From assembly GCA_023248635.1 (NCBI GenBank), contig JAHFED010000013.1:14266-78265 (forward strand): a DNA stretch of 64,000 nucleotides, written 5' to 3'. The notes under the pieces were generated by a model. That model worked only from the letters and a program-made list of their open reading frames with translations. It did not search any database and was not told the origin of the DNA. The DNA is from Myxococcales bacterium (GTDB lineage Bacteria; Myxococcota; UBA727; VGSZ01). The translations under genes and the position numbers were made by a program. Positions within the stretch are counted from its first letter, which is position 1. Every line of letters starts with the position of its first letter. This document shows positions 1 to 64,000 of this stretch, piece by piece.

Positions 1-137
1 ACCTCCGACGACCGCCGCAGCAATGTACAGATGCGCTCGTCGCCGTCGACCCGGCTCGGGATCAGCGCTCCGATGTCGAAGGCGCTGGGGCGTACGGAAA
101 GAGGCACGCCAGCACCCACCCCACTACCGTGGCCCCC

Positions 138-1100
138 ATGGAGCGCTCCTTCGACGACGCCGTCGCCGCTTTTTTGAACCACCTCGCGCACGTGCGCCGT
201 TTGAGCCCCCACACCCTGCGGGCCTACGAAGGCGACCTGGGGCTGCTGCGGGCCTTCCTGGCCTCGTCCAAGAGCAAGGGCCTGCTCGACCTGGAGCTGC
301 TCGATCTCTACGCGCTGCGGGCCTTCCTGGCTGCGCGGCACCAGCACGATTCGACGACGTCGACCCTGCGCCGTCTGTCGGCCATCCGTGGCTTCCTCGC
401 CTTCTGCCGAAAAACCGGTCGCGTGAAGCACTCTGTCGCTCTGTTGCTGGAGTCACCGCGGCGTCCGCGCCAGTTGCCGCGCTCCGTTTCGGTCGACGAA
501 GCCTTTGCCCTCTGCGATCAGCCGCGCAAATCGTCGCCGTCGTCGTCGGGATCGACGGATCCCCTGGCCCTGCGGGAGGCCGCGGTCATCGAGCTGCTCT
601 ATGGCGCTGGGCTGCGCATCAGCGAGCTCTGCGGCCTGGGACTGGGCGACGTCGACGTCGATGCCCGTTCGGTGCGCGTCGTGGGCAAGGGCAACAAAGA
701 GCGCGTGGTGCCCTTTCACGACGTCTGCGCCGCAGCCTTGAGCGCGTGGCTCAGCAAGGGCCGTCCCCTCGTCGTCACCGCGGCCTCGGGCGACGCCTTC
801 TTTCTCGGGGCGCGCGGCAAGAGAGTGATCGACAGCGAGCTGCGTCGACGTCTGGCCCGCCTCGGCGTCGAAGCCGGCGCCCGCGCCCGCGTTCACCCGC
901 ACAAGCTGCGGCATTCCTTCGCCACCCACCTGCTCGAGGGCGGTGCCGACCTGCGCGGCATTCAGGAGCTGCTCGGTCACGCCAGCCTGTCGACGACCCA
1001 GCGCTACACCCACGTCGACGTCGCCCGGCTCACCCGCGTCTACGACGCTGCCCACCCGCGCGCGCGCACGACGTTCACGAAGCCAGCTGGTAGGTCGTGA
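138..1100 (+). CDS. xerC: Tyrosine recombinase, XerC/XerD type
   Basis: Site-specific recombinase of the integrase family; Xer proteins resolve chromosome dimers at dif before division. The 320-residue length and two-domain layout (N-terminal SAM-like core-binding domain to about residue 110, catalytic domain after it) fit Xer. All catalytic residues are visible: R160 in GAGLRISEL, K184 in GKGNKERVVP, H255 and R258 in HKLRH, H281 in LLGHASL, and nucleophile Y290 in TQRYTHV. I took the ATG at 138; an in-frame GTG at 129 is possible. The 3' end overlaps the convergent aminotransferase gene by 26 bp. XerC and XerD are hard to separate by eye, and the symbol is a best guess. No phage genes or att repeats lie nearby, so a chromosomal Xer is more likely than a phage integrase. 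Confidence 0.88.
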   Translation: MERSFDDAVAAFLNHLAHVRRLSPHTLRAYEGDLGLLRAFLASSKSKGLLDLELLDLYALRAFLAARHQHDSTTSTLRRLSAIRGFLAFCRKTGRVKHSVALLLESPRRPRQLPRSVSVDEAFALCDQPRKSSPSSSGSTDPLALREAAVIELLYGAGLRISELCGLGLGDVDVDARSVRVVGKGNKERVVPFHDVCAAALSAWLSKGRPLVVTAASGDAFFLGARGKRVIDSELRRRLARLGVEAGARARVHPHKLRHSFATHLLEGGADLRGIQELLGHASLSTTQRYTHVDVARLTRVYDAAHPRARTTFTKPAGRS

Positions 1101-2088
1101 GCCACGACAGCCGCTCCGCGATCCGACCGTGGACGGCGTCGAAGTAGCGGGTCTGCAGCTTCTCGGTCACCGGTCCGCGGCCGCCCGCGCCCACGGTGTA
1201 GCCATCGATCTCGCGCACTGGCGTCACCTCGGCGGCGGTGCCCGTGAGGAAGACTTCGTCGGCGGAGATCAGGGTCTCTTTGCTGAAGCGTTCCTCGCGC
1301 ACCTCGATGCCGAAGGAGCGGGCCAGCTGCAGCACCGAGTCGCGGGTGATGCCCTCGAGAATGGGCTGCGACAGCGGCGGCGTGACCAGGGCGCCCTTGC
1401 GCACGAGGAACAAATTCTCGCCCGTGGCCTCGGCCACGAAGCCGCCGTCGTCGAGGAGGATGGCTTCGTCGTAGCCCGCGTGTTGGGCCGTGCGCTTGGC
1501 CAGGATCGAGTTCACGTACTGGCCGTTGATCTTTCCTTTGGGCAAAAACGAGCGCGCGTTCATGCGCACCGTCGAGCTGACCTGGGTGCGGATGCCGCGC
1601 TGCACGCCTTCGTCGCCCAGGTAGCGACCCCAGGGCCAGGTCGCGATGGCGAGGCGCACACGGTTGTTGCTGGCACCCAGTCCCCGCTTGCCATCGTCGA
1701 CAAAGGCGATGGGCCGCAGGTAGCCCGCCCGCAGCTGGTTCTGCTTCATGAGCTCGACGCAGCCGCTGACGACGTCGTCGACGCTGTAGGGGATGTCCAT
1801 GCGCACCATGCGGGCAGAGCGAAAGAGACGCTCGATGTGCTCGCGCAGGCGAAAGACCGCCGGACCTTTGTCGCCGTCGTAGGCGCGGATGCCTTCGAAC
1901 ACCCCCAGGCCGTAGTGCAGCGTGTAGGACATGATGGGGATGACCGCCTGCTCGGTGGGAACGCAGGCGCCGTCGAGCCAGGTGAAGGGCACCTTGTGGG
2001 CATCGGGGACGGGATCCCAATCGCGCGCGCCCTGGCCGCCCGGCCTGGGGGCAAAGAACTCGGTTGCTGCACTTGCCTTGGCGGTCAT
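1075..2088 (-). CDS. ilvE: Branched-chain amino acid aminotransferase
   Basis: PLP enzyme (fold type IV) that transfers the amino group between glutamate and the 2-oxo acids of Leu, Ile and Val, the last step of their synthesis. Seen: 337 residues; the early motif SYTLHYGLGVFEGIRAY; the PLP lysine at about K186 in GKINGQYVNS; and EATGENLFLV downstream, all typical of the family. The ATG at 2088 overlaps the patatin stop as ATGA, so translation is probably coupled to the gene before it. The open frame upstream of 2088 is patatin antisense and does not look like protein. It is the last gene of a leftward HTH-patatin-ilvE group and runs into xerC from the other side. Confidence 0.93.
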   Translation of the reverse strand: MTAKASAATEFFAPRPGGQGARDWDPVPDAHKVPFTWLDGACVPTEQAVIPIMSYTLHYGLGVFEGIRAYDGDKGPAVFRLREHIERLFRSARMVRMDIPYSVDDVVSGCVELMKQNQLRAGYLRPIAFVDDGKRGLGASNNRVRLAIATWPWGRYLGDEGVQRGIRTQVSSTVRMNARSFLPKGKINGQYVNSILAKRTAQHAGYDEAILLDDGGFVAEATGENLFLVRKGALVTPPLSQPILEGITRDSVLQLARSFGIEVREERFSKETLISADEVFLTGTAAEVTPVREIDGYTVGAGGRGPVTEKLQTRYFDAVHGRIAERLSWLTTYQLAS

Positions 2089-3692
2089 GGGCTTTCTCTC
2101 CCTGGGGTCGGGGGCCCGAAGATACCGGGAGGATCGGGGATGGGGCCGATCATTTTTCGAATGAGGGGCACGTGCGGCGCCATCTCGCGTTTGCCGTTTT
2201 CGACGGCGCGCAGGAATTCTGCCGGCGAAGGCACGACGGAGAGGGGCGACAAGACGCCCTTGAAGGCGACGACGAGGTGGCTCTGCTCTCGGCCGGCCCG
2301 GCTGTTTTCCGACGCGATGCGCATCAACGGCAGAAAGAGCAGGTGGCGCGTCGTCAACTGGGGCGCGAAGGCGTCGAGCGCGAGCACGAAAGGATCGCGT
2401 TCGCCAGCGACGGCGCCGTCTTGCACCGCCCGCCACGCTTCGCGGGCTGGGAGGTTGTCGACGAGGCCGCCGTCGACGAGCCGGAACACTCCCTCTTGGC
2501 GCATGAGCTCGGTGACCAAGCTGGTCATGCGCGGATCGTCGCGCAGGATGTCGTAGTGGATGACGCCCGGCACCGATGAGCTGAAGCCGATGGCGTCGAG
2601 CACGTCGAACTCGCGGGTGCGCGGATCGCCGCCGACGTAGAGCGCTCGCACCGGCTGCCGGGAGATCTCGGTGAAGGCCCGCGTCAGCGCCTTGGCCCGC
2701 GATCGCAGCGTTTTGACGTCGTCGACGTCCTTCAGCAGGTTGGCGTAGCGCTGCACGTCGGTGGCGCGCTCACCTTGCACCAGTCCAGCGATGGTGATGC
2801 GCAAAGGGATCGCCATCTCGTTCATGCGCATGAAGCGCTTGCCCGCCTCACGCACCGCACCCGACGACTCCCCGCTGGGGTCCCGCTCGGCGCGCAGGCC
2901 GGAGGGTGCGGCGGCCGGCGCGCCCAAGGGCAGCTCGCCCGAGACCTCGGGACCGTCGACGAGAAATTCGTGGCCGATCACCTCGCGCAGCGAGAGCTTC
3001 AGGGTCGCCGGCAAACCAAAACGACTCTCGGTGTCGAAGAGGCGAAAGACCTTGCGCCACGAGAGTCGCTGCAGCAGCTGCCGCACGTTGCCCAGCGAGA
3101 AGTGCCGCGTGCGGGCGCGGAAGGCACCCAGCAGCGCGCCCATCGAGGTGCCAGCGATGATCGAGGGAGCGATGCCGGCTTCGTCGAGCACCCCCAAGGC
3201 GCCGATGTAGACGTAGCCCGTGCCCCCGCCGCCGCCCATGACCAGGGCCAGAGGACGTCGTCGGGTGGCGCGGTCCAAGGCGACCGCGGGAAGGCGGGAG
3301 CCAAAGAGGTGCAGCAATGCCGCCCTCTCGCTCTGCACCAGGGCGCGAATGTGCGGCATCTGCGCGCGCACGCCGTCGCGTTCGATGCGCGCTGCACTCA
3401 CGCAAGGTTCGAGCTTTTGAAACAGCAGGCGCCGAAAGCCATCCGTGGCGTGGCCCAAGTCGACGACGACGGCGTCGCCTTCGTGGGGCAGCACCTGCAC
3501 CGCGCTGATGCGGGCGAGCGAGAGGGCCCAACGCAGCGTGCTCTCGTCGTGGGGGGCCAACCAGGTGGGGTCGGCGACGACGGAGCGCATGAGCTCCAGC
3601 TCGATCTTGGCCAGCTCGCGCACGAGGGGCCGTCGCTGTTCTGGCGGTCCATCGTGGTGGTGATGGGAGGGGACAGGCACGACCCGGCGCAC
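2085..3692 (-). CDS. Patatin-like phospholipase family protein
   Basis: Predicted serine lipid acyl hydrolase. Family marks seen: glycine-rich oxyanion loop [20 protein letters not shown], nucleophile elbow GTSMG, and the catalytic Asp of the dyad in [11 protein letters not shown]. It has 535 residues, with about 150 before the patatin fold and a His run (SHHHHD) near residue 10. No clear signal peptide, so likely cytosolic or peripheral. The start is uncertain: the GTG at 3692 lies 23 bp after the HTH gene, and no strong ribosome site is visible. Residues 257-268 ([12 protein letters not shown]) are encoded by a palindromic repeat (2889-2924) that looks like an in-frame insertion between catalytic motifs. 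Natural substrate unknown. Confidence 0.85.
2889..2924. repeat. Palindromic repeat copy inside the patatin gene
   Basis: This 36-bp GC-rich palindrome (arms GGCGCGC and GCGCGCC, inner GGCC pair) matches the 46-48 bp elements at 31469-31514, 38014-38061 and 38526-38573 over its left half. It is a multiple of three and keeps the patatin frame open, adding 12 residues ending in SGLRA. The ftsQ copy read in the same orientation also ends in FGLRA. Confidence 0.65.
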
Positions 3693-3715
3693 CTTGGGGG
3701 CTGCAGCTCAGGCGG

Positions 3716-4183
3716 TCAAGCGCCGTCGACGTCGTCGCTGCCTTGCAAGCCCGCGCGCACCTTGAGCAGCGCCAGCGCCTCGAGCTGGCGCACGCGTTCT
3801 CGGGTGAGGTTCAACAAGCCGCCGACGTCTTCGAGGGTCAACCCTCCCTCCTCGGCGATGTCGAGGGCGCACGAGCAAGTGAGGTCAGCGGGTTCGCGAT
3901 CGGGGAAGTTGAGCTTGAGAGAGCCCGTGCGTGGATTGACGTCGAGATAGAGATGGAAGCGACACGACACCCACGGACACGGCCGGATCCCCCCGCGGCA
4001 CTGGTCCCGCGAAACCGGAGCCTCCAGGTCACCATCGTCGTCGCCGTCGTCGTCGCTGATGATGACCAGAGATCGGCGGGCGCGCTGCAATTCGCGGGGC
4101 GACTCGGTGAGAGGGCGCCGTCGACGTCTCGACGCAGGTGCCCGTCCGCCGCCGTCGGGGCGGCCCAGGTTGAGGGTGACCAT
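3716..4183 (-). CDS. Sigma-region-4-like HTH protein with cysteine motif
   Basis: Small putative DNA-binding protein, 155 residues. The C-terminal half has a sigma-70 region 4-like helix-turn-helix ([21 protein letters not shown]). The middle carries a conserved-looking block with [22 protein letters not shown] and DLTCSCALD; five cysteines are spaced so that metal binding is possible. From memory, short proteins with this CPW-C...[12 protein letters not shown] block and sigma-like HTH are widespread in myxobacteria and relatives, annotated only as sigma factor-like HTH proteins. The N-terminus is basic and then acidic ([11 protein letters not shown]). A GGAGAG sequence precedes the ATG at 4183. 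It heads the operon with patatin and ilvE and may regulate it; that role is inference. It lacks sigma regions 1-3, so it is not a full sigma factor. Confidence 0.75.
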
Positions 4184-4231
4184 GGTGTCTCTCCAGTCTG
4201 GTGAAGGCCCGACGGGCGACAGAGGAAGGGT

Positions 4232-4382
4232 CTAGCAGGGTGCGGAAAAACTCCGTTTTTCGCACCCTGCTGTACTTCCGGAGGGTCTGTCCCAGACCCT
4301 CCCTCGTCGAGGCGAAGCCTCGACGAGCCTCCCTCCCAAGGACGCGTCTGCCTCAAAACTTCGTTTTTCAGCAGCCTGCTAG
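4232..4382. mobile_element. MITE-like element with CTAG ends
   Basis: A 151-bp non-coding element bounded by CTAG at 4232-4235 and 4379-4382. The ends are imperfect terminal inverted repeats: left AGCAGGGTGCGGAAAAAC and, read inward from the right, AGCAGGCTGCTGAAAAAC (16 of 18 match). Inside are three hairpins in a row: GCAGGGTGCG...CGCACCCTGC, GGAGGGTCTG...CAGACCCTCC, and CTCGTCGAGGC-GAA-GCCTCGACGAG. No transposase frame is present. CTAG may be a target duplication, as known for some IS5-group elements; the parent family is not identified. The right CTAG contains the TAG stop of the lipoprotein gene at 4379-5299. Confidence 0.65.
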
Positions 4383-5299
4383 TGACCGATCTGAGCGAAC
4401 ATGCCGTTTTCAGGTTCGAAGTAGCCGACGACGACGCCCGTGGCCGCCTCGTCGACGTCGCCGTCGGCGTCGATGGCTTCACGCACCCCCTCGAAGCGAA
4501 CGACCAGCACGTAGTCGATGGCGGGCTCGAGGGAGGGCTCGTCGGTCTCGGTGCGCCCCACGAGCTCCAAGCCCGTGTCGACGTTGACGTTGTGCAGCAC
4601 CTCTGATCTTTCGCTGGTCTCTTTCAGGTTGCGCTCGACGACACCGCGGCGGACGGAGAGGTCGGGTTGATCGGCGAGCTCGTTGTGGCTGCGGGTCAGG
4701 CTGCGGCCGGTGCCGGGGCGCGTGACCCACTCGCCCTCGGCCATCACCTTGGTCTCGACGATCTGAAAAGCGCGGCCGCCGCCCATGCTGCGCCCGTGGC
4801 GCGCAGCCCCGCGCAAGATGAGGGTGCGACCAACGTAGCTCTCGGGTTCGGCCAGAGCGGCCTGCAGCGAGTACACGGGCATCTTGCGGCGCCGCAGCAG
4901 CCGCAGGTCGTTGCCGACGTCGCCGCCGCGCACCGCGATCACATGGGCCAGCAGGAGAGCAGCGTCGGGGTCGGCGGCCATGGGCTCAGCCCAGATTCCT
5001 TCGATGAGGATCTCGAGGTTGGAGAAGTCGTTGCGGCGAATGCAGTGGCGCATCACGGCCCACCCGCGCGGGGGATCCTTTTTGTGCATGGCCCGCGCGG
5101 TCTGCTCACAAGCCCGAGCGATGTCGTGGGCGGCGGCGATGCGGCGGGCCTCGTCGTCTTTGAGCTCGGCCCGCACCAAGGTCTCGGGCTCGCGCGCGTC
5201 CTCCCACAACACGGTGGGCTCGGTGCCGACGCCTTGGGACGTCGTCGAGCAGCCCGACCACACAGCGACCACGACGACGAAGCACGACAGGCGCAACAT
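4379..5299 (-). CDS. Putative lipoprotein of unknown function
   Basis: A 306-residue predicted lipoprotein: hydrophobic N-terminus then lipobox WSGC, giving an N-terminal Cys at about residue 17. A helical region with CEQTARAM and AVMRHCIRRNDF follows, then a beta-rich stretch starting near SYVGRTLILRGAARHG that resembles domains of other myxobacterial lipoproteins handling gene-product assembly, but I do not recognise a named family. Its stop codon TAG sits in the CTAG end of the adjacent MITE-like element, so the element may have changed the original C-terminus. It lies 12 bp after the gene at 5312-5911 and is probably cotranscribed with it. Confidence 0.7.
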   Translation of the reverse strand: MLRLSCFVVVVAVWSGCSTTSQGVGTEPTVLWEDAREPETLVRAELKDDEARRIAAAHDIARACEQTARAMHKKDPPRGWAVMRHCIRRNDFSNLEILIEGIWAEPMAADPDAALLLAHVIAVRGGDVGNDLRLLRRRKMPVYSLQAALAEPESYVGRTLILRGAARHGRSMGGGRAFQIVETKVMAEGEWVTRPGTGRSLTRSHNELADQPDLSVRRGVVERNLKETSERSEVLHNVNVDTGLELVGRTETDEPSLEPAIDYVLVVRFEGVREAIDADGDVDEAATGVVVGYFEPENGMFAQIGH

Positions 5300-5311
5300 G
5301 AGAACCTCAGG

Positions 5312-5911
5312 TCAGCGAGCAGCAGCGGAAGGGGAAACGGCCGGCGCCCGCACGACCCGCAGCAAGACCGCCGCGCAAAAGGATCGGCACCCTTTGTCGG
5401 CCCCAGGCGGCAGGCGGTCGGCATCGACGTCGGCCACGCACTGATTGAAGGCGGCCCCCCGGCCGACGTCGATGCAGCTGCAGCAGCCCTGGGCCTCGTC
5501 TTGGCTGCGCTGGGCCACCTCGGTGACGGCCCGCAACGCGGCGTAGCAGACGGCATGGCCGGGATTGAAGCGTCCGTCGTCGTCGAGGAGGCGCCGCGAT
5601 CCATCGCCCCCGCAGGCGGCGACCTCGAGCTCGAGTCTTTTCTCGCAGGCCGCTTTGACCGCGGGGATCGCCTGGGGTGCCCGGCCGGTTGCGGCGGTGG
5701 CGCACAGCTCGAGGCCCAGCGCCCGCGCTTGGCGCTGGTTCTCGTCGACTTGAGCCTTCGAAGGCTCCTGCGCTCGGGTCTTGCCCTCGAAGGTGCAGCG
5801 GAGCCCAGCGAGCAAGCTCTGGCGGTCGCAGGCCCAGGCCAGCGCGGGGGGCGGCGGCTGCGGTGGCGGCGGCGCGTCTTTCAGGAGCAGGAGGGCGAGC
5901 AAGGCCAGCAT
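5312..5911 (-). CDS. Small cysteine-rich membrane-anchored or secreted protein
   Basis: About 199 residues from the ATG at 5911. The product begins with a hydrophobic run (MLALLALLLLKDAPPPPQ), then a proline stretch and a domain with about ten cysteines (AWACDRQSLLAGLRC, QGCCSCIDVGRG, CRSFCAAVLL). The cysteine content suggests disulfides outside the cytoplasm. No family is recognised. The start is weakly supported: no good ribosome site precedes it, and the longer open frame to 6280 is Arg-rich, non-protein-like sequence. It is followed after 12 bp by the lipoprotein gene at 4379-5299. Confidence 0.55.
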   Translation of the reverse strand: MLALLALLLLKDAPPPPQPPPPALAWACDRQSLLAGLRCTFEGKTRAQEPSKAQVDENQRQARALGLELCATAATGRAPQAIPAVKAACEKRLELEVAACGGDGSRRLLDDDGRFNPGHAVCYAALRAVTEVAQRSQDEAQGCCSCIDVGRGAAFNQCVADVDADRLPPGADKGCRSFCAAVLLRVVRAPAVSPSAAAR

Positions 5912-6026
5912 GAGGGCGATTGTGCACTGCTGGTGCCAGGAAGATCGAGCGTTCCAGCGCGCCCCTGTCCGACGAGCACTGCGCCAAATGAACAGCGGAA
6001 CAGATCGATGGAGCAGCGCGGTGCGC

Positions 6027-6284
6027 TCAGCCTGGCGGTGAGGGTTGCACCCGCCCGAGTTGGCGAATCGACGTCGCCAACACCGATGCTGCCGCTTCGT
6101 CGGCGAGCCCCAGCCTTTCTGCGAGACCTGCCGTCGCCGAGACCTAAGCCCAGCGCGCTGTCGCCCACGGCCCGCGCTGCCACCAGACCAAAGGCGGTCG
6201 CCGCCACACCGACGTCGCCCTTGCGTTCGACCCCCGGTGGCCATTCGCGCAGAGCAGGAGGACCAGGGCCAGGGTCGCAATCAT
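6027..6284 (-). pseudogene. Frameshifted small secreted protein gene
   Basis: The interval between the genes ending at 5911 and 6360 has no intact frame but shows protein-like segments in all three leftward frames. It starts with a signal-like MIATLALVLLLCANGH at 6284. After the C5 run at 6231-6235 the frame with KGDVGVAATAFGLVAARAV continues, and a second shift near 6125 leads to AGLAERLGLADEAAASV and a TGA at 6027. Either the gene is broken, or the sequence has one- or two-base errors at homopolymers. The product would be a small Ala/Gly-rich exported protein of unknown role. The rest of 5912-6359 shows nothing else. Confidence 0.4.
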
Positions 6285-6359
6285 CGGGGTCCTGCCGTCC
6301 TGGGGATGGCCGGAAGCGAAGGCCCCCCTCACAAACAGCGACACGGCGTTGCCGATTTC

Positions 6360-7064
6360 TCAACGCGGACAGGGCCGCGGCACGTCTCTGGTCTCAGGCA
6401 CGTATTCGACGTCGTGGACGGACAGGATCCAGATGTGCGGGCCACCCGTCGTCGCCGCGTAGGCGGGGTTGAGCTCGACGCTGCGAGCGTTGATGGCGGC
6501 GGCCCCGGGCGGGGGCGTGGGGACAGCGCTGCCAGCGATGGAGAAGCTCGTGCCCTCGTCGGCGCGGAACACAAGGCGGGGGCCGTCGTCGGCGGCTTTG
6601 GACCCAGCGGGTGCCACGTCGAATTGGAAACTGCCTCGCACCAAGATCTCGGGGCCGATCGCGAAAAAGGGTACCGACGTCGTTGGCGGCGCGGCGAACT
6701 TCAGGCGCTCGACCTTGAAGTGCGTCGCCAGCAGGGCTTGGCCATAGGGCTGGTAGCAAGTCCCAGTCACGGTGACGGCGGCGTCTTCGAAGCCCCGCCA
6801 CAGCTCACGCGCGCGGTAGTCGATGACCCAACGCTCATCGCCGTCGAACTCCAGCCACACGGGCTGCTCCTTCTTGCCCCCCGGCGTGGCTGCGATGCGA
6901 ACGACGGCGCGATGCTCGGCAGCGGCAGCGGGAGACTTCGGCGGCTCGGGCACGCGGTCCTCGGGTGGCGAGGGCTGCGTCGACGTCGTCGCACACGCAG
7001 CGAGGTGAAAAACGATCGCGATGCAGCCGCCGCGCATCAGCACCAAAGCCAAGCTCGCGGTCAT
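6360..7064 (-). CDS. Putative lipoprotein of unknown function
   Basis: A 234-residue predicted lipoprotein starting at the ATG at 7064, which overlaps the upstream TGA as ATGA. A long hydrophobic N-terminus ends in the lipobox LAAC, followed by a Ser/Pro linker. The mature part is mostly beta-like (AAVTVTGTCYQPYG, LLATHFKVERLKF) with a C-terminal HIWILSVHDVEYVP. It resembles, in a general way, the domain near SYVGRTLILRG of the lipoprotein at 4379-5299. Last gene of the four-gene coupled unit headed by the kinase at 8400-9764; a shared envelope function is inferred only from that arrangement. Confidence 0.68.
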   Translation of the reverse strand: MTASLALVLMRGGCIAIVFHLAACATTSTQPSPPEDRVPEPPKSPAAAAEHRAVVRIAATPGGKKEQPVWLEFDGDERWVIDYRARELWRGFEDAAVTVTGTCYQPYGQALLATHFKVERLKFAAPPTTSVPFFAIGPEILVRGSFQFDVAPAGSKAADDGPRLVFRADEGTSFSIAGSAVPTPPPGAAAINARSVELNPAYAATTGGPHIWILSVHDVEYVPETRDVPRPCPR

Positions 7065-7561
7065 TCGCTGAAGCCACCGCTGATCACGACGTCCGGCAGC
7101 ACGCCGCCGTCGGGATTGGCGAATACGCACAAGTCGAAGTCGCCCTGCGGCAGGCTTGCGGTGATGCTGGAGCAGGGGAAGATGCCGCCGTCGTCGTCGG
7201 AGATCAGGGCGGCGTCTTGGCCCGCGATGAACAAGTCCAGCTGCGTGTCTCCGGGGCACGTGACGAGGTCGGCGTTCGACGTCGTGAAGCGGTAGTCCCC
7301 AGCGTCAGCGTGAAACAACACGCATTGCGTCTCTGGTGGCTCCAAGGTGACGGTGACTGTGAAGGGCGGAGGGAAAGCGATCTCTGGAATGGGCATACAG
7401 GCCTTGCCACCTTCGCCGACGTCGAGGCATGCCAAATTGGCGGCGCATTCGCTGTTGGACTCGCACGGCCGACCGTCGTCGAGGATCTCACCACCGATGC
7501 TGCACGCGGCGCTCGCTGCCAGCGCGGGGAGCACCAGGGCTGCCAAGCGGAAGTGGCTCAT
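7061..7561 (-). CDS. Small cysteine-rich lipoprotein
   Basis: A 166-residue predicted lipoprotein. The signal ends in the lipobox SAAC at about residue 21, followed by a Cys-rich motif (CESNSECAANLACLDVG) of the sort common in myxobacterial surface proteins, then a beta-rich domain containing FTVTVTLEPPETQCVLF, DYRFTTSNADL and DFDLCVFANPDG. That last part resembles pre-peptidase C-terminal type domains in rhythm, but I would not assign it firmly. The ATG at 7561 overlaps the preceding TGA (ATGA), and its own stop overlaps the next ATG, so it is translated within the kinase-led unit. Confidence 0.68.
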   Translation of the reverse strand: MSHFRLAALVLPALAASAACSIGGEILDDGRPCESNSECAANLACLDVGEGGKACMPIPEIAFPPPFTVTVTLEPPETQCVLFHADAGDYRFTTSNADLVTCPGDTQLDLFIAGQDAALISDDDGGIFPCSSITASLPQGDFDLCVFANPDGGVLPDVVISGGFSE

Positions 7562-8400
7562 GGGGCCCCCCGGCCTGGGGGCTGAGAATCGGGCTCCTCG
7601 CTGTTGTGCGACAAGACGACACCTGCCACGCCACCGGCGGCGCCGACTCCTACCGCTGCGATACCCGTCCACAGCAGCCATTGGCCCTGTTGGTTCCAGT
7701 CCCTGGCACTCTCTTCCAGCGCGGCATGCTGCTGCACGATGTCGACTCCGGCATTGGTGCGGGCCTGGGCGCTGGTGGCGTCTTGGTAGCGCCGGGAGAG
7801 CGTTGCTTGCTGGGGCACTCCCCCAAGATACGACAGGGCGGGCAGGACGCCGACGATGCCGAGGACGGCGCCGAGGCCGCCAACGACGGCGCCACCGACG
7901 CCCAACACCAGCGGCACCGTGTTCTCCCCGTCCGGCGGCGGGATCGCCACGGCAGCGATCGGCGCCGGCAGGACGCAGGTCGCCAGACAAGAAGCATCGT
8001 CGACAACGTTGCCGTCGTCGCAGGCCTCGGCCGCTTCGATCAAAGCGTTGCCGCACGTCGCCGGGGGCACGGGGCACGACGTGCCGGGTTCGCCGTGAGC
8101 GATGCGTTCGCGCACCTCAGCGACTTCCTTTTTCACATCGTCTGCTTTGAAAGTGGGGGCGAACTGCGACACGCGTTCGTACAAGACCAAGGCGCGCGCG
8201 AGGTCGCCCCCGTTGCTGGCTGCGCGCGCGGCGTTCAGCAGCACCTTCTCGGTCTCGGCAAGCGCGAGCATTCCCTCGGCGTAGTAGAGCGCGCCGCACC
8301 AGTCCTCCGTTTGGTAGCGGTGCATCGCCTCCTGGTTCAGGGCGGCCACGTCACCGCGCGGTGGAGCACCAACGAGGCCCAGCAGCAGCAGCAGCAGCAT
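7558..8400 (-). CDS. TPR-like membrane protein with myxobacterial Cys-rich motif
   Basis: About 280 residues. It begins with a leucine-rich signal (ATG then five CTG codons) and a TPR-like helical region (residues about 20-110, with DWCGALYYAEGMLA and DLARALVLYERVSQFAP). The cysteine motif CGNALIEAAEACDDGN follows, matching the short myxobacterial cysteine-rich repeat. Two strongly hydrophobic segments complete it: one near TVPLVLGVGGAVVGGLG and one near LLWTGIAAVGVGAAGG. The ATG at 8400 shares its A with the kinase TGA (TGATG); a GTG at 8412 is the alternative start. The truncated gene at the right edge of the window has a similar N-terminal architecture. Confidence 0.7.
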   Translation of the reverse strand: MLLLLLLGLVGAPPRGDVAALNQEAMHRYQTEDWCGALYYAEGMLALAETEKVLLNAARAASNGGDLARALVLYERVSQFAPTFKADDVKKEVAEVRERIAHGEPGTSCPVPPATCGNALIEAAEACDDGNVVDDASCLATCVLPAPIAAVAIPPPDGENTVPLVLGVGGAVVGGLGAVLGIVGVLPALSYLGGVPQQATLSRRYQDATSAQARTNAGVDIVQQHAALEESARDWNQQGQWLLWTGIAAVGVGAAGGVAGVVLSHNSEEPDSQPPGRGAP

Positions 8401-9764
8401 CAGTTGATCCACTCCGGCTTGACCGTCGTCGCTTTCGTCGATGGGGTTGGCTTGGTCGTCGGCGTCGGCGCCTTGGGCGTCGGCGTCGGCTTCGTCTTTG
8501 GCATCGCCGGCTTGGTCTGTGACGCGACTGCCGTTGCTGAGGGTCGCTTGAGCGACGACGGCGACGGTCCTGCGGCTTTCGCTGGTGAAACGGGCGCAGC
8601 AACCGGATCCGCGGGGCTGGCAGCGGCCGGGGGCGCGGCGGGCAAAGCCGCCACCGACGCAGGCGGATCGTCAGCGGCGAAGGACGAGACCAACGATGCG
8701 ATCGCGACCAACGACAGCAAGACGCCCGCGCCGACGGACGCAACCAACAGCCTGCGCCGGTGAGGCGCAGCAGGGGTCGGGGGCGGGGAGACGAAGACGG
8801 CGGCGGCGTCGGTGGCGAGGGTCTCGCGCCGGGGCGTCTTGGCCGGTGCTCCCGCGTCGGCGATGAGTGCACCGCTGGGGACCGGCCCGGACGTTTCATG
8901 CAGCTGCTCCTCCAGGCGCTGGAGCACGATGGCGATGCTGGGCCGCAGGTCGGGTTCTCGCGACATGAGCGCGACGATCAAGTCGTTGACGTCGTCGGAA
9001 AGATCGGTGGCGTGGTGCTTGGGGGGCGGCGTGACTTCGACGAGTTGACGGAGCGCCATGGCCTGCACGGTCGGGGCCTCGAAAGGAAACACTCCCGTGG
9101 TGAGCTCGTACAAAATGACGCCGAGAGCATAGACGTCGGACTTCGGCGACGCCGGCAGACCGTGCAACTGCTCCGGTGATAGATAGCCGGGCGTGCCCAC
9201 GATGCCGCCAGTTTGGGTCAACCGCTGCGTCTCTTGGGATTCATGGCGCACGATGCCAAAATCGAGCAGCTTCGCGAAGTCGCGGTGGCCGACCGACGTC
9301 GTCATGAAGATATTCTCTGGCTTCAGGTCACGGTGAACCACTCCTCCTTCGTGCACGGCGGCCAACGCCCGCGCGACATGGTGCCCGATGCGCAACGCTC
9401 GCCCCCACGGCATGCGCGGCTGCCCCAGTTCGGCGAGCGCCTTGATCTCCTCGCGCAGCGAGCGGCCGGTCATGAGCTCCATGACGAGGAACAGGTTGCC
9501 GTTGTCGACGCCGCAGTCGAACATCGTGACGACGTTGGGGTGGTTGAGGCTCGCCAGCACGCCGATTTCCCGCTGGAAGCGCAACACCAGATCGGGGGCT
9601 GCGCCGCCTGCGCCCTTGATGACCTTCAAGGCGACGCGCCGGCCGACCGGATGTTGCACCGCGACGTACACAGCGCCCATGCCGCCAGAGGCCAGCTCGC
9701 GCTCAATGACGAAGCGGCCCGCGAACATGGTCCCCAGAAAAGGATCGGCGCCGGTCTCGCTCAT
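8400..9764 (-). CDS. Pkn-type serine/threonine protein kinase, membrane-anchored
   Basis: Hanks-type kinase, 454 residues. All core motifs are visible: glycine loop ELASGGMGAVYVA (about 23-35), ATP lysine K47 in VALKVIK, catalytic HRDLKPEN with D146, DFG at 168-170, and activation-loop end GTPGYLSPEQL. After the kinase domain come a linker, one predicted membrane helix (LLVASVGAGVLLSLVAIASLV) and an extracytoplasmic tail of Pro/Thr/Lys-Pro repeats ending in VKPEWIN, with no PASTA domains. The ATG at 9764 has AGGA 8-11 bases before it; an in-frame ATG at 9812 is an alternative. It heads a unit of four genes joined by stop-start overlaps. The tail may contact the cell wall (inference). Confidence 0.9.
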   Translation of the reverse strand: MSETGADPFLGTMFAGRFVIERELASGGMGAVYVAVQHPVGRRVALKVIKGAGGAAPDLVLRFQREIGVLASLNHPNVVTMFDCGVDNGNLFLVMELMTGRSLREEIKALAELGQPRMPWGRALRIGHHVARALAAVHEGGVVHRDLKPENIFMTTSVGHRDFAKLLDFGIVRHESQETQRLTQTGGIVGTPGYLSPEQLHGLPASPKSDVYALGVILYELTTGVFPFEAPTVQAMALRQLVEVTPPPKHHATDLSDDVNDLIVALMSREPDLRPSIAIVLQRLEEQLHETSGPVPSGALIADAGAPAKTPRRETLATDAAAVFVSPPPTPAAPHRRRLLVASVGAGVLLSLVAIASLVSSFAADDPPASVAALPAAPPAAASPADPVAAPVSPAKAAGPSPSSLKRPSATAVASQTKPAMPKTKPTPTPKAPTPTTKPTPSTKATTVKPEWIN

Positions 9765-10072
9765 GGCCAGATCCTGGGTCCTTGCCTTGGAACCGTCCGC
9801 GAAGCGCAGCATGAGGAGCGGCTTCGACGCCGAAGCCGGCCTCGCATCAGTTCTTCGCCACGACACACCACGATTTCGATTGTACCCAGACTCCGACGGG
9901 CACCCACTTTTCTGGCCTGCCGGCACAACTCGGCACCCACGACGTCGGCCACCGGCCCGCCGGTAGGTGTCTCCCGCGCAGGGCAGCCTCGAGTGGACCG
10001 ACGATCCCGCGCCGGGTGATCCCACCAGCGCATGCCGTCCCCCAGCCCCAAAGTTCTCTGCCCTCAGCACTC

Positions 10073-10089
10073 TGCGACACCGTGTCGCA
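10073..10089. promoter_or_regulatory. Perfect 17-bp palindrome in a long intergenic gap
   Basis: An 8-1-8 inverted repeat, TGCGACAC-C-GTGTCGCA, in the 368-bp gap (9765-10132) between the 3' end of carB and the kinase start. It could be a repressor operator for the leftward kinase operon or part of the carB 3' structure; no T-run follows, so it is not a classical terminator. The rest of the gap shows no convincing gene or promoter. Confidence 0.3.
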
Positions 10090-10132
10090 ACGAGCGGAAC
10101 ATTTGAGGGGCCGCGGGGATGGCGAGCGACGG

Positions 10133-13100
10133 TCAGGGTCGCAGTCGTTCTTGGAGGGAGCGCACCTCGTAGGAGGAGTCACGCAGACGCGTGATGGCCC
10201 GGCTGACAGCGTCGGCGGCAGCGACGGTTGTGTAGTACGAGACGCCCCGCACCAAGGCCTCTCGACGCAGGGGGAAGGAGTCGGCGACGGCTTTGGGGCC
10301 GACCGTGGTGTTGAACACCAGCTGCACACCTCCGGCGGCGAGCTCTTCGAGGATGTGAGGCGATCCTTCGCGCACCTTGTTGACGCGCCGACTCTTCACG
10401 CCTTGTCCATCGAGGAAGCGCCAAGTGCCGCCGGTCGCCACCAGGGAGAACCCAAGCTCCTGCAGCCGACGACAGGCCGGCAAGATCCCCTCTTTGTCGA
10501 TGTCGGCGACGCTAACAAAGGCCGTACCCGACGAGGGCAGACGACTGCCGGCTCCCAGCTGGCTCTTCCAAAACGCGAGATCGGCAGTGTCGTCGATGCC
10601 CATGACCTCGCCCGTGCTCTTCATCTCGGGCCCCAGCAGCACGTCGACGCCTGGAAACTTGATAAAGGGCAACACTGCTTCTTTTACTGCGTAGTGACCA
10701 ATGCCAGCGCGCGTCATTTCTTTGTCGAGTGGACGACCCAGGCTGAGCTCGATTTCGTCGAGGGTCTCACCAGCCTGCAGCCGCGCCGCGATCTTGGCCA
10801 GCGGCGTCCCCGTTGCCTTCGAGGCGAAGGGGACCGTGCGCGAGGCCCGGGGGTTGACCTCGATGACGAACACGCGGTTCCGCCGTACAGCGAATTGCGC
10901 ATTCATCAATCCTTTCACCTGCAACTCGATGGCCAGCTTCCGGGCGGCAGCCGCGATCTCGTCAATGACCGCGATGTCGAGGGAGTGGGGCGGCAAGACG
11001 CAGGCGGAGTCGCCGGAATGGATGCCGGCTTCTTCGATGTGCTCCATGACCCCGCCGATGACCACGCGGTGGCCATCGCAGAGCACGTCGACGTCGACCT
11101 CGGTGGCGCCGTCGAGGAAGCGATCGACCAAGATGGGCCGGTCTTCTGAGGCCATCACCGCGCGCTCGAGGTAGCCGCGCAGGCCGACGACGTCGTGCAC
11201 CAGCTCCATGGCCCTCCCTCCCAACACGTAGCTTGGTCGCAAGAGCACCGGGAACCCGAGCTTCACGGCCAGCTCTTCGCAAGCCTGCGCCGACGTCGCT
11301 GTGCCGCCTGGAGGCTGCAGCAGCCCGAGCTTCTCGACCATCTCGGCCGAGCGCTTGCGATCCTCGGCGCGGTCGATGGCATCGGGGGAGGTGCCGAGCA
11401 CGTTGACGCCATGGGCGAGGAGGCCCCGGCTCAGCTTGAGCGGGGTCTGCCCGCCAAACTGCACGATGACGCCCCAGGGCCCTTCGCGGTCGACGACGTT
11501 GAGCACGTCTTCGAGGGTGAGGGGCTCGAAATAGAGGCGATCACTGGTGTCATAATCCGTCGATACCGTCTCGGGATTGCAGTTGAGCATGATCGTCTCG
11601 TAGCCGCGCTCCTTCAAAGCCCAGGCGGCGTGGACGCAGCAGTAGTCGAACTCGATTCCCTGCCCGATGCGGATGGGTCCTCCGCCGAGAATGAGCACTT
11701 TCTTGTTGGCGGTGGGCAGGGCTTCGTCGTCGACGACGGCCACGTCTTTGCCGTCGGGACCCTGCACATAGAACGGTCGCTCATAGCTGGAATAAAGGTA
11801 GGGTGTGTGTGCGGAGAATTCTCCAGCACAAGTGTCCACACGCTTCATCTGCGGCAGCACCTGCAGGGCCTTTCTGTGGGCGCGCACGGCGTCGGGCGTG
11901 GATGAGACCAGCTGGGCAATGCGGCCATCGGCCAGGCCGCTGCGCTTGGCCGTCCACATCAGCTCGGCGTCGATGGTGGCCAGAGATCGCTGGGTCGCCA
12001 CGCTCTTTTCGACGTCGACGATGCCGCGGATGTTGCTGAGGAACCAGGGATCGATGCCCGTGCGGCGCTGCACTTCTTCGAGGTCGGTGCCGCGGCGAAA
12101 GCACTCCGCGATGAGCCAGGGTCTTTCAGGATTGGGCGTCTCGAGGCGCAGCAAGAGGGCGTCGACGTCGTCTTCGGGGGTCGCGCCACCGGCCTTCTTG
12201 ATGCCCTCGACCTCGAGACCGGCGACACCGATTTCCAGCGAGCGCAGGGCTTTGCCGAAGGCCTCGGGAAAGGTGCGCCCGATGGCCATCGCCTCGCCGA
12301 CGGACTTCATTTGCGTCGTGAGCTTGCGCTCGGCGCCCTTGAACTTCTCGAAGTCGAAGCGGGGGTGTTTGACGACGACGTAGTCGATGCTGGGCTCGAA
12401 GGCGGCTTTGGTCTTTTTGGTGATGTCGTTGTCGATCTCGTCGAGAGTGAAACCGACGGCGCACAAGGCGGCGACCTTGGCGATGGGAAAGCCCGTGGCT
12501 TTGCTGGCAAGGGCCGAGCTGCGCGACACCCGCGGGTTCATTTCGACGACGACGACGCGGCCGTCTTTGGGATTCACGGCGAACTGCACGTTGCTGCCGC
12601 CGGTCTCCACCCCCACCGCGCGCAGAATACGGATGGCGGCGTCGCGCAAGAACTGCACCTCGCGATCGGTCAAGGTTTGGATGGGGGCGACGGTGATCGA
12701 ATCCCCGTTGTGCACTCCCATGGGATCGAGGTTCTCGATGCCGCAGACGATGATGCAATTGTCGTTCTTGTCGCGGACCACCTCGAGCTCGATCTCTTTC
12801 CAACCCGTGAGGCATTCCTCGACGAGGATCTCGCTGGTGGGCGACGCATCGAGCCCGTAGGCGGCGATGGCCAAGAACTCCTCGAGGGTCTTGCCGATGC
12901 CGCCGCCGGCTCCGCCCATGGTGAAAGAGGGCCGGATGACGGCGGGCAAACCGAGCACGTCGATGGCGGCGCGGGCTTCGTTCAGGGTGTGGCAGATGAC
13001 GCTCTTGGCACTGCCGAGGCCAATCTCGTCCATGCACTTCTTGAAGCGCTGGCGGTTCTCGGCCTTATCGATGACACAGGCCTTGGCCCCGATGAGCTCG

Positions 13101-13438
13101 ATACCAAGGCGCTGCAGGGTGCCGTCTTTGTCGAGGGCCATGGCCAGGTTGAGGGCGGTCTGGCCGCCGACGGTGGGCAGCACGGCCGAAGGGCGCTCAC
13201 GCTCGAGGATGCGGGCGACGACGTCGGTGACCAGGGGCTCGATGTAGGTCGCATCGGCCAACTCGGGGTCGGTCATGATGGTCGCGGGGTTGCTGTTGAT
13301 GAGCACCACCCGATAGCCGCAGGCCTTGAGCGCCTTCACCGCCTGGGCGCCGGAGTAGTCGAATTCGGCGGCCTGCCCGATGACGATGGGGCCGCTGCCC
13401 AGCACACAGATCGACTTCAAATCCTCACGCTTGGGCAT
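10133..13438 (-). CDS. carB: Carbamoyl-phosphate synthase large subunit
   Basis: Makes carbamoyl phosphate from glutamine-derived ammonia, bicarbonate and two ATP, for arginine and pyrimidines, in complex with CarA. Its 1101 residues are slightly above the usual 1070-1080. Seen: paired ATP-grasp halves with start motifs [17 protein letters not shown] and [16 protein letters not shown], and the strongly conserved [19 protein letters not shown] and [15 protein letters not shown]. The C-terminal MGS-like allosteric domain begins near [15 protein letters not shown] and contains [12 protein letters not shown] near-perfect ribosome site (AGAGGTGAT) precedes the ATG at 13438. carA is not adjacent. 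Several conserved motifs here use unusually AT-rich synonymous codons (see findings). Confidence 0.97.
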
Positions 13439-13518
13439 GGGAAGCGATCACCTCTTGTGTCCCCGAGCGCAAGCCCCGACGCTGCATCCCTCGTCGTCGC
13501 TGCCCTTGGGAGCCCCAG

Positions 13519-14073
13519 ATGTTGATCGGAGACCGGGTCCAGCTGCGGGGCATCGAGAGGGCCGACCTGCCCACCTTCGTGCGTTGGATGAACGACCCTG
13601 CGATCCGCGGGCTCATCGCGCGCTCGAGCCCTCTGTCGATGGCCGAAGAAGAGCGCTGGTTCGACGCCCTGCTCAAGAGCACCACCGACGTCGTCTTCGC
13701 CATTCAAACAGGATCCCCAGCCCGCATGATCGGCTCCTGCGGCCTGCACAAGATCGACTGGAAGAACCGCAACTGCGCCGTCGGCATCGTCATCGGCGCC
13801 GACGCGGATCGGGGCCACGGCCTGGGCACCGACGCTATGGCCTGCCTGCTGCGCCACGCCTTCGACGACCTCGGGCTCTACCGCGTGGAGCTCGAAGTCT
13901 TTCCCGATAACGCTGCAGCCCTGGCCAGCTACACCCGCTGCGGCTTCGTCGTCGAGGGAACCCGCCGGGGCGCCATCTTCAAAAAAGGCGCGTTCAAGGA
14001 TCTCGTGTTGATGAGCGTCCTCGCCTCTGCACGCAAGCCCGCACCCGGCAAAGCCAAGAAGAGAAAAGCATGA
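13519..14073 (+). CDS. GNAT family N-acetyltransferase
   Basis: A 184-residue acetyl-CoA-dependent acetyltransferase of the RimJ/RimL/SpeG-like branch. Seen: the N-terminal LRGIERADLPTFVRWMNDP typical of that branch, the acetyl-CoA loop DRGHGLGTDAM, and the closing motif FPDNAAALASYTRCGFVVEG. The C-terminus is lysine-rich (KPAPGKAKKRKA). The acceptor cannot be told; family members modify ribosomal protein N-termini, polyamines or antibiotics. It is divergent from carB across 80 bp and overlaps the next gene by ATGA. Confidence 0.9.
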   Translation: MLIGDRVQLRGIERADLPTFVRWMNDPAIRGLIARSSPLSMAEEERWFDALLKSTTDVVFAIQTGSPARMIGSCGLHKIDWKNRNCAVGIVIGADADRGHGLGTDAMACLLRHAFDDLGLYRVELEVFPDNAAALASYTRCGFVVEGTRRGAIFKKGAFKDLVLMSVLASARKPAPGKAKKRKA

Positions 14074-14513
14074 ACCGTCGATCCTTCGTCGTCGTCGCCG
14101 CCGCCGCCACCCTCTCGGGCGGAGCAGCTGGCGCACCGGCAGCAGCACCGAGCTCGCCGATCGACGAGGTCAAGGCGCGCCTGTCCGCCCAACGCGATGC
14201 CTGGAATCGCGGCGATCTCGCGGCTTTCTGTGCTGACTACAGCGACGACTGCCTCTTTCTTTCACCCTCTGGTTTGAGTCGCGGCAAAGCCGAGGTGCTC
14301 GCCCGCTACACCAAGAAATACGGCGCCGCCAAAGAAAGCATGGGCACGCTGTCCTTCGAATTCATCGACGACGAAGTCACCTCCGAGCTGGTGACGCTGG
14401 CCATGCATTGGAATCTTGTTTGGACGGGCAAGCCCGCGGCGAGCGGATTGACCCTCATCGTTTGGCATAAGATGAATGGACAATGGAAGCTCACGCAAGA
14501 CGCTTCGATGTAG
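14070..14513 (+). CDS. SnoaL/DUF4440-like NTF2-fold protein with Tat-type signal
   Basis: A 147-residue exported NTF2-fold protein. The N-terminus NRRSFVVVAAAATLSGGAA looks like a Tat or Sec signal. The mature domain starts with VKARLSAQRDAWNRGDLAAF and has YSDDCLFLSPSG and a closing IVWHKMNGQWKLTQD, the usual NTF2-like pattern in which a small barrel encloses a hydrophobic pocket. No catalytic role can be assigned. Its ATG overlaps the acetyltransferase stop (ATGA), so the two are translationally linked. Only 12 bp separate its stop from the convergent kinase gene. Confidence 0.82.
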   Translation: MNRRSFVVVAAAATLSGGAAGAPAAAPSSPIDEVKARLSAQRDAWNRGDLAAFCADYSDDCLFLSPSGLSRGKAEVLARYTKKYGAAKESMGTLSFEFIDDEVTSELVTLAMHWNLVWTGKPAASGLTLIVWHKMNGQWKLTQDASM

Positions 14514-14525
14514 CAGTAATGGTGG

Positions 14526-18218
<3,693 letters not shown>

Positions 18219-18315
18219 CGAGCTGACCACGATCGGCGATCCGACGGCACCGCCGCAACTACACCGGGCTTGGGCATCCGTCGGGCGTGGCTCGAAGTTT
18301 GATTTAGCCCCAGCC

Positions 18316-20676
18316 ATGTCCAACTCATCGCACCCCGGGGACCGCGAAAACGGCCCGCACCGGCAGGATGGCCCTACCCACCCGTCGCCCTTCGACCTCG
18401 AACACCTCGCGCTGCCCGCCTCGGCGCACGAAGAGACGGCCCCGCCGGCGGTCTCTGCCTGCCCCATGCACCCGGAGGTTCGCAGCGACCATCCCGGCTC
18501 TTGCCCCAAGTGTGGGATGGCTTTGGAGCGGCAGACTACGCAATCGTCGACGCCGCCCTCGACGCCGCCGACGACGTCGCGCACCTGGACTTGTCCGATG
18601 CATCCCGAGGTCGTGCGCAACACGCCGGGCAGCTGCCCGAAGTGCGGGATGGCCCTCGAGCCGACGGCACAGCCGCAGGCGGAGGAAAACCCCGAGCTCA
18701 AGTTCCTGAGCCGACGTCTGTGGGCCTGCGCGGCTTTGACCGTCCCCGTCGTCGTGCTGGCGATGGTTCCCGGTCATTTGCTCACGCGTCTGGCACCATC
18801 GGCGCTCTCATGGATCGAGCTCGCGTCGTCGACGCCTGTGGTGCTCTGGGGTGGCTGGCCCTTCTTTGTGAAGGCCGCGGCATCGGTGAAGAACCGCAGC
18901 CCCAATATGTTCACCCTCATCGCTCTCGGCGTCGGCGTCGCCTGGCTCTACAGCGTCGCCGCCGTGCTCGCTGCCGACCACTTCCCCGCGGGGTTTCGCG
19001 ACCAGCATGGGAGGGTCGGCACCTACTTCGAAGCCGCCGCCGTCATCGTCACGCTGGTGTTGGTTGGACAAGTGCTCGAGCTGCGGGCGCGCAGCCGCAC
19101 CAATGCCGCGGTGAGGCTGCTCCTCGGCCTGGCGCCGAAGACGGCTCGTCGAATTCGTGGAGGCCGCGACGAGGACGTGCCCCTGTCGGATGTGCACATC
19201 GGTGATCACCTGCGCGTTCGCCCCGGCGAGAAGGTACCCGTCGATGGCGTCGTCGTCGAAGGCCGCAGCTTGGTCGACGAATCGATGATCACCGGTGAGC
19301 CGATGCCCGTCGAAAAGGTGGCCCACGAGCGCGTCATCGGCGGCACCGTCAACAGCACCGGTTCGCTGGTCATCACGGCCGAGAAGGTTGGTGCCGACAC
19401 GCTGCTCGCGCAGATCGTGAAGATGGTGGGCGATGCCCAACGCAGCCGGGCACCGGTGCAGAGGCTGGCTGACGTCGTCGCCGCCTTCTTCGTTCCCGTC
19501 GTCGTCGCCGCAGCTGTCGTGACCTTCGTGGTGTGGGCGTTCGTTGGGCCACCGCCCGCCTTGGCTTGGGCGAGCATCAACGCCGTGGCCGTCCTCATCA
19601 TCGCCTGCCCCTGTGCGTTGGGGCTGGCCACGCCGATGTCCATCATGGTCGCGGCGGGCAAGGGCGCGTCTGTGGGCGTGCTCTTCAAGAACGCGGAGGC
19701 CATCGAGACCCTGCGCAAGGTCGACACGCTGGTCTGTGACAAGACCGGCACACTGACGCTCGGCAAGCCGAAGCTCGCGAGCGTGTTGCCGATGAACGGC
19801 TTCGACGAGGCAGCGCTGTTGTCGCTGGTCGGCTCGCTCGAGCAGGGGAGCGAGCACCCACTCGCTGCCGCCCTTGTGGCCGGTGCCCAAGCGCGCGGCG
19901 CTTCCCTCGTCGCTGCCGAGGGCTTCGAGTCCACCACCGGCAAGGGCGTGATGGGCGTTGTGTCGGGACGCTCGGTGGCCGTGGGGAACCGCTCGCTCTT
20001 GTCCCAACTCGGCCTCGACAACGACGTGCTGCTGACGCAGGCCGAGGCCATGCGGATCGAAGGACAGAGCGTCGTCTTCGTCGTCGTCGACGGAACCACG
20101 GCCGGCCTCCTCGGCGTCGCCGATCCGATCAAAGAGACGGCCGTCGAAGCCCTTCGCGCGCTCGTCGACGAGGGTGTTCGTGTGGTGATGCTGTCGGGTG
20201 ACAGCCGCACCACCGCCGAAGCCATCGCGCGGCGCCTCGGCATCAACGAGGTGATCGCCGAGGTGCTCCCTGCCCAAAAGGTCGACGTCATCAAGCGCCT
20301 GCAGAGCGACGGACGCTTCGTCGCCATGGCCGGCGATGGCATCAACGACGCCCCGGCCCTGGCCGCGGCCCAGGTTGGGATCGCCATGGGCACGGGGACC
20401 GACATTGCGATGGAGAGCGCCGACGTCACCCTGGTCAAGGGCGACCTGCAGGGCATCGTGCGAGCACGCCGGCTCAGCAGAGCGACCATGCGCAACATCC
20501 GGCAGAACCTGTTCTTCGCCTTCGTCTACAACGCCGTGGGCGTCCCCGTCGCCGCCGGCGCGCTGTACCCGTTCTTTGGTGTCCTGCTCTCCCCCATGCT
20601 GGCGGCGGCGGCCATGAGCGCGAGCTCCATCTCCGTCATCGCCAACGCGTTGCGCCTTCGTCGCTCGCGCATCTGA
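18316..20676 (+). CDS. copA: Heavy-metal (copper/silver type) P1B ATPase
   Basis: A 786-residue metal-exporting P-type ATPase. The N-terminus has no classical HMA fold but two short metal-binding modules, [16 protein letters not shown], at about residues 49-71 and 93-115. Eight membrane helices are expected; the CPC metal site is in [13 protein letters not shown]. The phosphorylated D475 is in [10 protein letters not shown], the HP locus in [12 protein letters not shown], and the hinge is [13 protein letters not shown]. These features fit Cu+/Ag+ export as in CopA or SilP-like proteins; specificity is inferred. First gene of a rightward efflux operon and divergent from the kinase gene. Confidence 0.92.
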
Positions 20677-21057
20677 GCACACCTGAGCGCTTCCGCACGA
20701 AGAGATGCGCGGTGTCGCTCATCCGAGCGCCGACCCGTCTCCTTCCACCCTCCCAATCGGTGGCACGCGGCGCGCTCTGCATGCAGCCGAGGTTGCGTTG
20801 CCATCAAGTCCTTCTTCCCTCCACCTCGTCGCCCTGTTCCCGCTTGGGTGCAGTCCTTCAGGCTCAAAGCCCGACGGCAGGTCTGCGGCACACCCCAAGG
20901 CGCAAGCCGATGCGCCCCCCGGGCGACACCGCCCGAATGCAACGGCCGAGCAACCGGCCTTGCAAGAAGGCGTCAATCCGCGCGCAGGGCGCGTCTGCGC
21001 ACCAGGAGTGGACCCCACCACGCGCCACAGGATGCGTGTCGACACGATGAAGTCGGC
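20677..21057 (+). other. Intergenic gap between the two P-type ATPase genes
   Basis: 381 bp without a convincing gene. Open frames exist on both strands (for example 20705-21061), but their translations are Pro/Arg/Ala-rich with no motif or ribosome site. The longer frame joined to the next ATPase gene (from 20848) looks untranslated. No terminator-like hairpin with a T-run is seen, so read-through from copA is possible. Confidence 0.4.
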
Positions 21058-23505
21058 ATGACGGCCGACGTCGCCCTCAGGCATTTACCCCGCGTGGAGC
21101 CTGGGCCCGCTTCGGCCCCAGCCGGCGGCCTCAGCTCCGACCAGGCCAGGAGAGCGCTCGCGCACAGCGGCGCAAATGAGCTCGCTCGCGACCAACCAAG
21201 CTCGAAGCTCAAGCTGCTTGCGCGCCAATTCTCCGGCCTGATGACATGGCTGTTGATCGGCGGTGGGATCATCTCCACTGCCGTCGGCGAAGGTCGCGAC
21301 GCCATCGCCATCGCCGTGATCCTTTTGGTCAATGCGCTCGTCGGCTTCTTTCAGGAGGCCCACGCTGACAAAGCCGTGCGCGCGCTGCGCTCGATGACCG
21401 CACCGCACGCGCGGGTCCTGAGAGACGGCGCCGTCGTCGACGTCGCCGCCCGAGAGGTTGTGCCCGGCGATGTGCTCGTGCTCGACGCAGGGGACATTGT
21501 CGCCGCCGACGCGCGGGTCCTGCAGGCGAGTCGGCTCACTGCCAACGAGGCTGCTCTTACCGGCGAGAGCACTCCCGCAGAAAAGACCGCAGTCGCAGAC
21601 GATCCCCAAGCGCCCCTCGCTGAACGCACGGGCACTGTGTTCGCGGGAACGCCCATCGTGCTGGGGAGCGGTCGAGCGCTGGTGACGACGACCGGAATGC
21701 GCACGGAGATCGGACGCATCGCAGCGCTGCTCAACACCGCGAAGGCGAAGAACACGCCGCTTCAGCAACAACTCGAGAAGGTCGGCAAGACGCTGGTGTG
21801 GCTGTGCGCCGGCATCGTCATCGTCGTCTCCGGTCTGGAGCTTGCGCGCGGGCTCTCGCCCGTCGACGTGTTGTTGTCGGCGGTCTCCCTCGCAGTCGCC
21901 GCTGTGCCCGAGGGACTCACGGCCATCGTCACCATTGCGCTCGCGCTCGGCGTGCAACGGATGGCCCAGCGCCATGTGCTGGTTCGACAGCTCCCTGCCG
22001 TCGAAACGCTTGGCTGCGCCACGGTCATCTGCACCGACAAGACCGGCACGCTGACGACAGGCGAGGTGCTCGTGCGCGAGGTCTGGGGTGGCGACGCCGA
22101 GCGCGTCCTGTTCGCGGCCGCCGCGTGCTCCGACGCTGACCTCGATGGCAACACCGGCGACCCCCTGGAGCTCGCGCTGCTGCGGGCCGCGTTTGCCCAG
22201 GGAACGACGCGAAAGGCCATCGAAGCCCAGCGTCCCCGAGTGCTCGTGCAGCCCTTCGACAGCGAGCGGAAGCGCATGTCGATCTGGCGGAGCGACGGCA
22301 GACTCTACGTGAAGGGCGCAGTTGAGCTCCTGTTGCCGCTGTCTGCTAAGACGCCGCCGGGCACCGTGGAGGCCAACGTCGAGATGGCATCGCGCGGTTT
22401 GCGCGTGCTCGCCGTGGCGATCGGGTCGACGAGCGATGAGCGGGACCTCGAGATCCTCGGACTGATTGGTTTCGCCGATCCCCCGCGCAGTGAGGCCATC
22501 GAGGCCGTCCGGCTCGCGCGCCGCGCGGGCATCAAGACGGTGATGATCACCGGGGACCACCCGGCGACGGCGATGGCGATTGCGATCGAGATGGGGATCC
22601 TGTTGCCGGGGGACGACGCCACCGAGGTGGTGCATGCCCGCGCGACGCCCGAGCAGAAGATCGAGATCGTGCGCGCGTGGAAAAAGCGCGGCGAGATTGT
22701 GGCGATGACGGGCGACGGCGTCAACGATGCGCCGGCGCTGAAGGAAGCCCACATCGGCATCGCCATGGGCAAAAGCGGCGCCGAGGTCGCCCGCGAGGCA
22801 AGCGCCATGATCCTCGCAGACGACAACTTCGCCAGCATCGTCGCCGCCGTGCGCGAAGGCAGAGCCATCTTCGACAACATCCGCAAGGCGCTCGTCTACT
22901 TGCTGTCCGGCAATTTCGGCGAGCTGCTGGTCATGCTCTCGGCATCGTTGCTCGGGCTGCCGTTGCCGCTCACGGCGCTGCAGCTCTTGTGGGTGAACCT
23001 GGTGACCGATGGCTTGCCGGCCCTCGCCCTCGTCGTGGATCCGCCGACGGATGACGCACTCGCTCGCCCGCCACGCCGCCCATCCGAGCCGATGCTGGGC
23101 AAGCGCGAATGGGCCGACATCGCGCTCGTCGGGGCGCTGACCGCCATCGTCGTTGCCGCGGTGTTCGCGTGGGCGCTCCGCGAGCGGGAGCTGCTCGAAG
23201 CCCGAAACCTCGCCTTCTCCGTCTTGGTCTTCTCGGAGGTGTTCCGTTCAGCGTCGTCGCGCAGCCCCGACAAGCTGTTCTGGGAGGTCGGTGCGCTGAC
23301 GAATCTCTCGTTGGTCGGCGTGCTCGTGGTCTCAACCACAGTGCAAATCAGCATCCACCATCTGCCCTGGACGCAGCGCGCCTTCGACATCGGACCGATC
23401 TCGATGGGCGACTGCACAGTGGCGCTGCTTTTCGGGCTGGTTCCGGTCACCGTCTTGGAGCTGAGGAAGCTGCTTCTGCGCGTCGCGCGCCAGAGGCGGA
23501 CATGA
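21058..23505 (+). CDS. P2-type (Ca2+-ATPase-like) cation-transporting ATPase
   Basis: An 815-residue P-type ATPase of the SERCA/PMR1-like branch. It starts with the cation ATPase N-terminal pattern (GLSSDQARRALAHSGANEL). TGES is in LTGEST, helix 4 has AVPEGLTAIVTIALALG, and the phosphorylated D327 is in CTDKTGTLTTGEV. The hinge is MTGDGVNDAPAL, and helix 6 has NLVTDGLPALAL. The PEGL and N..TDG motifs point to P2 cation pumps (Ca2+, Mn2+ or similar) rather than copper. Its place between a P1B ATPase and a Cus-like tripartite pump is odd for this type. Its stop overlaps the next ATG (ATGA). Confidence 0.9.
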   Translation: MTADVALRHLPRVEPGPASAPAGGLSSDQARRALAHSGANELARDQPSSKLKLLARQFSGLMTWLLIGGGIISTAVGEGRDAIAIAVILLVNALVGFFQEAHADKAVRALRSMTAPHARVLRDGAVVDVAAREVVPGDVLVLDAGDIVAADARVLQASRLTANEAALTGESTPAEKTAVADDPQAPLAERTGTVFAGTPIVLGSGRALVTTTGMRTEIGRIAALLNTAKAKNTPLQQQLEKVGKTLVWLCAGIVIVVSGLELARGLSPVDVLLSAVSLAVAAVPEGLTAIVTIALALGVQRMAQRHVLVRQLPAVETLGCATVICTDKTGTLTTGEVLVREVWGGDAERVLFAAAACSDADLDGNTGDPLELALLRAAFAQGTTRKAIEAQRPRVLVQPFDSERKRMSIWRSDGRLYVKGAVELLLPLSAKTPPGTVEANVEMASRGLRVLAVAIGSTSDERDLEILGLIGFADPPRSEAIEAVRLARRAGIKTVMITGDHPATAMAIAIEMGILLPGDDATEVVHARATPEQKIEIVRAWKKRGEIVAMTGDGVNDAPALKEAHIGIAMGKSGAEVAREASAMILADDNFASIVAAVREGRAIFDNIRKALVYLLSGNFGELLVMLSASLLGLPLPLTALQLLWVNLVTDGLPALALVVDPPTDDALARPPRRPSEPMLGKREWADIALVGALTAIVVAAVFAWALRERELLEARNLAFSVLVFSEVFRSASSRSPDKLFWEVGALTNLSLVGVLVVSTTVQISIHHLPWTQRAFDIGPISMGDCTVALLFGLVPVTVLELRKLLLRVARQRRT

Positions 23506-24905
23506 CCAATCTTGTCGTCGTGCTCGTGCTCTTCACGCCGACGCAGCCCGGGGGACCGGCGACGCTCAAGCTCTCTGACGTGCTTGCTGAGGTCGAGGCC
23601 CAGTCGCCGTCGCTGGCCGAGAGCCGCGCCCGCGCCGAGGTTCTCTCTCGCGCCGCTGATGCCGCGGGCTGGTGGGATGAGCCCTTTGTTGCAGCGGGCC
23701 CCGATGAGATCTCGCTTTCTGATCAGATGCCGGTCATCCGCTATCAGCTCTCGCAGGTCGTCCCCTTTCCCGGCCGACGCGACGCACACGTTGACGCGGC
23801 ACGCAGCCGAGCAAGGGCGGCGGTCCGGGAGACGACGACAACGACGCGGGCATTGCGGGTCGCCGCGACCCAGGTTTTCCTGCGCGCGATCTACTTGCAG
23901 AAGGCGCGAGCGACCAACGAGCTCCTCCGACAGGCGGTGCGCGAGGTGCAGGCCAGCGCGTCGACGCGATACATCACGGGAACCAGCGTCCACCACGATG
24001 CCCTTCTCGCCGATGTCGAGATCGCCGTCCTCGAGCGTGACGCGCTGGTGATCGGCCGCTCGCTGCGCGCCTCGATGATCAACCTGGCCGCGCTGCGCGG
24101 GCTGACTCTCGATGATGAAAGCGCCGACGCCGCCGAGCTGATCGACGACGTTGACTTCGCCGTACCTGCGAGCTTCGACGACGCCATCGCCGGCCAACCC
24201 GAGCTGCTGGCCGCCCGCGCGCGCGTCGAGATCGCCGACGCCGACAGCCGCGCCCTCGCACTCGATGTGTGGCCGGATTTTGCTGTGCAGCTCATGGGCA
24301 TGCAGTCGTTCATGAAGGAGGAGCCGTCGAACGTGGGGGCCATGATCGGCATCTCGTTGCCGATCTTCTTTCCGTGGAAACAAAGTCGGCAGATCGACGC
24401 CGGGCAGAAGAATGCCGAAGCTGAGCGCGCTCGCATCGCGGTGGTGCTGGTGGATCTGCGCACCGAGTGGGAGCACGCGCGGCAGGACCTCCGTTCGGCG
24501 GAGGAGACGCTCACGCTCTACGAGGAGAAGATCCTGCCGACGACGAAGCTCGCGCTGGATTCTTCTGAGCGTGCCTACGCGACGAAGGAGGCGCCGCTCC
24601 TCGAGGTCTTGGCCGTGGTCCGCGCCTACCACCAGGTCGCGCTCGAGGCTGAGGCCGCAAGGATCGACATTCACCTGGCCCGACTGCGGCTCGACGAATT
24701 GCTGACCCACGCGCCGGTGATGCAGCTGGCCCCCGCGTCGCCCACTCTGTTCGGCGGCGCAGGCGTGATGGCCGGGGGCATGGGGAGCGCACCGATGCAG
24801 CCGTCGATGGCCGCCCAGCCGGTGCGCATGGGCGCGGGGATGTCGGCACCCCTCCCGGGCACGCTGGGGGCCGACGACGAAGCCGACGGCATGGGAGGCA
24901 TGTGA
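23502..24905 (+). CDS. Outer-membrane efflux protein (CusC/TolC family)
   Basis: 467 residues; the outer-membrane channel of a tripartite efflux pump. Seen: a short hydrophobic N-terminus, two long helical repeats (ADVLAEVEAQSPSLAESR-like start and VVLVDLRTEWEHARQDLR), the RYQLSQVVPFPGRR segment and VGAMIGISLPIFFPWK, which together are typical of metal-pump TolC homologues. The tail after residue 410 is Met/Gly-rich (GGAGVMAGGMGSAPM, ADGMGGM), suggesting soft-metal binding. The ATG at 23502 overlaps the ATPase stop. It is followed by the adaptor gene with a TGATG junction. Confidence 0.87.
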   Translation: MTNLVVVLVLFTPTQPGGPATLKLSDVLAEVEAQSPSLAESRARAEVLSRAADAAGWWDEPFVAAGPDEISLSDQMPVIRYQLSQVVPFPGRRDAHVDAARSRARAAVRETTTTTRALRVAATQVFLRAIYLQKARATNELLRQAVREVQASASTRYITGTSVHHDALLADVEIAVLERDALVIGRSLRASMINLAALRGLTLDDESADAAELIDDVDFAVPASFDDAIAGQPELLAARARVEIADADSRALALDVWPDFAVQLMGMQSFMKEEPSNVGAMIGISLPIFFPWKQSRQIDAGQKNAEAERARIAVVLVDLRTEWEHARQDLRSAEETLTLYEEKILPTTKLALDSSERAYATKEAPLLEVLAVVRAYHQVALEAEAARIDIHLARLRLDELLTHAPVMQLAPASPTLFGGAGVMAGGMGSAPMQPSMAAQPVRMGAGMSAPLPGTLGADDEADGMGGM

Positions 24906-26137
24906 TGCGCACCGGATTCGCCTTCGCCGCAGTCGTCGCCGTCGCGCTGGGAGGGGCAGCAATCGCTCGATACCAAGGAGACGAGGGACACGAGGGACAC
25001 GAGGGACACGAGGGACACGAAGCACACGAAGGACACCAAGGCCAGGTCGTCGTCGCCCCGGCCCTGCCGCCTCCTGCGGCGCCCAACAAACACCACCCGG
25101 CAGCGACGACGTCGACGGCGCTGCGTGAGGAACCACGCGTTGCCATTGAGGTCCCCGCAGTGCAGCTCAGCCGCATCGGTCTGCTCACGGCACACTTGGA
25201 GACGCAGCACGTCACTCCGAGCCTGCGTACGGTCGCTCTCGTTCAGGTCGACGAGCGCCGCGAAGCCCATGTGCACACCCGCGTTGCAGGATTCATCGAC
25301 GAGATTCTCGTGAGCGCCGTCGGCCAACCGGTAAAGAAGGGTCAAATCCTCTACCGGCTGTACAGCCCCGAGCTCGTGTCGACGCAGCAGGAGTACCTGG
25401 CCGGGCGCGAGCAGGGAGAGATCGGCAGACGGGTGGCCGCCGCCGCGCTGGAAAGGCTCGCGCTCTGGGGCGTGTCGCCAAGGGACATCGCGACGCTGCG
25501 GGAGACGGGGACCGTGCAGCACAGCCTGGCGATCGAGTCCCCGGCGAGCGGCGTTGTCGTCGAGAAGGCGGCGGCGCAAGGGATTTACGCGACCCCCGAC
25601 ATGCATTTGTACCGGATCGTCGATCTCTCGACGGTGTGGGTCGTGGCGGCGCTGTACGAAAGCGATATCTCAATCGTGAAGAGAGGCGACGCCGTCGACA
25701 TCGAGCTGCCATCGGAGCCTGGCAAGGTCATCCACGCGACCATCAGCTACATCTATCCCGAGATCGATGCCGCCACGCGCACCGGCAAGGCGCGCATCGA
25801 GCTCTCCAACGCTGACGGCGCGCTCAAGCCTGGCATGTACGCGGCGGTCAGCATCGCCAAGGATCTCGGCGACGTGCTGGTGGCCCCCGCCGACGCCATC
25901 ATCGACACCGGCACCCGCAAGATCATGTTCGTGCGAACCAGCGCGACACGCTTCGAACCGCGCGCGGTGCTGCTGGGTCCCCGCGTCGGTGAGGGCTTCG
26001 TCGTCGCCTCAGGGGTGGCAGCGGGCGATGACGTCGTCGTCCGTGCGGGCTTCCTCATCGACGCCGAGAGCCGGTTGCAGGCGGCGTTGAAAAGCGGTGG
26101 TGGTCCCCAAGGCCACGCCGGGCACGGTGGCGGCTGA
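24905..26137 (+). CDS. cusB: Periplasmic adaptor of metal RND efflux pump (CusB-like)
   Basis: 410-residue membrane-fusion protein linking the RND pump to the outer-membrane channel. After a signal-like N-terminus comes a Glu-Gly-His repeat region (about residues 27-44), then the barrel-sandwich (VHTRVAGFIDEILVSAVGQ), a helical hairpin with YSPELVSTQQEYL, and beta-barrel and membrane-proximal domains. YSPEL..TQ.EYL is diagnostic of CusB-type adaptors. The tail is GPQGHAGHGGG. The ATG at 24905 shares its A with the preceding stop; a GTG at 24902 is an alternative. The His and acidic repeats probably bind metal before transfer (inference). Confidence 0.92.
   Translation: MRTGFAFAAVVAVALGGAAIARYQGDEGHEGHEGHEGHEAHEGHQGQVVVAPALPPPAAPNKHHPAATTSTALREEPRVAIEVPAVQLSRIGLLTAHLETQHVTPSLRTVALVQVDERREAHVHTRVAGFIDEILVSAVGQPVKKGQILYRLYSPELVSTQQEYLAGREQGEIGRRVAAAALERLALWGVSPRDIATLRETGTVQHSLAIESPASGVVVEKAAAQGIYATPDMHLYRIVDLSTVWVVAALYESDISIVKRGDAVDIELPSEPGKVIHATISYIYPEIDAATRTGKARIELSNADGALKPGMYAAVSIAKDLGDVLVAPADAIIDTGTRKIMFVRTSATRFEPRAVLLGPRVGEGFVVASGVAAGDDVVVRAGFLIDAESRLQAALKSGGGPQGHAGHGGG
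24983..25036 (+). repeat. Six 9-bp units encoding Glu-Gly-His repeats
   Basis: Four exact copies of GAGGGACAC followed by two variants (GAAGCACAC, GAAGGACAC). They encode EGH four times, then EAH and EGH, near the N-terminus of the CusB-like adaptor. Unit number could vary by slippage without breaking the frame. Confidence 0.9.
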
Positions 26138-26138
26138 C

Positions 26139-29100
26139 ATGATCGAACGAATCATCCGTTTCTCGATGCAGCGCTGGCAGCTGACGCTGGGTGCGGCGAT
26201 GGTGCTTGCCCTTTGGGGCGCACTGCTGCTGAGGAAGATCCGCATCGATGCGATCCCCGACCTGTCAGACACGCAGGTGATCTTGTTCTCTGATTGGATG
26301 GGCCGCAGTCCGGAGCTCATCGAGGATCAGGTCACCTATCCGCTCGTCACCGCGATGCTCGCTTCCCCAAAGGTGAGTGTCGTCCGCGGTTTCTCGATGT
26401 TCGGGATGTCCTTCGTCTACGTCATCTTCGAGGAGGGTACTGACCTCTACTGGGCGCGCTCGCGCGTCCTCGAGACCCTCTCGAAGATGCAGGGAAAACT
26501 GCCGCAAGGTGTGGCGCCCCAGATCGGACCGGATGCCAGCGGCGTCGGCTGGGTGTTTCAGTACGCGCTCGTCGACAAAACAGGCCACAACGACGCCGCC
26601 GCGATCCGTTCCTTTCAGGACTGGTCCTTGCGCTACTGGCTCGCGTCGGTGCCCGGGGTCGCCGAGGTCGCGGCCGTCGGCGGCATGGAAAAGCAATACC
26701 AAGTGGAGCTGGATCCCACGCGCCTGGCTGCCCATGGGCTTTCGGTCTCGAGGGTCGTGAATGCCATCCGCAGCTCCAACCGCGACGTCGGCGCGCGCAC
26801 CCTCGAGGTCAACGAGCGCGAGGTCTATGTCCGTGGCCGCGGACGCATCACATCAACCGACGACGTCGCTCAAGTCGCAGTCGCCACCACCGCAGCCGGA
26901 ACGCCGGTGCGCGTCGCCGACCTCGGGCGCGTTCAACTCGGCCCCAACCTCCGGCGCGGCGTGTCCGATCTCGACGGCCTCGGCGACGTCGTCGGCGGCG
27001 TCGTCGTCATGCGCCAGGGAGAGGACGCTGCCGATGTGATTGAGCGCGTGAAGAAGAGGATCGACGAGATGAAGCCGGGGTTCCCGCCCGGCGTTGAGCT
27101 GCGCGTCACCTACGACCGCAGCAGCCTGATCGAGAAAGCCGTGGCAACGCTCACTGGATCGCTCTTGGAGGAAGTCGCCGTCGTCTGCCTCGTCATTCTC
27201 CTGTTTCTTCTGCACATCCGCAGCGCCGCCGTCGTCGCCCTTACGTTGCCCCTCACGGTCCTCATCTCGATGATCCCGACCTACTACATGGACATCGGGC
27301 TCAACATCATGTCGCTGGGCGGGCTGATTCTCGCGGTTGGCGACATCGTCGACGGCGTGGTGGTGTTCATCGAGAACACGCACAAGAAGCTGGCGGAGGA
27401 CCCGCACCGAGACCGAAGAGATGCGGTCACCGAAGCCTGTTCGGAGCTCGGTGCCGGACTGTTTTCGTCGTTGCTCATCATCGCCGTGAGCTTCTTGCCG
27501 ATCTTTGCCTTGCAAGCGCAGGAGGGAAAGCTCTTCCACCCCCTCGCGTGGACGAAGACGCTGGCCATGCTTGCGGCTGCGCTCGTCACGATCACGGTTG
27601 CACCGCCGCTCATTTGGATTTTCGTCCGCGGCAAGGTTCGCTCGGAGGCCCAAAACCCACTGAATCGGCTGCTGCTCTTTCTCTATCGCCCGCTGCTTTC
27701 TGCCGCACTGCACGCGCGTCTGCTCGTGCTCGCTTTCGTCGTTGTCCTCGTTGGGGGCGCGGGGCTCGCGTACAGCAAGCTTGGCTCCGAGTTCATGCCG
27801 CCGCTGTGGGAGGGAGACCTTCTCTACATGCCGATCACCGTGCCCGGCATCTCCGTGACGGCGGCCGGCGACATTCTGCAAAGGCAAGATGCTGCGCTCA
27901 AGGCGATCCCCGAGGTCGAAAGCGTGTTTGGCAAGGCCGGCCGCTTCGACACGGCCACCGACCCGTCGCCGCTGTCGATGATCGAGAGCACCGTGCAGCT
28001 CAAACCGAAGGAGGCGTGGCGGGAGGGATTGAGCGAGGAGCAGTTGATGCAGGACCTCGACGACGCCGTCGTTGCCCCGGGGCTCAACCGTGCGTGGACC
28101 AAACCGGTGCGGGGTCGCATCGACATGTTGTCGACTGGCATTCGTACGCAGGTCGGCATCAAAATCTTCGGCAAAGATCTCGTCACCATCGAGCATGTCG
28201 GGCAGCAGATCGAGCGCGCGCTGCGCGACGTCCCCGGCACCCGATCGGTCTACGCCGAGCGCATTCTCGGCGGCACCTACCTCGACTTCGAGCCGGATCG
28301 GGTCGTCATTGGCCGCTCGGGCCTGCTCCTCGGCGATGTGCTCGATGTGCTCGAGACGGCTGTCGGCGGGATGGAGATCGCACAGGTGATCGAGGGCCGA
28401 GAGCGCTACACGTTGAATGTTCGCTACCCGCGCGAGCTCCGGGACACCCTCGACGGCGTCGGGCGCGTTTTGGTGCGAACGCCCTCAGGGGCCCAGCTTC
28501 CACTCGAGACCTTGGGCCGGCTGGAAATGCGCGCCGGCGCGCCCATGATCCTCGACGAGAACGCAGCGCTGGCCGGCTACGTCTACGTCGACCTCTTCGG
28601 CCGTGACACCGGGGGCTACGTCGACGACGCCAAGGCGGCGGTCGAGAAAACCGTGCACATGCCCGCCGGTACCTATCTGAAGTGGACGGGCCAATACGAG
28701 AATCTCGAGCGCATGCAGGCGCGGATGAAGATCGTCCTGCCGATCACCTTGGTGCTCGTGTTCGTGCTCCTCTACTTCGCGCTGCGTTCGACGAAGAAAG
28801 CAATGCTGGTCATGGCCTCGGTGCCCTTGTCGCTCACGGGCGGACTCTTTCTCATGTGGTGGCTGCACTATTCGATGAGCACCGCGGTCTGGGCCGGTGC
28901 CATCGCCCTCATCGGGGTAGCGGTCGAGACGACATCGATCATGGTGGTGTTCCTCGACGAGTCATGGTCGAAGAAGCGCGCCAATGGCGGTGTTCGCAAC
29001 GCGGAACAGGCGCGGGAAGCCACCATCGACGGTGCGCTGAAGTCGCTGCGTCCGGTCTTGATGGCGGTGCTGATGAACATCTTCGGGCTGATCCCGGTCA

Positions 29101-29258
29101 TGGGAGCCTCCGGAGTGGGCGCCGACGTCATGAAACGGCTGTCGTCGCCGATGTTCGGTGGACTCCTCTCGCTGATGCTGCTGACGCTCCTGGTCGTTCC
29201 CGTGCTCTATCTGATCTTGGAAAACCGTGACGCCGACGACGCCGGGCGCGGAGCCTGA
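26139..29258 (+). CDS. cusA: Heavy-metal RND efflux pump (CusA-like)
   Basis: Inner-membrane proton-driven RND transporter of the HME class, 1039 residues, the usual size. Seen: start MIERIIRFSMQRW, AIPDLSDTQVILFSDWMGRSP, FGMSFVYVIFEEGTDLYWAR, SLGGLILAVGDIVDGVVVFIEN (the helix 4 region with the proton-relay Asp pair) and the repeat-symmetric second half with GVAVETTSIMVVFLDE. The D...D and E.T motifs mark metal rather than drug pumps; Cu+/Ag+ or Zn2+/Co2+ cannot be separated by eye. The ATG at 26139 follows the adaptor stop by one base. Last gene of the operon; 33 bp separate it from a convergent gene. Confidence 0.94.
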   Translation: MIERIIRFSMQRWQLTLGAAMVLALWGALLLRKIRIDAIPDLSDTQVILFSDWMGRSPELIEDQVTYPLVTAMLASPKVSVVRGFSMFGMSFVYVIFEEGTDLYWARSRVLETLSKMQGKLPQGVAPQIGPDASGVGWVFQYALVDKTGHNDAAAIRSFQDWSLRYWLASVPGVAEVAAVGGMEKQYQVELDPTRLAAHGLSVSRVVNAIRSSNRDVGARTLEVNEREVYVRGRGRITSTDDVAQVAVATTAAGTPVRVADLGRVQLGPNLRRGVSDLDGLGDVVGGVVVMRQGEDAADVIERVKKRIDEMKPGFPPGVELRVTYDRSSLIEKAVATLTGSLLEEVAVVCLVILLFLLHIRSAAVVALTLPLTVLISMIPTYYMDIGLNIMSLGGLILAVGDIVDGVVVFIENTHKKLAEDPHRDRRDAVTEACSELGAGLFSSLLIIAVSFLPIFALQAQEGKLFHPLAWTKTLAMLAAALVTITVAPPLIWIFVRGKVRSEAQNPLNRLLLFLYRPLLSAALHARLLVLAFVVVLVGGAGLAYSKLGSEFMPPLWEGDLLYMPITVPGISVTAAGDILQRQDAALKAIPEVESVFGKAGRFDTATDPSPLSMIESTVQLKPKEAWREGLSEEQLMQDLDDAVVAPGLNRAWTKPVRGRIDMLSTGIRTQVGIKIFGKDLVTIEHVGQQIERALRDVPGTRSVYAERILGGTYLDFEPDRVVIGRSGLLLGDVLDVLETAVGGMEIAQVIEGRERYTLNVRYPRELRDTLDGVGRVLVRTPSGAQLPLETLGRLEMRAGAPMILDENAALAGYVYVDLFGRDTGGYVDDAKAAVEKTVHMPAGTYLKWTGQYENLERMQARMKIVLPITLVLVFVLLYFALRSTKKAMLVMASVPLSLTGGLFLMWWLHYSMSTAVWAGAIALIGVAVETTSIMVVFLDESWSKKRANGGVRNAEQAREATIDGALKSLRPVLMAVLMNIFGLIPVMGASGVGADVMKRLSSPMFGGLLSLMLLTLLVVPVLYLILENRDADDAGRGA

Positions 29259-29291
29259 GCGCGAACGCCGACGCGTTGGGATGCTCGTTGC

Positions 29292-30248
29292 TTATTCGGC
29301 GCTTTCGTCGGCGTCGACGTCGACGCCGTTGGCCAGGGGTTTGACCGAGCCGCTCAGCGCCGGATTGCAGGCCCGCACGGATTCAAGGACGAGCTCGGCA
29401 TCGACCTTCGACGCCGCCGGGTAGGCGAGCACGAACTGACCGTCGCCCAACAGGTCGGCAGCCTTGTTGTCGAGGACCAGAAGCTCGCCGGCGCAGGGGT
29501 CCTCGGCCATCTTGCGGGCCTCGGCGACGCTGCGGGTCATGGCGATAACGGCGCCTTTGACGGCGGGCTGGAGATCGCTGCGCGCGATGATCTTGGCGAT
29601 GTCGGCACGCCAGCCGTAGACCTGCATCTCCCAGGTGTCGGCGACGGCTTCGTCGTTGGTGGAGGCCAGCATCAGCACGATCTCGGCGCCGCCGTCGTGG
29701 TCGATGTCGGCCGCTGAGACCGCCGACCAAGTCTTGCTCCCGCGTCCCTCGCGTCCGGTGAACGCGTGATCGATGCCCCCTTTTCGAGCCAGGAAGAGGT
29801 CGTGGCGTCGCTTGGATTTGTCGCCGTGGGTCTCTTGGGTGATCAACAAGCCATTGATGCCAGCGCCCTGGTTGGCATTGCCGACGACGACGGTGGACCA
29901 ACGCAAGGTCATCTGGCGCTCTTTGTCGTCGGGACTACCGATCAGGGCGCTGTTGCCATTGGGCCTGGAAATCGCGCCGCTCTTGGCCGTCCACTCCAAG
30001 CGGGCTTTGCCAGCCCCGCCCTTCTTGAGGGCGACGACGACGCCGCACTCGGCGGGTTCTTCTGGCGGGTTCCCTTTGGCGCGCACGCAGTCCCCCACCG
30101 AGATGGAAAAGACGGCGCCCTTCTTCGGATCCCCAGCGCTCACCTCGGTGATCACCACCTGCCCCTTCTTGGGCGTCTCGGTGGGCGCGGCAGGGCCGGC
30201 GGCAGCGACATAAAGGGCGGCGACGACGAAGGCGAGTGATGCGCTCAT
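29292..30248 (-). CDS. Secreted protein with FG-GAP-like motif
   Basis: A 318-residue exported protein with N-terminal signal MSASLAFVVAALYVAAAGPA. The mature part has KKGQVVITEVSAGDPKKG, then a segment with AADIDHDGGAEIVLMLAS, the Asp-x-Asp-x-Gly-type calcium loop typical of FG-GAP/VCBS propeller repeats, and a C-terminal DLLGDGQFVLAYPA. Function unknown; a role outside the cytoplasm is inferred from the signal. I chose the ATG at 30248 because residues before it are basic and not signal-like. It is divergent from the peptidase gene at 30278, with 29 bp between the two starts. Confidence 0.7.
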   Translation of the reverse strand: MSASLAFVVAALYVAAAGPAAPTETPKKGQVVITEVSAGDPKKGAVFSISVGDCVRAKGNPPEEPAECGVVVALKKGGAGKARLEWTAKSGAISRPNGNSALIGSPDDKERQMTLRWSTVVVGNANQGAGINGLLITQETHGDKSKRRHDLFLARKGGIDHAFTGREGRGSKTWSAVSAADIDHDGGAEIVLMLASTNDEAVADTWEMQVYGWRADIAKIIARSDLQPAVKGAVIAMTRSVAEARKMAEDPCAGELLVLDNKAADLLGDGQFVLAYPAASKVDAELVLESVRACNPALSGSVKPLANGVDVDADESAE

Positions 30249-30277
30249 GCCCACACGATGGCCTAGTCTGCGCCGCG

Positions 30278-31222
30278 ATGCCACGCGTCTCCCTCGTCGA
30301 AGCCCTGGGACTGCGGCCCCTTCCCCTCGCGGCCCGGCAGTTGGGCATGGTGCTGTTCGGCAATTCTCTCACGCCAAAATCGCGGTTTGATCACACGAGT
30401 CTAAAGATTTTTATGCCCCGGGTATCTCTAGCGACGTGGCTGGGTAGGACGCGTTCCGATCGCTTTCTTCCCATCCTCAATTTTTTCAATCGTACACCGA
30501 CACCCTTCGAAGAAGGCTGGTCGGTGCGCAAGACCCAGGCGAGGGATTGGCGCGGCGGCAGTCTCACCTACGACTCCCACAACGGCACGGACTTCGTCGT
30601 TCCACCGGGGACGAGGGTGTGCACGGCGGCCCCCGGCATCGTCGCCACGATTCGCCGCGAGTTTCACCGCGGGGGACTCAAGATCTACGTCGACCACGGT
30701 GGCTCCCTGGTGACCACATACAACCATCTCGCACGTTCATGCGTTGTCATTGGGCAAGAGCTTCGCCGCGGATCTGAGGTCGGCTTATCTGGTGCCTCTG
30801 GCGCAGACTCGACCTTCATGTTTCCCTGGGCCGCTCCCCACCTGCACTTTAACGTATGGTTTGGCGGTGTCGCCGTCGACCCCTACGCCGCCGCCGATGA
30901 GACCTCCTGGTGGCGAGCGAGAAACGATCCCCGACCCGCGGACAGCGGGGCTGAGGGCGCTCCGATCATGAGCTCCTTCGACGTCGAGGGAGTCGCCCGC
31001 TTGCGCCAACGCTGTCGCGATCCCCACGTCGCTGCCAATGCCGACGCTGCCGGCGGTGTGCAGCGCCAGGGCATCGAGTTGCTCGTCGAAGCGATCACGT
31101 ACCCCACGCGCTTTGCCTGCGCCGAGCCGGGACGACTCTTGTTTGCGTCCACCTCATCACCCTGGGGAGCCCTCGACCTGCCCTTTCACCGCGACGACTT
31201 CGACGGTACCGTCATCCTCTGA
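30278..31222 (+). CDS. M23 (LytM-type) metallopeptidase
   Basis: A 314-residue predicted zinc peptidase that cuts peptidoglycan cross-links. Zinc ligands are seen in SHNGTDFVVPPGTRV (His and Asp) and PHLHFNVWF (catalytic and ligand His), with the linking IYVDHGGSLVTTYNHL between. There is no signal peptide or membrane helix, so export is unclear. The start at 30278 is chosen from MPRVSLVEALGLRP; the longer frame to 30236 is possible. An AT-rich codon stretch covers about 30361-30510. The TGA stop at 31220-31222 is also the first three bases of a 208-bp repeat. Confidence 0.85.
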   Translation: MPRVSLVEALGLRPLPLAARQLGMVLFGNSLTPKSRFDHTSLKIFMPRVSLATWLGRTRSDRFLPILNFFNRTPTPFEEGWSVRKTQARDWRGGSLTYDSHNGTDFVVPPGTRVCTAAPGIVATIRREFHRGGLKIYVDHGGSLVTTYNHLARSCVVIGQELRRGSEVGLSGASGADSTFMFPWAAPHLHFNVWFGGVAVDPYAAADETSWWRARNDPRPADSGAEGAPIMSSFDVEGVARLRQRCRDPHVAANADAAGGVQRQGIELLVEAITYPTRFACAEPGRLLFASTSSPWGALDLPFHRDDFDGTVIL

Positions 31223-31427
31223 TCCCCGATCTCGCTGAACTTCGACCGCGGAGCGGTCTCGTTCAGCTCCGTCGGGGATGCCCTTCCGGGAGGTCTGATG
31301 CAGACCCCCCGCGCCGGCGGAGCCGGACGCGTGGCCCCCCACCAACTCCGCGGGCGCGCTTCACGCGCATCATCCCGCGTCTTTCCAATTCAACACGCGG
31401 TCGAACATCAAGCGGACGCGGGATGAG
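31220..31427 (+). repeat. Multi-hairpin intergenic repeat, copy R1
   Basis: First of three roughly 210-220 bp copies (others at 52511-52728 and 54900-55118) with very high identity. Order of hairpins: a nested stem with ATCCCCGA..TCGGGGAT, GCTGAAC..GTTCAGC and GACCGC-GGA-GCGGTC; then GGAGGTCTG-ATG-CAGACC; then a CCGGC-GGA-GCCGG stem; and a last long-range stem ending in GCGGGATGA. This copy lacks part of the CCGCGTTCCGCGG stem present in the others. It begins with the TGA stop of the peptidase gene. Confidence 0.88.
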
Positions 31428-31468
31428 GCTGCCGGCTGGGGTCGGGCAAGGCACCCGTCGTCGCCACC

Positions 31469-31514
31469 GGCGCGGAGCCGGAGGATGCGGCTTGGGGCCG
31501 CGGGCCGCAGCGCC
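31469..31514 (+). repeat. Palindromic repeat copy, intergenic
   Basis: A 46-bp relative of the elements found in ftsQ and murB: GGCGC...GGAGGATGC-GCTTGG...GCAGCGCC, sharing the GGATGC-GCTT core and the GGCGC/GCGCC ends. It lies 42 bp after repeat R1 and 44 bp before the small gene at 31558. The remaining sequence of 31428-31557 shows nothing further apart from an AT-richer patch near 31520. Confidence 0.55.
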
Positions 31515-31557
31515 ATGGAATTGTTAGATAGGTAGCGGCGAGACGCAGGAGGCCCGC

Positions 31558-31746
31558 ATGGACAAGACGGTGCAGCTGGCTCTGGTGTGGCAGGCGTTCG
31601 CCCTCCTTCTCATCTGGGTACCCTTCGCCCTCACGGCTTTCGTCGTCGAGCATTGGCAGCATCCCCTCGCTCGGCGGTGGCGCGCTCACTACCTGCATCC
31701 GCTGCGGTGGCGACGCGAACATGGCGCGCTGGCCTGGCAACCCTGA
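31558..31746 (+). CDS. Small single-pass membrane protein
   Basis: A 62-residue protein. An exact AGGAGG lies six bases before the ATG, one of the better ribosome sites in the window. One hydrophobic segment (about residues 6-30, LALVWQAFALLLIWVPFAL) is followed by a basic, aromatic tail (ARRWRAHYLHPLRW). No family is recognised. It converges on phoR, with 17 bp between stops. Support rests on the ribosome site and membrane segment; the length is close to chance for GC-rich DNA. Confidence 0.5.
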   Translation: MDKTVQLALVWQAFALLLIWVPFALTAFVVEHWQHPLARRWRAHYLHPLRWRREHGALAWQP

Positions 31747-31763
31747 CGCCACGAGCAGCGCGG

Positions 31764-33176
31764 TCAGCGTGGCGACATCGGCGAGATCGCGGTGACGGCG
31801 TCCACCGCTGCCGAGCCCGGCCGACGCGCGGCCGCAAACAACCTCAGCTGCACCCAAAAGCGCGTGCCGTGTGGCAGTGCATCCTCGACGCCGACCTCGC
31901 CGTCCATGGCCTCGACGAGGTGCTTGACGATGGCCAGGCCCAGCCCGGTGCCACCGACATCGCGTGAGCGTCCCGAGTCGACCCGGTAAAAGCGCTCGAA
32001 GAGCCGTTCCTTGTGCTTGGGCTCGACGCCCGGGCCGTCGTCTTCGATCCACAAGCGGACGGCGTTGTCGACGCGCTGGGCCGAGACGCGAACGTGCCCC
32101 CCCGCACACGTGTACTTCACGGCGTTGTCGATGAGGTTGATCAGCACTTGATCGAGGGCCTTGGGGTCCCCCTCGATCTGCAGCGCCGCATCGACATCGA
32201 CGACGATGGAGATATCCTTGGCGCGGGCTCGAGGCTCAATGGCCTCCACCACATGGGCAGCGGCGTCGCGCAAATTGAGGGGCACGCGCACGAAGGTGAC
32301 CTTGCCGGCCTCGATCTTCGACAGCTCGAGCAGGTCGGCGATCAGACGGGCGAGATGTTCGGCGTTTCGATGCAGCGCTTCCACGAATTTCTGGGCACGC
32401 GGGCCGTCGTCGAGGGCGCCGGACAACAGGGTCTCGGCATTGGCGAGGATCACCGAGCAGGGGGTGCGCAGCTCGTGGGACACGTTGGCGACGAAGTCCC
32501 GCCTCAAGGTCTCGAGCCGACGAATCTCGGTGACGTCGTGGACGACCAGCACCACGCCTCCTCTCGCACGTCCGCTGACGGCGGGTTTGGGGGTCGCTCT
32601 CACCAAGACCCGCCGCAGCTTGTCGCCGTTGACGACCTCGACCTCGGCGGCCGCCGTGGTGCCGCCCGCAGCATCGTCGATGATGCCCAGCAGCGAGAGC
32701 ACCGCCAGTCGTCGCTCGAACACGTCGTCGGGCGCGAGGGCCAAGAGGGTGCGAGCGGCGGCGTTGGCCAAGACGACGTGCCCTGCATCGTCGAGGGCAA
32801 CCACACCTTCTCCCATCGCTTGCAACAAAGCATCGAAGCGATCGCGCTCGACAGCCAGGCTCTGCACGTTGTGCTCGAGCTCGCGAGTCAGCGCAGCGAA
32901 GGAGCGCGGCAGCTCGGCGTCGTCGTCAACGTCGAGGTCGTCGCGCAACAAGGACCCGCGCCGGATGGCCCGCACCAGCTGCAGCACGCCGCGCAGACGG
33001 CTCAAGACCGCGCGGGAAGCGATGGCGGCGGCGATGGCCACCAGCAACCCGACGACGACGACGACGACGACGACGACCAGGTTGCCTGTGGCTTCGTGGA
33101 GCAGGGTCACGGGCGCGGCGCTGCCCACGGAGCCCAGCGCACCCCAGGCACAGGGGCCCGAGTCCAGGAGCCTCAC
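31764..33176 (-). CDS. phoR: Sensor histidine kinase, PhoR-like
   Basis: A 470-residue membrane sensor. N-terminal hydrophobic helix (residues about 30-55) contains nine consecutive valines; a HAMP-like linker follows, then a PAS domain (LLQAMGEGVVALDDAGHVV). The HisKA box is FVANVSHELRTP with the phospho-accepting His, and the catalytic boxes are N (IDNAVKY), G1 (EDDGPGV) and G2 (GGTGLGLAIV). Its ATG overlaps the phoB stop (ATGA). The name rests on the PhoB partner, the PAS-containing layout and a Pho box upstream of phoB. Only one clear membrane helix is seen, as in some PhoR proteins. Confidence 0.82.
   Translation of the reverse strand: MRLLDSGPCAWGALGSVGSAAPVTLLHEATGNLVVVVVVVVVGLLVAIAAAIASRAVLSRLRGVLQLVRAIRRGSLLRDDLDVDDDAELPRSFAALTRELEHNVQSLAVERDRFDALLQAMGEGVVALDDAGHVVLANAAARTLLALAPDDVFERRLAVLSLLGIIDDAAGGTTAAAEVEVVNGDKLRRVLVRATPKPAVSGRARGGVVLVVHDVTEIRRLETLRRDFVANVSHELRTPCSVILANAETLLSGALDDGPRAQKFVEALHRNAEHLARLIADLLELSKIEAGKVTFVRVPLNLRDAAAHVVEAIEPRARAKDISIVVDVDAALQIEGDPKALDQVLINLIDNAVKYTCAGGHVRVSAQRVDNAVRLWIEDDGPGVEPKHKERLFERFYRVDSGRSRDVGGTGLGLAIVKHLVEAMDGEVGVEDALPHGTRFWVQLRLFAAARRPGSAAVDAVTAISPMSPR
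33051..33077 (-). repeat. (GAC)9 microsatellite encoding nine valines
   Basis: Nine exact GAC triplets, read as GTC on the coding strand, give Val-9 in the membrane helix of the PhoR-like kinase. Triplet slippage would lengthen or shorten this helix without a frameshift. Confidence 0.9.
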
Positions 33177-33901
33177 GCCGCCTCGCCCTCACTGGTGCGA
33201 AGGACGTCGTCGGGACGGGAGCGAAAGCGGTAGCCAACGCCACGCAGCGTTTCGACGTAGGCACCAGCCTCCCCCAATTTCTCGCGCAGGCGCTTCACGT
33301 GGGTGTCGACGGTACGGGTGGTGATGTCGGCCTCGATCCCCCAGACGTCGTTGAGCAAGGTCTCTCGGCTCTGCACGCGTCCACGCCGCACCAGAAAGGT
33401 CGAGAGCAGGCGGAACTCCAGCGCGGTCAAGACGATTTCGTCGTCGTCGACGCAGCAACGGTGGGCAGAGGGATCGAGCTTGAGCCGACCAAAGACCGTT
33501 TCTTCGGTCAGAGTCTCATCAGTGCGCACCGCGCGCCTCAACACCGCCCGCACCCTGAGCAAAAGCTCGCGCACGCTGAAGGGTTTGACGACGTAGTCGT
33601 CGGCGCCGGCTTCGAAGCCGATCACGCGATCGATCTCTTCGCCGCGGGCCGTCAGCATGATGACCGGAATGCGGCGCAGTGGGTCCTTGTGACGGAGACG
33701 GCGGCAGACCTCTGTCCCCGATAGGTCGGGGAGCATGACGTCGAGCAACACCAGATCGGGGCGGGGTTCGTGCTCCGCGAGCCTGAGCGCCTCTTCGCCG
33801 GAGGTCGCGGCGCGGGTCTCGAAGCCCTCGCGCTGAAGGTTGTACTCGAGGGTGCTGAGCAGATCGGGCTCGTCCTCGACGATCAAGATCGTTTGGGCCA
33901 C
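33173..33901 (-). CDS. phoB: OmpR-family response regulator, PhoB-like
   Basis: A 242-residue regulator. Receiver domain: ILIVEDEPDLL (acidic pair), phospho-acceptor Asp in VLLDVMLPDLSG, Thr in IMLTARGEE, Lys in DDYVVKPFS. A winged-helix output domain follows, with LTALEFRLLSTFLVRRGRV and TRTVDTHVKRLREKLG, typical of the PhoB/OmpR class. The start is the GTG at 33901, with GGAGG six bases before it; the longer frame to 34042 crosses the Pho box and looks untranslated. It is followed by the kinase with an ATGA overlap. Confidence 0.88.
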   Translation of the reverse strand: MAQTILIVEDEPDLLSTLEYNLQREGFETRAATSGEEALRLAEHEPRPDLVLLDVMLPDLSGTEVCRRLRHKDPLRRIPVIMLTARGEEIDRVIGFEAGADDYVVKPFSVRELLLRVRAVLRRAVRTDETLTEETVFGRLKLDPSAHRCCVDDDEIVLTALEFRLLSTFLVRRGRVQSRETLLNDVWGIEADITTRTVDTHVKRLREKLGEAGAYVETLRGVGYRFRSRPDDVLRTSEGEAA

Positions 33902-33955
33902 TGCAGCCTCCGTTCGCCTCCGTTGGCGTGTCTGAATGCGGACTAACTCCTCCCT

Positions 33956-33973
33956 GTGACAGCGAGGTGACGG
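33956..33973 (-). promoter_or_regulatory. Candidate Pho box upstream of phoB
   Basis: On the minus strand the sequence is CCGTCAC-CTCG-CTGTCAC: two 7-bp direct repeats separated by 4 bp, the arrangement of the PhoB binding site (CTGTCAT-N4-CTGTCAY). It lies 54 bases upstream of the phoB GTG, a suitable place for autoregulation. A -10 element after it is weak. Confidence 0.55.
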
Positions 33974-34018
33974 ACCAGCAACATGGTCCGTCCAGGCCCC
34001 GCATGCGCAAGGCGCACG

Positions 34019-34156
34019 AAAAAAAAGCCTCGCGTCTTTCAAGACGCGCCAGCGTCTTGAACCGTCAGAACTTCAAGACGCGCCAGCGTCTTGAACCGTC
34101 AGAACTTCAAGACGCGCCAGCGTCTTGAACCATCAGAACTTCAACGCGAGGCTTTT
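34019..34156 (-). terminator. Expanded intrinsic terminator downstream of ftsZ
   Basis: Perfect 13-bp arms, AAAAGCCTCGCGT at 34023-34035 and its complement at 34144-34156, followed on the minus strand by eight T residues. It begins 33 bases after the ftsZ stop, so it should end dcw cluster transcripts. Its 108-base loop is almost fully made of three tandem 34-bp hairpin units, which is unusual for a terminator. Confidence 0.7.
34040..34141. repeat. Three tandem 34-bp hairpin units
   Basis: Units at 34040-34073, 34074-34107 and 34108-34141; the third differs by one base (CAT for CGT). Each contains the inverted repeat CAAGACGC-GCCA-GCGTCTTG, which extends to a 10-bp stem using flanking TT and AA, followed by an ACCGTCAGAACTT linker. 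Confidence 0.93.
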
Positions 34157-34189
34157 CGCTGATGGAACGTCAGCCGGGTCAGGTCACAC

Positions 34190-35704
34190 TCACTCCGCGT
34201 TGCGGCGGAGGAAAGCGGGAATGTCGTATTCGTCGTCGTCGCCGATGCTGCTGGTCTGCATGGCGAGTGCTGCCTGGCGGTGCACATGGGAACCGCGCAC
34301 AGCTTCGCGCCTCGGTGCGCTGGCGGTGGCCGTGACCTCTTCATCCACGGGCGGCAGCATCGAAATGAGGTTGCGCCTGCTGTTGGCTGGGACCCCACCG
34401 CTGCTTTCGATGACCGCCGCCGAGGACGCAAAGACGTCGGGGATTGCAGCCATGGGCGCGGCGAGCACGTTGACCGGCGCCGGTGCAGGCGGCGCGACCA
34501 CTTCTCTGCCCTCAGGCCGGGCGGCCCCTTCTCTGACCTCAGGTCGCGCTGCCATTGGAGCCGCAGGTGCAGCCGCCGGGGCCGGCGCCGGAGGCGGAAT
34601 TGGCAGCTCCGCTTGGGGCGAGAGGTTCTTGCCCTGCTTCCAACCATTGCGGATGTAGGTCGGTACGTCGGCGTCGGTCCGCTGTTGGGCAGCAGCAGGT
34701 CCGTGGGCCGTCTCGCCGGTGGCCAGGTTGGGCTCGTCGATGCGGCGGCCCCGTTCGAAGCCCGTGGCGATGACCGTGATGGTGACGTCGTCGCCCAGGG
34801 TCTCGTCGACGACGTAGCCGAAGATGATGTTGCAATCCTCATGGGCCGCGTCTTCGATGAGCGCGATGGCTTCGTTGACTTCGTGCAGCGTCAGCGAGGG
34901 ACCGCCGGTCACGTTCACGAGAATTCCGGTGGCGCCGTCGATGCTCACCTCTTCGAGCAGCGGGCTCGAGATGGCGGCGTGCACGGCGTCGATGGCCCTC
35001 TTTTCACCCGAGCCCCGTCCGATGCCCATGAGGGCGAGGCCCTGGGCAGTCATGACGGCGACGGCGTCGGCGAAGTCGACGTTGATCACGCCTTGCTGCG
35101 TGATGATGTCGCTGATGCCCTTGACCGCATTGAAGAGGACCTGGTCGGCCAGCTTGAACGCGTCGAGCATCGTGGTGTCTTTGCTGCACATCGAGAGCAA
35201 GCGATCGTTGGGGACGATGATGAGCGTGTCTACGGCCTGCTTGAGAGCCTCGATGCCCCGCTCCGCCTGCTTGCGGCGACGAGCACCTTCGAAGGCGAAG
35301 GGTTTGGTGACGACGCCGACCGTGAGCGCGCCCTGGCGACGGGCGACGTCGGCGATGATGGGTGCTGCTCCCGTTCCCGTGCCGCCGCCCATGCCAGCAG
35401 CGATGAAGACCATGTTGGCGCCGTGCAGCAGCTCCTCGATTCGATCGATGGATTCCTTCGCCGCCGACGAGCCGACGTCGGGCTTGGCCCCAGCCCCCAG
35501 CCCGCGGGTGCTGTCTTTGCCGAGCTGTAAGCGGGCAGGTGCTTTGTTGAGATCGAGAGCCTGCACGTCGGTGTTGGCGACGAGGAACTCCACCCCGGCG
35601 ATGCCGCGGTCGATCATGTTGTTGATGGCGTTGCCGCCGCCGCCGCCGACGCCGACGACCTTGATGCGGGGGCCACGGGATTCGTTGTCTTCGAATTCGA
35701 TCAT
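34190..35704 (-). CDS. ftsZ: Cell division protein FtsZ
   Basis: Tubulin-like GTPase that forms the division ring; 504 residues, long for FtsZ. Seen: IKVVGVGGGGGNAINNM at the start, the nucleotide loop GGGTGTGAAP, NVDFADAVAVM (T7 loop region) and the conserved tail EYDIPAFLRRNAE, which binds FtsA and other partners. Between residue about 320 and the tail is a long Ala/Pro-rich linker. I took the ATG at 35704 (MIEFEDNESRG), with AGGA 8-11 bases before it. Last gene of the dcw cluster, 106 bp after ftsA and followed by the expanded terminator. Confidence 0.97.
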   Translation of the reverse strand: MIEFEDNESRGPRIKVVGVGGGGGNAINNMIDRGIAGVEFLVANTDVQALDLNKAPARLQLGKDSTRGLGAGAKPDVGSSAAKESIDRIEELLHGANMVFIAAGMGGGTGTGAAPIIADVARRQGALTVGVVTKPFAFEGARRRKQAERGIEALKQAVDTLIIVPNDRLLSMCSKDTTMLDAFKLADQVLFNAVKGISDIITQQGVINVDFADAVAVMTAQGLALMGIGRGSGEKRAIDAVHAAISSPLLEEVSIDGATGILVNVTGGPSLTLHEVNEAIALIEDAAHEDCNIIFGYVVDETLGDDVTITVIATGFERGRRIDEPNLATGETAHGPAAAQQRTDADVPTYIRNGWKQGKNLSPQAELPIPPPAPAPAAAPAAPMAARPEVREGAARPEGREVVAPPAPAPVNVLAAPMAAIPDVFASSAAVIESSGGVPANSRRNLISMLPPVDEEVTATASAPRREAVRGSHVHRQAALAMQTSSIGDDDEYDIPAFLRRNAE

Positions 35705-35720
35705 GTTCGGTCCTGAGTCT

Positions 35721-35750
35721 GAAGTTTTGAAGTTTTGAAGTTTTGAAATT
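35721..35750 (-). repeat. 8-bp tandem repeat in the ftsA-ftsZ gap
   Basis: Three exact GAAGTTTT units and a partial fourth (GAAATT). This AT-rich tract sits about 16 bases before the ftsZ start, in an otherwise GC-rich cluster. On the transcript it gives an unstructured AAACUUC tract in the ftsZ leader and could hold an additional ftsZ promoter; no clear -10/-35 pair is seen. Confidence 0.75.
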
Positions 35751-35810
35751 ATCGAAGCGGAATTCTCACGGTCAAGGCGCACTCGTCTCGGCCGTGGGCA
35801 GGGGCGCGAC

Positions 35811-37058
35811 TCAGAGGACGTCCTCGAGCCACGCGCTCATGCGCTTCTTGACCTTGGTGTAGATGTTCTCGTCACGAGCCCGAAAGTGCTGGCGATCGTT
35901 CATCTGCTGCGCGCCGTACATCAGCAGGCCAACGCCCGTGGAATAGACGGGGCTGCGGACGACGTCGACGAGGCCACCGATGTGCTGGGGCACGCCCATG
36001 CGCACCGGCAGGCCAATGACTTCTTCGGCGACCTCGATCATGCCGGGCAGCAGGGTGCTCCCGCCGGTGAGGACGACGCCAGAGGCCAAGAGCTCCGTCA
36101 GCTTCATCTTTTCGATCTCGCGCTGCACGAGCTCGAAGATCTCGACGACGCGAGGCTCGAGGATGTCGCCGAGAATCTGTCGCGAGAGCTCCCGAGACTT
36201 GCGCCCGCCGATCGAGGGCACCTCGATCATCTCGCCCGGCCGAATCATCTTGGTGCTGGCGCAACCCCAGCGCTTCTTGATGGCCTCGGCCTCTTCCTGC
36301 GGGGTGCGCAGACCGACGGCGATGTCGTTGGTCATGTGTTGGCCGCCGATGGCGACGACGCTGGTGTGCTGGATGGCCCCGCCGTGAAAGATGGCAATGT
36401 CGGTGGTGCCGCCGCCGATGTCGACCAGCGCCACGCCGAGTTCCTTCTCGTCTTCGGCGAGCACGGCCAACGACGAGGCGAGCTGTTCGAGCACGATGTC
36501 GGACACGTTGAGCGCGCAGCGCTGCGCGCATTTCACGATGTTCTGGGCGCTGGTGACGTTGCCGGTGACGATGTGCACCTTGGCTTCGAGCCGCACGCCC
36601 GACATGCCGAGGGGCTCGCGAATGCCGTCTTGGTCGTCGATGACGAACTCTTGGGGCAGGATGTGGATGACCTCGCGATCGACGGGGATGGCCACGGCCT
36701 TGGCGGCGTCGATCACCCTCTCGATGTCGGCCTCCATGACCTCTCGGTCCTTCACTGCGACAATTCCATGACTGTTGAAGCCACGGATGTGCCCGCCAGC
36801 GATGCCGGCGTACACCGAGTGGATCTCGCAGCCGGCCATCAGCTCGGCTTCTTCGACCGCCTTCTTGATGCCGACGACGGTGGCCTCGATGTTGATGACA
36901 CAGCCCTTGCGCAAGCCACGCGAGGGTGCGGTGCCAATGCCGACGATGTCGACGCCCTCGGGCGTCACCTCGCCGACGATGGCGCAGATTTTCGTAGTAC
37001 CGATGTCTAGGCCCACGACGAGATTCTCTCGACGCGGAACGCGCTGCTTCACTGCCAT
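35811..37058 (-). CDS. ftsA: Cell division protein FtsA
   Basis: Actin-like ATPase that tethers FtsZ to the membrane; 415 residues. Seen: phosphate 1 motif VVGLDIGTTKICAIVGEV, phosphate 2 motif LVDIGGGTTDIAIF, adenosine motif SGVVLTGGSTLLPGM, and a C-terminal amphipathic helix (VKKRMSAWLEDVL) of the membrane-targeting type. The ATG at 37058 (AVKQRVPRREN) follows GGGAG; the frame upstream is antisense-like. It lies 61 bp after ftsQ and 106 bp before ftsZ. Confidence 0.96.
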   Translation of the reverse strand: MAVKQRVPRRENLVVGLDIGTTKICAIVGEVTPEGVDIVGIGTAPSRGLRKGCVINIEATVVGIKKAVEEAELMAGCEIHSVYAGIAGGHIRGFNSHGIVAVKDREVMEADIERVIDAAKAVAIPVDREVIHILPQEFVIDDQDGIREPLGMSGVRLEAKVHIVTGNVTSAQNIVKCAQRCALNVSDIVLEQLASSLAVLAEDEKELGVALVDIGGGTTDIAIFHGGAIQHTSVVAIGGQHMTNDIAVGLRTPQEEAEAIKKRWGCASTKMIRPGEMIEVPSIGGRKSRELSRQILGDILEPRVVEIFELVQREIEKMKLTELLASGVVLTGGSTLLPGMIEVAEEVIGLPVRMGVPQHIGGLVDVVRSPVYSTGVGLLMYGAQQMNDRQHFRARDENIYTKVKKRMSAWLEDVL

Positions 37059-37119
37059 TTCCCACTCTCCCGGGCCGGCTCTCGCCGACCCCGCTTGACC
37101 CGCTCTCGCAAGTCGTCGG

Positions 37120-38094
37120 TTAACCACCGGTCGAAGACGTCTCCGTCGACGATCGGAGACGCACAGCAACCCTCTCGGGATGCCGCGCGTCGTCGAGCCA
37201 CATGAAACTGAAGTGCCGTCCGTGTGCAGCCAGGCGTTGCTCGGTCGCAAGCAATCGCTGCAACTTGGCGTCGAAGTCGTTGTCGCCGACCCGTACGCGC
37301 GCGCCGTCGACGAACACCAGCTCGAAGCCGGTGGCCGGCAGGCCCACGATCTCGCTCAAACGCGCGCCCAAACCGGCCTTGGCCACCGCTCCAACGAGCC
37401 CCAAGGCCCGGCTGAGCTTCGCCGATTCAGCATCTGATGAAGCATCAAGCACCACGCCGGACAGCACGGGGACGTCGACGTCGTCGCCGGGCCGCGCCCT
37501 CTTCATGACGTCGCCGTCTTCGTCGAGCAGATAGAGCCCCTGCGGTGTCGACAAGGCCAGGCGCGCCGTGCGCTCCTGCACGTCGATCTCGATGGTGTCG
37601 GGCGGCAGCCGCCGCACCACTGCCTCGCGAACGAAAGGATGGCGCTCGATGCGCTCTTCGACAGCGTCGGTGTCGATGCCAAAAAAGGGCTCACCCTCGC
37701 TCAGCTCGGCATAAGCCTTCACTTCGAGCTCGCGTTGCGCCGACAGTTGTCCAGAACGAGCGACGACGACGACGCTGCCCAACGGCAGGGCATCACTGCC
37801 CTCGACGAGGTCCTTCACCTTCACCACGCCCAAGGCCGAGCCCCCGGCGACGGCAACGAGCAACACCGCCTTGAGCGACCGAACCAACATCGACGGCGGC
37901 GGCGGCGCAGGTCGGCGAGCGAGCCGTGGTTGGGTCTGGATGCGTCGGGGCGGCGCGGTGGCAGCAGCACCCGGGGCCTCGGGTCGCAGCACCAGCGGGC
38001 GCTTGTTGGATTCGGCGCGCAGGCCGAAGGATGCAGCTTTGGCGCCGGAGGCCGGAGCGCCCATGAAGCGGGAGGGGGTGGGGAGCGCGCTCAT
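37120..38094 (-). CDS. ftsQ: Cell division protein FtsQ/DivIB
   Basis: A 324-residue bitopic divisome scaffold. Layout: a cytoplasmic N-terminus of about 85 residues, one membrane helix (LKAVLLVAVAGGSALGVVKV), a POTRA domain (LEVKAYAELSEGEPFFGID..HPFVREAVVRRLP), and a beta domain with LYLLDEDGDVM. Residues 12-27 (GAPASGAKAASFGLRA) are encoded exactly by a 48-bp palindromic repeat, which explains part of the long cytoplasmic tail. The ATG at 38094 overlaps the murB stop (ATGA). No ddl gene lies between murB and ftsQ, unlike in enterobacteria. Confidence 0.92.
   Translation of the reverse strand: MSALPTPSRFMGAPASGAKAASFGLRAESNKRPLVLRPEAPGAAATAPPRRIQTQPRLARRPAPPPPSMLVRSLKAVLLVAVAGGSALGVVKVKDLVEGSDALPLGSVVVVARSGQLSAQRELEVKAYAELSEGEPFFGIDTDAVEERIERHPFVREAVVRRLPPDTIEIDVQERTARLALSTPQGLYLLDEDGDVMKRARPGDDVDVPVLSGVVLDASSDAESAKLSRALGLVGAVAKAGLGARLSEIVGLPATGFELVFVDGARVRVGDNDFDAKLQRLLATEQRLAAHGRHFSFMWLDDARHPERVAVRLRSSTETSSTGG
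38014..38061 (+). repeat. 48-bp palindromic element inside ftsQ
   Basis: This imperfect palindrome starts GGCGCGCAGGCC and ends GGCCGGAGCGCC, with GGATGCAGCTT in the middle. It differs at only about six of 48 positions from the inverted copy in the neighbouring murB gene. At 48 bp it is a multiple of three and leaves the ftsQ frame intact. Confidence 0.85.
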
Positions 38095-39161
38095 CGAGAG
38101 GCGTCCTCGCCGACGCGGCGCACTTCCCACTCGAGGGTGACGCCCTGCTGCGCTCGCACGGTCGCGATGACGTGGTCGGCAAGGGCGACGACGTCGTGGG
38201 CCGTGGCTCCGCCAAGGTTGACCACGAAGTTCGCGTGCACGGTGCTGACCTGGGCTCGGCCCACTGCGAATCCCTTGAGGCCGCTGGCCTCGATGAGTCG
38301 CCCGGCGAAGTCGCCCGGCGGGTTCTTGAAGAGCGAGCCGGCCGACCGAAGCTTGGGCTGGGTCTGGTGCCGGCGGACAAGGAGTTCTTTGGCGCGCGCG
38401 TTCAGTTCATCTGCTTTTTCAATTTGCGAGTTGTCGCATCGAAGGATCGCTCGGGTCAAGACCACTCTCTTCATTTTTGGATCTGCGGAAGTGAGCGAAG
38501 CGTCGAAGCTCCGTCCGTTCGCACTGGCGCTCCCGCCTTCGGCCCCCAAGCTGCATCCCCCGGCCTGCGCGCCAATTGCGCTGCCACCGATCTGCCGCTG
38601 GGGCTGCTGAAAGGCGCTGGTGCGGTAGCCGAAGCCGCAGGCAGCCGCAGGCACGACCGCGATCCTGCCGGCCGAGGCCGTGGTCACCTCGACGACGACA
38701 TCCTTGATCTCCCCCCATCGCGATCCGGCGTTCATGAGCAAGGCGCCGCCGACCTGACCAGGCGTTCCCATCCATCCCACCGCCGACGGCCAACCCAGCT
38801 CGAGAGCCGTGCGGGTGAGCCGGGGGTAGGTGCAGCCGGCGCCGACGTCGATGCGCTTGCCGCCTTCGCTGATGACGAGCGACGCCAGGTCACCGACCAA
38901 CGAGAGCACGATGCCGCGCACGCCTCCGTCTCTCACCAGCAGGTTCGATCCCCCACCCAGCACGAACAGGCCGAGCCCGCGATCGTCGGCGAAACCCAGG
39001 ACCGCGGCGACGTCGTCGTCGTTTCTTGCCAACGCCAGCAGATCCGCGGGTCCACCGATGCCAAAGGTCGTGCGCTTCGACAGCGGGGCATCGGCGACGA
39101 GCTCAAGTCCCGCGAGCACCTGCATCGCCTCGTCGCGCCAGGAAAGATCGCGGGCGCTCAT
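38091..39161 (-). CDS. murB: UDP-N-acetylenolpyruvoylglucosamine reductase
   Basis: FAD enzyme that reduces the enolpyruvyl group to give UDP-MurNAc, the second committed step of peptidoglycan synthesis. Seen: [26 protein letters not shown], the FAD-site [21 protein letters not shown] and the catalytic-serine motif [11 protein letters not shown]. Its 356 residues are longer than the roughly 300 usual for this MurB type. The surplus is a low-complexity insert between [10 protein letters not shown] and KRVVLTRAI (about residues 188-230), including 16 residues (197-212) encoded by a palindromic repeat. ATGA overlaps on both sides. Confidence 0.94.
38526..38573 (-). repeat. 48-bp palindromic element inside murB
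   Basis: Inverted relative to the ftsQ copy: on the minus strand GGCGCGCAGGCC, then GGATGCAGCTT, then GGGAGCGCC. It encodes residues 197-212 of MurB ([16 protein letters not shown]) in a region where other MurB proteins have a short loop. Confidence 0.85.
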
Positions 39162-40555
39162 GCACCGCGCGCGAGGCGCTCCAGCAGGGCCGGCCCGCAG
39201 TGGGTGATGTCGCCGGCACCCTGGGTGAGGACGAGATCGCCGGCGCGCACCAGCGTCTGCAACAGGGCCACACCCTCGTCGAGCGAGGCGACGACGCGGG
39301 CGTCTTTGTGGCCGTGGCGCTGGGTGGCTTCGGCGAGCGCTGCGCCGGTGGCACCCTCGATGGGGGCTTCGCCAGCGGCGTAGACTGGGGCAATGAGCAC
39401 GACGTCGGCGTCGTTGAAACAGCGGGCGAAGTCATCTTTGAGTGCGGCGGTGCGCGTAAAGCGGTGGGGCTGAAAGAGCACCACGATCCGCCGCCCGGGA
39501 TAGGCCGCGCGGGCCGCCGCCAGGGTTGCCTTCAGCTCCGCGGGGTGGTGGCCGTAGTCGTCGACGACGAGCACACCTTTGTGCTCCCCCTTGTGGGTGA
39601 AGCGTCGTTGCACGCCTTGAAAGACCCCAAGAGCGGACTTGATGGTGGCGAAATCGATGCCGAGCTCATCGCCCACCGCGATCGCGGCGAGGGCGTTGAG
39701 CACATTGTGGGCCCCGACCAGGTTGAGCCGCACCTCGCCGAGCTCGCGATCGCGTTTCTTCACTTTGAAAACTGACGAAAGCCCCTCAAGCACCACATCC
39801 GTGGCTTGGTAGTCCGCCTGCCGCGATCGCCCGTAGGTCACGTGGCGCCGCTCCACGCGGGGTAGCAGGGTCTGCACGTTCTCCTCGTCGATGCACAACA
39901 CGGCGAGGCCGTAGAAGGGCACCTTGTTGATGAACGAAAGAAACGCCGCCGAGAGCTCCGGCAGACCGCCGGTGTAGTGATCGACGTGCTCGAGATCGAG
40001 GTTGGTCACCACCGCGATCGTCGGTGTCAGGCGCAAGAAGGAGCCATCGCTCTCGTCGGCTTCGGCCACCAGCGTGTCGCCCCGGCCCACGCGGGCGTTG
40101 CTGCCCAGCTGGTTCACCTTGCCGCCGATGATCACGGTCGGATCCAGCTGACCCTCGTTGAGGATTGCCGCCACCAGCGACGTCGTCGTCGTCTTGCCGT
40201 GACTGCCTGCCACCGCCACACCGTGCTTGAGACGCATCAGCTCGGCCAGCATCTCGGCGCGGGGGATCACGGGCACGCCCTGGGTGCGGGCCCGCTTGAC
40301 CTCAGGGTTGTCGGATTTCACCGCCGAAGACGTGACGACGACGTCAGCGCGGTCGATGTTGTCTTCGCGGTGCCCGATGCGCACGACTGCACCTTTGCTC
40401 TGCAGCGCGCGCGTGGTCTCGCCCTCTTTGAGATCGCTGCCGTGCACCTCGAAGCCCATGTCGAGCAGCACCTCGGCGATGCCAGACATGCCGATGCCGC
40501 CAATGCCGACGAAGTGGATGCGCCGCACCCGTCCCCGAAAGAGCGTGGCCGTCAT
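39158..40555 (-). CDS. murC: UDP-N-acetylmuramate--L-alanine ligase
   Basis: Adds L-Ala to UDP-MurNAc using ATP, the first peptide step. It has 465 residues, normal length. Seen: the UDP-binding start [21 protein letters not shown] loop [33 protein letters not shown] and, in the C-terminal domain, [14 protein letters not shown] and [13 protein letters not shown], all standard MurC marks. Overlaps murG and murB by ATGA. Confidence 0.97.
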
Positions 40556-41673
40556 GCGGGCACCCGCACGCTGTCGTGGGAACGGCGAAAGCCCGCGATC
40601 GCGGCGCGAGCGACGTCGTGTGCCGCCTGGAGCCGTCCGGCTGCGCGCGCGTCTCGGGAGAAGGCCCGGCGCTTGTCGTCGTCGCGGAGCAGCCGCTCGA
40701 TCTCTGTGGCCAAGGTCTGCGGCGTCATCTCGCGCTGGGGCAACAAGATCGCAGCACCCTGGGCCACCAGGTCGGCGGCGTTTTTGGTTTGGTGGTCGTC
40801 GGCGGCTTGGGGGAAGGGAACGAGGATCGCGGGAACGCCGAGGGCCGTCAGCTCGGCGCAGCTGGTGGCCCCTGCCCGGCAGACCACGACGTGGGCGCGG
40901 CGGTAGGCGCTGACCATGTCGTCGAGAAAGGGTGTGACTTCTGCACTTACAGAAACATCAGAATAAGCCCGGCGCACGTCGGCGACGGCATCCTGACCGG
41001 CTTGGTGCAGGGCCCGCACGGCGTGTCCTTTTTGCTGCAGCAGCGCGAGGGCGAGGGGAGCCACCTCATTGAGCGGGCGCGCCCCCTGGCTGCCGCCGAA
41101 AGTGAAAATGAGGCCGCGTTCGAAATCCATGCCCGGTGGCGCTGCGGACACGGAACGGGCGGCGTCGCGAAAGCTCTTGCGCACCGGATTTCCCACCAGC
41201 CGCACTTTGTCCGCCGCAAAGAACGAGGCGCTGCTGGGAAAGGTGGCAAAGACGGCGTCGACGAGCTTGCCGAGGATGCGGTTGGTGATCCCCGGGACGC
41301 TGTTCTGCTCGCACACCGCCGTTGGCAGCCCCATGGTCTTGGCCGCCACCAGCAAGGGACCCGAGGCGTAGCCCCCGACCCCGATGACGGCGTCGGCGTC
41401 GAAGTCGTGCAGGATCTTGCGCGATGCCAACAACGACGACGGCAACTTGGCGATGGTCTTCACGCGGTGTCCGAGGCTGGTGCCCTTGAGACCCGCCACC
41501 TCGATCAAGGCGAGCTTGAAGCCCGCTTTGGGCACAGCACGCACCTCGATGCCACGTGCGGTGCCGACGAAGAGCACATCGGCGTTGGGATCGAGCTCCA
41601 GCAGTGCCTCGGCCACGGCGATGCCAGCGAAGAGATGGCCCCCCGTGCCTCCGCCGGCGACGACGAGCTTCAC
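40552..41673 (-). CDS. murG: MurG N-acetylglucosaminyltransferase
   Basis: Transfers GlcNAc to lipid I to make lipid II on the inner face of the membrane; 373 residues, GT28 family. Seen: [17 protein letters not shown] at the start, [39 protein letters not shown] and [11 protein letters not shown], with [12 protein letters not shown] near the end. The start is a GTG at 41673 inside the ftsW stop (GTGA overlap), preferred over the long non-protein-like frame upstream. Confidence 0.96.
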
Positions 41674-42902
41674 GCCGCACCCCCGACCCTGGCCCGCGCT
41701 GGCACCTGCACACGATCGCTTGGTTCTTGCATTGTCGAAGTGGCGGTCCGACTCGAGGGGCTCTGCAAGCCATCCGCGCTCAGCCGGAGCAGGATGCCGG
41801 CGCTGAAGAGCGACGCCACCAACGACGATCCGCCGTAGCTGACGAAAGGAAGGGTGATGCCCTTGGTGGGGACCAGACCCAAGACCACAGCGATGTTGAA
41901 GAGCATCTGCACCAGCAACAGCGCCGCAAGACCGAGCGTCAAGTAAGAAAGAAAGGGTGCGTTGCGGGCGAGCGCAGCCTTCAACGCGCGCACGCCGATG
42001 ACCGCGAAGCACCCCAGCACCAGCAGCACCCCGATGAAGCCGAGCTCCTCGCCGACGACGGCGAAGATGAAGTCCGTGTGCGCGGCGGGCAGAAAAAACA
42101 ACTTCTGCTTGGACTCGCCCAGGCCCGCTCCGAAGAAGCCGCCGCTTCCGAAGGTCATCAGCGACTCGGTGATCTGGTAGCCGAGATCCGATCGGTGCAC
42201 CCAGGGATCGAGGAAGGCCTCGACACGACGCATGCGATAAGCGCTGGACGCCACGAGATGCAAGGCGATGGGAACGACGGCGACGACGACGCCAAACAGG
42301 AGCCCCAGGCGAGCGCCGGCGACGAACAACATCAAGAACGTGACGAGCAAGAGCATCGCGCTGGTGCCGAAGTCAGGCTCGGCCAAAAGCAAGAGCACAG
42401 CGAACCCGGGCACGAGCAGATGCGGCAGCACGCCCGTCGAAAAGCGGTGAATGCGCCCGTCTTGCACCTTGGTCGCCAGCGAGCGGGCCAGCCACACGAT
42501 CAGCGCCAGCTTCATCACCTCGCCGGCCTGGATGCCCACCGGGCCCAGAGCGATCCAGCGGCGCGCCCCGCCGGCGCTGTGGCCGATGCCCGGCAACAAC
42601 ACGAGCACCAAGAGCACGAACGCGCATCCCAACAGGGGCCAGGCGCGCCGCTCGAGCACGTGGGGCGGAATGGCAGCGCCGACGATGAGAGCGAAGATGC
42701 CGAGCAGGGCAAAGACAGCCTGTCGGCCTGCGAAGTAGTAGACGTCGTGGTAGCTCTGCGCGGCCAAGGCGCTCGACGCCGACGACACCATGACGACGCC
42801 GAGACCGGTCAGAAAAAGCACGCAGCACAACGACGGCAGATCGAAGCGGGGCACCCAGCTCGTGGAGGGGCGGGGCGCTCGGACGTCGTCGCCCGCTTTC
42901 AC
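41670..42902 (-). CDS. ftsW: FtsW, SEDS-family glycosyltransferase
   Basis: Polytopic septal peptidoglycan polymerase that works with FtsI; 410 residues, about ten membrane helices. Seen: the SEDS signature regions GGARRWIALGPVGIQAGEVMK, AEPDFGTSAML, GYQITESLMTFGSGGFFGAG, TDFIFAVVGEELGF and PTKGITLPFVSYGGSSL. The C-terminal tail is a Ser/Thr/Arg-rich extension after LSADGLQ. ATGA overlap with murD upstream, GTGA with murG downstream. Confidence 0.96.
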   Translation of the reverse strand: MKAGDDVRAPRPSTSWVPRFDLPSLCCVLFLTGLGVVMVSSASSALAAQSYHDVYYFAGRQAVFALLGIFALIVGAAIPPHVLERRAWPLLGCAFVLLVLVLLPGIGHSAGGARRWIALGPVGIQAGEVMKLALIVWLARSLATKVQDGRIHRFSTGVLPHLLVPGFAVLLLLAEPDFGTSAMLLLVTFLMLFVAGARLGLLFGVVVAVVPIALHLVASSAYRMRRVEAFLDPWVHRSDLGYQITESLMTFGSGGFFGAGLGESKQKLFFLPAAHTDFIFAVVGEELGFIGVLLVLGCFAVIGVRALKAALARNAPFLSYLTLGLAALLLVQMLFNIAVVLGLVPTKGITLPFVSYGGSSLVASLFSAGILLRLSADGLQSPSSRTATSTMQEPSDRVQVPARARVGGAA

Positions 42903-44305
42903 AGCGCCCCCCTCGCATCAGCAAAGAGCGCGCGAAAACGCTCCCCGCGGTGCCCGTAGTCGCGGAACTGATCGAAGGACGCACAGGCGGGTGAGAGCAC
43001 GATGTGTTCACCGAGCCGGGCCCGGCTCGCGGCCTTCGAGCAGGCGGTCTCGAGATCCCGGCAAGCAATGACGTCGACGACGCCGGCGAAGGCCTGCCCC
43101 AGCGCAGGCGCGTCCTGGCCGATGGTGTAGAGCGTCACCACCTTGCCCCGCGCGGCCTCGACCAAGGGGGCATAAGACGAGCCCTTCCCGACCCCCCCAC
43201 CAATGAGGTGTACGCCGGCATCGAAGCTCTTGAGCGCAGTGATGGTGGCGTCGACGTTGGTCGCCTTGGAGTCGTTCCACCACACCACGCCGCGGTGCTC
43301 GCCGACCCGCTCGAGGCGGTGGGCGATGCCAGCGTAGGCGTCGAGACCACGCTGAATCTCATGGGCCGTGAAACCCGAGAGCAGCGCCAGGGCAGTCGCC
43401 GCGGCGGCGTTCTGGCGGTTGTGGTGGCCGACGATGCGCGGATTCTTCAGGCTGATCTGCACGTTGAAGGGACGGGCCACCAGCTGGTCGGGCCTCACTT
43501 CGATGCCTGGCTTCCCTGTGGAAACGTCGAAGTGACACGCGTTGTGGCTGTTCTTGACGAGGGGAAAGAGCAGCTTGCGGCTCTCGGCGTCGGCGGCGTT
43601 GAGACTGATGCCAGAACCCTTGGTCAGCAGCGCGAAGAGCCGGGCCTTGGTGGCGTAGTAGGCCGCGGCGTCGGCGTAGCGATCGAGATGATCGGGGGTC
43701 AGGTTGGTGACCGCGCCGGCGTGCACCGGGAACTGGTGCAGCGTCTCGAGCTGGTAGCTGGAGAGCTCGACGACCAGCAGGCGCGGGCTCTCAGCGGTCC
43801 CGGCCGTGAGGCCATCGGCGACCGCCGCGCACAAGGGCGTGCCCAGGTTGCCGCCGACGAAGGCCTGGGGGTCGCGCTCTTTGGCGATGGCACCAGCCAT
43901 GGTCGTCGTCGTCGATTTGCCGTTGGTGCCCGTGATGGCCCAGATGCGAATGCCCTTGGGATCAAACCCGGCCACCGCGAGCTCAAGCTCGTTCACGATG
44001 GGCCTCGACGCGGCGATGGCCTTTTGCAGACCGACGTGGCTGCGCGGCACCCCGGGTGAGAGCACCACCACCTCACAGGCGGCGATGGCGGCGGCGTCGA
44101 GCCCCCCGGCCTTCATGCGCACGGCATCGACGGTGACGACGCCATTTTTCGCGAGCCCATCGCGCAATTTTTCCAAAGGCGCGTCATCGAAGAGATGGAC
44201 GCGCGCGCCGTGCAGCTGCAGCAGCCGCACCACCGCGGCTCCCGTCTTGCCGGCGCCGACGACAGCGACGTCTCGGTCAGCGAGCGTGGTCAGTGAGGTG
44301 TTCAT
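42899..44305 (-). CDS. murD: UDP-N-acetylmuramoylalanine--D-glutamate ligase
   Basis: Adds D-Glu to UDP-MurNAc-L-Ala with ATP; 468 residues. Seen: DVAVVGAGKTGAAVVRLL at the start, VVLSPGVPRSHVG, ATP loop ITGTNGKSTTTTMA, LVVELSSYQLET, NLTPDHLDRY, and in the last domain WWNDSKATNVDATITAL and HLIGGGVGKGS. Stop overlaps ftsW (ATGA). It follows mraY after seven bases. Confidence 0.96.
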   Translation of the reverse strand: MNTSLTTLADRDVAVVGAGKTGAAVVRLLQLHGARVHLFDDAPLEKLRDGLAKNGVVTVDAVRMKAGGLDAAAIAACEVVVLSPGVPRSHVGLQKAIAASRPIVNELELAVAGFDPKGIRIWAITGTNGKSTTTTMAGAIAKERDPQAFVGGNLGTPLCAAVADGLTAGTAESPRLLVVELSSYQLETLHQFPVHAGAVTNLTPDHLDRYADAAAYYATKARLFALLTKGSGISLNAADAESRKLLFPLVKNSHNACHFDVSTGKPGIEVRPDQLVARPFNVQISLKNPRIVGHHNRQNAAAATALALLSGFTAHEIQRGLDAYAGIAHRLERVGEHRGVVWWNDSKATNVDATITALKSFDAGVHLIGGGVGKGSSYAPLVEAARGKVVTLYTIGQDAPALGQAFAGVVDVIACRDLETACSKAASRARLGEHIVLSPACASFDQFRDYGHRGERFRALFADARGAL

Positions 44306-44312
44306 GATGGGG

Positions 44313-45463
44313 TCACCGCAACTTCAATGAGGCGAGCGCCACCAGGGCCAGCATCACGCTCAAGATCCAGAATCGGATGACGACCCGGGGCTCGGGCCAT
44401 CCACCCTTTTCAAAATGATGATGAACAGGGGCCATCTTGAAGATTCTCCTGCCTTCACCGAAACGTTTCTTTGTATACTTAAAATATGATGATTGAATCA
44501 TCACCGAGAGGGTCTCGGCCAGGAACACGCCATGGAGCAACGCCGAGAGCAGCTCGTTCTTCGTGAAGACGGCCAGGGTGCCCAACGCGCCACCAAGAGC
44601 AAGCGCGCCAACATCACCCATGAATACAAGTGCCGGATACGCATTATACCAAAGAAACCCGATACCCGCACCAATCACCGCTGCACAAAAAATGCAGAGC
44701 TCGGCAGCGCCTTCGACGTGCACGATACCGAGGTAGGACGCCATGTTGAAGTCGACACGTCCCGCCGCGCCAATGGCGCCAAGCGTGGTGCCAGCAACGT
44801 AGGCGAGCACCAGAAACACAAAGCTGGCGACGATCACCGGACCGATGGCGAGCCCGTCGAGGCCGTCGGTGAGGTTCACGGCGTTCGATGTACCCACCAC
44901 AAGCAAGGTCAAAGCCAGCGGCAGGTACACGAAGGGCGGCAGCGTCGGCAGAAAGGCCTTCACGCTGACGAAAGGCAGACTGATCGACGAGTCGAAAGCG
45001 ATGGTGCCGTAGCCGTAGTACCAGAGCCCTAGTGCGACCCCGCCGATGCTGAACTGCCAAAATAGCTTCCACCGACCCGAGAGACCTGCTGGATTCTTAT
45101 ACTTGATCTTCTTGTAGTCATCATAGAATCCAATGCAGCCATACCCCATGGTGACCAAGAGCAGCAGCCACACTGCGCCATGGCGGATGTCCGACCACAG
45201 CACCGTCGACGCGAACACCGAGGCCAGCAGCAAGATGCCGCCCATGGTCGGTGTTCCCTGTTTCTTCAAATGTGCTTCTGGTCCGTCTTTTCTTACTTCT
45301 TGACCAAACTTGAAAATCTGGAGTCGGCGAATGAACGGAGGATAAAGAAACAGCGTCAAAACCAACGCCGTCAACGCCGCCATCACGATGCGGAACGAGG
45401 GGTAGCGCAGGACGTTCAGAAACGACGCGCTGGAAACGTAGGGGTAGAGGAAGGCGTAGAGCA

Positions 45464-45464
<1 letters not shown>
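44313..45464 (-). CDS. mraY: Phospho-N-acetylmuramoyl-pentapeptide transferase
   Basis: Integral membrane enzyme that loads phospho-MurNAc-pentapeptide onto undecaprenyl phosphate to give lipid I; 383 residues, ten helices. Seen: KKQGTPTMGGILLL, the Asp pair in GFYDDYKKIKYKN, NAVNLTDGLDGLAIG, FLWYNAYPALVFMGD and VHHHFEKGGWPE, the Mg2+ and substrate motifs. Its ATG shares an A with the murEF stop (TGATG). Codons for several of these motifs are strikingly AT-rich (for example 44461-44500) in a GC-rich gene. Confidence 0.97.
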
Positions 45465-48390
<2,926 letters not shown>

Positions 48391-48394
<4 letters not shown>

Positions 48395-50433
48395 GGCGCA
48401 GCCGCTGCGCGGGCAAGACGAACACTGGGCTGGCGCTCCGGCAGGAGCGTGAGAGCGATGACGCCGTCGTGGCCGTGGTTGGGGCCACCAGCGGGCGGAA
48501 CCTGGGCGCTGACCAGACCACTGCCCGCCAGGGTGATTTCGAAGCCCGCAGCAGCGGCCGTGGTCATCGCCGCTCGGGCCGAGAGGCCGCGCAGGTCGGG
48601 GATCCCACCTCGATCGGGCGCGGCCGCGGGCGTCGGCGGGCCGTCGGCGACGTCGACGATGGCTGGCGCACCCTTGGCTTGTTTCTTTGATTCGGCAAGG
48701 GACGCATCGAGAGAAGCGAGGCCAAGCTCCCCAACGGGGAGCAGTGCGCGTTGCACGATGGCGGCGAATGCGGGGGCTGCATTTTGGCCGCCAAAAACCT
48801 GACCCCGGGGTTCGTCGACGACGACCATGACCACCACCTGGGGGTCTGTGAGGGGGGCGACGCCGACGAACGACGAGAGGTTCAGCGTCTTGCTGTAGCG
48901 ACCCGTGAGAGGATCGACCTTCTCGGCGGTGCCGGTCTTGCCCGCGACCCGCAGGCCAGGGACGGCGGCGAGGGGCCCCGTGCCACCTTCGAGCACCACC
49001 CCTTCCATGATCGACAAGAGGGCGCGCGCCGTCGACGCCGACATCAAACGCTCGCCGCCGTCGTGCTCGTGCTCCTCGACGAGGGCACCGTCTTTGGCGA
49101 CGACGCGCTCCACCAGATAGGGACGCTGCCGCACACCGCCGTTGGCGACGGTCTGCACCAGGCTGGCCATCTGCAGGGAGGTGACCAATACACCGTGGCC
49201 AAAGCTGACCGTCGCCGTGCGCGCTTCACCCCAGCGGGCCTGGGACGGCAAACGCCCGGGGCTCTCGTCGAGGAGGCCCGTTCCCGGGCGGGCGCCGAAG
49301 CCGTAGCGCGCCAGGCTGGTCTTGAGCCGATCCTCGCCGAGGCGGGCCGCGATCTTGAGGGTGCCGATGTTGCTCGAGACCGCGAACACCTGCGCCGCGC
49401 TCACCAGCCCGGTCTTGTGCAGGTCGTGGATGATGTGACGGCCGACCTGAAAGCGACCGTTCTCGCAATCGATGAGATCGCTGCCGCTCAGCAGGCCGGC
49501 GTCGAGGGCGGCGGCGAAGGTCGCGATCTTGAAGACCGAGCCGGGCTCGAAGGCGTCGGCGAAGGCGTGGTTGCGTTTGTCGCCGTCGTTGGTGTTGGGG
49601 TTGAAGGCTGGTGACTGGGCGACGGTGCGCACGGCCCCCGTTTTGACGTCGAGGACGACGGCCCAAACCGCTTTGGCGTCGAAGGTCGATCGGGTGCGCT
49701 CGAGGATGTCCTGCGTCGCTTGCGAGAGCGCGAGATCGAGGGTCAAGACGACGTCGTCGCCCGCCAGCGCGTCGAGATCGAGCACGGGGTCGGCTTCGTC
49801 AACGGTGGCGATGCGATCGCCCCGGTTGTCGGCGATGGCGTTCAAGTGGGTCGAGTGCCCCGTCAGCCGATCGTCGAGCGCCTGCTCGATGCCACCACGG
49901 CCGGCGCCGTCGACGTCGACGCCGCCCAACACCTGCGCCGCCAGCTGTTTGTTGGGCCAGGTGCGACGCCACTCTTTGCGCGTTCCCACGCCGGGGAGAT
50001 CGAGGGCGCGGACGCGGTCGGCGACATCGGGGGCCACGCGCCTCTCGAGCCAGACGAAGGCGCGATCGTTGGCGATGCGTGCCGCCACATTGCTCGCCGG
50101 CAGGCCCAAGGCCTCGCCGAGCTTTTGAGACGTGGCGTCGACGTCGACGATGCGGCGCGGCTCGGCGAACACCGACCACGCCGGCACGCTGACCGCGAGA
50201 GGACGGCCCGCCATGTCCTGCACGCTGCCGCGCGGAGCGGTGATCGAGACCTTGCGCAGGTACTGCTCCTGAGCGAGGCCCCGCAGATCGTCGCCGAGCA
50301 CGAGCTGCAAGCGCGCGCTCTTCCACAGCACGCCCGCAAAGCCGAGCACGACGACGCCGGCGACGATCCAGACGCGCCAGCGTGCAGCGACCGGCCCTCG
50401 CCCCCCAGCGCCGGTCGAGCTGGTGCGACTCAC
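48391..50433 (-). CDS. ftsI: Septal transpeptidase FtsI (PBP3) with C-terminal PASTA domain
   Basis: Class B penicillin-binding protein that cross-links septal peptidoglycan; 680 residues. Order: basic tail, one membrane helix (VWIVAGVVVLGFAGVLW), dimerisation domain with ITAPRGSVQDMAGRPLA, then transpeptidase with active Ser in PGSVFKIATF, SxN in VSSNIGTLK and KTG in VAGKTGTAEKV. After it comes a Pro/Ala linker and one PASTA-like domain (IPDLRGLSARAAMTTAAAAG). A PASTA domain is more usual in Gram-positive PBPs but also occurs in myxobacterial FtsI, so it fits the proposed group. Confidence 0.95.
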
Positions 50434-50828
50434 AGCGGCGCCCCCACGACGTCGCCGACGTCCTCTTGCTGGGGTGCGAGGTGATCGCCAGCGCTGGGTT
50501 GCGGCGTGCTCGACACCGAGTTGCTGACGTCGGCGGGCACCAGACCAAGCTCGGTGCGGGCCAGATGGGCAAGGCGGCTCGGCCGCAGCAGGGCCGTTCG
50601 TTCGACCTCGAGAGCACTGTGCTGTTGCTCCAAGCTCACCAGCTCCTGCCGCAGATCGTGGATGCGATAGCCGACCTCAATCTGCGCGCTCTTCACGCGC
50701 ACGAACACCACCAAAGACGCCGTCACACCGACGGCGACTGCGATGAAGGCCAGCGGCAAGCCCAAGCGGGGACGCACGTCAGCCGACGTCGGGGGCTGCG
50801 ACGAGGGGCGACGGAGAGGGACGCTCAT
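50430..50828 (-). CDS. ftsL: Cell division protein FtsL
   Basis: Small bitopic protein linking FtsQ and FtsB to FtsW-FtsI; 132 residues. Seen: a cytoplasmic N-terminus, one helix (LPLAFIAVAVGVTASLVVFV), then a coiled-coil with heptad pattern (IHDLRQELVSLEQQHSALEVERTAL) and RLAHLARTELGLVPAD. Identification rests on size, topology and position between rsmH and ftsI, as FtsL sequences are poorly conserved. ATGA overlap on both sides. Confidence 0.88.
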   Translation of the reverse strand: MSVPLRRPSSQPPTSADVRPRLGLPLAFIAVAVGVTASLVVFVRVKSAQIEVGYRIHDLRQELVSLEQQHSALEVERTALLRPSRLAHLARTELGLVPADVSNSVSSTPQPSAGDHLAPQQEDVGDVVGAPL

Positions 50829-51793
50829 GCCTCGTCCTCGTTGTCGACGTCGTCGTCTTTTTTCGGGTAGCGCGACTCTTTCACCACCGGCGTTGTCGAA
50901 TAAACGGCCACCCGGAGCTTGGCGCTGCGCGCGCGCGGATTGTCGTGCAGCTCTGCATCCGAAGCAGTGAGCGGCTTCTTCGTCGTTTGCCGGAAGTGCT
51001 CGCGCCTGAAGGCGAGCTTCACGGGTCGGTCCTCGAGCGAATGGAAGGTGAGAAAGCCCGCGCGCCCTCCCTCTTTCAACACCAGGGGCAGCGCTGCCAG
51101 CAAGGCCTCGAGCTCCCGCAGCTCGCCGTTCACCGCGATGCGCAACGCTTGAAAGGTCTTGGTCGCCGGGTGGATCTTGCGTCCGGCCTGGGGACCGAGG
51201 ACGGAAACCACAGCAGCAGCCAGGGCCGTCGTCGTCGTCGGCATCGATCGCTTGATGCTGCGAGCGATGCGGCGGGAGCGGGGCTCGTCGCCATATTGGA
51301 AGATCACGTTGGCCAATTCGTCGTCGTCGAGCCGTGCGATCAGCTCAGCAGCGGTCTCGCCGGCGCTGGTGTCCATGCGCATGTCGAGCGGGGCTTCGTG
51401 GCGAAAAGAAAAGCCGCGGGCGCGCTCATCGAGTTGAAACGACGAGACACCGAGATCGGCGAAGACGACGTCGGCGCGCTCGATGTGTTGCTCGTCGAGC
51501 ACCGCGCGCAGTTGCGAAAACGCCCTCGGCACCAGGCGGACCTGCGCAAAGGCTCGAGCCACCCCACCAGCAGCGTCGTCGTCGAACGCGCGGCGGTCGC
51601 GATCGAGTGCCAACACGGTGCCGCTTTTGCCCGTGGCCACGGCGAACAAGCGCAGGTGACCGCCCCCACCAGCAGTGCAGTCGACGACGACGTCCCCCGG
51701 GAGGATGCCGAGCTCGCGCACCGACTCCGCCGGCAGCACCGGCAGGTGTCCCTGCTCTCGGGTTTCGCGTTCTTCGTGCATTGCAACCGTCAT
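50825..51793 (-). CDS. rsmH: 16S rRNA (cytosine(1402)-N4)-methyltransferase
   Basis: SAM-dependent methyltransferase RsmH (MraW), about 322 residues. Seen: HLPVLPAESVRELGI, SAM loop VVDCTAGGGGHLRLF, ADLGVSSFQLDERARGFSF, LDMRMD, RIARSIKRSMP, HPATKTFQALRIAVN and FLTFHSLEDRPVK, the standard order. Start at 51793 chosen one base after the mraZ stop; ATGs at 51805 and 51781 are alternatives. It runs into ftsL with an ATGA overlap. The acidic C-terminus (KKDDDVDNEDEA) is an extension. Confidence 0.95.
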   Translation of the reverse strand: MTVAMHEERETREQGHLPVLPAESVRELGILPGDVVVDCTAGGGGHLRLFAVATGKSGTVLALDRDRRAFDDDAAGGVARAFAQVRLVPRAFSQLRAVLDEQHIERADVVFADLGVSSFQLDERARGFSFRHEAPLDMRMDTSAGETAAELIARLDDDELANVIFQYGDEPRSRRIARSIKRSMPTTTTALAAAVVSVLGPQAGRKIHPATKTFQALRIAVNGELRELEALLAALPLVLKEGGRAGFLTFHSLEDRPVKLAFRREHFRQTTKKPLTASDAELHDNPRARSAKLRVAVYSTTPVVKESRYPKKDDDVDNEDEA

Positions 51794-51794
51794 C

Positions 51795-52271
51795 TCAAAG
51801 ACCATGTCGAGCCAGGAACTCGCGGGTGGTGGCGAGATCTTCCTCGGCGTGTTTGCGACGCAGCTCGTCGTAGCGGGCCTTGCTCCAGAGCTCGATCTTG
51901 TCGATGACACCGAGCCACACCGCATCACGCTCGAGGCCGGCGTGGTCGCGCAGCTCTCGCGGCACACTCACGCGACCGGCCTTGTCGATGCTAACGACCG
52001 AGGCCGGCGCAATCACGAAGCGCTTGAACGTCGAGACCGCCGGATGCGAGGGCGGCAGGGCCCGCACCTTTTCCGCCTGCGCTTGAAAGTCGGCCTCGGT
52101 CATGCCGACCAGGCAGGGCTCAAAGAGCGATTGCGTCAGCACAAAACGATCGAGGTCGTCGCCTTCCTTGGATCCTTTTCTGGATGGCGCGAGCAGCGCC
52201 GGACGCAGCGCCGTCGGAAAAGCCACGCGGCCTTTCTCGTCCATCAAGCAGTGGTGGAAGCCAAAGATCAT
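51795..52271 (-). CDS. mraZ: Transcriptional regulator MraZ
   Basis: First gene of the dcw cluster. It encodes a 158-residue ring-forming DNA-binding protein with two AbrB-like swapped-hairpin halves. Seen: FHHCLMDEKGRVAFPTALR and SIDKAGRVSVPRELRDHAG, the two DxxGR...P motifs, with LWSKARYDELRRKH at the end. MraZ represses its own promoter in several bacteria by binding direct repeats. Candidate boxes and a sigma-70 promoter lie just upstream (52316-52367), supporting autoregulation here. Confidence 0.95.
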   Translation of the reverse strand: MIFGFHHCLMDEKGRVAFPTALRPALLAPSRKGSKEGDDLDRFVLTQSLFEPCLVGMTEADFQAQAEKVRALPPSHPAVSTFKRFVIAPASVVSIDKAGRVSVPRELRDHAGLERDAVWLGVIDKIELWSKARYDELRRKHAEEDLATTREFLARHGL

Positions 52272-52315
52272 GATCGCGCTGCGTCGCCTTTCTTCGGATC
52301 CTCTGTGATCCCCGA

Positions 52316-52333
52316 TTCACCACCAATTTCCAC
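52316..52333 (-). promoter_or_regulatory. Candidate MraZ operator
   Basis: On the minus strand the sequence reads GTGGAAA-TTG-GTGGTGAA: two GTGG-type boxes whose starts are 10 bp apart. That is one helical turn and matches the spacing known for MraZ sites in other bacteria. They sit at the predicted transcription start of mraZ. Confidence 0.45.
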
Positions 52334-52337
52334 GCGG

Positions 52338-52367
52338 ACTGTATGGGCGGGCGAATTTCAGTGTCAA
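52338..52367 (-). promoter_or_regulatory. Sigma-70-type promoter of the dcw cluster
   Basis: Minus strand: a perfect -35 hexamer TTGACA (52362-52367), an 18-bp spacer and -10 TACAGT (52338-52343), four of six matches to consensus. Transcription would start near 52331, about 60 bases before mraZ, inside the candidate MraZ boxes. Confidence 0.6.
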
Positions 52368-52513
52368 TGAAAGGCCGCTGGAACACGGATCTCAGAGATC
52401 GACCTCTAGATTTGGTGGCTGGAGCGCATGTTCAGCCCTTGAATGTTGGTGGATCCAAGTGGATCAGTCGAGCAAGGTCCCTCGTCTTTGAGGGCCCGCT
52501 TCGGCGTCCCTGA
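52367..52513 (+). CDS. Possible 48-residue ORF ending at repeat R2
   Basis: An ATG-initiated frame of 49 codons whose TGA stop is the first triplet of repeat R2. The product contains LDLVAGAHVQPLNVGG and ends RARSLVFEGPLRRP. It overlaps the mraZ promoter on the other strand and has no clear ribosome site, so it may be chance. It is listed because the two other copies of the repeat also start at a stop codon. Codon use is less GC-biased than in neighbouring genes. Confidence 0.22.
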   Translation: MKGRWNTDLRDRPLDLVAGAHVQPLNVGGSKWISRARSLVFEGPLRRP

Positions 52514-52728
52514 TCCCCGATCTCTCTGAACTTCGACCGCGGAGCGGTCTCGTTCAGAGCCGTCGGGGATGCTCTTCTGGGAGGTCTGGTGCAGACCTCA
52601 CCCGCGCCGGCAGAGCCGGACGCGGGGCCCCCCACCAACTCCGCGTTCCGCGGGCGCGCTCCACGCGCATCATCCCGCGTCTTTCCGATCTCAGAACGTG
52701 GTCGAACATCAACCGGACGCGGGATGAG
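52511..52728 (+). repeat. Multi-hairpin intergenic repeat, copy R2
   Basis: Second copy (218 bp) of the family at 31220 and 54900. Relative to those it has T at 52525 and A at 52558 where they have G and C: a paired change that preserves the stem, plus a G at 52559 that adds a pair. It begins with TGA and ends GCGGGATGAG, and lies between the mraZ promoter and the beta-barrel gene. Confidence 0.9.
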
Positions 52729-52779
52729 AAAGGGCCCCAGCGCAGCCAAACTTGACGGCGCAGGCAGCTGCGGCGCCAA

Positions 52780-53679
52780 ATGCCCGAAATGCCAAACCCC
52801 CGTGCGCTCTGGCCCGCCCGTCGACTGTTGGTTCTCGTCGTCGGCGTGGCCTTGTCAGCCCCCGCTCTCGCCGGTCCCAACGACATTGAGCTGCTGGGCT
52901 TGATCGACACGACGACCAATCCAGCAGCCCCCGTCGCCAAGCAGGAGGACTTCCAACGCTTGGTCTTGGAGCTCGGCCTCATTTTCACGCCGTCGAACCT
53001 CCAGCCCGCCGAGACCACAGGCATCTCCGGCTTCGACTTCGCCGTGACCTACGCCTTTCATCCCGTGCAGTTCGACCAGCCCTATTGGCAGGAGGCCGTC
53101 GAAGAGAAGGGCAGTCGCCTGCCGATGACCATCGGCGCCTCGGCCCGCAAAGGCTTCGTGTTGCCTGTGCCCCTGGCCTCCGAGCTCGAGGTCGGCGCTC
53201 AGTATTTGATCGAGAGCCAGATGGTGGCCCTCGGCGCCAACGTGCGCATCGCCCTGAACGAGGGCTTCACGGGCAACCACTGGTGGGTCGTCATTCCCGA
53301 CATCGCCGTGATGGCCGGCGTGAACCGTGTCGTGGGCAGCGACGATCTCGATCTGTTGACGGTGACAGCAGGAGGATCGATCTCGAAGGGATTCGGCGTC
53401 TTTGGATCCTTTAATCTGACGCCATTTATTGGCTATCAGAGCGTGTTCGTGAACGCCAGCACTCGGATCGTGGATGCCAACCCGAGCAACACCAACAACG
53501 TCGAAGACAACATCGTCTTCGACGTCGTCAGCCTCGTCGACAACCGCATCGATCGCATCTCGGGCGGCGCACGCATCATCGTTGCTCATGTGATGATGTC
53601 GGGCGGCGTCGATGTGGATCTGTTAGACAATGACGTTACCATTGTACAGTTTGGCCTAAGAGCTGGAGTTAGTTTCTAG
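52780..53679 (+). CDS. Outer-membrane beta-barrel-like protein
   Basis: A 299-residue exported protein. The signal peptide (LLVLVVGVALSAPALAG, cleaved after about residue 31) is followed by alternating amphipathic strands (FDFAVTYAFHPVQF, ELEVGAQYLIESQMVA, GVFGSFNLTPFIGYQSVF). The last residues are LRAGVSF, a C-terminal Phe with alternating hydrophobics typical of outer-membrane proteins recognised by the Bam complex. No named family is recognised. The start at 52780 is not certain, as no ribosome site is seen. The last 60 bases are AT-rich. Convergent with trmL. Confidence 0.7.
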   Translation: MPEMPNPRALWPARRLLVLVVGVALSAPALAGPNDIELLGLIDTTTNPAAPVAKQEDFQRLVLELGLIFTPSNLQPAETTGISGFDFAVTYAFHPVQFDQPYWQEAVEEKGSRLPMTIGASARKGFVLPVPLASELEVGAQYLIESQMVALGANVRIALNEGFTGNHWWVVIPDIAVMAGVNRVVGSDDLDLLTVTAGGSISKGFGVFGSFNLTPFIGYQSVFVNASTRIVDANPSNTNNVEDNIVFDVVSLVDNRIDRISGGARIIVAHVMMSGGVDVDLLDNDVTIVQFGLRAGVSF

Positions 53680-53717
53680 CACCAGGATCGCGCCGCCATC
53701 GTCGAACTTGGTGTCGC

Positions 53718-54215
53718 TCAGCGACCGCGGGTCTGCTGGCGCACCGCCTCAAAGACGACGACGGCGGCGCACTGGGCGAGGTTGAGCGAGCGGATGCCCG
53801 GGCGCTGCGGCAGGGTGAGGATGCGCTGGGGATGCGCGGCTTGAACGTCGTCGTCGACGCTGCCTTTTTCGGGTCCGAGCACGACGACGGCGCCGGACTT
53901 CAAGTCAGCGTCCCACGGGGTCTGTGCCGAGCCGACCTCGACGATCCAGGGCTGCTCTTGCAGCAGGGCCAGACAGCGCGCGAGCGAATCGTGGAAGTGC
54001 ACGCGAGCCTTGGGCCAGTAGTCCAAGCCGGCGCGCCACATCGATCGGCAGCCGGGGTCGAGCTGGGAGCCGCACACGTGCAAGGCGGCTCCCGTCGCTG
54101 CGCACAGGCGCACGCAAGCCCCGACGTTGCCGGCGATGGCGGGTCGGTCGAGCACGAGGTGAAGCAAGGGCCCCGCGTCGTCGTCGCGTGCTAATTCCCG
54201 ATCATGCTCGCCCAT
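53718..54215 (-). CDS. trmL: tRNA (cytidine(34)-2'-O)-methyltransferase
   Basis: SPOUT-family methyltransferase that modifies the wobble base of tRNA-Leu isoacceptors in E. coli; 165 residues, the usual length. Seen: LHLVLDRPAIAGNVGACVRL followed by CAATGAALHV, VVVLGPEKGSVDDD and the knot region IRSLNLAQCAAVVVFEAVRQ. The N-terminus has an unusual charged extension (GEHDRELARDDDAG). Its start region overlaps that of the divergent lipoprotein gene by 12 bp; no better internal start is seen. Confidence 0.88.
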   Translation of the reverse strand: MGEHDRELARDDDAGPLLHLVLDRPAIAGNVGACVRLCAATGAALHVCGSQLDPGCRSMWRAGLDYWPKARVHFHDSLARCLALLQEQPWIVEVGSAQTPWDADLKSGAVVVLGPEKGSVDDDVQAAHPQRILTLPQRPGIRSLNLAQCAAVVVFEAVRQQTRGR

Positions 54216-54902
54216 CGCACCTTGCTCGCTTCAACCCTGCTTGCTTGGGGCATGGTGTTGCACGGCTGCTCGTGCGGCAAGACCGACGAGGAGCTCGCGC
54301 CCAAGAAGGGCTTCCTCGACGACCTGGTGCGCCGACGGGTGCCCGACACCGACCTCATCTTGGGCCTGCCCAAGGGCTGGCTCATCGAGATGCCGAACCC
54401 CGGGCCGATGCCGCCGCCGACGAAGGCGACCAAGGTGGAGCTCAAGACGCGCACGCTGCTCAGCGCCCGCCCCGGCACGCCGGCGCCGGGCACCTTGGTC
54501 GCGCCCCAGCTGTTGGTACTCGAAGATCCCTGGCTGCCGCTGGGCACCACCGGCGTCGACTATCTGGTGGCCCAACGCTCGAGCAACCAGACGGTCATCG
54601 GCAGCAACATCCGCCACGTCGACGCCGAACCCTCTCGTCGCGAAGGCCGGCCGAGCTATCACATCCGCGATGAGTGGACGGTGCAGGGCGGAAGCTTCAG
54701 CAAGGACATCTCCCAAGAAGCCTTGCTGATCCTCGACGACGTCACCGCCCCCGACGGCAGCGCCGCCATGCACGGCTACACGGTGGTGATGACACTCGAG
54801 AAGGCGGAGTTCCCTCGGCTGCAACCGCTGCTGCGCGAGATCTTCGCCTCGGTGCATTTCGAAGAGCGCGATCTCAAGCGCGTCGACGCCGGCACGCCCT
54901 GA
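54204..54902 (+). CDS. Putative lipoprotein of unknown function
   Basis: A 232-residue predicted lipoprotein: the signal MLAHRTLLASTLLAWGMVLHG ends in lipobox LHGC (then SCGKTDEELAPK). Beyond it are IFGLPKGWLIEMP-like and DEWTVQGGSFSKDISQEA segments, and a tail with TVVMTLEKAEFPRLQPLLREIF. No family is recognised; a small beta-rich periplasmic domain of the kind that recurs in myxobacterial lipoproteins seems likely. Its start overlaps the divergent trmL start. Its TGA stop is the first triplet of repeat R3. Confidence 0.68.
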   Translation: MLAHRTLLASTLLAWGMVLHGCSCGKTDEELAPKKGFLDDLVRRRVPDTDLILGLPKGWLIEMPNPGPMPPPTKATKVELKTRTLLSARPGTPAPGTLVAPQLLVLEDPWLPLGTTGVDYLVAQRSSNQTVIGSNIRHVDAEPSRREGRPSYHIRDEWTVQGGSFSKDISQEALLILDDVTAPDGSAAMHGYTVVMTLEKAEFPRLQPLLREIFASVHFEERDLKRVDAGTP

Positions 54903-55118
54903 TCCCCGATCTCGCTGAACTTCGACCGCGGAGCGGTCTCGTTCAGCTCCGTCGGGGATGCTCTTCTGGGAGGTCTGATGCAGACCTCCCCCCCGCGCCG
55001 GCGGAGCCGGACGCGGGGCCCCCCACCAACTCCGCGTTCCGCGGGCGCGCTTCACGCGCATCATCCCGCGTCTTTCCCAGCTCGGAACGCGGTCGAACAT
55101 CAAGGGGATGCGGGATGA
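54900..55118 (+). repeat. Multi-hairpin intergenic repeat, copy R3
   Basis: Third copy, 219 bp, the fullest. Nested first stem: ATCCCCGA at 54902 with its complement ending 54959; GCTGAAC at 54914 with GTTCAGC at 54941; GACCGC-GGA-GCGGTC at 54924-54938. Then GGAGGTCTG-ATG-CAGACCTCC, CCGGC-GGA-GCCGG, CCGCG-TTC-CGCGG, and a closing ATCATCCCGC..GCGGGATGAT pair. It starts at the lipoprotein stop codon and ends seven bases before the convergent aldehyde dehydrogenase stop, so it may end transcription from both sides. Confidence 0.9.
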
Positions 55119-55125
55119 TTCATGA

Positions 55126-56607
55126 TCAGAGCTTGATGCAGATGTTCTTGGGCTCGGCGTAGAAGTCGAAGGACATCCGCCCTCCCTCTCGCCCGATGCC
55201 CGAGCGTTTCTTCCCGCCGAAGGGCGTGCGCAGGTCGCGCAGGTACCAGGTGTTGACCCAGACCAGGCCAGCGTCGACGGCGCGGCTGACCCGGTGGGCG
55301 CGCTGCAGATCGCGCGTCCAGATGGCGCAGCAGAGCCCGTAGACGGAGGCATTGGTGCGGGCGACGGCTTCGTCTTCGTCGTCGAAGGGCAACACCACGG
55401 TGCAGGGTCCGAAGATCTCCTCGGTGACCAGGGGGTGGCGGTCGTCGACGTCGGTCCAGATCGTGGGCTCGACCCAGAAGCCGCCGGCAAAGCCCGCTGG
55501 AGGCTCGGCCGCACTGCCGCCCGTGACGATGGTGCCTGCCCCCAATGCCGGATCCCAGGCCGTGTGTTCGAAATAGCCGAGCACTTTGCGCTGGTGGGTC
55601 CTGGAAATCAGGGGTCCCATCGTCGTCGTCGCCGCATGGGGATCGCCCAACACGCGCTTCTTGGCGCCGGCGGCCAGCCGCTCGACGAAGTCCACGTACA
55701 GAGAGCGGTGCACGTAGACACGCTCGGTGCACAAGCAGATTTGCCCGGTGTTCCAAAAGGCCGAACGCAAAGTACCCGCCACAGCAGCGTCGACGTCGGC
55801 GTCGGCGAAGACGATGGCGGCGTTTTTGCCGCCGAGCTCGAAGCTCAAGCGCTTCAAGCTGGGCGCGGCGTCGCGCATGATCGCGCTGCCGGTCTTGCTC
55901 TCGCCCGTGAAGGTGATGGCGGCGACGTCGTTGTGCTCGACCAGGGCCTGGCCCGCGCTCTTGTTGCCGAAGCCGTGCACCACGTTGTAGACGCCGTCGT
56001 CGACGCCGGCGGCCTTCATCACCTCGCCCAACAAGGTCGCGGTCTGGGGCGTCTCTTCACTGGGTTTGACGACGACGGTGTTGCCGGCGGCCAGGGCCGG
56101 GGCGACCTTCCAGGTCATCAAGAGCAGGGGCAGGTTCCACGGACAGATGACGCCGACGACGCCAAGGGGCTCGTGCACCACCAGGTTGAGGGCGGTGCTG
56201 CGCTCCCCAGTGACAGCGTCGTCGACGACGGTGGTGAAGCTCTCTTCGCCCAGGGTGCGCAGCTGGTGGGCGAAGGCGCGGAAGTTCTGCGCGCCGCGCG
56301 GAATGTCGAGGACCCCAGCCAGAGCCACGGGCTTGCCGGTGTCTTCGATCTCGGCGCGGATGAATTCCTCGCGCCGGGCGTCGATGCCATCGGCGACCTT
56401 CTCGAGCAAAGCGGCGCGCTGGGCCGCACTCCTCAGGCGCCAGGGCCCGCGAAAGGCCCGCGAGGCAGCCTGCACCGCTTCGTCGACGACACCGGCGTCG
56501 GCCTCGCACACTTCATGGGCGATGGTGCCGGTGGCAGGGTTGACGTCGGCGAAGCGCTCGTCGGTCTCCCGCGCTTTGCCATCGATGAAACAAGGGACGA
56601 CCGCCAT
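55126..56607 (-). CDS. Aldehyde dehydrogenase (hydroxymuconate/aminomuconate semialdehyde type)
   Basis: NAD(P)-dependent ALDH, 493 residues. Seen: CPWNLPLLLMTWKVAPALAAG, KPSEETPQTA, ITFTGESKTG, general-base Glu in FELGGKNAAIVF, nucleophile Cys in NTGQICLCTERVYV, and EEIFGPCTVV. The C-terminal end FYAEPKNICIKL and the overall layout are closest to 2-hydroxymuconic and 2-aminomuconic semialdehyde dehydrogenases, which act in aromatic or tryptophan catabolism; no other such genes are present, so the substrate is uncertain. I took the ATG at 56607. It lies 46 bp downstream of the giant lipoprotein gene. Confidence 0.88.
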   Translation of the reverse strand: MAVVPCFIDGKARETDERFADVNPATGTIAHEVCEADAGVVDEAVQAASRAFRGPWRLRSAAQRAALLEKVADGIDARREEFIRAEIEDTGKPVALAGVLDIPRGAQNFRAFAHQLRTLGEESFTTVVDDAVTGERSTALNLVVHEPLGVVGVICPWNLPLLLMTWKVAPALAAGNTVVVKPSEETPQTATLLGEVMKAAGVDDGVYNVVHGFGNKSAGQALVEHNDVAAITFTGESKTGSAIMRDAAPSLKRLSFELGGKNAAIVFADADVDAAVAGTLRSAFWNTGQICLCTERVYVHRSLYVDFVERLAAGAKKRVLGDPHAATTTMGPLISRTHQRKVLGYFEHTAWDPALGAGTIVTGGSAAEPPAGFAGGFWVEPTIWTDVDDRHPLVTEEIFGPCTVVLPFDDEDEAVARTNASVYGLCCAIWTRDLQRAHRVSRAVDAGLVWVNTWYLRDLRTPFGGKKRSGIGREGGRMSFDFYAEPKNICIKL

Positions 56608-56653
56608 GCCTGCTCCAGCGCCTGATTGTGTGGGTGTCGTCGATGGAAGCGCG

Positions 56654-59600
56654 CTACTCGCACCACGTGTACGACGTGGAGAGGTTGTAGAGCGATCGCT
56701 GCTCGCACGGAAAGCCACCGCAGCCCGCATCGGAAGAGGCGCAGCTGGCGCCCGGACACAACTCAGTGATCCCCGAGACCGCGAGGCCGCCGAGGGCGCC
56801 GGTGCCGCCGCATTCGTTCTGCACCGCCCGCCTCATCGACTCGATGTAACAGTCCGTGATGCCCGGGTTGTCGGCGATGACGATGGGCTTCGCGACACAC
56901 CCTCCTGCGCCGTCGCCGAGGAAGTACTCGACGCCGAAAAGGTCGGTGAGGACGTCGTTTCCTACGATTTCAGCGCTCTCGCCGCCCTCTGGCACGCGCA
57001 CGAAGGTTGCGCTGTCGTTTTCGGCAAAGCGGAACGCTCCCAGGGTCGTGAACGCGCCCGCGTCGACGAGGACGGGGTTGCCCTCGATGACGAGGTTGCG
57101 GGTGATCGCCACCCCGGCCAGTTGAAACTCGTTGCCCGAGTAGCGCATGGAGATGTCCTGCAGGACGGCGTTGTCGCGGACGACCACGTCCCGCGGCAGC
57201 GTTCGGTACTGGGCGAAGTCCGGGGAGATGCGGAAGGTCAGGGCCAACGATTCCAGCGCGCTGTTCCCTTCGATGACGAGGTCACCGGTGAACTGGTAAG
57301 CGGGCGGCGGCCCGTCGACGAGGAAGTCGCTTTCGGCGCGCGCTCGTCCAAGCTCTCTTCCGATCATGGGCTGCAACTGGTCGATGGCCCGCAACGCCGT
57401 GTTGATCACGTGCACGCTGCCAAGCACGACATTGGGGGTCGGCAGGTCCAGCCGCTCGCCCACCTCGCCGGTGATGTCGAGATCCCCGACGACTGCGCGG
57501 CAGGCCGAGATGTCGGCGAGGTCAGCGGCACCCGCGACCCGGGCGTTGGAGAGGTGCAGGGCATAGCCGTCAGAGCACTTGAACCCGGCCTTCGCCGTCC
57601 ACGCATCCTGGATGCTCTCGAGGTACTCCCTGCCCAAGTCGAAGCTGCAGCCCGACGACTGCCCAAAGGGGCAGCGCTCTGGGGTGCAGATGGGGCAGCT
57701 GTTGGAGCTGTCGTCGACGCCGAAGCCGGGCGTGCGGTTCCCGACAAAATTTCGAAAGGCTGCGTGGGGTGAGGCGTGGATGCTGGTGCAGCCGATGTTC
57801 TGGTCGGGGACGCAGTCCTTGGTCCCGTCGTCGCAGGTGGCGCAGATGCTGGCACCGCCCCGCAGGGTGGTCGGCGCGCACACGAGGGGGCCGTCGTCGT
57901 CGGGGTCGACCGTATCCCCGCAGCAGGCCTGGGTCTCATGCACGAGCGCCCCGCCGCAGCAGCGCCAAGCGCCCACCTGGTCTGCAGGAACGCAGTAGAG
58001 GCCGACGGCGCCGCCGGGGACGGCCGGATCGCAGCGGCGCTGCTCCATGCCCTGGGCGCAGGGGTTCCCGCCGGTGGGGAAGATGGGAGCAAGGTGATCG
58101 TCGCCGACACACTGCTGCTCCTCTTCGAAAAGGCAGTAGGTCTCGTCGCCGCAGACGCCGCAGTCGTTCCACGGCGAGCCCTGGAAGCAGTCGCCGCAGA
58201 CAGCGTCGTCGGCGGGGTCTGCGAACGTGGGCTCGGGGCGGCTGCAGGTCTCCAGCCCGCCGCTGCACACCGCGACGTCCGGGCGTCCGCAACTTCCACA
58301 CGTCTCACCCTCCCCTGCCGGGGCCGGCGCTTGGATCTCAGCGGCACGCTCGGCCAGGGCGTGGGTCGCCTCTGCGGTGGTCACCGGCGGTGGCTCCTCC
58401 CCATTGCAGAAGCCAATGTGTCCCGGGGTGCCAGGGATCGCGACGCGTCGGTTCGCGCCGAGCTGGTCGAGACCGAACTCGTTCAGGTAGTCGACGGGAT
58501 AGTCACGCACGTAGTGCTGGATGTTGGCCCGGCTCGTCGGGTCGGTGGTGGCGTTGAGCCCCCACCCGTCGACGACGAAGATGTGTTTTCGCTCCTCCTC
58601 GCTGAGGAAGCGCACACCGCCGGGGCTGTCGGCGTCGGGCACCGCCAGGTTGAATTGGTTGGGGTTGGCTTGGTCGCGCCCGCTGATGAGCTTTGACAGG
58701 TCGAGGTCGTCCTCCGGCAGGTCAGACACCAGGGTGAACGCGTGACCTTTGAACCAACTGCCGTTGAAGAACCCCACAGCATTGCCACGGACCATGGAGA
58801 TCTGACGCGCACCTTTGGACCGACAATTATCAAAGACGTACAGGGCCGTGAACTCGGTGAATTCCCGGCAGTTCGCGACGCCGGTCCGCCGATTCGCAAC
58901 ATTGGCGATGCGCATCTCCTCGTCACAGGCGGTCCCGCTTTCCAAGCCGCCTTTGAGCTCCGAGAGGTTGCCGGTCTGAGCCACCCGCAGACCGCGCGTC
59001 GCGACGCCCGCGATGCCGACGGCGACGCCCAGGGCTGTCCCCTGCGTGCCCTCGACCACGACGTCCCAAGTCGTTTCTGGGCGGTCGCTGTCCTGGTGCG
59101 CTTCGGCGCCCCCCGCGTTCCCCGCTCTGAAGACCGCCGCCGCCCTCATTGCGGCCTGCTCCAAGCACTCGAGCAGCTCCCCCGGCGGATTGGCGAAGAC
59201 CGTCAAACGCGCGGGCGGAGAAAAACGATGGGCGGCGCGCCAGCCCGTCGTCCCGAGGGCGCTCACCAATTCGATCTCGCTGCCGAGGTCGACGTCGACG
59301 AAGTCAGCTCCCATCGTCGAAAACGCGTCGGCGGGGGCCAGGTCCTCGTCCCACAGGGGAAAGGCGGCGGAGGCCAGCGTCGTCAGCGGCGAGAGATCGA
59401 TTCCCGGCGCTTCGACTTCAGCATCGAGCGAGGCCGGAAAGGCGTCGCCGATCGCGTTTCCTGCGGCGCGAGCCATCGTGAGAAAGGGCAGGCGAACCGC
59501 TGGATCGGCGGGGTCGAGTGCGACGACGACGATGAGGTCGCCAGCGCTGGGGGCGGGGGCCAGATTCATCAGATAGGCGCCCGATGCGTCGGCGACGACG

Positions 59601-60898
59601 CCAGGGTAGGCGCGACCGGCATCGATGGCCTCGGCGCCGACCAGTGCGCCCGCCAGGGGAGCCCCGTCGTAGCCGGTCACCACGCCCCGCACGGTGATCG
59701 AGTCGTTCTCGGCGCACCCTCCCGCGCCGTCCGGGCGAAAGCCCGCAGCACAGGTCACCTCACACCCTCGGTCTGTGCAAATCCCCGAGACGCAATCCGA
59801 GTCGTCGCCGCACTGCAGCTGCGCCTCACACCGTACGCATGCTCCGCCGCAGTCGACGTCGGATTCGTCGCCGCTCACCATCCCGTCGGTGCACGAGCGC
59901 GGGAGCTCACACAGCCCGCCGTTGCAGTGACTCGAGCGACAGTCGGTGTCGTCCAGGCAGGAAGACCCCTCGGCGCAAGGGAGCTCCGGGGCACAGGAGC
60001 CGCCGCAGTCGACGTCGGTCTCGTCGTCATCGGTGGCGAAGTTGGCGCACGTCAGCGACAGACATCCGCGCTCGGCGCTGCAGGGCACCCCGAAGCCGAA
60101 GGCCGTCGTGTGGCAGTCGCTCGAGCTCAGGCAGCCGCCGCCGGTGCCACAGGGCTCGCAGGAGGAGCCGCCGCCACAGTCGACGTCGGTCTCGGGTCCA
60201 TTCTTCACGCCGTCGAAGCAGGAGGCGCCGGCGCAGGTGCCGCCGTTGCACACGCTGCTCACGCAATCTGCCGGTCCGTCGCAGGACCCGCCCTGAGCAC
60301 AGGGCTCGCAGCCGCCGCCGCCGCAGTCGATGTCGCTCTCGTCGCCGTTTTGGACACGGTCATCGCAAGAGGTCGCGCAGCGTCCGGAGTCGAAGCCGCA
60401 GGCCTGGCTCAGGCAGTCGTCGTCGAAGACACAGGTTGCGCCGTCTTCGCAGGGGCCGCAGGCAAAGCCGCCGCAGTCGATGTCGGTCTCGAACTGGTTC
60501 CGGGCGCCGTCTTCACAGCTGGGAACCTGGCAGACCAGATTTGCGCACACGAGCGAGGAACAATCGGTGCCGGAGCTGCAGGCCGCTCCGTCGGTGCAAC
60601 TCGAGCATTGGGACCCGCCGCAGTCGACGTCGGTCTCTTGGCCGTCACGCACGCCGTTGCCGCAAGCTTGGTCCTCGCAGCCCTCGCAACCGCCGTCGAC
60701 GAAGAAGCTTCCGCCGTCGATCACCTCGCCGGGGTCCACGCGCACGCAGACGGCATCAACACACGCCTGGCGCCGAGGGCACTCGAAGTCGGCCTCGCAG
60801 GGTGAGGATGCTGCTGCGCCTGCAGCCGGCGGGTCGGCACCAGTGAACACGTTGCAGCCAGCCATGATGGCGACGAGCGTAAGGCTGTGCGCGCGCAT
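56654..60898 (-). CDS. Giant cysteine-rich surface lipoprotein
   Basis: 1414 residues. The signal ends in lipobox IMAGC. N-terminal third: six tandem Cys-rich repeats of about 45 residues, each with a core like ETDVDCGG, CEPC and DC...C...C (for example NGPETDVDCGGGSSCEPC), found in many myxobacterial surface proteins. Then a carboxypeptidase-regulatory-like beta domain (SITVRGVVTGYDGAPLAGALV), a middle region with FTLVSDLPEDDLDL and HIFVVDGWGLNA, a second Cys-rich segment, and a C-terminal part with L-domain-like repeats (GDLDITGEVG, GDLVIEGNSALESL, RNLVIEGNPVLVDA). The HxxxxDGW-type middle might be a protein toxin or peptidase domain, but I cannot assign it. The start at 60898 is favoured by the signal. 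Confidence 0.8.
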   Translation of the reverse strand: MRAHSLTLVAIMAGCNVFTGADPPAAGAAASSPCEADFECPRRQACVDAVCVRVDPGEVIDGGSFFVDGGCEGCEDQACGNGVRDGQETDVDCGGSQCSSCTDGAACSSGTDCSSLVCANLVCQVPSCEDGARNQFETDIDCGGFACGPCEDGATCVFDDDCLSQACGFDSGRCATSCDDRVQNGDESDIDCGGGGCEPCAQGGSCDGPADCVSSVCNGGTCAGASCFDGVKNGPETDVDCGGGSSCEPCGTGGGCLSSSDCHTTAFGFGVPCSAERGCLSLTCANFATDDDETDVDCGGSCAPELPCAEGSSCLDDTDCRSSHCNGGLCELPRSCTDGMVSGDESDVDCGGACVRCEAQLQCGDDSDCVSGICTDRGCEVTCAAGFRPDGAGGCAENDSITVRGVVTGYDGAPLAGALVGAEAIDAGRAYPGVVADASGAYLMNLAPAPSAGDLIVVVALDPADPAVRLPFLTMARAAGNAIGDAFPASLDAEVEAPGIDLSPLTTLASAAFPLWDEDLAPADAFSTMGADFVDVDLGSEIELVSALGTTGWRAAHRFSPPARLTVFANPPGELLECLEQAAMRAAAVFRAGNAGGAEAHQDSDRPETTWDVVVEGTQGTALGVAVGIAGVATRGLRVAQTGNLSELKGGLESGTACDEEMRIANVANRRTGVANCREFTEFTALYVFDNCRSKGARQISMVRGNAVGFFNGSWFKGHAFTLVSDLPEDDLDLSKLISGRDQANPNQFNLAVPDADSPGGVRFLSEEERKHIFVVDGWGLNATTDPTSRANIQHYVRDYPVDYLNEFGLDQLGANRRVAIPGTPGHIGFCNGEEPPPVTTAEATHALAERAAEIQAPAPAGEGETCGSCGRPDVAVCSGGLETCSRPEPTFADPADDAVCGDCFQGSPWNDCGVCGDETYCLFEEEQQCVGDDHLAPIFPTGGNPCAQGMEQRRCDPAVPGGAVGLYCVPADQVGAWRCCGGALVHETQACCGDTVDPDDDGPLVCAPTTLRGGASICATCDDGTKDCVPDQNIGCTSIHASPHAAFRNFVGNRTPGFGVDDSSNSCPICTPERCPFGQSSGCSFDLGREYLESIQDAWTAKAGFKCSDGYALHLSNARVAGAADLADISACRAVVGDLDITGEVGERLDLPTPNVVLGSVHVINTALRAIDQLQPMIGRELGRARAESDFLVDGPPPAYQFTGDLVIEGNSALESLALTFRISPDFAQYRTLPRDVVVRDNAVLQDISMRYSGNEFQLAGVAITRNLVIEGNPVLVDAGAFTTLGAFRFAENDSATFVRVPEGGESAEIVGNDVLTDLFGVEYFLGDGAGGCVAKPIVIADNPGITDCYIESMRRAVQNECGGTGALGGLAVSGITELCPGASCASSDAGCGGFPCEQRSLYNLSTSYTWCE

Positions 60899-60963
60899 GT
60901 CGACGAGCCTGCCACAGGGCAATGGGCCGCTACATTCGTCGGGCACGCTGTCTCAGCGCGCGG

Positions 60964-62265
60964 TCACACCCTCTCGATGTTGGCGCCCAGGGCCCGCAGC
61001 CGCCCCTCGATGTTGGCGTAGCCCCGATCGATCTGTTGAGCATTTTGAATGACGCTCTTTCCATCGGCGACGAGGGACGCAAGCAACAATGCCATGCCGG
61101 CGCGAATGTCGGGCGAAGACATGTGCTGGGCATAGAGATGCGACGGACCCTCGATGATGCAGCGGTGGGGATCGCAGACAGTGATGCGCGCGCCCATGCC
61201 AATCAATTTATCCACCCAATAGAGGCGACTCTCGTACATCCACTCGTGAATGAGAACGCTGCCTTTGCAGCGCGTGGCCAACACGACGGCGATGGAGATC
61301 AGGTCCGCCGGAAAGCCGGGCCACGGCGCGCTGTGGATGCGGGCGATGGCCCCGTGCAAGCCGTGTTTGATCTCGAGCTCTTGGTCGGCGGGCACGAAGA
61401 GGTCGTCGCCCCTTACCTCCCAGTGCACGCCGAGACGGGCGAAGGCCAGGGCCGTGATGCGGTGGTCGTCGGGACGCGCCTTCTTGATGAGCAGGGGCGA
61501 GCGGGTCATGGCGGCCAGCGCGATGAAGCTGCCGACCTCGAGATAGTCCGGGCCGACGTCGAAAGAGGCGCCGTGCAGGCTGCTGCTGCCCTGCACGACG
61601 AGGGTGTTGGTGCCGATGCCGTCGATGGTGCTGCCCATGGCCACCAAGAGCCGGCAGACGTCCTGCACATGGGGCTCGGACGCAGCGTTTCTGATCGTCG
61701 TCGTGCCCCGGGCCAGGCTGGCGGCCATGACCACGTTTTCTGTGGCCATGACGCTCATCTCTTCGAGGAAGATGTCGGCCCCCACCAACCCCTTGGGCGC
61801 GCTCATCACGTAGCGATCGGGGTGCACCTCGATGACGGCGCCGAGCATCTGCAGCGCGCTGATGTGGGTGTCGACGGGACGGCGCCCGATGCGGTCCCCC
61901 CCCGGCACCGGCAGCGTGCAGGATCCGGCCCGCGCAAGCAGGGGCCCAGCCAGCGCGAAAGACGCGCGCATCTGGCGGCAGAGGTCCTTTTGGGGAGCGG
62001 TGCCCGAGAGCGTGCGGGCAGTGACGACGACGCGCCCCTCCCCTTCAGGCGCTGAAGCAGCAGGCACTGTGACGACGTCGGCGCCCAGCTCCTGCAGCAG
62101 CGCCATCATGGTCCGCACGTCGCGGATGCGAGGGACGTTGCCCAGGCTCACCGGCTGATCGCTCAGCAGGGTGCAAGCCAGCAGCGGCAAGGCCGCGTTC
62201 TTGTTCCCCTCGACGGTGATGCTGCCGCTGAGCTTGTGGCCGCCGTCGATGATGAAGGTATCCAT
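60964..62265 (-). CDS. murA: UDP-N-acetylglucosamine 1-carboxyvinyltransferase, Asp-type
   Basis: Transfers enolpyruvate from PEP to UDP-GlcNAc, the first committed step of peptidoglycan synthesis; 433 residues. Seen: GSITVEGNKNAALPLLA, RQMRASFALAGPLLAR, IGRRPVDTHISAL, ATENVVMAASLARGTT, DYLEVGSFIALAA, PDIRAGMALLLASLVA and IDRGYANIE. At the position of the PEP-reacting Cys (PGGC-xIG in E. coli), this protein has Asp124 in PGGDRIGRRPVD. Cys-to-Asp MurA (as in Mycobacterium and Chlamydia) is active but not alkylated by fosfomycin. The ATG at 62265 has AGGAG before it. The stretch 61190-61250 is AT-rich. Confidence 0.96.
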   Translation of the reverse strand: MDTFIIDGGHKLSGSITVEGNKNAALPLLACTLLSDQPVSLGNVPRIRDVRTMMALLQELGADVVTVPAASAPEGEGRVVVTARTLSGTAPQKDLCRQMRASFALAGPLLARAGSCTLPVPGGDRIGRRPVDTHISALQMLGAVIEVHPDRYVMSAPKGLVGADIFLEEMSVMATENVVMAASLARGTTTIRNAASEPHVQDVCRLLVAMGSTIDGIGTNTLVVQGSSSLHGASFDVGPDYLEVGSFIALAAMTRSPLLIKKARPDDHRITALAFARLGVHWEVRGDDLFVPADQELEIKHGLHGAIARIHSAPWPGFPADLISIAVVLATRCKGSVLIHEWMYESRLYWVDKLIGMGARITVCDPHRCIIEGPSHLYAQHMSSPDIRAGMALLLASLVADGKSVIQNAQQIDRGYANIEGRLRALGANIERV

Positions 62266-62360
62266 GGTGTGGCTCCTGCTGGTGCGTCGCCGCCGATCTA
62301 GCACCGTCCACGACGACGACAACGACAACGACGGCGACGGCGGCGCTCTTCCCGGTCTTT

Positions 62361-62575
62361 CTGGGTCGCTTCGGTTGCCTTCTCACTGACGCGGAAGCGG
62401 GCAGTCACAGAGAAGGCACTGCGCGACCGGTATCTCTGGGTCGCTTCGGGTCCTGCTCACTGACGCGGAAGCGGGCAGTCACAGAGAAGGCACCCTGCGC
62501 GACCGGTATCTCTGGGTCGCTTCGGGTGCCTGCTCACTGACGCAGAGAAGGCACCCTGCGCGACGGTTGAGCTTG
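62361..62575. repeat. Three tandem ~76-bp repeats upstream of murA
   Basis: Units begin CTGGGTCGCTTCGG at 62361, 62436 and 62512. They contain ACTGACGCGGAAGCGGGCAGT and end in GAGAAGGCAC..TGCGCGAC. Unit 1 has a stem TGCCTTCTC..GAGAAGGCA around an inner ACTG..CAGT stem; unit 3 lacks about 14-20 internal bases. They fill most of the 341-bp gap (62266-62606) between divergent murA and the small gene at 62607. A GAC/AAC-rich tract lies at 62308-62345. No gene is seen in the gap. Confidence 0.85.
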
Positions 62576-62606
62576 GGGGGCGGTGCGCTGCATCATGCGC
62601 CCTCGC

Positions 62607-62915
62607 ATGGAACCCGAGGGCCAGGAGTTCTGGTGCTACAAGCGCGGCCTGTTGGTGCTCCGCTTCGCGTCGTCGTCGGGGGTGTTTCTGCCGACACGGG
62701 GGCCGCTGCCGCCCGAGCGTGATCCCGAGGGGACCATGAAGCCCTGCGCGTTTGCGTCGGGGCAGTTCCTGTCCGTGGAGTGGGAGCCCCGCGTGCGCCT
62801 CCTGCTGGACCGCGCAGAGGACCTCGTGGAGCTCATCGAGCTGCTCGAGGATCGGCGCTACGAAGTCGACCTCGAACCACCCTCGAAAAAGGCCCGGCCG
62901 ATGCGCTTTTTGTAG
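62607..62915 (+). CDS. Small protein of unknown function
   Basis: 102 residues from the ATG at 62607 (EPEGQEFWCYKRGLLVLRF); an ATG at 62583 is possible. It has a beta-rich start, VFLPTRGPLPPERDPEG, CAFASGQFLSVEW, and an acidic helix (LLLDRAEDLVELIELLEDRRY), ending in a basic tail. It looks like a folded domain with no named family. It precedes the methyltransferase gene by 61 bp and may share its transcript. Confidence 0.55.
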   Translation: MEPEGQEFWCYKRGLLVLRFASSSGVFLPTRGPLPPERDPEGTMKPCAFASGQFLSVEWEPRVRLLLDRAEDLVELIELLEDRRYEVDLEPPSKKARPMRFL

Positions 62916-62976
62916 GGTTGTTCTCGAGCCGCGACCTGCGCTTGATCGGCGGCGGCGGGGTGGTAGTCCAATCCCA

Positions 62977-63762
62977 ATGGTTGTCGCCGATGCCTGGGAC
63001 CCTGGCCAATATGATCGCTTCCGCGAGGAGCGGCAGCAGCCTTTTCGCGACCTGTTGCAGCTGGTGAACCCCAACCCGGCGATGAGCGTCGTCGACCTGG
63101 GCTGCGGGACCGGCGAGACCACCCTCGAGCTGCACCGCACCCTGGCCTGCAAGAGCACGCTGGGCATCGATTCCTCGATGCAGATGCTTGACAAGAGCCG
63201 GGCGCTGAGTGCTCCGGGGCTGCGCTTTGCCATGGCCCGGGTCGAGGACATCGGTGACTGGTCGACGTCGGGGGCACGCTACGACCTGCTCTTTTCCAAC
63301 GCCTGTCTGCATTGGGTGCCCGACCACATTCCCCTCTTTGCCGCTCTCGCCGAACGCCTAGCCGAACACGGACAGCTCGCCGTGCAAATGCCGGTGAATT
63401 TCGATCATGCCAGCCACACCATCTGCGCCGATCTCTGCGAACAGCCGCCCTATGCCCAACACCTGCGCGGCAATCGCACCCTGCCCGTGCTGCCCCCCGA
63501 GGAGTACGCCCGACTGCTGCACAAGCTGGGCTTTCAGCGCCAACGCGTGCTCCTGCAGGTCTATGGACACAAGCTCGACAGCAGGGACGATGTCGTCGAA
63601 TGGGTCAAGGGCACCCTGCTGACCGAGCCCCGGCGCCGCCTGCCCACCGAGCTGTACCAAAGCTTCGAAGACGAATACCGCCGGCGGCTGATGGGCCGTC
63701 TCGTCGACGAGAAGCCCTTTTTCTACCCCTTCAAGCGCCTCTTGATCTGGGCCGAAAAATGA
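62977..63762 (+). CDS. tam: Trans-aconitate 2-methyltransferase-like SAM enzyme
   Basis: A 261-residue class I methyltransferase. Seen: DAWDPGQYDRFREERQQPF, the SAM loop VVDLGCGTGETTLEL, GIDSSMQML, LLFSNACLHWVPDH and LAVQMPVNFDHASH, then YARLLHKLGF and VVEWVKGTLL. This order and the LFSNA..W.PDH and QMP motifs match E. coli Tam, which methylates trans-aconitate that forms from cis-aconitate and inhibits aconitase. The ATG at 62977 is chosen since the frame before it is antisense-like. The stop overlaps the next ATG (ATGA). Confidence 0.85.
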   Translation: MVVADAWDPGQYDRFREERQQPFRDLLQLVNPNPAMSVVDLGCGTGETTLELHRTLACKSTLGIDSSMQMLDKSRALSAPGLRFAMARVEDIGDWSTSGARYDLLFSNACLHWVPDHIPLFAALAERLAEHGQLAVQMPVNFDHASHTICADLCEQPPYAQHLRGNRTLPVLPPEEYARLLHKLGFQRQRVLLQVYGHKLDSRDDVVEWVKGTLLTEPRRRLPTELYQSFEDEYRRRLMGRLVDEKPFFYPFKRLLIWAEK

Positions 63763-64000
63763 TCTTCAGCCGCTGGTTGGCCTTGGCCATCGCATTGATC
63801 GCGTCGTCGTCTTGGGCGGCCCCCGGGGGTGACCCGAAGGCCCTGCAGGGCGCCGCCGATCGCGCCCTGGCCCGGGAGCGTTTCTGCGATGCGGCCTACC
63901 TCTACCGCCGGCTCGACGAGATGAAGTCCGCCCCAGAGGCCCTGATCGCGGCGAGCGACGCAGCGGCCGGCGGCGGCGATCGCGCCGGGGCGCTGCGCTT
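63759..64000 (+). CDS. Secreted TPR-like protein, truncated at the window edge
   Basis: Only the first 80 residues are present. A signal peptide (MIFSRWLALAIALIASSSWA) is followed by a helical segment with DRALARERFCDAAYLYRRLDEM and a second helix pair rich in Ala and Gly. It recalls the N-terminus of the protein at 7558-8400 (signal, then a TPR-like repeat with a Cys at the same kind of site), hinting at paralogy. Its ATG overlaps the tam stop. The C-terminus lies beyond the window. Confidence 0.6.
   Translation, partial: MIFSRWLALAIALIASSSWAAPGGDPKALQGAADRALARERFCDAAYLYRRLDEMKSAPEALIAASDAAAGGGDRAGALR

Follow-up and report, generated by a model that had tools for sequence, protein, structure and literature searches.

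The locus at 4232–4382 raises a question about the end of a gene. A short element with inverted ends is bounded there by CTAG on both sides, and the right CTAG holds the stop codon of a lipoprotein-like gene. The questions are what this element is, whether its insertion altered the protein, and whether its contact with a stop codon is peculiar to this place. The window is the whole stretch of 64,000 nucleotides that was analysed. It belongs to contig C134 of the draft genome G000, called the own genome below.

Structure of the element at 4232–4382

The features of the element and the two neighbouring genes are as follows.

4232..4235, no strand: left copy of the target-site duplication, CTAG, YTAR type, 4 bp (direct reading; 4-mers equal in 20 of 23 complete copies)
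4236..4251, + strand: left terminal inverted repeat CAGGGTGCGGAAAAAC (15/16 and 16/16 matches to the two ends of a Nitrospirillum IS5-family IS)
4234..4271, + strand: left-end hairpin, arms 4234–4249 and 4256–4271 (inverted repeat, 94% complementary; DNA fold)
4276..4346, + strand: double-hairpin core module (core model R1, 80 bits; structure and covariation)
4280..4302, + strand: core hairpin 1, GGAGGGTCTG-TCC-CAGACCCTCC (sequence, DNA fold, core alignment)
4303..4327, + strand: core hairpin 2, CTCGTCGAGG-CGAAG-CCTCGACGAG (sequence, DNA fold, core alignment)
4363..4378, − strand: right terminal inverted repeat CAGGCTGCTGAAAAAC (16/16 identical to the left end of the IS at L111)
4379..4382, no strand: right copy of the target-site duplication, CTAG (minus-strand 4379–4381 is the TAG stop of the lipoprotein gene)
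4379..5299, − strand: lipoprotein-like gene, 306 aa (no Pfam or NCBIfam family; homologue in genome G003 with the same C-terminus)
3716..4183, − strand: Sigma70 region 4 domain protein, the next gene downstream of the lipoprotein gene (adjoins the lipoprotein homologue in G003 too)

The earlier note had described a CTAG-bounded 151-bp element with inverted ends at these coordinates, and direct reading agreed with it exactly. The two ends were alike at 14 of 16 bases without CTAG and at 18 of 20 with it. The region 4220–4400, folded as DNA, reached −50.2 kcal/mol (z −7.3); shuffled versions averaged −26.5, and none of 200 came as low. The right end formed a weak hairpin in this fold, besides the left-end hairpin and the two internal ones. 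No known Rfam RNA family matched above its gathering score in 3500–5500, and no intrinsic (T-tract) terminator, with a GC-rich hairpin followed by a T run, was found in 3700–5400. The plasmid records gave no match to the 151-bp element.

Copies, target duplication and transposase type

The search for other copies, which had been suggested from the sequence of the ends, was carried out in the own genome and gave at least 61 matches to the element. At least 40 of them were long (at least 116 aligned bases, E <= 2.1e-53, 96–100% identical), this count being a lower bound as 40 of the 88 first-look candidates were scored. The short matches came from the left arm, which matched its own hairpin partner. 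A search with the end pattern, followed by reading of the places, added five more partial copies (L091, L092, L093, L102, L103), two of which (L091, L092) were deletion forms of about 85 bp. The element was therefore present at at least 45 places in the own genome, and the true copy number lies above this count because several contigs stop inside a copy. Identical 143-bp interiors with differing flanks were observed at 7 of 30 loci, from which a recent spread follows. The contig ends L006/L012 and L011/L014 shared flank sequence at the element, and the assembly is broken or misjoined there.

The tests on the 151-bp element and its copies (family A) were based on 23 complete internal copies. 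Contig-end copies (L006, L011, L012, L014), copies with damaged ends (L015, L023, L027, L094), contig-end or truncated copies (L095–L102, L104, L105), the partial copies L091–L093 and L103, and L106 were left out, as was family B (L087–L090). Family B, on contigs C63, C80, C93 and C102 of the own genome, is an IS5-ended MITE with the end CAGGCTGCGGAAAAAC and a diverged core, flanked in part by TTAG. The end tetranucleotides of family A were equal in 20 of the 23 copies (9 CTAG/CTAG, 8 CTAA/CTAA and 3 TTAG/TTAG) and unequal in 3, and 0 of 100,000 shuffles reached 20 equal pairs. CTAA/CTAA and TTAG/TTAG are direct repeats and not inverted ones; hence, the tetranucleotide is a duplicated target that lies outside the inverted ends.

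The target motif and the end pattern were then searched together across the phylum. A match was found in 14 of 195 genomes, and complete ISs were found in other genomes. The IS at L111 was 1332 bp long, flanked by CTAG/CTAG, and its transposase matched NF033581 (IS5 family) at 235 bits against a cut-off of 140. The right end of the element was identical to the left end of this IS at 16 of 16 positions. A scan of GTDB contigs for such ends returned 40 stretches from many phyla; those with a recognisable partner end were mostly MITE-sized, and several had equal 4-mers. One locus in Nitrospirillum (L203) held a 1320-bp IS with CTAA/CTAA and an IS5 transposase at 273 bits, whose ends matched the left end of the element at 16/16 and 15/16. 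Moreover, a plasmid relative annotated as ISAzs10 had related ends and TTAG/TTAG. The duplicated motif of IS5 is given in print as YTAR (PMC10359306). Unrelated bacteria such as Paramagnetospirillum and Niveispirillum also had elements of MITE size with this end type and equal 4-mers, all of them lacking the core (L182, L202, L188, L181, L164).

No such transposase was found intact in the own genome. DUF772 gave no match there, the L111 transposase protein gave none, and NF033581 gave only one 23-bit N-terminal remnant, on contig C65. The draft is 96.7% complete and many of its contigs end inside an element, so an intact IS5-type partner may have escaped assembly. The transposase with the same ends that the earlier note had proposed to look for thus exists as a type in other genomes (L111, L203), whereas none was found intact in the own draft. 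DDE_Tnp_1 matched the own genome twice, at L107 (contig C5) and L108 (contig C59), and both were rejected as autonomous partners. L107 is of the IS4 type (NF033590) and element-type ends were absent from it; they were also absent from L108, most of whose sequence was, by eye, common with L107. The transposase genes of L107 (IS4 type) and L108 (apparently the same type) directly adjoin pieces of another repeat family, family E, of which they are a possible source or victim.

The element shares with IS5-family ISs (NF033581 type; annotated example ISAzs10) the 16-bp ends of the CAGGNTGCNGAAAAAC type and the 4-bp YTAR duplication. Those ISs carry a transposase gene, whereas the element is 151 bp long without one. 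Conversely, the double-hairpin core that the element carries was searched for at the IS-bearing loci L111 and L169 and was not found. The ends common with ISs, the 4-bp YTAR duplication, and the short, multi-copy form without a transposase gene are the marks of an IS5-family MITE, and the MITE-like character noted earlier was borne out by the many copies and these shared ends. Hence, the element is very probably a non-autonomous IS5-type MITE. The CTAG doubled by its insertion contained the stop of the lipoprotein gene beforehand, and the protein was left unchanged. An IS5-family transposase of this type, now lost, unassembled or broken in the own genome, would have acted in trans: after recognition of both 16-bp ends, it would have made a 4-base staggered cut at YTAR and pasted the element in. 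As an IS5-type MITE, the element is ordinary. MITEAba12 and other bacterial MITEs (PMC6382973; PMC2229807) are likewise short and non-coding, with inverted ends common with a larger IS and with target duplications. MITEAba12 makes 9-bp duplications and truncated genes, whereas the present element duplicates YTAR, occurs in excess on stop codons and left the protein unchanged.

The hairpins near the ends of the element, with a tetranucleotide beside them, also recall repeats of the REP/BIME kind that a single-strand Y1 transposase (RAYT) mobilises, for which CTAG would be the recognition tetranucleotide beside terminal hairpins. REP/BIME repeats of RAYTs are defined by a fixed tetranucleotide and by the lack of a target duplication. 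In the present family, the tetranucleotide varied between copies and was equal at the two ends of one copy as direct repeats. Furthermore, full ISs with the same ends encode a DDE transposase, which makes this origin very unlikely.

The minus-strand open reading frame 4379–5299 ends in FAQIGH-TAG, with the TAG at 4381–4379. When one CTAG was deleted in silico, the lipoprotein still ended at the same codon, and the empty site read CAC-TAG. In G003, a genome from the same family and a related genus, a lipoprotein homologue was 50% identical over 291 aligned positions and ended in FARLGR-TGA, at the same last residue as the protein in the window and with no element; this empty-site evidence comes from a related genus and not from the same species. 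The Sigma70 region 4 protein (55% identical) starts within 20 bases of this homologue, with no element between them. The stop is older than the insertion because the duplicated CTAG was in the target. The earlier note had the element donate the stop codon: the TAG stop does sit in the right CTAG, but it pre-existed, and the element landed on it and duplicated it. That the insertion truncated the lipoprotein or gave it a new stop, also raised as a possibility by that note on account of this TAG, is scarcely credible when the CTAG is a duplicated and hence pre-existing target, the empty site stops at the same codon, and the G003 homologue stops at the same residue before the same next gene; truncation was ruled out by the C-terminus of the homologue together with the logic of the duplication. 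The comparison with homologues had itself been named as the check that could overturn that claim, and its outcome was the same end without the element.

Stop codons as insertion sites of families A and E

The positions of the copies relative to genes were evaluated with a home-made codon model, for which 464 kb of the own genome served as training sequence. A coding stop was occupied by 13 of the 23 complete copies and by 18 of the 126 YTAR sites in the 464 kb (Fisher p 3.7e-5), where the background sites called 'other' may hide missed genes. The model called 51 of the 126 YTAR sites and 2 of the 23 copies intragenic. With intragenic sites left out, 13 of 21 copies against 18 of 75 YTAR sites lay on a coding stop (p 0.003). 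According to the codon model, one copy (L024) apparently lies where two convergent genes meet, a single CTAG having served the stops of both. In a check free of the model, 13 further reading frames ended at copies (14 with the lipoprotein). Eight of these 13 matched Pfam at E <= 1e-4, one of the eight scoring below the curated cut-off, and 5 matched nothing. A T2SSE domain (profile positions 3–368 of 370) and a Hydrolase_3 domain (1–252 of 255) were complete just before the stop. The contact with stop codons is recurrent and is no accident of the 4232–4382 locus.

Family E carries the same core between different ends (TCCCCGATC... and ...GCGGGA) and has a 3-bp TNA duplication. Its copies in the window are listed below.

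31220..31426, + strand: family E MITE, TGA duplication, double-hairpin core as in the 151-bp element; on a coding stop
52511..52727, + strand: family E MITE, TGA/TGA; not called on a coding stop
54900..55118, + strand: family E MITE, TGA/TGA; on a coding stop

Of 49 rows for family E in the own genome, the 41 whose right end could be recognised within 250 bp were kept, and L087, L088 and L090 were not taken. The duplication was equal in all 41 copies examined (30 TGA, 6 TCA, 3 TAA and 2 TTA). A coding stop was occupied by 20 of these 41 copies, which were partly chosen from top-scoring core matches and are not a random sample, against 250 of 9557 TNA sites. The excess persisted when intragenic sites were left out (20/40 against 250/2647; p 1e-10).

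Whichever strand is read, YTAR includes TAG or TAA, so that an insertion on a stop codon would regenerate the stop. Such insertions do the gene no harm and are in excess among the surviving copies. No description of MITEs of such kind or of such docking on stop codons was found in the published titles and abstract openings searched. Mycobacterial interspersed repetitive units are like the element in their placement at stop codons or at overlapping stop and start codons. They contain small reading frames, their insertion sites are of the DTGA type, and they are not known to have IS5-type inverted ends.

The double-hairpin core at gene ends

The two interior hairpins recurred in other repeat families of the own genome that have different ends. 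Ten cores from G000, G002 and G003 were aligned and fitted one structure, in which 93% of the cells were paired, a share favoured by the derivation of the structure from the same alignment; 7 of 18 pairs had changed on both sides. The covariation score was 0.289. Shuffles gave 0.140, none of the 500 reaching the observed score, and slid versions did not exceed 0.119. The core model had at least 150 matches in G000, 10 in G001, 21 in G002, 6 in G003, 2 in G005 and 11 in G032, and none in the 9 other genomes of the 15 searched. The core was also missing at all 33 loci searched in other bacteria that have ends of this type (26 of the 40 GTDB stretches and 7 loci of other genomes). The ends are widespread and the core is not, a sign that the two are separate modules.

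In G003, which represents a sister genus, all 6 cores examined followed a coding TGA at a distance of 1–6 bp, in the same orientation as the gene and without family A or family E ends. Among ten cores examined in G001 and G002, 1 had such an upstream stop and 3 had a convergent stop within 75 bp, and most carried ends of another CAGG type. The docking of the core is therefore not universal. At the stops occupied by families A and E, the gene read into hairpin 1 first in 25 cases and in the opposite orientation in 9 (p 0.009), with L024 counted on both sides. Per family, the counts were 10 against 4 for family A (p 0.18, not significant) and 15 against 5 for family E (p 0.04). The window's own copy at 4232–4382 has the minority orientation.

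These observations bear on whether the copies at stops are only the survivors of selection, with intragenic insertions lost, the rest neutral and the hairpins without a role. This account is compatible with the identity of the element as a MITE and has close to an even chance of being right. YTAR occurs seldom in this GC-rich genome, with 126 sites in 464 kb, and the shortage of intragenic copies against intragenic sites is what loss from genes would leave. Part of the docking is accounted for by the survival of insertions that do no harm. However, the enrichment persisted against non-intragenic sites in both families, orientation at stops was unequal, and the structure of the core was kept by compensating changes. 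These three observations together suggest some role for the core at gene ends. The core might, as a guess at a putative role, end or protect transcripts.

We tentatively consider, as a possibility short of probable, that the core is a lineage-specific gene-end module taken up by two or more unrelated sets of transposon ends (one IS5-type with YTAR, another with TNA). Stop codons are part of both target motifs, so that the composite elements would dock on stops without harming the protein. They would install a mobile 3' end, putatively one that terminates or protects transcripts, with a preference for the sense orientation of the upstream gene. What the analysis adds is a countable rule: two unrelated families of mobile repeats in one genome have stop-containing target motifs, an excess on coding stops and a common conserved double hairpin. 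Should this hairpin terminate or stabilise transcripts, transposons would here distribute gene-end signals and leave the proteins intact. In a distant genome of the same phylum (G032, contig C428, L069), three core-like matches were observed in tandem, 78 bp apart.

Follow-up and report, generated by a model that had tools for sequence, protein, structure and literature searches.

A paired base change in the left-end hairpin of a stop-prone MITE-like repeat marks one subfamily, and covariation points instead to an adjacent two-hairpin core

The 64,000-nt stretch of Myxococcales DNA analysed here (the window) contains three copies of a repeated element, W1, W2 and W3. In W2 (copy R2 of the preliminary description), a paired base change in a hairpin had been taken as covariation and hence as a sign of a structure under selection. 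We find that the data as a whole are probably best explained by a MITE-like element that inserts at TNA and is prone to stop codons, in which the paired change is a subfamily marker and a neighbouring two-hairpin core is the conserved structure. The conclusion that structure is under selection was not supported for the flagged hairpin, but it does appear to apply elsewhere in the repeat, to the core. The features concerned are the following (window positions).

52511-52513, plus strand: left target-site duplication TGA of W2 (an identical TNA lies on both sides of 77/85 clean copies)
52514-52724, plus strand: MITE-like element copy W2, 211 bp, TCCCC...GGGA
52514-52541, plus strand: left imperfect terminal inverted repeat of W2, 28 bp (19/28 positions match the right end in the consensus alignment)
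52697-52724, minus strand: right imperfect terminal inverted repeat of W2, from the alignment of copies
52725-52727, plus strand: right target-site duplication TGA of W2
52513-52570, plus strand: hairpin 1 of W2 (the flagged stem), holding pairs 52525/52558 and 52524/52559
52573-52638, plus strand: two-hairpin core of W2 (covariance model R1, 70.8 bits)
52581-52599, plus strand: hairpin 2 of W2, GAGGTCTG..CAGACCTC
52601-52626, plus strand: hairpin 3 of W2, CCCGCGCCGGC..GCCGGACGCGGG, with a bulged A
31220-31426, plus strand: copy W1 with both TGA duplications; ORF 30278-31222 ends on the left one (31220-31222), which serves as its stop codon
54900-55118, plus strand: copy W3 with both TGA duplications; ORF 54204-54902 ends on the left one (54900-54902), which serves as its stop codon
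4232-4382, plus strand: a different MITE-like element with CTAGCAGG ends and the same two-hairpin core at 4274-4339

The bases at the flagged positions were confirmed: W2 has T at 52525, A at 52558, C at 52524 and G at 52559, while the homologous bases of the other two window copies (hairpins from 31222 and 54902) are G, C, C and T. Thus, among the three window copies, T-A replaces G-C and C-G replaces C.U in W2, as had been described. The W2 hairpin folds at -37.1 kcal/mol (z = -5.6, with 0/200 dinucleotide shuffles as good), and hairpin 1 of the other two copies at -35.2 kcal/mol. We aligned 98-103 copies from the genome, in which column 15 corresponds to 52525 and pair 15-48 to 52525/52558. 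Across 98 copies this pair was G-C in 88, T-A in 9 and T.C in 1, that is, two alleles, with T-A restricted to one subfamily; the copies so marked number 9-10 of the 98. The G at 52559 was present in 46/98 copies opposite an invariant C at 52524, so this column varies on one side only, and the restoration of a missing pair, although real within the window trio, is not special to W2.

The preliminary description had proposed an alignment of all copies as the check on covariation. For the flagged hairpin, this alignment returned essentially one inherited subfamily event rather than several independent compensatory changes: with a tree inferred from the remaining columns of the alignment, pair 15-48 required 3 Fitch changes and T15 required 2. 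The copies with T15 were also marked at columns 152, 184, 190 and 204, none of which pairs with the flagged positions. One G-C copy (L090_1508) was nested among the T15 copies, suggesting G-C as the earlier state in that clade. The T-A pair is therefore the marker of one subfamily, having originated in one event, or two to three at most, and spread by transposition.

It remained to consider whether the hairpin of each copy is selected for its fold, with the paired change as a compensatory mutation. Pair 52525/52558 stays formed in 97/98 copies, and hairpin 1 is far more stable than its shuffles, as this reading would predict. However, it has only one or a few events to draw on, most of the ~100 copies have mismatches elsewhere in this stem (C.C in 93, T.C in 92, C.T in 54 and C.T in 57), and private mutations ignore the stems, which together make it highly improbable. 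Private substitutions per site amounted to 0.0067 in stems and 0.0069 elsewhere (p = 0.93), and 11/46 preserved pairing, with 8.7 expected; individual copies have no protection from pair-breaking mutations. No useful consensus emerged when RNAalifold was run on the complete set of full copies, probably because rearranged rows disturbed it.

Hairpin 1 also changes by copying of one arm onto the other. In 5 copies the 5' arm TCT had become CGG, the exact complement of the 3' arm (TCT 93, CGG 5). These five conversions were separate, tree-independent events spread over two subfamily backgrounds, in which three adjacent bases changed together without intermediates. A sixth 5'-arm conversion was found in a copy near a contig end (L115), and two further conversions affected the 3' arm, one of them with inversion of the spacer, giving arm copying in 8/124 hairpins. 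After de-duplication, a true spacer inversion was kept by one copy only (L157); several other hairpins with an apparently inverted loop were rejected, as they were the same palindromes read from the opposite strand. Template switching is known to homogenise the arms of inverted repeats, to invert spacers and to yield apparent compensatory changes (PMC8604942, PMC8794818). Repeated rewriting of one arm from the other is thus a mutational route to covariation that needs no selection. Taken together, the few inherited events, the arm copying and the unprotected pairs mean that the flagged evidence does not show selection.

The W2-type subfamily is distinguished by a 3' arm fully complementary to columns 14-16, the state expected after a short tract has been copied. 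The bases changed in this arm were most likely replaced in a single event that used the other arm as template (a template switch, or "quasipalindrome correction"), with the reservation that a tract of only three bases could also come from ordinary substitution in a source copy. Under such a substitution model, neutral point mutations in one source copy would have happened to restore pairing and hitch-hiked, with no template switching. The subfamily does have at least four other diagnostic changes, so that several accumulated on a branch representing 1.1% of tree length. Even so, that 52525, 52558 and 52559 should all end up complementary by chance is unlikely, and arm copying is demonstrably frequent in hairpin 1; we regard the neutral account as quite unlikely. 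Somewhat better placed, though still unlikely, is selection acting on a few source copies only, in which a transposase or replication would need the left-end hairpin while dead copies drift. Hairpin 1 is formed in every subfamily, and the elements of sister species have a left-end hairpin whose arms are different but complementary. Yet the source copies are not recognisable, the most numerous subfamilies are those with internal mismatches, and arm copying accounts for complementary arms without selection.

We then characterised the repeat that carries the hairpin. The element is non-coding, dispersed and 211-218 bp long, and is present in about 170-190 copies in a 6.5-Mb genome; genome pattern scans gave 184 matches to the hairpin core (3 in the control) and 189 to the 3' end (22 in the control). 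Alignment of copies with their flanks revealed sharp boundaries, TNA|TCCCC...GGGA|TNA, the duplicated triplet being TGA in 52, TCA in 15, TAA in 7 and TTA in 3 of the copies with identical flanks. With its short, non-coding, multicopy body, a target-site duplication of fixed length and terminal inverted repeats, the repeat is a MITE-like non-autonomous DNA transposon, and the flagged hairpin is its left-end palindrome. In close relatives, orthologous sites were found empty (L236 filled, with L266 and L274 empty; L217 filled, with L288 empty), so the core-bearing elements are insertions and mobile. Some copies are nested, the element having inserted into the TGA in the hairpin 2 loop of another copy (L090, L088, L101, L111), and tandem copies share one common TNA (L094, L152, L159, L085). 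Within the window, W2 lies upstream of the divergently transcribed ORF 51795-52271, beyond its promoter-like site at 52338-52367; we take this ORF, from its product and position, to be mraZ-like. Scanning the full set of species genomes with the element pattern gave five single matches in unrelated organisms, which we judged to be chance because none formed a repeat family.

The element would be moved by a putative transposase acting in trans. Searches of the genome found no DDE_Tnp_4 or DUF4096 domain (IS5-type transposases), in an assembly that is incomplete; the autonomous element may have been lost or left unassembled. Many contigs end in or near the repeat (e.g. C5, C47, C73, C93 and C41), so the missing autonomous element may be in assembly gaps. 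The only DDE_Tnp_1 matches were two Tn5-like genes, neither carrying both element ends. These Tn5/IS50-like genes (L164, 1261-2649, minus strand; L165, 1375-2340, minus strand; one apparently intact, 462 aa) each lie directly against a left half-element that is truncated; both junctions use one internal point, ...CCCCCCGCGCC, and the side of the transposase on which the half-element lies differs between the two. Transposases of the Tn5-like family typically produce duplications of about 9 bp. The Tn5-like enzyme was rejected as mobiliser on account of these longer duplications and because the genes abut only truncated halves at one internal point.

The positions of the insertions were then compared with those of stop codons, using a simple home-made codon-usage gene caller for the stop-codon tests. 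Insertions lay exactly on a stop codon in 32/77 clean copies by gene calling and in 37/77 by a direct ORF test, with 17.4% expected from TNA sites outside genes or on stops (p = 6e-7 for 32/77). Any TNA reads as a stop codon on one of the two strands (TGA or TAA, or TCA or TTA reversed). Because the target is a one-strand stop codon and its duplication restores it, we infer a survival bias: an insertion at TNA would reinstate the stop and leave the protein intact, and such insertions would survive. In the second type of MITE-like element, at 4232-4382, the right CTAG overlaps the TAG stop of the minus-strand ORF 4379-5299; ends resembling its CTAGCAGG type are also found in the sister species G001 and G002.

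The core is found well beyond this genome. A covariance model detected it in 13/97 genomes of the phylum. These include members of the same genus (G001, G002), the same family (G003), a second family in the order and two other phylum lineages, but none of the family f13 genomes among the 97. In an alignment made by sequence similarity, and thus not fitted to the structure, 91.0% of cells were paired and 9/21 pairs had changed on both sides (49 cells); the covariation score of hairpins 2 and 3 was reached by 0/500 shuffles, and slid controls were at most 51% paired. A phylum set of 80 matches gave 92.8% paired cells and both-side change in 18/21 pairs (217 cells), in an alignment (A3) that was fitted to the model and favours its structure. 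The bulged A of hairpin 3 was invariant in 22/22 sequences of the first alignment, and whole-arm copying would not preserve it. These sequence comparisons argue that the core is a structure under long-term constraint, covarying strongly between species, and it is here, not in hairpin 1, that the strong evidence for a conserved structure lies. In G003, some cores have an extra hairpin inserted between hairpins 2 and 3 (L194, L195, L192). In four related genomes (L204, L273, L267, L268), one orthologous stop codon is followed by core-like hairpins whose stems are different but complementary; they may reflect an old insertion with in-place change or repeated insertion, which are indistinguishable.

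Outside MITEs, 32/75 core copies begin at a distance of 0-13 nt behind a real stop codon, compared with 2.3% of random positions. All six strongly scoring G003 copies among these 75 have the core right behind the stop. In G001 and G002 this was the case for 0/18 core copies, because another hairpin precedes the core. Such placement in several families would fit an intrinsic transcription terminator recruited many times. An intrinsic terminator has a GC-rich stem followed by a U-run; no T-run follows the core, and a terminator scan finds none there. In addition, sequence identity between copies in unrelated genes and the empty orthologous sites show dispersal of the core rather than to convergent terminators, and recruitment as a terminator is accordingly improbable. 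By analogy with REPs, the core in the transcript would form a double stem-loop at the 3' end, which might impede 3' exonucleases or act on termination or on ribosome release. A broader proposal, which we put forward tentatively and consider doubtful, is that a phylum-wide class of mobile double hairpins targets or survives mainly at stop codons, reinstating the stop and supplying a structured 3' end, and that the core has been swapped between transposons with unrelated ends for its usefulness at mRNA 3' ends.

At gathering thresholds, no Rfam family matched anywhere in the window, and relaxing the cutoff to E = 5 around the element added nothing. Our literature search found no description of this core-bearing repeat family, which does not prove its absence; the structured 3'-end repeat, spanning several families of the phylum, is apparently undescribed in the literature searched. 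The flagged hairpin provides a worked case of apparent compensatory evolution produced by shared descent and arm copying, by which covariation tests on repeat families can be misled. In this genome, a TNA target that is always a one-strand stop codon would account for a transposon filling a compact genome with insertions while leaving genes intact.

The arm conversions resemble template-switch (quasipalindrome) mutation in their multi-base homogenisation, spacer inversion, parallel events and apparent compensatory changes; whereas published template switching was seen across species or strains, here the pattern is seen among the scattered copies of one mobile element within a single bacterial genome. 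REP and BIME palindromes likewise sit shortly after stop codons: the TAG stop itself can come from a GTAG REP (PMC3733652), and REPs no more than 15 nt from a stop codon have been reported to affect translation (PMC12306157). Compared with these 20-40-bp palindromes, the present core is larger, with two hairpins in about 67 nt, and inspection by eye revealed neither a GTAG nor a CGTC tag. The window element is also flanked by clear 3-bp target duplications, a feature that REPs are not known to have. There is also a likeness to bacterial MITEs such as Chunjie of Geobacter uraniireducens (178-235 bp; PMC10969869), which are also short and non-coding, with inverted ends, a target duplication and many intergenic and truncated copies. 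In contrast to these, the insertions described here cluster on stop codons, and the interior carries a conserved two-hairpin core that is also found in elements with unrelated ends or with no ends at all.
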